Shown here: positions 1-22,939 of the stretch, one piece after another | Layout of the letters: the number at the start of each line of letters is the position of its first letter | Numbering within the stretch: position 1 is the stretch's first letter | From: Chromera velia | Lineage: Eukaryota > Sar > Chromeraceae | Assembly: GCA_018398765.1 (NCBI GenBank) | Contig: JAHBMJ010002079.1 | Span: forward strand, 1-22,939 | Length of the DNA: 22,939 nt | Reading direction: 5' to 3' | Position numbers and translations under genes: made by a program | The notes under the pieces: model-generated | Seen by the model: the letters and a program-made list of their open reading frames with translations, nothing else | What the model was told of the DNA's origin: nothing | Database searches by the model: none

Positions 1-678
1 TGAAGCGGGATCTTTTAATTTCTTCCTTGCTTTCTGACAGATGCCTTGCCCTGCAAAAGCATATAATCGGATTTTTACCGTATAGCCGAATATTCGGATT
101 GGGATGCGTACGTCAGTCAAGTGTGGCAGCCCGCGCGGGTCGGTTGGGGCAGGCCGCGGCACAGACGCACGTACGTACGGCGCGGCACTGCATGCCACGC
201 GCGGCATGCACGCAGACCCACCGGCCTGGCCTGCCACTGTGCTACAACACTTCCAACCTTCACTCTCATACACTCTGGGCTCTAATTTAAAACCTTTAAA
301 AACAACAAAAGAATCGCTAAAGATACACTTAAACGATTTTGAATATGTTTAAACTAGTTTAAACTGTTTGTATATTTAAAAAAATTTTAGAGTCGGAATT
401 AGTGTTGGAGTCGGTCTAGTCCCGTTTTCACATGGACTCACGGAACTGTAAAGCAACCCCAGCTCCTCAGCAAAGCCACCTTAATTCCGGTGCTCCCCGC
501 TGCCGCCTTAATTGCATGCATAACAGGCGCGTGCATTGACGCACGAAACACGCACGCCGCGCGGTCAAATACAATATATTTTTTTCTCTGACTAAACCCA
601 ATTAATTTAAAAACAGGAAATCGTACTGTTTGATCGCTTAAAACTCTTTGTTTTAAGCTTTTAAATATTGTTTACTGC
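1..678. other. Intergenic, no gene seen
   Basis: No convincing reading frame. Bases 100-240 are GC-rich with many CpG and alternating purine-pyrimidine words (cgtacgtacg, gcatgc). The rest is AT-rich. Three TGCATGC-type words lie at 189, 204 and 513. The short open frames here have no recognisable protein character. Confidence 0.6.
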
Positions 679-1095
679 CTAAAAAAGCTTGAGAGGTATG
701 GTTGTTTTGGAGACCGTTTTACTGTTGGAGACCGTTCGGGATAGATTTGTCTTCATCCAAACCACGGGGTCGTCTTCCCCCTTCTTGAATGCTAGCTTGA
801 ATGGCTCCATGACTCTCTGGACGTCGAGAGCCTTAAACTTGGTCATGTCCACATTGGGAGGTACTTGGGCCTGTCCGTGTTGACCTGCCTGCTGCTGTTG
901 CTGCTGCTGTTGCTGAAGTTGGGGTGCCTGGGGTGCCTGCGGTGCCTGCTGCTGCTGGGCTTGTGCGAGTTGCTGGGTCAGTAGCTGCTGGGCCTGCTGG
1001 ACTGCAGCAAGATCTGCATCTCTCTGCTGCAACTGTGCCTACAAGGCATCAATCTGTACCTGCAGGGCTGCTGGATCTGGAGGTCCGCCCGACAT
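679..1095 (-). pseudogene. Gln-rich gag-like retroelement remnant
   Basis: Read on the minus strand from an ATG at 1095-1093, the frame begins MSGGPPDPAALQVQIDAL. It meets one in-frame TAG, then runs on through a strongly Gln/Ala-rich, coiled-coil-like stretch with a run of nine Gln and repeated QAP units. A more structured segment follows (PPNVDMTKFKAL, then VMEPFKLAFKKGEDDPVVWM). The next in-frame stop, about 678, is again TAG. A Pro/Gln-rich leader followed by a small helical, Trp-containing domain is typical of the start of retrotransposon capsid (gag) proteins, and the copy breaks off after about 60 residues of that domain. No protease, reverse transcriptase or zinc knuckle follows downstream. 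The TAG replaces what context suggests was Gln (CAG to TAG). The gag assignment is inference from composition and layout; a host Gln-rich protein exon is the alternative. Confidence 0.35.
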
Positions 1096-1623
1096 CTACT
1101 GCTCGGCTTCCTCCGCGTTTGCTGGAAGCGCCGGGTTGAGGTATCTCCGGCCAGAGCGAGTGGCACCCGAAATGGCTGCAAGCAGACACCAATGAGCCCG
1201 TCAGAAAGAAACTGCTCTGCTAACCAGTTTGTTGAGCATACGTAGGGCTAGCGTATAGGACTATGACTTCTACTTACGTGTATCTACGCAAAGGTCTGTT
1301 CGTCTGGTCGTTCATCTTTCAACTCCTTCTAGATCGAGAGATTTCAGGTTGGCTACTCAGAACAGATATGACCGGTCAGTCAGACGGCATGCGTACACGC
1401 GTTGTGCATAAAATACGGTATTTATCTGTATCGGTCCACTTAAATGTATGTCACCTCTGTATTTGCTGTGTCCGTCTTTCTGACGTCTGTTCTGTCTCTG
1501 TGTTATTCCGTTTTGTGTGAACTCACTTCTGTGGTATTTCTTTTTCCATGTATTCATGCATGCATTGCAAACTGCATGAGCGCTCTACATGTGCGCGCGG
1601 TGCTTATTGCCTGACATCGCCTT

Positions 1624-1721
1624 GCGCTTTCTTTATCGCTCGGCGTGCGTGCATGAATTCTTTCTGGTTCCGCCTCGCGCTTTCTTTATCGCTCGGCGTG
1701 CGCGCATGAATTCTTTCTGGT
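1624..1721 (+). repeat. 53-bp-period tandem duplication
   Basis: A 45-bp block beginning gcgctttctttatcgctcgg at 1624 recurs at 1677 with one substitution (gtgcgtgcat versus gtgcgcgcat). Eight unmatched bases separate the two copies. It has no coding interpretation. Confidence 0.85.
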
Positions 1722-2064
1722 CCCTAACACCTAGGCATGTAAGAACCTGAGCACATCTCGCAGAAAAGAATTTTTATAAATTTTTATGGCAGTTCTAGGG
1801 GCAGATATAGGGACTATGCGGGGTGCCTATGTAGAGCAACTAGGATTGACGGAAATACGAACTGAACCTATGTATACTAGACCAATACATGTACGCCCGG
1901 AGAAGTGATAAGAAAATATGGCCCCGGAAAGTGAAGCGGGGAGCACTTACAAAACAGAAATACCCCAGCCCACGCGTGCACACAGTGTCTTTCACTAAAA
2001 ACCCGGCCCCGAAAGGCTGAATTTGCGAGATGCGTGCGTCAGATGGGTTTCAGATCTCCACTTA

Positions 2065-2087
2065 CCCCCGGGCTTTTTTCCCGGGGG
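2065..2087. other. Perfect 8-bp GC stem-loop
   Basis: CCCCCGGG (2065-2072) and CCCGGGGG (2080-2087) pair perfectly around a CTTTTTT loop. A G run follows, and the ambiguous base N lies 33 bases downstream, so sequencing trouble here is plausible. No function is assigned. Confidence 0.7.
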
Positions 2088-2507
2088 AGGGGGGGTTCCG
2101 CGTATGCTTTTTTCCCGCGNGGGGTTCGGCGCGAGGCTGGCCGGCGTGCGTCAATCGTGCAGTTCTCATTTTTCTTGCTTTCCGGGGCCGTTCGCAAGCT
2201 TACTTGCATCAGATACCCATGCATGCATATGCAGGGTCTGACCCAAACCGCAAACCCATGCACGCGCGCCGAGACCAACATGCATGCACCAGACTGACGC
2301 TTCTGACAGGCAATCGCAGTCTTCAATCGGATCAGGTCACCCAGAAACTCATCATGATCAGAGAGCTGCACGGCTCGGCACCAAGCTAGAGGTGCTCTGC
2401 GTGGAAGAGGGAGGAATATACGGTTCGCGAGCCAGTAGCAGGGTCACTTGTGAAACTCCGTGCGTAATGCTGTATCTACGGTTCTCGGTGTCTCTGTGGC
2501 AGATCAA

Positions 2508-5461
2508 ATGATGCACACGCTCTTCTCAGATCATCTCATATTAGAGGCACGCACAGAGCGATGCTTATCAACGCGGATTATCGGCAACGCAAAGATGTAC
2601 GTGGTGTGCTGCGACTGTCGGTGTTCCTCGGAATTGGTTGTCCCTTTAACCTGGTGGCGTTACTCAAAAGTGGTGTGCGGTCACTGTGGATCTTCCTCCT
2701 GGGTCTGGGGGTTTGGGTCGTCTCGGTTCCTTTCCTCCCCGAACTCTTCCACATCGCTCTCTCACCATGGTGGGTCTCCTAGTGTATTCCGTTTCAGCCG
2801 CAAAGGGCACCGACGGGCTGTCGCACGGATTTGTGCGATCGAGAAGGTATGCGATCGTGCTATCAAGAAGACTACCGCTTTGATCCGGGATCGATGGTGC
2901 CACCGGGAGGAGTTCGTCCAAAGCTTCCGGGCCCAACTGGAAGCTGCAGGCACCTCTGCCAAAGACATCTATTCTGGTCTCAAAGCTGAAGACGAAGACG
3001 AAGAAGAGTATTTCAGAGCCGAAGACAAGGAGCAACTCCTTCGTTACCTGGCCTCCTCAGAAGGATCCACGCGCGCGTCAGTGCGGATCTCGAAGGCAGA
3101 GGAGGCGCTTGACAGTGCCATGGATGTGTGTCTCTGTGCACTCGACGGGGAGATCTGGTTCAGAGATACATTCGGAGATGAGGGACCTCACCCAGAAGGA
3201 TCAGAACTCCCGTGGTGGACAATGTCGCGTGACCCTGCCCGTGGGTAGTGGCGGAGTTGGAAAGAGTTTCTTGGTGCCCTTCTGTTGAAGAGAACGTCGG
3301 GACTCCCGTGGTGGCACATGTCGCGTGAGCTGTTGGGGAGTTGGCGTGAGTTGTTCAGTTCCCTTTTATTGAAGAGAACGGTGCGGCTGTGCAGGGGAAC
3401 AGGAAAGGGAAAGGGACCAGTCAACCAGGTGATGGGGAGTGCCGGCCTCATAAAAAAGATCAGCAGTTTTCTTATCTCATCTGAGAACATGGTGGGTATA
3501 GGAGAGGAGTCTGAGCTTGCTGAATACTGCCGAAGAGATCCTGGGCCCGGGCTGGAATACTGTGGGCGTCCTCTGAAAGTCTGCCTTTGCCCATTCCCGA
3601 ATGACAGCATTCGATGGGTAGAAAAGGAGCTGGACTCGTTGGCGAGTCAGTGGAAATGCAGTTCTCGTTTGGGTCCCTAGGCTTTTCTGGTTTGGCGCTT
3701 TCTCGGGTATTGTCCTGTGTGTAACACGAACATTGGAAGAGGGCGCCAGGCGAAGTGGTGTTGTTCGGAGTGCTACAGGTACGATAAGCAGGACTGGGAC
3801 TATTACTTCGAGTTTTGTTCTGACTGGCATTATATGGCAGACTACGAGGACGAAATTAATTGGGACGAAATTTAGGACAACGACCGCTGGAGTGATCCAG
3901 ACCCAGGCTCTGTATTCGAGGACATGAGGTCGATCGAAAAGGGCCGGATCGAGAGGAGACTGTGTGGAAAACGTTTGGATGCTCGGAAGAGGGAGCGGCT
4001 TCTGAGTAGGGGGGGATCTGGGCGAGCAGGGGGGGCTCTCTCTCCCTCTGAGCGGAGGGAGGGCGTCGGTGGAGACGGTGGGGGGGGAGCACACCTCGCA
4101 GGACGGCAGCTGGGTGGGAAGTCGGGGAAGGCTCTGAAGAGAAGAGAGAGAAAGCGGTGGGGGAGGGGTCTGGGAGGGGACTCCGAGAAAATGGAGAAGG
4201 CAGCAGGAAGGAAGAGACATCAGGGTCCGGAAGAGTCGGAAGAGGAACAGAGCTGCGGTCAGGAGAGCAGGTCGGAGAGAGGGAACGAGGACTCTGTTGG
4301 AGCAACACAGCAGTCTGAGAAGAGAAGTTTTAAGGACGAGCCGGAAGGTGATGATGATCCATCGGGGCAGCTTGAAGGTGAGTGAGCTTTTGACTTTCTT
4401 GCAACTTTTCTCTCGAGACGAAAAATAGACTTTTGGTGCATATATGTCTGTCTCTTGCTTGCGAAATAGGATCCTCTTCAGTACTTTTCTGTACGCGCTT
4501 CGCTCTTTCGTGTGTTCCGATCGACGAAGTCGCGACGACATCATGACTTCAAATGTTTTATCTCGATTTGCTTTTGTTACTGCTGCGGTTGATGCAGGGA
4601 CGGGTGAGAATGAAGAAAGGCGAAACTGACTGGATCTCCTGCAAAGTCTTCTTGTTCGCCTTCCTTACAGCATCGTCCGGTGGGTACGGGGACGAGGGCG
4701 TCGTCAGGTTGGTCACAGGGGTGGGGCCTCTGATGCTCCTTGTGCCTTCAACGGGAATGCCGGCTCTTCTGATGTTCCCTGCAGTCAGCCTCCGTTTCCT
4801 CCTTCCGACCAGCCGTCTCAGAGTCTTCTTCCCCATGGCAACGCCTGGGACGGTCCCTCTCTTCCTCTCCGTAGTGAGCTCCCCTTGTATCCCGGTAGCG
4901 GCGCCTGGGGCGACCCTCCTTTTCCTTCAGACGGCGGCCATCGGTCTGTTGGTCCCCATGGCAACGCCTGGGGCGGTCCCTCTCTTCCTCTCCGTAGTGA
5001 GCTCCCCTTGTATCCCGGTGGCGGCGCCTGGGAAGACCCTCCTTTTCCTTCACACGGCGGCCATCAGTCTGTTGGTCCCCATAGCAACGCCTGGGGCGGT
5101 CCCACTGTTCCTCTCCATAGTGAGCTCCCCTTGTATCCCGGTAGCGGCGCCTGGGGCGACCGTCCTTTTCCTTCAGACGGCGGCCATCAGTCTGTTGGTC
5201 CCCATGGCAACGCCTGGGGTGGTCCCTCTGTTCCTCTCCGTAATGAGCTCCCATTTTATCCCGGTGGCGGCGCCTGGGGCGACCCTCTTTTTCCTTCAGA
5301 CGGCGGCCATCGGTCTGTTGGTCCCCATGGCAACGCCTAGGGCGGTCCCTCTATTCCTCTCCGTAATGAGCTCCCCTTGTATCCCGGTGACGGCGGCTGG
5401 GGTGACCCCTCTTTCCCCCCTCGCAATGCGCCGCCTGTCTATCCTAGAGGCCCTTGGCTGA
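2508..5461 (+). CDS. Unrecognised two-zinc-cluster protein, spliced, three in-frame TAGs
   Basis: Frame 2460-4388 contains only three stops, all TAG (3246, 3678, 3873; codons 247, 391, 456 from the ATG at 2508). ATG 2595 is an alternative start; an in-frame TGA at 2451 bounds the frame. Joining exon 1 (to 4377) to an exon from 4671 keeps one open frame to TGA 5459-5461, 887 codons in total. Seen in the product: C34-x2-C37-x19-C57-x2-C60 (ending CGHC), zinc-ribbon-like; a charged helical region about 120-240 with an acidic run EDEDEEE; an internal duplication around LPWW (240-300); a second cluster CPVC-x13-CSEC (402-422), followed by an aromatic/acidic stretch; a Lys/Arg/Glu/Gly-rich linker (480-623); then hydrophobic 41-residue repeats. 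I do not recognise the family. Zinc binding is inference, perhaps with a nucleic-acid or protein-binding role. The TAGs mean a pseudogene, UAG decoded as sense, or unrecognised introns. The reading frame of the last exon is uncertain (see the 123-bp repeat). Confidence 0.45.
3206..3385 (+). repeat. 96-bp in-frame duplication within the gene
   Basis: The segment starting ctcccgtggtgg at 3206 recurs at 3302. Copy 1 is 96 bp (32 codons); copy 2 lacks four codons, including the one corresponding to the TAG at 3246. In the gene frame both copies encode LPWW, then MSR, then W-R and LLLKRT. In the conserved LLLKRT block a Leu codon differs at two bases (CTG versus TTA) without changing the residue, which supports this frame as formerly or currently coding. 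Confidence 0.75.
4378..4670 (+). other. Predicted spliceosomal intron (293 nt)
   Basis: The donor is GAAG|GTGAGT at 4378. The acceptor is a pyrimidine-rich tract ending ccttccttacag at 4670. In-frame stops begin immediately after the donor, in the frame that was long and open before it. Removal joins phase-compatible open frames. The signals are canonical, but only transcript data can prove the junction. Confidence 0.5.
4831..5445 (+). repeat. 123-bp minisatellite, five copies
   Basis: Units start with cccatggcaacgcct at 4831, 4954, 5077, 5200 and 5323. Spacing is exactly 123 bp (41 codons). The first four copies are about 90-95% alike; the fifth diverges in its second half. Because the period is a multiple of three, three frames stay open. 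The first is a hydrophobic plus frame (VPMATPGAVPLFLS type), which is the one continuous with the predicted splice. The second is a Gly/Pro/Trp plus frame (LYPGSGAWGDPPFPSDGGH type), closed by a TGG-to-TAG change at 5338. The third is a basic minus frame (KEKEGRPRRRYRDTRGAHY type), 5254-4748. Differences between copies do not clearly favour any frame, so I cannot say which is translated. Confidence 0.9.
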
Positions 5462-6473
5462 ATCCTTCTTGATTTTCCTCCTCCTCATACCTACTAGTCC
5501 ACGATCATGCGTCCATCCTCGAAGGCCGTCCTGGTTCTCGTTCTCTTACTGGCAGGCTGCGGGAGGGGAGACGGTCCCGCTAGCTGGTCCTCGATCTGGG
5601 CGGTGGGAAGAGGTACGTGGGGGACGTTCTAATAGTGAAGGAAAAAGGGTCAGGGTCTTGTATTACAAGCACATTCAGTCAGGATGGCCGTCCTCGACCT
5701 CTCCGCTGTGACAGGATGACCTCTACGGATTTTTTGTTTGGTGCAGAGCATGAATTCACAATTGCCCTAGCGATTGCCACGGCGGAGAAGGGAAAAAAAG
5801 GCAAACGCTGTATGTGGGCTAGTATGTGGGGGCATTGTGGGCTCAGGATGCTCAATGACAGTCATCTAATCACATGTAATTGCGATGATGCATGTTGAAC
5901 AATTATGAAGCGATGATGCATGTTGAATAATTATGAAGATTCAGACATTTAATTTACTTTTTTAAAAAAAGGTTTTTGCAAGCTTCTTTAGAAACAATTT
6001 TCTGCATAGATGCCTCTGTAGCGTACGAAGGGAAAGGTTGAATAATAAAAAAAAAAAAATGATTGAAGCAAAGGACTTTGAATGATGCATTAATTTTTTA
6101 TGAGCTTTCCATTATATTTTGTAATGTCAGTTTTTCCACACTGGCAGTTTTCTTTCGGATTTCGTTTTGTTTTCTTTCAATTTCTTTGAGATTTTTTATT
6201 AAAATTCGTTAGCAGATTTCTATTAATTTCCCTACGATTTTCTCATTACAGGATTATAGGATTACATTGTATTCGGGGCCGAAGCCCTAGACCAGCATGC
6301 CAGTTGTCTGACGCCCGCCTTGCATCATACATCCATGCATATTACTCCACTCTATGCATGTATCCATGCAACGGTGCATCCTATTACAATACATGCATTC
6401 TTTTATTACTCTTTAAAAGCTGTAACTACCGGCACATCATTCATTAAATTATGTCTGATTCTCTCTGACGAAG
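5462..6473. other. Gene 3' flank / intergenic, no gene seen
   Basis: No convincing gene. A donor-like AGAG|GTACGT lies at 5613 and an acceptor-like ctactag near 5497, so a further small exon of the preceding gene could lie at about 5500-5612. I cannot support it further. From 5900 the sequence turns AT-rich with A runs (6047-6059) and T runs. Confidence 0.45.
5882..5937 (+). repeat. 28-bp tandem duplication
   Basis: gcgatgatgcatgttgaaca begins at 5882 and recurs at 5910 with one c-to-t change. There are exactly two copies. Confidence 0.85.
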
Positions 6474-6879
6474 TGATGAAGTCCTAAGGGCTTGTTTGTG
6501 AGACCACCGAAGAGACAGCTTGGCCGGAGTACAAAAAATTGGAGAAATTAGGGTGGCTCGCAAAGGCAGCGCGCACAAGTGTGAGCGTACGTGTCGATTT
6601 ATCGATACGGCTGAGTTAATTGTTCTATAATTTCACCGATAGAGAGAATCAGTTGCATCATCGGTATGCATGTATCGTTTGACGGTACAGATCGATCGAC
6701 CGGCAGATGTCTTTTCTGGACATAGATGGAGCAGAAAGTAGACAGACCGTCGTTTGGCACTCCTTTTGACTAGTAGGAAAGGAGGCGATGTACAAGAAAT
6801 AGGACAAACTGATAGCAGAGGCTGATTTGAGAACTCTCGTCACCCAATGCTGCACATAGCTAAATCTCGTACTTTGTCA
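6474..6879. mobile_element. MITE-like element, copy 1 (406 bp)
   Basis: This block matches 8111-8512 over its whole length at about 92% identity with two small indels (1 and 3 bases). The left end is TGATGAAGTCCTAAG. The right end, read in reverse complement, is TGACAAAGTACGAG, a decayed version of the clean inverted end in copy 2 (TGATGAAGTACAAG). Short inverted ends, no coding capacity and a 0.4-kb size fit a miniature inverted-repeat DNA transposon. I see no clear target-site duplication, so the class and the exact ends are inference. The minus-strand 65-codon open frame inside is not a gene: its counterpart in copy 2 differs mostly by amino-acid-changing substitutions. Confidence 0.6.
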
Positions 6880-8110
6880 AGTGGTGACGGAAGTGGGGGG
6901 CAGCCAGCCCTCGCTTCCAAAACTTTCTTCCAAGATGGCTTCTTCTTCAATCAGCTAGTAGCAAAGCCATCGGTCTCTTATCACAGTCTTTCGTTCTTCA
7001 TCTTCTTCCTGTCCAAATCTTTACTTCCGATCTGGCAAGAATCCAAATATAGAGTGCTAGAGTTTGTATCGGTGTAGCATGTCTTCTTTCCTCTGTTCGA
7101 GATGTCCAGTTGAGGATCTTCGGACAGTTCACAAGTCGAACAGAACATCGATAAGGAAAAAGGAGACGTTGGCATCCGTTTGTTCAGAGATCTCTCACGC
7201 ACGGATTGACCATACAAAGGATACGACAGAAGACCGATCGGCATCCACATGATCATCCACCTCACAAACGGTCCCCAAGAGTCTTCGAAGGAGCAAGGAG
7301 AGGGGTTTGCGGCGAACATCTGGAGAGAAGAGCAGTGCTCATGCACGTGCAGGTTAATGAAGCGACCGCTCCATCATGTGAAGTTGAAAGGTTCAGACGG
7401 AAAGGGCTCCTGTGTGTGTTAAGCATGACTGTATAAAATTTGTGCATGCCTCTTTTTCTTGTTTGTTCTTGCTGGGATGCATGCATCAGGGGGAAGAGGA
7501 AAGGAGAAAAAGGCAAGAGAGGTAGGAGGAAAGCATGAATGCGTTCATGGAGGTACACTGCCTAATACACTGTACGAAGCAGAAAGCTGAAAGAAGGATA
7601 ACCCGATCTATTCATACAAGTACGGGCGTGTACACAAATTGAAAGACAACAGAGCAGAACAGAGACAGGGTAGATGGAAAGAAAGAACGTGATTCAGTTG
7701 AGAAGAGAATTAAACGACACCATGATGGAAAAGGGGAAGAAAAGCTTTAAGAAAAAAAAAAGATGCAAAGACTGCAGAATTCTTTCCCGTACCTTCTTTA
7801 TCTGTGCAGACACATTTCTTTTATCAATCTGATGCACTCATGAGGTGAAAGCAAGAGTCGATCGTTTTATCTGAAATGTAATTTGAGACCTCTCTTGCAT
7901 CAGATAGAATGTCAGAGATCTCTCTCGCCTTGCTTATAGACTGAGTCGCAAGAGATTTAAGAAACCTCTTCCCTGCATAATATCAACGTGCTTCATATCA
8001 ATGGAACCAGAGAAAGAAGGAAATATCAGTCCTCAAAAGTGTGGTGTTTTATTCAAAAACAAGAAGAGAAGAAGTAAGGTATACATTCCGTACAAAAGAA
8101 AAGGATGCAC
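6880..8110. other. Intergenic, no gene seen
   Basis: Between the two MITE-like copies I see no credible coding region. Short open frames overlap on both strands with no domain character. TGCATGC words lie at 7443 and 7478. Bases 7560-7780 are purine-rich on the plus strand. Confidence 0.55.
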
Positions 8111-8512
8111 TGATGAAGTCCTAAGGGCTTGTTTGTGAGACCGCCGAAGAGACAGCTTGGCTGGAGCGCAAAAATTGGAGAAATTAGGGTGGCTCGCAAA
8201 GGCAGCGCGTACAAGTGTGAGCGCACGCATCGATTTATCGATACGGCTGAGTTAATTGTTCTATTTCACCGATAGAGAGAATTAGTTGCATCATCGGCAT
8301 ACATGTATCGTTTGACGGTACAGATTGATCGACCGGCAGATGTCTTTTCTGGATATAGATGGAGCAAAAAGTAGATAAACCGTCGTTTGGCACTCCTTCT
8401 GACTAGTAAGAAAGGAGGTGATGTACAAGAAGTAGGACAAACCGACAGCAGGGGCTGATTTGAAAACTCTCATCATCTAACGCTACACATAGCTAAATCT
8501 TGTACTTCATCA
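8111..8512. mobile_element. MITE-like element, copy 2 (402 bp)
   Basis: Same orientation as the copy at 6474-6879. Here the ends are clearer inverted repeats: left TGATGAAGTCCTAAG, right (reverse complement) TGATGAAGTACAAG. The right end also sits in a small hairpin, gtacttc-atcac-gaagtac (8502-8520). The 32 substitutions against copy 1 are all transitions. Confidence 0.65.
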
Positions 8513-8970
8513 CGAAGTACGAGTGGAATACAGAATGATAAAAGGTAGGGATGGAGCGATAGCATGCGCCCTCTATTACTTCAGCGACTTTATGCCTATG
8601 TATGGAGCCTATCTCTTGTGTTCCTTTCATCTGATAAAATATACTGATCAGATCCTCTACCTTGGAACGCGGCTCTCTGTTTCCTTTTCTCTTCTCTTCT
8701 TTCTCGTGCACTAGACTTCTGTGATCTGTTCAGCCATCACATCAGGGAAAGCATCCTTAAGTTCCTCTAGCTTTATATCTTCCCCATACTCTGCGTCTCA
8801 TCAGGATCTTTTTCATGAGTGTGTTCACATGGTAGTCTACTTTATTAACCAAAAAAGTGAACAGGGTTATTTTGTTGATTTTTCCATCCCCTTCTGACTT
8901 TCTTACATGTTTTGCTCTTTTGTCTCTCTCGTTTGTCCATCCTTGTACCAGATTGCCTATGCATTCCTCC
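8513..8970. other. Intergenic / possible LINE 3' region
   Basis: No gene seen. It lies immediately 3' of the LINE remnant on the LINE's strand and may be its untranslated tail. I see no poly-A or simple-repeat tail that would mark the element end. Confidence 0.4.
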
Positions 8971-8975
8971 CTCTC

Positions 8976-9353
8976 TCATTTGTATACTGGGCATTTAGTC
9001 AGGACATGTACTTCATCTTCGAGGACCAAAATGTGAAGTAAATCAAAACAAAATGGACAAATTCGTTTCTCTAGTAGCACTCTCTGTTCGCTTTTATGCG
9101 GGACTCTTCCTTTTATGATGGCGAAGCTTCCTTCACCAAGACTTAGTCTGAATGCTGCTCTCCTCCTATGTACTGACCAGGGCGCCGGCTCGGTGCATGT
9201 AGCAAAAGGGAGCCTTTCCAATTTCTTCTTCTCTGATGCATACACGGAGTGTGCCAGTGTTTCTTTCTGTATTTTCTTCTTTTTCAAGGAAATACCACAA
9301 ATGAAGGCAGTTTTCATTCTGTACCCCTCTGTGCCAACCCAACACCCCCTCAA
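8976..9353 (-). pseudogene. LINE C-terminal zinc-knuckle fragment
   Basis: The C-terminal half contains FRLSLGEGSFAIIKGRVP, then RICPFC, then EDEVHVLTKCPVYK before TGA. Arg-Leu-x-Leu-Gly, a Lys-Gly-Arg block and C-x2-C...H-x4-C are the standard end of many LINE open reading frames. The first 40 codons have no such character and are probably not original coding sequence in this frame. Confidence 0.7.
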
Positions 9354-9939
9354 ACTAAGTCAGTCGCACCTGTTCATCTCTCTTTCTTATCTTGATTGTT
9401 TATTCCACCTGCCTGTTGAACACTTTTTTCTTTCTCTTTTCCATCTCATCTACGTTTTTCTCTCTCAACCATCTAACTATTCTGTCTCTTGTTTCAAAAG
9501 AAGGCTGTTGGCCTGCCTGCATATGCTGGTGCTCTTCTTATCTCAAAAGAGTGTTCACCTCTGTCATACAGCGCTCTTACACTCTCCTCTAAGTGGGGAA
9601 AGAAATCATACAGATGCATTTCCTTTCCCTTCAGTCTGTTGTCTACTCCTCTCTGAATTGCATCGATCAACGTATGGAAGACAGGGGATTCTCTTTTCTT
9701 TTTCAGAACAGCGGCCCCCCATGTCAGCGTCCGATCAGCCGCGATCAGCTACCTCCAGCTCGATTAAAAGAAGACCCCCCTCTAAATACATTGATACAAC
9801 ACTTTCTTTTTCTCATATTCCCAGCACCCACCTCACAAACCTTCTCTGTAGCTGGTTGAATTTCTCAAAACTCTTTTTTGTTCCCTTGCTAGGTTCCTTT
9901 GTGGATTTCACAGCCATATAGCCAAACTGCCCTGATTGT

Positions 9940-10575
9940 CTATTTGAACCACTCAAAACAAACACTCGGGGGCAGCTCACCCGCGACTGCTATCTTTACT
10001 TTCAGAAAGTAGAAGGCTCTTTCTGTCTTTGTATATCTTTCATCCATCATCTTTTCTATCAAACAGTCATCTGTTATCAAGAGGCCCAGGTATAGGTATT
10101 CAGATGCCCTTTTCAGTTCTCTTCTAGGTTCTCTTCCGACTAAACTGAACTTATATATCTTCCTTCTTTCCCGGTCTCTTCCCTCCCTCCACATAAAGAA
10201 CATCCATCTTAACTTGGTCAAAAGGGGAACTTCTATGTCTTCTGTGTAGCTTTCCGCTCCCTTCAGTAGTGCTTTAAAACCTTTTTCCTCCTTGGACTCA
10301 AGAAATGCATCGTCTGCATACAGACCTGCGTCAAAGTTCACTGTGCATCCCTGCAATTTGAAACTCACCTTTGCCCTTATCTTTCCTGTCTGTTGTCTGT
10401 CTCCCTCCAGTTCTCTGTCTGCTCTCCTTTTTATTTCAGTAAGCATATCGTTGGTGTTCATGGAGTAAATGACAGGCCCTGCAGGACCTCCCTGCTTCCC
10501 CCCTTTCCTTTTTCTCCACCACCAGTCTATTCCTTTCACTCTCACCCTAATGTCTCTTACTGACTCGATCCACAA
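9940..10575 (-). pseudogene. LINE reverse transcriptase fragment, motifs B and C
   Basis: The longest intact piece of the LINE (about 211 codons). It holds motif B (KQGGPAGPVIYSMNTNDM) and motif C (LYADDAFL), then a thumb-like region with KRASEYLYLGLLITDD, which matches the Y-L-G-hydrophobic segment that follows motif C in LINE enzymes. Motif B reads GGPAGP where most LINEs have QGCPLSP. The frame stops at TAG 9937-9939, although LINE-like sequence (AVWLYGCEIH) continues in the same frame beyond it. Confidence 0.75.
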
Positions 10576-10819
10576 TCCACTTGGCCATCCAATCCGACCA
10601 CTTGTTCTTCTTCAGCTGTCTGTACAGCTTTTCATGTCTCACTTCATCGAACGCCCTCGTAAAATCCAAAAAAGCAATAAAGAGCACAAGAGTACATGAA
10701 ATATTATTCGACAAAAGGAAAATTGCGTCGAACGTACCTGATCCCTTCTTATATATAAATTGGAAAGGTATAGCAGAGTTCATGTACATCCTTTTTTCCT
10801 CATTTGCCCCCCTCATCAC
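10547..10819 (-). pseudogene. LINE reverse transcriptase fragment, motif A
   Basis: A 90-codon piece with a region resembling the G-x-x-T-x-DAIF-L block and motif A (FLDFTRAFDEV, with the first catalytic Asp). It ends ...DRVSKRH then TAG; the following V-R-V-K-G segment continues in the neighbouring frame, so a single-base frame change lies at the CATTAGG word near 10555. Confidence 0.75.
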
Positions 10820-10850
10820 CAGTTCCCCCAGGGTTAAATCCTACTACTAC

Positions 10851-12076
10851 AAGGCTAGAGTAGAGGGACATAGATCCGGCATCGCCAAATCTTAAGCCAC
10901 TGCTATGATAGTTACTATAACAAGGCTTTGACGATACCCCACTGCTTGGCTGAGCCCAGAACATCATTTTTTGGGAGGCCGAGGCCAATGAGCAGAGTGG
11001 GGGAGTTAGATAAGCTCAAAAGCTTGCATACTAATCGGATGTCCATCGGATCAATTTGACGTAGCTTGCCTAATTGGCACAATGAAACTCATTTGAGGGT
11101 GATTGGATAAATTAAATAATACAAACCGCTTCAAGGTCTGCTTGTGATAGCTTTGTGTAAAGAATCTAAAGATTTTTCTAGAGATTTTGTAGTTATAAGT
11201 ACGTTTTACTTCAAATTTGAATGTCGATTGTTTATCTTCAATGAAAAATTGATATTTTTTATCACAGTATTGTAATTTAAACCATGCATAGACCTACTAT
11301 AGTAGAAATAGACTTTTTATTAAAGGCGCGTGCATATGGTACAAGAGTTTTGCCTGAACGTCATCCGAAATAACACCTGCATACTGCGGTGACATCATAA
11401 GAGTCACATCTTTGGACCGCGAGATTGGAACTTTGGCGAAGACACAGTGGACTCTCGCGCTTTTCAGGTAGAGAAGGGGGCAGGCACGACGTGCGTAGGA
11501 AGACCGGTCAGAAGTATACCGCCAGATCTCTCGAATGTTTTGAAAAACGAGCCTGCACGTATCCATACAAATTTCATCTACGTCTTTGATGCATGTAAAC
11601 ACTGGCATACTCCCCAGAGAAACTCTTCATGCACATGTCTTAAGTGCTGGCTCTATCACCGTGCCTGCAGGGCCGGGTCTGTGAATACAAATGCATCACA
11701 AGACAATGAGAGATGCAGGTTGAGCAACTCCCTGACTTACCCACTGATTTGCTGACTGCCTCCCGCACTCCTGACTCCCCACTTCTTCATTCTCCTCCCA
11801 CTCCACACCTTTACGTACTCTTCGACCCACTGACCCTTCCACCCACCCACTCGCTTCTCCACGTCCTCCGACAGTCCCTCATCACCATGCTCGCCCACTC
11901 TCCCTCCCTCCTTGGCTCACTTGTTTGGACACCCACTTCCTGACTCACTCACCCAATCATGCCGAATGATCGACTCTGTCACTCTTCATGCGTGACAACA
12001 GCCTAACTGTCCAGGGCACTCATAAATTCATTTGCCCACCTGTTTGCCGAATGAGATGTATGCTGGCTGACTAACT
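10851..12076. other. Intergenic, no gene seen
   Basis: No gene supported. 11050-11300 is AT-rich. 11740-11960 is pyrimidine-rich, built of degenerate ctgact/ccac/ctcc words with a leucine-, serine- and proline-rich open frame that looks like a by-product of composition. Confidence 0.5.
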
Positions 12077-12099
12077 GACGGACGGACGGACGGACGGAC
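12077..12099. repeat. (GACG)n microsatellite
   Basis: Five and three-quarter uninterrupted GACG units. Confidence 0.95.
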
Positions 12100-12977
12100 C
12101 TGTGGATCCTGCAGAGCTTCTGTCGTTTGAGTCTCAATAGGTTGAATCCCTGGAAGGGCAGCAGTGCTGCAAGACCACATGTCGAAAAGACGAGGGAGAT
12201 GCCCACATATAGAAAGAATATAGTGGGCGGCTCTTAATCATCAAAAATGAAACGCGATCACGTCACAGACCGGATGGCACATTGATTCTACTCTACGATA
12301 TCCTCTCTCTGTGCTTCGTTTGTGACTGCCAACAAGCTTGCGATGGTGTATCTGCTCTCATCATTAGTCAAGCAATACACACAAATAGCCCATGCGAATG
12401 CCCCATGTACGATCAAATGACCCTGCGGAAAGTGGTAAAAGGTGAAAAAGCTTTTCAACAGTTCGAAACCTCGTTTCATTCACAGAGGCTCTGCTTGCGG
12501 ATTAAGAGGATCTGCGACAGATTGCACGTCCAATTGATTGGCAGGAAAGTTGACATGCAGACTGACTGACTTTCTTTGCTGAGTGGCCCTGCAAATGACA
12601 ATCAGAAGAGGACACAAACAAAAGAGCTCATCTGAAAGATTACTAGGTACTCGAAAGATGGAGAACGATTCTTTGGGTCAAAAAATTGGCAGGCAGCGTG
12701 GGAGTTTCCCATGCAAAGAAGAGACTGCAAAAAGTGCAGACGTACAACTGCGGATGAAGGCTCTGAGGAAGTCACGGCGCCTCTTTCTATAGGCACAAGG
12801 AAAGGAAAAAGGAGTTTGCAGCAAAGAGAGGCTTAGAAAACAAGGAGACAAAAATATGACAGAGAGAGAAGAGCAAAGGGAGCGAAAGAAAGAGAGAGAG
12901 AGAGACAGGAATCAAAATCGAAAAATAAGTGAGAAAAAATATCTGATTGATATTGAGAGAAAGAGGCAGAGAGAATG
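12100..12977. other. Intergenic, no gene seen
   Basis: No gene recognised. Short opposing open frames at 12282-12796 show no domain. From 12790 the plus strand becomes almost pure purine. Confidence 0.5.
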
Positions 12978-13010
12978 GAAAGAAGAAGAAGAAGAAGAAG
13001 AAGAAGAAAG
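12978..13010 (+). repeat. (GAA)n microsatellite in a purine tract
   Basis: About nine GAA units inside a purine-rich block on the plus strand (about 12790-13060). The long Phe/Ser/Leu-only open frames on the other strand are by-products of this tract. Confidence 0.95.
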
Positions 13011-14126
13011 AGGAGAATGATAATGAGAAGATGAAAGAAAAAGACGAGGAAAACGGCTGAGCGCAACGGAGCACAATCCACTGACCACCCGAATACAAAC
13101 ACCGAATGGGTTGTGCTCACTCTGCATTCGATCAGACACACTATGTAAGGAAGATTGAAAGGGCCCAGAGCAATCAGTAAACGAACGATGATCTAAACAA
13201 CTTCATGTATGTATCGAGAGGTAATGCGGAACGGCTTTTGAGAGACCGCTTGTGAGGGTCATCTCCACAAGTAAGAAAAATCCATTTCCTGTATTCTCAT
13301 CGGACACGTCGATGCCTTCTTTTTGGCACCGATTGATGCATGGTCTCTCATCCTCTGTCCCTCTTGCAAGTTGTCCTTTCCTCCTTTCCTACTCGCACCC
13401 CACCCACCTCTTAACCTCCCCCCCCCTTTTCTGTTGATGTTCTTTTGTAAGTGCGAACATGGATCTTGAGCGTATGCAGTCATACACGGAAGATGTTTGC
13501 CTGAAATCCACATCGGAGAAAAGGTACCCGGCATACTCTCAAAACAGCTTCGCAAAAAGATTCACAACGCCCGCCAAAGACAGAGAGAGCAGGAATCCTA
13601 CTGGCTAACCTGACACTGCAAGCAGAAGACAAAGGGAGGCAAGGGGCAAGGGCAGAAAAAGAGATAAAGAGGGAAGTGCAATAAATTATTCATGTGGAGC
13701 ACCAAGATGCGGGTATGCACCGGATGGCTCTTTTGATTTGTAAAAAAGGAAGCTGCTGAAAAGTTGCCGGGGCATTCGTTGGAAGCTATTCGTGGGTGGG
13801 TACTGTGACAGAAATGTGCTGGAGCCTGGTGTCTCAAAGCCAGAAATGACCAACCCTCCCTCATGGCAAGCAGACCACAGATTGAAGTGGTTGCTCACCC
13901 CTTTCTTGATCTCTCTCTCTCTCTCTCTCTGTGCTTGTTTGCTCCTTCGATCTCTTCTTGAACCTCTTCCTCCGCTTACCTCTTCGCCGTCAGTGCACTG
14001 CAAGCGTGGACACATGCGCAGGCACAAAGACACACAGACAAAGAGGTGACGTGACTTTCATGTTCGTGGAGGTAACAGATGATCAATTCAGCATTTCAGG
14101 AAGATTATCTTGGGGCCCATCGATAG

Positions 14127-14128
<2 letters not shown>
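13011..14128. other. Intergenic, no gene seen
   Basis: No gene supported. It contains a short CT run (13909-13930) and a C run (13419-13426). Short opposing open frames lack family features. Confidence 0.5.

Positions 14129-14160
<32 letters not shown>
14129..14160 (+). repeat. (TC)16 microsatellite
   Basis: Thirty-two uninterrupted bases of TC followed by gcag|gagg. The result resembles a long polypyrimidine tract with a CAG acceptor, but no open exon follows. Confidence 0.95.
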
Positions 14161-14163
<3 letters not shown>

Positions 14164-14450
14164 GGAGGCCATTCGGACAGACTCGCTGCTGTGTGAGGAT
14201 GTGCACTAAAAAGAAAGAGGGGGGGAGTGAGGGAGAGAAGGAGAGATAGGGGGAGAGGCGGTGGTACCGATAGAGTAATGACAAGGAAATGCGATGCGAT
14301 GCGTGCAGTTTCATGCTTTCATAGGGAGGCTATTGGTTGGGTGGATAAGGGAACGGCGGGCAGATGGCTGTCAAGGAATGCAAATAAATGGCATCCACGT
14401 GCATGCAGTCACTGACGGAATCGTCGGGATCGCAGAGCTGCAAAAAAGAG

Positions 14451-14451
<1 letters not shown>

Positions 14452-14519
<68 letters not shown>
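14452..14519 (+). repeat. (CA)n/(GA)n compound microsatellite
   Basis: About 18 CA units (14452-14488) pass directly into about 15 GA units (14489-14519). Confidence 0.95.
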
Positions 14520-14522
<3 letters not shown>

Positions 14523-14594
14523 GACAAGAAGAGGGATGCACATGATCAATCACCTACTCTGTCACATAGACACACAGACAGATTTCTTTTTACA

Positions 14595-14621
14595 CAGACA
14601 GACAGACAGACAGACAGACAG
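14595..14621 (+). repeat. (CAGA)n microsatellite
   Basis: Six to seven CAGA units, about 75 bases after the CA/GA tract. Confidence 0.95.
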
Positions 14622-15125
14622 TCAAAATTAAAGACATCTATCGACTTTCTTTTCTTTTCTTCTCCTCTTCGTTCCCATGGATAGGCTGAAGCATCCTTTT
14701 CCTCTCTCAAGAGACAGGCAGCTAGAGAGACTATATCTTTGGTTGTTTTTCCCTCCATTCGCAGAGAGACGCAGTGACAGACGACAGACACGCAGGTGGA
14801 GAAGCATGTAAGCAACACAAGAGGCAGTGTACTTTCAACCAAATTGAATCGAGCCATCATCTTCCTTTGCTTCGCTGTTCCCTTCTCCAAGGATGCTCTC
14901 CCAATCAGCTCACCCCCTCAAGCTCATATTCCTGAAGGAAGGCATCTGGTTTCTGCATGCACCGGTGGCAGACGAACATCCATGCAAATATAGACGGCGC
15001 TGCATGCAGCGGTGTCTCGTGAAAAGTTTCGCATGAGGGAAGAAACTCTCTGTGCAAAGGTTACGAGGCAGCGTGACCCCTCAATCACCTAACCGACGCA
15101 CAAAGAGATCAGTGGTTTTGTGCTT
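14622..15125. other. Intergenic, no gene seen
   Basis: No gene supported. TGCATGC words lie at 14954 and 15001 (and 14400 just upstream). Confidence 0.5.
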
Positions 15126-15329
15126 GAAAGCCAAAAGTAGACCAGTCAAATTGAGGCAGGCAAGAAAACGGGGGAATGAGCAACACTCGATGAAACCTGC
15201 GCATGAAAGAAGAAGGACGCTCCACCAGAAAGCCAAAAGTAGACCAGTCAAATTGAGGCAGGCAAGAAAACGGGGGAATGAGCAACACTCGATGAAACCT
15301 GCGCATGAAAGAAGAAGGACGCTCCACCA
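15126..15329 (+). repeat. Perfect 102-bp tandem duplication
   Basis: Bases 15126-15227 and 15228-15329 appear identical throughout. The period is 34 codons, so a 96-codon plus frame (15052-15342) and a minus frame stay open across both copies. The open frames are a consequence of the duplication, not good evidence of a gene. Identity of the copies points to a very recent duplication or an assembly artefact. Confidence 0.9.
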
Positions 15330-15662
15330 GAGAGGTGGCTGACCTCAACAATTTTCGGTGAATGCGCTGTTCCAGGTGAACTACGGAGATTGAGATTGAG
15401 AGCAGAGGAGCCAGAGAGAAGCCCAAGAAGAAGCGAAAGGGCGCAGAGAATCAGTCTCATCATGGTTTCCCCACAAACAATAGGCTCGTTCGAGAGAGGT
15501 CGAATCGCCTTGAAAGGTCGACTGAAGCTGAATCACTTGACTTCTTTCGGTTTCGTTTCAGACTTGAAGACTTGAAGTGGTCGGACTGCAAATCAATGCA
15601 CCCTTGTGGCAGCCAGCTATAGGCTTCGGCCAGACTCAAACATGGTCAAACGAATCGTGGAT
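15330..15662. other. Intergenic, no gene seen
   Basis: No gene supported. A short stretch rich in gag/aga words is followed by ordinary sequence. Confidence 0.45.
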
Positions 15663-15683
15663 CATATATATATATATATATAT
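15663..15683. repeat. (AT)n microsatellite
   Basis: About ten AT units. Closely followed at 15707-15721 by a (TGCA)n run. Confidence 0.9.
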
Positions 15684-16389
15684 GTCATTCAGATCGACCC
15701 GTCTCGTGCATGCATGCATGCGTTTAAAAAAAGTAAGAGAAAGAAAATGCATGTTAAAATTTATTTCCCCGGCCCCCCCCAAAAGAAAAAACCTCTTTAA
15801 AAAAAGAACATAAGATCATCAACATAAGTAAGACCAGACCAGGCCTTTCCCGTCATGCAAAAAGACATAACCCTCGATCATCAACACATAACACTGAAAA
15901 TGTCAAAGTAAAAAAAGGGAGGCGGGGGAGTTGAAATCTTTATAGTGTCTCTCTGGTATGCTTAATCATCAGTGCTGGATTTGGGAGTTTGGTGTTGTAG
16001 ATGGGTGTAGTGGTGCTAAGTGGTACGGGGATCTCTTAGAGGGTAACCTCACTATAGGACTTTAGGCCTATTTGGGCCTCTGCCATAAGATTGAGGATCA
16101 GAGATGGAAGACAGTCGACGTATTAGTCACGCAGGATAGTGTAGGACCGGGGTTGAATTGATCGAATGATGGAGCCAATGCGTATGAAATATATATGTTA
16201 AGCCATTGTTGGCTTATATAAACAAACTAAACAAACTAGATAGTATAGGTTGAGTCCGGCCTAATCTATCCCCTCTTTATCTAATTAGGATTCTAATAGA
16301 TTCTAATAATATGCGGACGTGAAATGCATACAGAATTAACCCTCAATCATCAATTTCTTTTTTATATAAGAGTTAGGCATACTTAGGTG
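15684..16389. other. AT-rich noncoding sequence, unassigned
   Basis: No gene. A 17-bp word taaccctc(g/a)atcatcaa occurs at 15868 and 16337 in the same orientation. A TATA-like ggcttatataaac lies at 16211 between them, so a solo LTR or other insertion is conceivable but not shown. Confidence 0.35.
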
Positions 16390-16482
16390 TTATGTGTCAG
16401 GTATGCGGGGTAGTTTGGTATTATGTGTCAGGTATGCGGGGTAGTTTGGTGTTATGTGTTAGGTATGCAGGGTACTCTGTAT
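16390..16482 (+). repeat. 31-bp tandem repeat, three copies
   Basis: ttatgtgt(c/t)aggtatgc(g/a)ggg units begin at 16390, 16421 and 16452. The third copy has drifted most. Confidence 0.85.
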
Positions 16483-16538
16483 GAGGACTCGGATGTATCA
16501 AGGTGTTTTTTTGCTAGTGCCGGGGGCATTACCACTAT

Positions 16539-16648
16539 ATAAACATAACAAAAAATAAAAAGTAATAAAAAGTCTAAGTTCTAATGCTAAACTTCTATAG
16601 ACAAGCCCAAATTTATAAATTGTTGATTGAGGTTTTTGTTATGTTTAT
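16539..16648. repeat. 16-bp perfect inverted repeat
   Basis: ataaacataacaaaaa (16539-16554) and tttttgttatgtttat (16633-16648) are exact reverse complements separated by 78 bases. AT-rich composition lowers its significance. Confidence 0.6.
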
Positions 16649-17619
16649 AAATAATTTAATATTTCTTTTAACGAAAAAATGTATGCATATATGTATGCAA
16701 TTGCTAGGGGCATGTAAAACATACTGGGTAGAAAGTTTTCCACCTATGTAAAATTAATAATTTTTTTCATGTGTCAAGTAGCTAGATAAAAAGGAATTCT
16801 TGCATTGCCTGGCTCAGCTGGAATTTATTGATTCTAATGATTGTAACTGTCTACTTGCCGGTACAAATACATCTGAACTTTTTATAACTTTTCATCTGTA
16901 ATTTAACCTGATCACTTCTACACTTGCATCTGGTTTCTCTATTTGATGCTAAGTCTTGTATCCCAATTCTGGAAAGTGATTAATTGAATAACTCTATTGG
17001 TGAGTTAGCAAACAAGTTGAAACAACAACCATGCATGTATATGCCGCCCCGGCCGGCCTGGGAGTTTAGGCTGCTTAGCGCTCCAACCCAGGGTCCAACT
17101 AAGGTCAATTGCGGTTAGGCATCCTTTATAACTAACTAAGTACTAAATTGTCTAAGGTTAAAGTAACTGACTCTAGTAACTGACTAATTTATAATAAGAA
17201 ATGAACGAATGACACAGTCACATAGGGTAACACAGAGCTAGCATGGCCTAGCAAAAAGCTAATAAATAAATTAATTGATTAAAAAAAAGTTGAGTGAAAA
17301 ACACAAAAGACAGGACATAAGAAAATATAGGAGTCTTGAAGAGAAAAGAAAAATGGAATAAAAAAGTACTAACCTAAGTACCAACTCTGAGTCAGTGCCC
17401 ACTAACAAAGCTAGTAGCAAGGCTTTATAGAGTGCATCATATTCATTAAAATGATGATAATTAGCCATGACTAGAGCTGTGATAATCATTCATAAGGCAA
17501 CTTCAAAGTTCAAAATAGTGTCAGGATGAAAAATCACAAAATAAGTGTGGGTCCATTATGAGAACTCATGTTCTGATGCTAGGTTTTCATGATTCTTTCT
17601 GGTACAGGAATTTTTTGTA
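16649..17619. other. AT-rich noncoding sequence
   Basis: No gene supported. A short GC island (17042-17110, gccgccccggccggcctggg) interrupts AT-rich sequence. I see nothing else assignable. Confidence 0.5.
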
Positions 17620-17621
17620 TG

Positions 17622-18065
17622 TGGAGGGCGAGTGGGGTGCTTTTTGCCCCCCCCTCTGCATAGGAGACCGGCGCTTTTCCACAAAAAACTCGTTCTCATA
17701 ATTGGTAAAGAGTTAGAAGCTAAAACTTTCTGTAAGAAGACGTTATAATGATAAAAAAAGAACTATGGAACAGATTTTTTATATCATTTCTAGAAACATA
17801 GGCTGCCATACAAATTTTATAAGTTTCATACCGTTTTTCTTACTATTAAAAACCGTTAAAAAATGGCCCAAAAATCAACAAAAATTGTATGACAACCTAT
17901 GTTTCTAGAAATGATATAAAAAATCTGTTCTATAGTTCTTTTTCTATCGTTACAACATCTTCTTACACAAATTTTCAGCTTTTAACTCCTGACCAATTAT
18001 GAGAATGAGTTTTTTGCGGAAATGCGCCGCTTTAGGGGGGCAAAAAGTATCCCACTCGCCCCCGG
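17622..18065. mobile_element. Foldback element with long inverted repeats
   Basis: The left arm (about 17622-17818) and right arm (about 17882-18065) are reverse complements at about 80-85%. Both begin G-rich (gggcgagtggg), pass through ctttttgccccccc, then acaaaaaactc(g/a)ttctcataattgg. They finish with a perfect 40-base block (cagattttttatatcatttctagaaacatagg) near the centre. The unpaired loop is about 65 bases. There is no coding capacity. The structure is that of a foldback or MITE-type DNA element. No convincing target-site duplication is visible, so its superfamily is unknown. Confidence 0.8.
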
Positions 18066-18431
18066 CATGCGTTAGTGCACAGAGACACTTGATCATAGAG
18101 CTTCAAACACTTGCATTTCAAAGAACTTTTTATTGGTCTACTTCTGTTGAGGGAAATTGGTGCCCAGTAAGTCGATAGTACCAATCATTATCAGTGATGA
18201 AGTTCCCTATAAACACAACACAGGACATTCAGTTACAAAATAGGTGTTCGAAATTACTAACAAGTTGGCGCAGCCTTGCAAAAAGCAATGATTGACATCT
18301 CAAAACAAAGATCGAAAACAAAAGTGAACTTAAAACCCCGAAATTAAAAGTCTTAAACAGGCAGAGAAATCTATACTAAACAAATAAATTATATAAACTA
18401 TTTGCGTACTTCTGTCCAACATCTGCAAGGC
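18066..18431. other. AT-rich spacer, no gene seen
   Basis: Sequence between the foldback and hAT-type elements with no open frame of note. Confidence 0.5.
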
Positions 18432-19395
18432 CTTGCCAGCAGGGTTGCCAATTGTTTTAGCGGTAGATAAGCTTCATTACCGGTAACCGGTAATTACCGG
18501 CAGAGTTTGCTGGCAGTTAGCAAAGACTTAACAGAATTCTAACAGTTACTAACACTTTTTAATAACCTAAGTCCTAGGTTATAGGTCAATCAATCAATCA
18601 CTTAAGGCTAGACTTAAGGTCAATTCAAAAAGTCAATACGTCATCTGTAGGGACAGCTATGCGGCCAGTGTGCTTGAAGATGACGCAGATCGAAGCGATG
18701 GGTCCTGTCTTGCACTTGGCGCCCAAAAACAGAGAACCGCTGGCCGCAATGACCACAGCTGGCCCCTAGGCTGGCCTAAACAGATGCACCCGTGCGATTC
18801 CAACAACGGAAAGAGTCCGCCTCAAAGTTTGGGCGGTCCTCCCAATCCAGTGCTCCAGCCTCCAAAGAAAGACCCGCCGCTAAAAGCTGATGTCTGAGGC
18901 CTTGAAGGGCCTCTGACTCCGGAAACCCAGGGAGGTAGAGATTTGCCATCTGCAAGCAAGCAGACATGAAAGAATCATAAGTAAATAAGCAAACAGAGAC
19001 AGGGAAAGCGAGTATATAAACAAAAGGCGTTTAGGCGTTTGTAGAGACAAGTAGGGCAAGTATGTGAACGAAAGGCAATTGGGGTGAACGAAAGGCTGTC
19101 ATAGAGCTGTTAGAACTTTTTGCCACTTATAGGGGTAAAGTAATTAAAAATTTGTATTTTTAAAATATTTTTTTTATTTTTTTTTTGTGTGTGAATAGGC
19201 TTTTCAAATGCCAATAAACACTTAAAAACATGTTTTTGAAGGTTGGCGCCGCAGGCGAAATTTTTTTTTTAGGACCCTAATTTTTATTATTTTTTTTGTC
19301 GGTAAAAGGAAGGCAGACTGAGGCCATTACCGGTTACCGGCAATTGCCAGTAGACTAGACCTGTTACCGACCAGAAAAGCAACCCTGCTTGCCAG
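18432..19395. mobile_element. hAT-type non-autonomous element with 8-bp TSD
   Basis: The element spans 18440-19387 (948 bp). Its ends are inverted: CAGGGTTGC at 18440 and GCAACCCTG ending at 19387. It is flanked by a perfect 8-bp duplication, CTTGCCAG (18432-18439 and 19388-19395). Subterminal regions carry the same motif in opposite orientation: ATTACCGGTAACCGGTAATTACCGG (18476 on) and ATTACCGGTTACCGGCAATTGCC (19326 on). CAGGG-type ends plus an 8-bp target duplication are diagnostic of the hAT superfamily. No transposase is present. The centre (about 18650-18960) is much more GC-rich than the shoulders and may be captured sequence. Confidence 0.9.
18776..18967 (-). pseudogene. GC-rich open frame inside hAT element
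   Basis: A 63-codon minus frame (MSACLQMANLYLPGFPES, then RHQLLAAGLSLEAGALDWED, then FRCWNRTGASV) with mixed polar and hydrophobic residues. It is unlike the surrounding AT-rich DNA. I recognise no family. It could be a host exon fragment carried by the element, or chance openness in GC-rich sequence. Confidence 0.2.
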
Positions 19396-19732
19396 TTGCC
19401 AACATAAACCTAATCTTTTTGTTTATGTGGTAGTCGTGCACTGCAAGTGGAAACCAGGGAGCAATGGCCGGAGGGGTCATATTAATTGTTATTCAACGTC
19501 AGCACACAAAACCAAACATTCACGAGGACATTCATCTTGTTCTTGCAGCTTAGTGTTAGACAAGGAAGAAATCGCATTCTAACGGAGAGTTACTGTACAG
19601 TTTTGAGGATGAATTCGTCTCATAAGAAACCAATGTTTCCTCTGTCAATGAAAGAAAGAAGCATTAAAAATTTCAATCGGAAGTTGCAATCTTGTCTTGT
19701 ATAATGTATGTGTGTATGGTCTATCATGGTCT
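19396..19732. other. Noncoding sequence, no gene seen
   Basis: A 72-codon plus frame (19486-19704) has no recognisable features. Nothing else stands out before the hairpin-rich repeat. Confidence 0.45.
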
Positions 19733-20045
19733 TGTTATGTCGTACTTTGAAGGCGAAGGAGACGACAGTAGTTTTAAAGGCGCGTGGAAGCGCCTTATTG
19801 AGGAGGAGGCATGTGTTACGGTCTACTGAGACCGCAACTTAAGTCTTTGATTATTCTGAGACGTTTTGCTGTCTGTGTCCTTTGGCAGACATCAGGAGAA
19901 TCACAATGGATAAAATGTGAGCACTGCCAGGTGGCAGACTGAGAAGCGGAAGGTCTCAGGTTCGATTCCCACCTCCATCTCTTTTGCCTAACTTTCATAA
20001 GAAGCCGATTAATCGGTTCTGTATCGGTTAAGGCAAAGTATATCA
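19733..20045 (+). mobile_element. tRNA-related SINE-like repeat, copy 1
   Basis: Bases 19733-19950 are 97% identical to 22722-22939 with no gaps. GGTTCGATTCC at 19959-19969 is a canonical pol III B box, continuing cacctcc as in a tRNA T-arm. An A-box-like TGGCAGACTGAG lies only 27 bases upstream (about 44 is usual), so this is not a functional tRNA. Consecutive perfect stems: TGTCGT/ACGACA (19738, 19762), AAGGCGC/GCGCCTT (19777, 19790), CGGTCT/AGACCG (19819, 19829), TGTCTG/CAGACA (19870, 19886), CTGCCA/TGGCAG (19924, 19932), CTGAGA/TCTCAG (19939, 19954). Beyond the B box there is CCGATTAATCGG (20005) nested in TTTGCCTAAC/GTTAAGGCAAA (19983, 20027). The right boundary is a guess. A tRNA-derived SINE is the simplest reading. 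Confidence 0.55.
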
Positions 20046-20877
20046 AACTTCATAACTTTCAAAAATGAAAGTCTGTCAAACATGATACACTTACACAATT
20101 GATACACTTTCACAATTGGCAACCTTTGCAGGAAACAAGCATAAAATGCAACTTTGAAAAAAAAAGAAGAAAGAATCGATTAAAAACTTGACCTCGAAGT
20201 AACAGAATTGAATCCCAAACCAAGTTGACTTACCTTCTGGAAGAATTGACTTGAAGCGATCTGAACCGACCTTCACTGACTTCAATAACACTGAGTGAAT
20301 AATTAAAAGATATATTCAACTTCAATTCTAGTTTTATTCTTCCGTTTTAGCTTCGTCTGACCTACTAAGTCCGGAGGAGCACAGAACATGTGGTGACTTG
20401 CTGCAAAAGTCGAACACAACCTGTAAAAAGCGAAACTAGCTGGAGACCAATCGAGTCTCTCAGCAGAGACACTTGGAAAATTTCTATTCAGGTAACTTCA
20501 GAAACTCTCTTCCTTGCCGGGACCCTCAATAAGAGACCGAGAGAGAAGGTCGAACTGTACGGCCAACCACTCCTCTTCAGGAACCGACACCAAAGAGTTC
20601 TCTTCATCCAAGCACACCTGCAAGCGCTGGATCTGGCAGTTCCTTCTACTACTCGCTGGAGACCTTTTAGAAGACACTTCACCTGTGTGTGGACAGCTGT
20701 CACTCCTTTGGACCCTGCTGTCCCCGGACTTCCTTTTCTTCCTTCTGAACTCCATCCACATCGGCACGCTTTCATACCTAGCTTTTGGTACGCTCTAACG
20801 CCTTCGTCAACCACAAAGAGCCCCTCGAGTTGAGAAGACCGTCACCCTTGACTGGGAGAAAAATCACATCAAAACGG
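20046..20877. other. No gene assigned
   Basis: Overlapping open frames on both strands (plus 20390-20833, 147 codons; minus 20488-20814, 108 codons) span a moderately GC-rich segment. Neither shows a domain, and neither is clearly better than the other. A single coding exon here is possible but unsupported. Confidence 0.4.
20084..20117 (+). repeat. 17-bp tandem duplication
   Basis: gatacacttacacaatt is followed directly by gatacactttcacaatt. Confidence 0.85.
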
Positions 20878-21010
20878 AGCAAACCGCGAAGCGCTGCTGA
20901 ATTTTCGTTTTCTTCCCTTTTCTGTCCTTTGAGAAAGATACCCAAACAAAACCAGAGCAAACCACGAAGCGCTGTTCATTTTTCTTCATTTTTCTCTTTT
21001 CCATCCCAGC
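20878..21010 (+). repeat. 78-bp-period degenerate duplication
   Basis: agcaaaccgcgaagcgctg at 20878 recurs as agcaaaccacgaagcgctg at 20956, each followed by a pyrimidine-rich tail. The period equals 26 codons. A plus frame (20785-21060) reads SKPRSAAEF and SKPRSAVHF in the two copies, but nothing else supports coding. Confidence 0.7.
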
Positions 21011-22721
21011 CTCAGTACCATGTGGAGCTTGCGCTCCTGAGACAGACATTGGTAAAATAATACAAAATTAAGAGGAAAGGTTATATAAGACTCTCGCCAA
21101 AGATGATTGACTGACCTTCACGCGCTAAATCCAAATACCGCGGGGTTAATTGCTTCCTTGGGCCTGGGCGCGTGACTCCTCCCCCGCCGTGCGGTAGAAT
21201 GCCGGGGCACATGCAACCAAATTATCATGAGACGCCGCGTGACCGAAAATGACTGACCTTTTTGGTCAAGCCAGCAGTTCTTTCCCGAATCGAACAGTAA
21301 CCTCTGCACTCGCAGATGAAACTCCTCCCCACAAACCCTCTAAGGAAAACAATAGCAGTCTCGTACAGGCACGAGCGCCTCTGTGGGGGTCGACATCCCT
21401 CTGAGAATCAGCCCTCTCTGCAAACTGAAACAACGGATGGAGCGACCATTGGATCGGAACTGTGGAACTTCTGGACCTCGCTGGAGCTTGGACCTCTTGC
21501 TAGCTGGCGACGATGGAGCAAGCCTTAGGAGGCTCAGGATAAGTTGCTTGTGTATCGATAAAGAAACCTTTTGTTGGGGAATGGAAGATTGGGTGAAAAA
21601 GGTGTGTGTGAAGTAAGACTTAGTATGTGGTGGGATGATGCACATGCCAGACTCGAGACAACTGTGTGCAGTACCACACAAAAAAAAAACCAAACAGACC
21701 AATCGTATGTATGGACTGGCCGCCATAATACATACCCATTCACTATGGTTGGCACCTTGGTACGATTGACCTCTTGCATCCAAAACGGACGATGTGAAAG
21801 GTATGGGCATTCAGCAGAAGGCTGAGTGTGCCACGGCCCAACAACCACTCTTGGTTGCTCAATGAAGTCGTTAGGATTTCTCTCTGAGAGAGCAGAGCTG
21901 AATGAGTTCTTTCTGGTGTGAACTGTAATGCTTTTTGATGCTGACAAGACTAGATCTTTCGATCTCGAAGTCGAGCCGGGGTGTTGAGATCCATCAGATG
22001 TGCAAGATGCACAAGGCGCAGTGCTGGGCCAATCTGATGCCCCCGAGGGAACGGCAGGCCTGACGTTTGAAAGACGAAGTGTGATCAAAAGTGTGACCAA
22101 ATGTGACTGCTGCCGCGTGGCCGGGCTCTCTCTGTGGTCGGTAAGCCCCGGTCGCACCGTTCCTCTCGACAGAAAGTGAGAAGGTGAAAGGATTGGACGC
22201 AGACGATCGCCCATCATGAAGCGAATGATCGAGCTTCCAAAGCAACGCACCTCAAAGAGTGAGGTTAAGACAAAGGTTTAGAGGATACCCTGATGAATCA
22301 GTGCAATAGAAGCAAAGAAACTGAGTTAAAGGAAAGTCTTCGGAATGAAGTGGCCGCTGTTGACTGTGTGTGAGAATTTGAACATTGTTGAGAAACACTG
22401 AATCCACAAAACACCACCCAGTCATGGTGACTGCATACAAAGGCGAAATATCTATTCTTGTCTCTTTCGGAAGCTTTTGCGCCGCTTTGATTGGCTGATG
22501 GCTGGCTGGTGAAATGAATGAAAGTTAAGTAGGCGTCAACGCGTAGATTAGGATAGCAAGAACCTCAGGCGCCGGGACTTCGTAGAACTTCGTCGACGAG
22601 CAGACTGGAAAGTGAAGACACCTGTGGATCCTTTTTAAGCCTACCGAGGGGCACACAAGAACTTGGTACAACTCTGTGGAATTGAAGGCGCGTGGAACCG
22701 CCTTCGCAAGAGAGGGGCACG
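21011..22721. other. No gene assigned
   Basis: The longest open frame is minus 21534-22250 (238 codons), Ser/Pro/His-rich at first and hydrophobic later. It overlaps other frames and shows no recognisable domain or splice context. I treat it as unsupported. Near the end, aaggcgcgtggaaccgccttcg (22685) is a diverged partial copy of the second hairpin of the adjacent SINE-like repeat. Confidence 0.4.
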
Positions 22722-22939
22722 TGTTATGTCGTACTTTGAAGGCGAAGGAGACGACAGTAGTTTTAAAGGCGCGTGGAAGCGCCTTATTGAGGAGGGGGCA
22801 TATGTTACGGTCTACTCAGACCGCAACTTAAGTCTTTGATTATTCTGAGATGTTTTGCTGTCTGTGTCCTTTGGCAGACATCAGGAGAATCACAATGGAT
22901 GAAATGTGAGCACTGCTAGGTGGCAGACTGAGAAGCGGA
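22722..22939 (+). mobile_element. tRNA-related SINE-like repeat, copy 2 (cut by window end)
   Basis: Matches 19733-19950 with six substitutions and no gaps; the B box would lie just beyond the window. All six stems begun within the window are kept where visible. One change falls in a loop (ACTG to ACTC) and one turns a C-G pair into T-G (CTGCTA/TGGCAG). A partial extra unit of the AAGGCG...CGCCTT hairpin and its gcacgtgtta tail sits immediately upstream (22684-22727), absent from copy 1. Confidence 0.6.

Follow-up and report, generated by a model that had tools for sequence, protein, structure and literature searches.

A long reading frame interrupted by TAG codons

The stretch of Chromera velia DNA analysed here (contig JAHBMJ010002079.1, 22,939 nucleotides at its full length; hereafter, the window) contains a reading frame on the plus strand, at positions 2454–4385, that comprises 643 codons, including three TAGs, has no other stop inside and is closed by TGA at 4383–4385. 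A preliminary description of the same DNA had reported a plus-strand frame interrupted only by TAG, at 3246, 3678 and 3873, with no TAA or TGA until its end; our analysis bore out all of these stop positions, whereas the boundaries given there (2460–4388) were a few bases off. With TAG tolerated, the frame is longer than the longest one found in any of 300 Markov sequences, each of 22.9 kb and with the composition of positions 2400–5600 (mean 327 codons, maximum 588).

Inspection of this frame alongside a paralogue located elsewhere in the genome (see below) led us to delineate exon 1 of a probably disabled gene at 2595–4377 on the plus strand, with translation probably starting at the ATG at 2595, given that the context of this codon is common to the paralogue (GCAAAGATG). 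The part of the exon that aligns well, 2595–3785, carries cysteine-pair motifs near each of its ends. The three in-frame TAGs lie in dissimilar surroundings. TAG 1 (3246–3248) is inside the first unit of a duplication, in 12 nt that are absent from both the second unit and the paralogue. TAG 2 (3678–3680) corresponds to a Trp codon of the paralogue, within the conserved block LGP-x-A-x-LVWRFLGYCPVC. TAG 3 (3873–3875) falls in a non-aligning acidic stretch, within which the paralogue shifts frame. No residue can be aligned to either TAG 1 or TAG 3. As for the duplication, its first unit (3207–3302, about 96 bp) is followed by a second one (3303–3386, the end being approximate) that is colinear with the paralogue, where there is a single unit. 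The duplication of 96 bp in frame that had been described previously is real inasmuch as the units start 96 bp apart, at 3207 and 3303, and the in-frame Leu codons do differ synonymously between them, but the comparison requires a gap: the second unit is 12 nt shorter, and an ungapped shift of 96 gives a good match only across the first part of the unit.

The domain search, conducted with segments of the window and with the paralogue, yielded no match above the cut-off, the nearest one on the gene being to a zinc-ribbon model (E 0.061, positions 3681–3872). Likewise, the protein encoded by exon 1 of the paralogue had no relative among solved structures at E values up to 1, and structure prediction from the single sequence of the read-through window protein was uninformative (mean pLDDT 34).

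A second copy of the gene and its coding constraint

The genome searched consists of 177.8 Mb in 4040 contigs, with the window corresponding to contig C2071. A DNA search of this genome identified one other place with similarity to the gene, C644:7999–9680, which is 69–71% identical in three pieces. A protein search with this relative as the query led back to the same two places only (3 matches in total at E up to 0.1), a search in which more distant relatives could be missed.

Across 353 codons of exon 1 in a protein-guided alignment of the window copy with the paralogue, dN/dS is 0.46. The identical procedure, run in the other five frames as a control, gave the best score to the real frame (910 versus 602–760), along with the lowest dN/dS of the six (0.50–1.11 in the others, one reverse frame coming close, at 0.50) and the fewest stops, namely, two in the window copy and none in the paralogue, compared to 5–17 in the other five frames. 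Taken together, the best score, the lowest dN/dS and the fewest stops indicate that this frame was coding; the constraint between the copies is only moderate. Mismatches in the real frame are distributed over the codon positions as 99/83/125. A nucleotide alignment with cheap gaps shows a weak codon-position bias (87/74/98) and places gaps of 1–7 nt in both copies, none of which are needed in the protein-guided alignment. For most of exon 1, dN/dS is 0.46–0.48, a value that comes from two copies only and hence is not assignable to a branch.

dN/dS was also determined segment by segment; for the exon 2 segment and the one behind TAG 3, the best-scoring of three frames was used for the paralogue. 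These values bear on the possibility that a truncated protein of 217 aa (2595–3245) is the functional product whereas the remainder of the gene decays. The first segment includes the N-terminal cysteine pairs and is free of stops, and dN/dS does go up behind TAG 3, to 0.78 (143 aligned codons), as this scenario would have it. However, dN/dS is no higher just past TAG 1 than ahead of it (0.508 before TAG 1 and 0.489 from TAG 1 to TAG 2), although this comparison is weak because the values on either side of TAG 1 mostly reflect the time before the stops arose. Furthermore, lower values are found from TAG 2 to position 3785 (0.244, 28 codons) and at the start of exon 2 (0.374, 45 codons). Thus, we regard a functional truncated product as unlikely.

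The paralogue itself may not be intact along its full length. Its exon 1 shifts frame near the TGA at L011:4729; this change, within L011:4690–4800, is located in the acidic stretch corresponding to the one with TAG 3873 in the window, and would be due to a short intron or else to both copies being damaged.

A predicted intron and a predicted second exon with an in-frame TGA

The gene probably extends beyond exon 1. A predicted intron at 4378–4597 (plus strand; GAAG/GTGAGT ... GATGCAG/GGACGG), which is found at the same place in the paralogue, would join exon 1 in frame to a predicted exon 2 at 4598–5472, where the frame runs through a tail of Trp-Gly repeats and closes with TGA at 5470. Past the predicted junction, translation would continue in the Gly/Pro/Trp repeat frame. 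When the initial 84 nt of exon 2 are compared between the copies, 21 of 27 residues are conserved in this spliced frame, compared to 17 of 28 and 16 of 27 in the other two frames, and the 16 nucleotide differences are distributed as 8/1/7 by spliced-frame codon position.

In the spliced frame, exon 2 contains a TGA at 4627–4629, where the paralogue has a sense codon. Neither the predicted splice nor this TGA had been noted in the preliminary description. Farther downstream lies a 123-bp tandem repeat (4830–5408, plus strand; 4.7 copies, 41 codons per unit), and here, as the preliminary description had pointed out, the frame meets a TAG, at 5338–5340, where the other units have TGG at the matching place (four of four). 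The joined gene, then, encompasses four TAGs and one TGA ahead of the end of the frame, and given the TGA at 4627, it is not interrupted by TAG only. The standing of this TGA as an in-frame stop depends on the choice of the acceptor: it holds if the predicted acceptor is used, whereas an acceptor-like site at 4670 would lead into a different frame that is open to 5461.

The exon 2 tails of the two copies (window 4598–5472; L011:5504–6606) are both Trp-Gly-rich tandem repeats, with repeat sequences that differ between the copies. WG/GW-rich tails bind Argonaute. The repetition of Trp-Gly motifs in the tails of both copies is reminiscent of such proteins, but the likeness is by composition only, with no domain match above the cut-off.

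Another scenario in which the gene would be intact is that the TAGs are excised with introns. Indeed, GT..AG pairs that keep the frame can be found around each TAG; for TAG 3, for example, the pair at 3779–3892, with the donor CAG/GTACGA, lies where the two copies cannot be aligned. For TAG 2, however, the 14 candidates shown, out of 18, would remove residues common to the paralogue, which reads through this region; for TAG 1, the 14 shown out of 48 have low scores by a rough measure and would delete duplicated coding sequence; and the TGA at 4627 would require an additional change. Removal of the stops by splicing is therefore quite improbable.

UAG is a stop codon in the nuclear genome

A long frame that contains TAG and is devoid of TAA and TGA resembles the genes of protists in which UAG or UAR has been reassigned in the nuclear code, as is the case in several protists. 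Decoding of UAG as an amino acid was one of the explanations considered in the preliminary description, which proposed, as checks, a search for a tRNA with a CUA anticodon, inspection of eRF1 for altered stop recognition and examination of conserved genes for in-frame TAG, and held that conserved genes ending in TAG would speak against it. The conserved genes and the eRF1 locus read in this genome contradict this explanation.

Two HSP70 genes end in EEVD, one followed by TAA and the other (L009) by TAG. Inside 37 HSP70 matches that together span 4386 residues, there are 0 TAG, 0 TAA and 1 TGA; this count stems from 72 of 84 candidates that were scored and comprises 38 matches minus a DnaK of the bacterial type. 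The latter gene is intronless and resides on a 135-kb contig (L007, contig C4039) that is a probable bacterial contamination of the assembly. Eight matches to the tubulin C-terminal domain contain no stop. Among the kinases, 11 of 136 matches include stops, 9 TAG, 9 TGA and 2 TAA; these numbers come from 113 of 735 candidates scored and are tallies of TAGs rather than alignments of the residues at these positions, and some of the kinase stops probably come from introns that were read through.

The eRF1 domain search matched three places. The exons at L005, from which the motifs were read, have the NIKS and YLCDNKF motifs intact, that is, the standard ones for stop recognition; another match, on C3488, is presumably to Pelota/Dom34, and the remaining one lies on C3696. 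No CUA anticodon was detected among 52 tRNAs identified with the tRNA family model (63 of 4117 candidates scored), an incomplete set in which there is no Leu or Pro tRNA and one tRNA comes from the bacterial-looking contig C4039. A tRNA pattern search returned 12 UAG-pattern matches, with one tRNA-Arg and no UAG reader among them, the pattern being too strict and insensitive, as is apparent from the numbers (12 for UAG versus 49 reversed; 47 versus 58 for the Gln control). The window itself contains no tRNA.

The TAGs outside the gene that might be taken as support for a sense UAG are those of a gag-like frame on the minus strand, in the region 679–1095. The preliminary description noted a lone internal TAG in this frame and guessed, from the context, that it stood for Gln. 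The internal TAG, at 1041, is there, but TAGs also bound the frame on both sides, at 1098 and 681. The frame belongs to the remains of a repeated element, for which at least 40 matches were listed, including that of the window, out of 275 candidates, and the gag part is covered by 23 other listed matches. At both 1098 and 1041, the other copies that were cut out as loci and examined have a Gln codon (7 of 7). Thus, the guess of Gln was right for this remnant, although what it describes is a change private to one transposon copy: the gag TAGs look like private decay within one remnant. As a separate observation, about 94 bp at 661–754 recur at 16 other listed places with 99–100% identity and adjoin the gag fragment at 754–1200, and the 39 other listed matches include none that spans the junction between the two; 661–1200 may be a chimeric transposon junction.

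The TAGs of the gag-like frame point to Gln and those of the gene to Trp, a discrepancy that speaks against reassignment to any one amino acid. In support of UAG as a sense codon, either Gln or Trp, in the nuclear genome, there are the TAG-only frame of 643 codons and the Gln codons in the other gag copies; conversely, a conserved gene terminates at TAG, the eRF1 read at L005 is standard, the 52 tRNAs (an incomplete set) offer no reader of UAG, the TAGs align to no single residue, and exon 2 of the same gene carries a TGA. UAG is a working stop codon in this nuclear genome, and reassignment can be rejected, with virtually no probability left to it.

Recoding of UAG to tryptophan and readthrough

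A more specific possibility is that the gene is alive and its UAGs are turned into UGG (Trp) by A-to-I editing of the mRNA, as happens in filamentous fungi, for which correction of premature stops in pseudogenes by editing of this kind has been described (PMC7306014). For a dinoflagellate, editing of nuclear mRNAs has been reported that comprises all types (PMC5357065). The similarity to the fungal system lies in the occurrence of UAG at Trp positions in a long, conserved frame: two of the four TAGs in the spliced frame (3678 and 5338) occupy such positions, and a change of their second base alone separates them from TGG. Furthermore, the window copy shows no net frameshift. It is only these two features, the Trp positions and the missing frameshift, that favour recoding of UAG to UGG.

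In other respects, the fungal model does not fit. The RNA folds at the four TAGs are not clearly stronger than those of shuffled sequences (z 1.15, −0.59, −0.19 and 2.82), and neither of the two inverted-repeat pairs listed in 2400–5600 lies over a TAG. UAG at a Trp codon accounts for two of the five stops: TAG 1 and TAG 3 are unaligned with Trp, and one stop is a TGA, at 4627, which conversion to UGG would leave in place. Nor is the host a fungus, with a photosystem I gene, represented by a PsaD exon nearly identical to PDB 9hyu_D, present in the genome. We consider A-to-I editing very unlikely, and we would give slightly less credence still to the scenario of a live gene in which UAG, otherwise a stop, is recoded to Trp, be it by UGG editing or by a suppressor that inserts Trp at UAG. 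Readthrough, also among the earlier suggestions, is unlikely as well, with no positive sign in its favour: the codons that follow TAG 1–3 are TGG, GCT and GAC, and we know of no readthrough motif that these would fit.

A probable decaying paralogue that would mimic a changed code

The remaining explanation advanced in the preliminary description, pseudogene decay at Trp or Gln codons, is the one that our results favour, with Trp found in the paralogue and in the repeat units, and Gln in the gag copies. Thus, we propose, with a probability of roughly 0.8, that the gene in the window is one of two paralogues, making up a nuclear gene family with no known domain above the cut-off, and that it is decaying. 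The two copies are homologous and share a reading frame, and at three of the five stops (TAG 3678, TGA 4627 and TAG 5338), a homologous copy has a sense codon. Under this proposal, the window copy would have been protein-coding through much of its history and would then have gained nonsense changes, three TAGs in exon 1 and one TGA plus one TAG in exon 2, such that it now most likely has no full-length protein product. To judge from the sequence, the copy would be dead rather than rescued. The situation resembles that of duplicated pseudogenes with nonsense codons in that the relative elsewhere has sense codons at the alignable stops, and differs from it in that the window copy lacks a net frameshift and the relative may not be intact throughout.

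The prevalence of TAG needs no special cause because, of the three stops, TAG is the one that the codons of exon 1 give rise to somewhat more easily by mutation. Among random single changes in exon 1 of the window copy (kappa 2), new stops are TAG, TGA and TAA in proportions of 0.48, 0.35 and 0.17, respectively. The chance that three of three stops are TAG is then 0.11, and that any one kind of stop occurs three times, 0.16; when the exon 1 spectrum is applied to both exons, the chance that at least four of five stops are TAG is 0.16.

More awkward is the lack of any net frameshift in the window copy, as far as the alignments show. Copies of a transposon show 59 frame-breaking indels per 2213 substitutions (0.027 per substitution), a rate derived from 21 non-independent pairs of seven copies that are partly coding, and these exons are expected to gain 0.034–0.048 stops per substitution at kappa 2. 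By hand calculation from these stop and indel rates, the chance of five stops without a frameshift is about 0.05–0.11, which is uncomfortable but acceptable; a rescued frame thus retains a certain likelihood.

A frame interrupted by TAG only is a classic sign of a changed code, and in the present case, it is most likely mimicked by a duplicate undergoing ordinary decay. The mimicry would come about when one exon is read alone; the next exon shows a TGA.

Other features of the window

In addition to the gene and the gag-like fragment, the window contains a reverse transcriptase remnant on the minus strand, at 9940–10611, that matches RVT_1 with E 0.0012, below the curated cut-off. In the genome at large, 44 of the 150 RVT_1 matches scored (1759 candidates) contain stops, 29 TAG, 21 TAA and 6 TGA, and the shortage of TGA may come from the codon make-up. 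Finally, 15126–15331 is a perfect tandem duplication of 102 bp and so is either recent or an artefact of the assembly.
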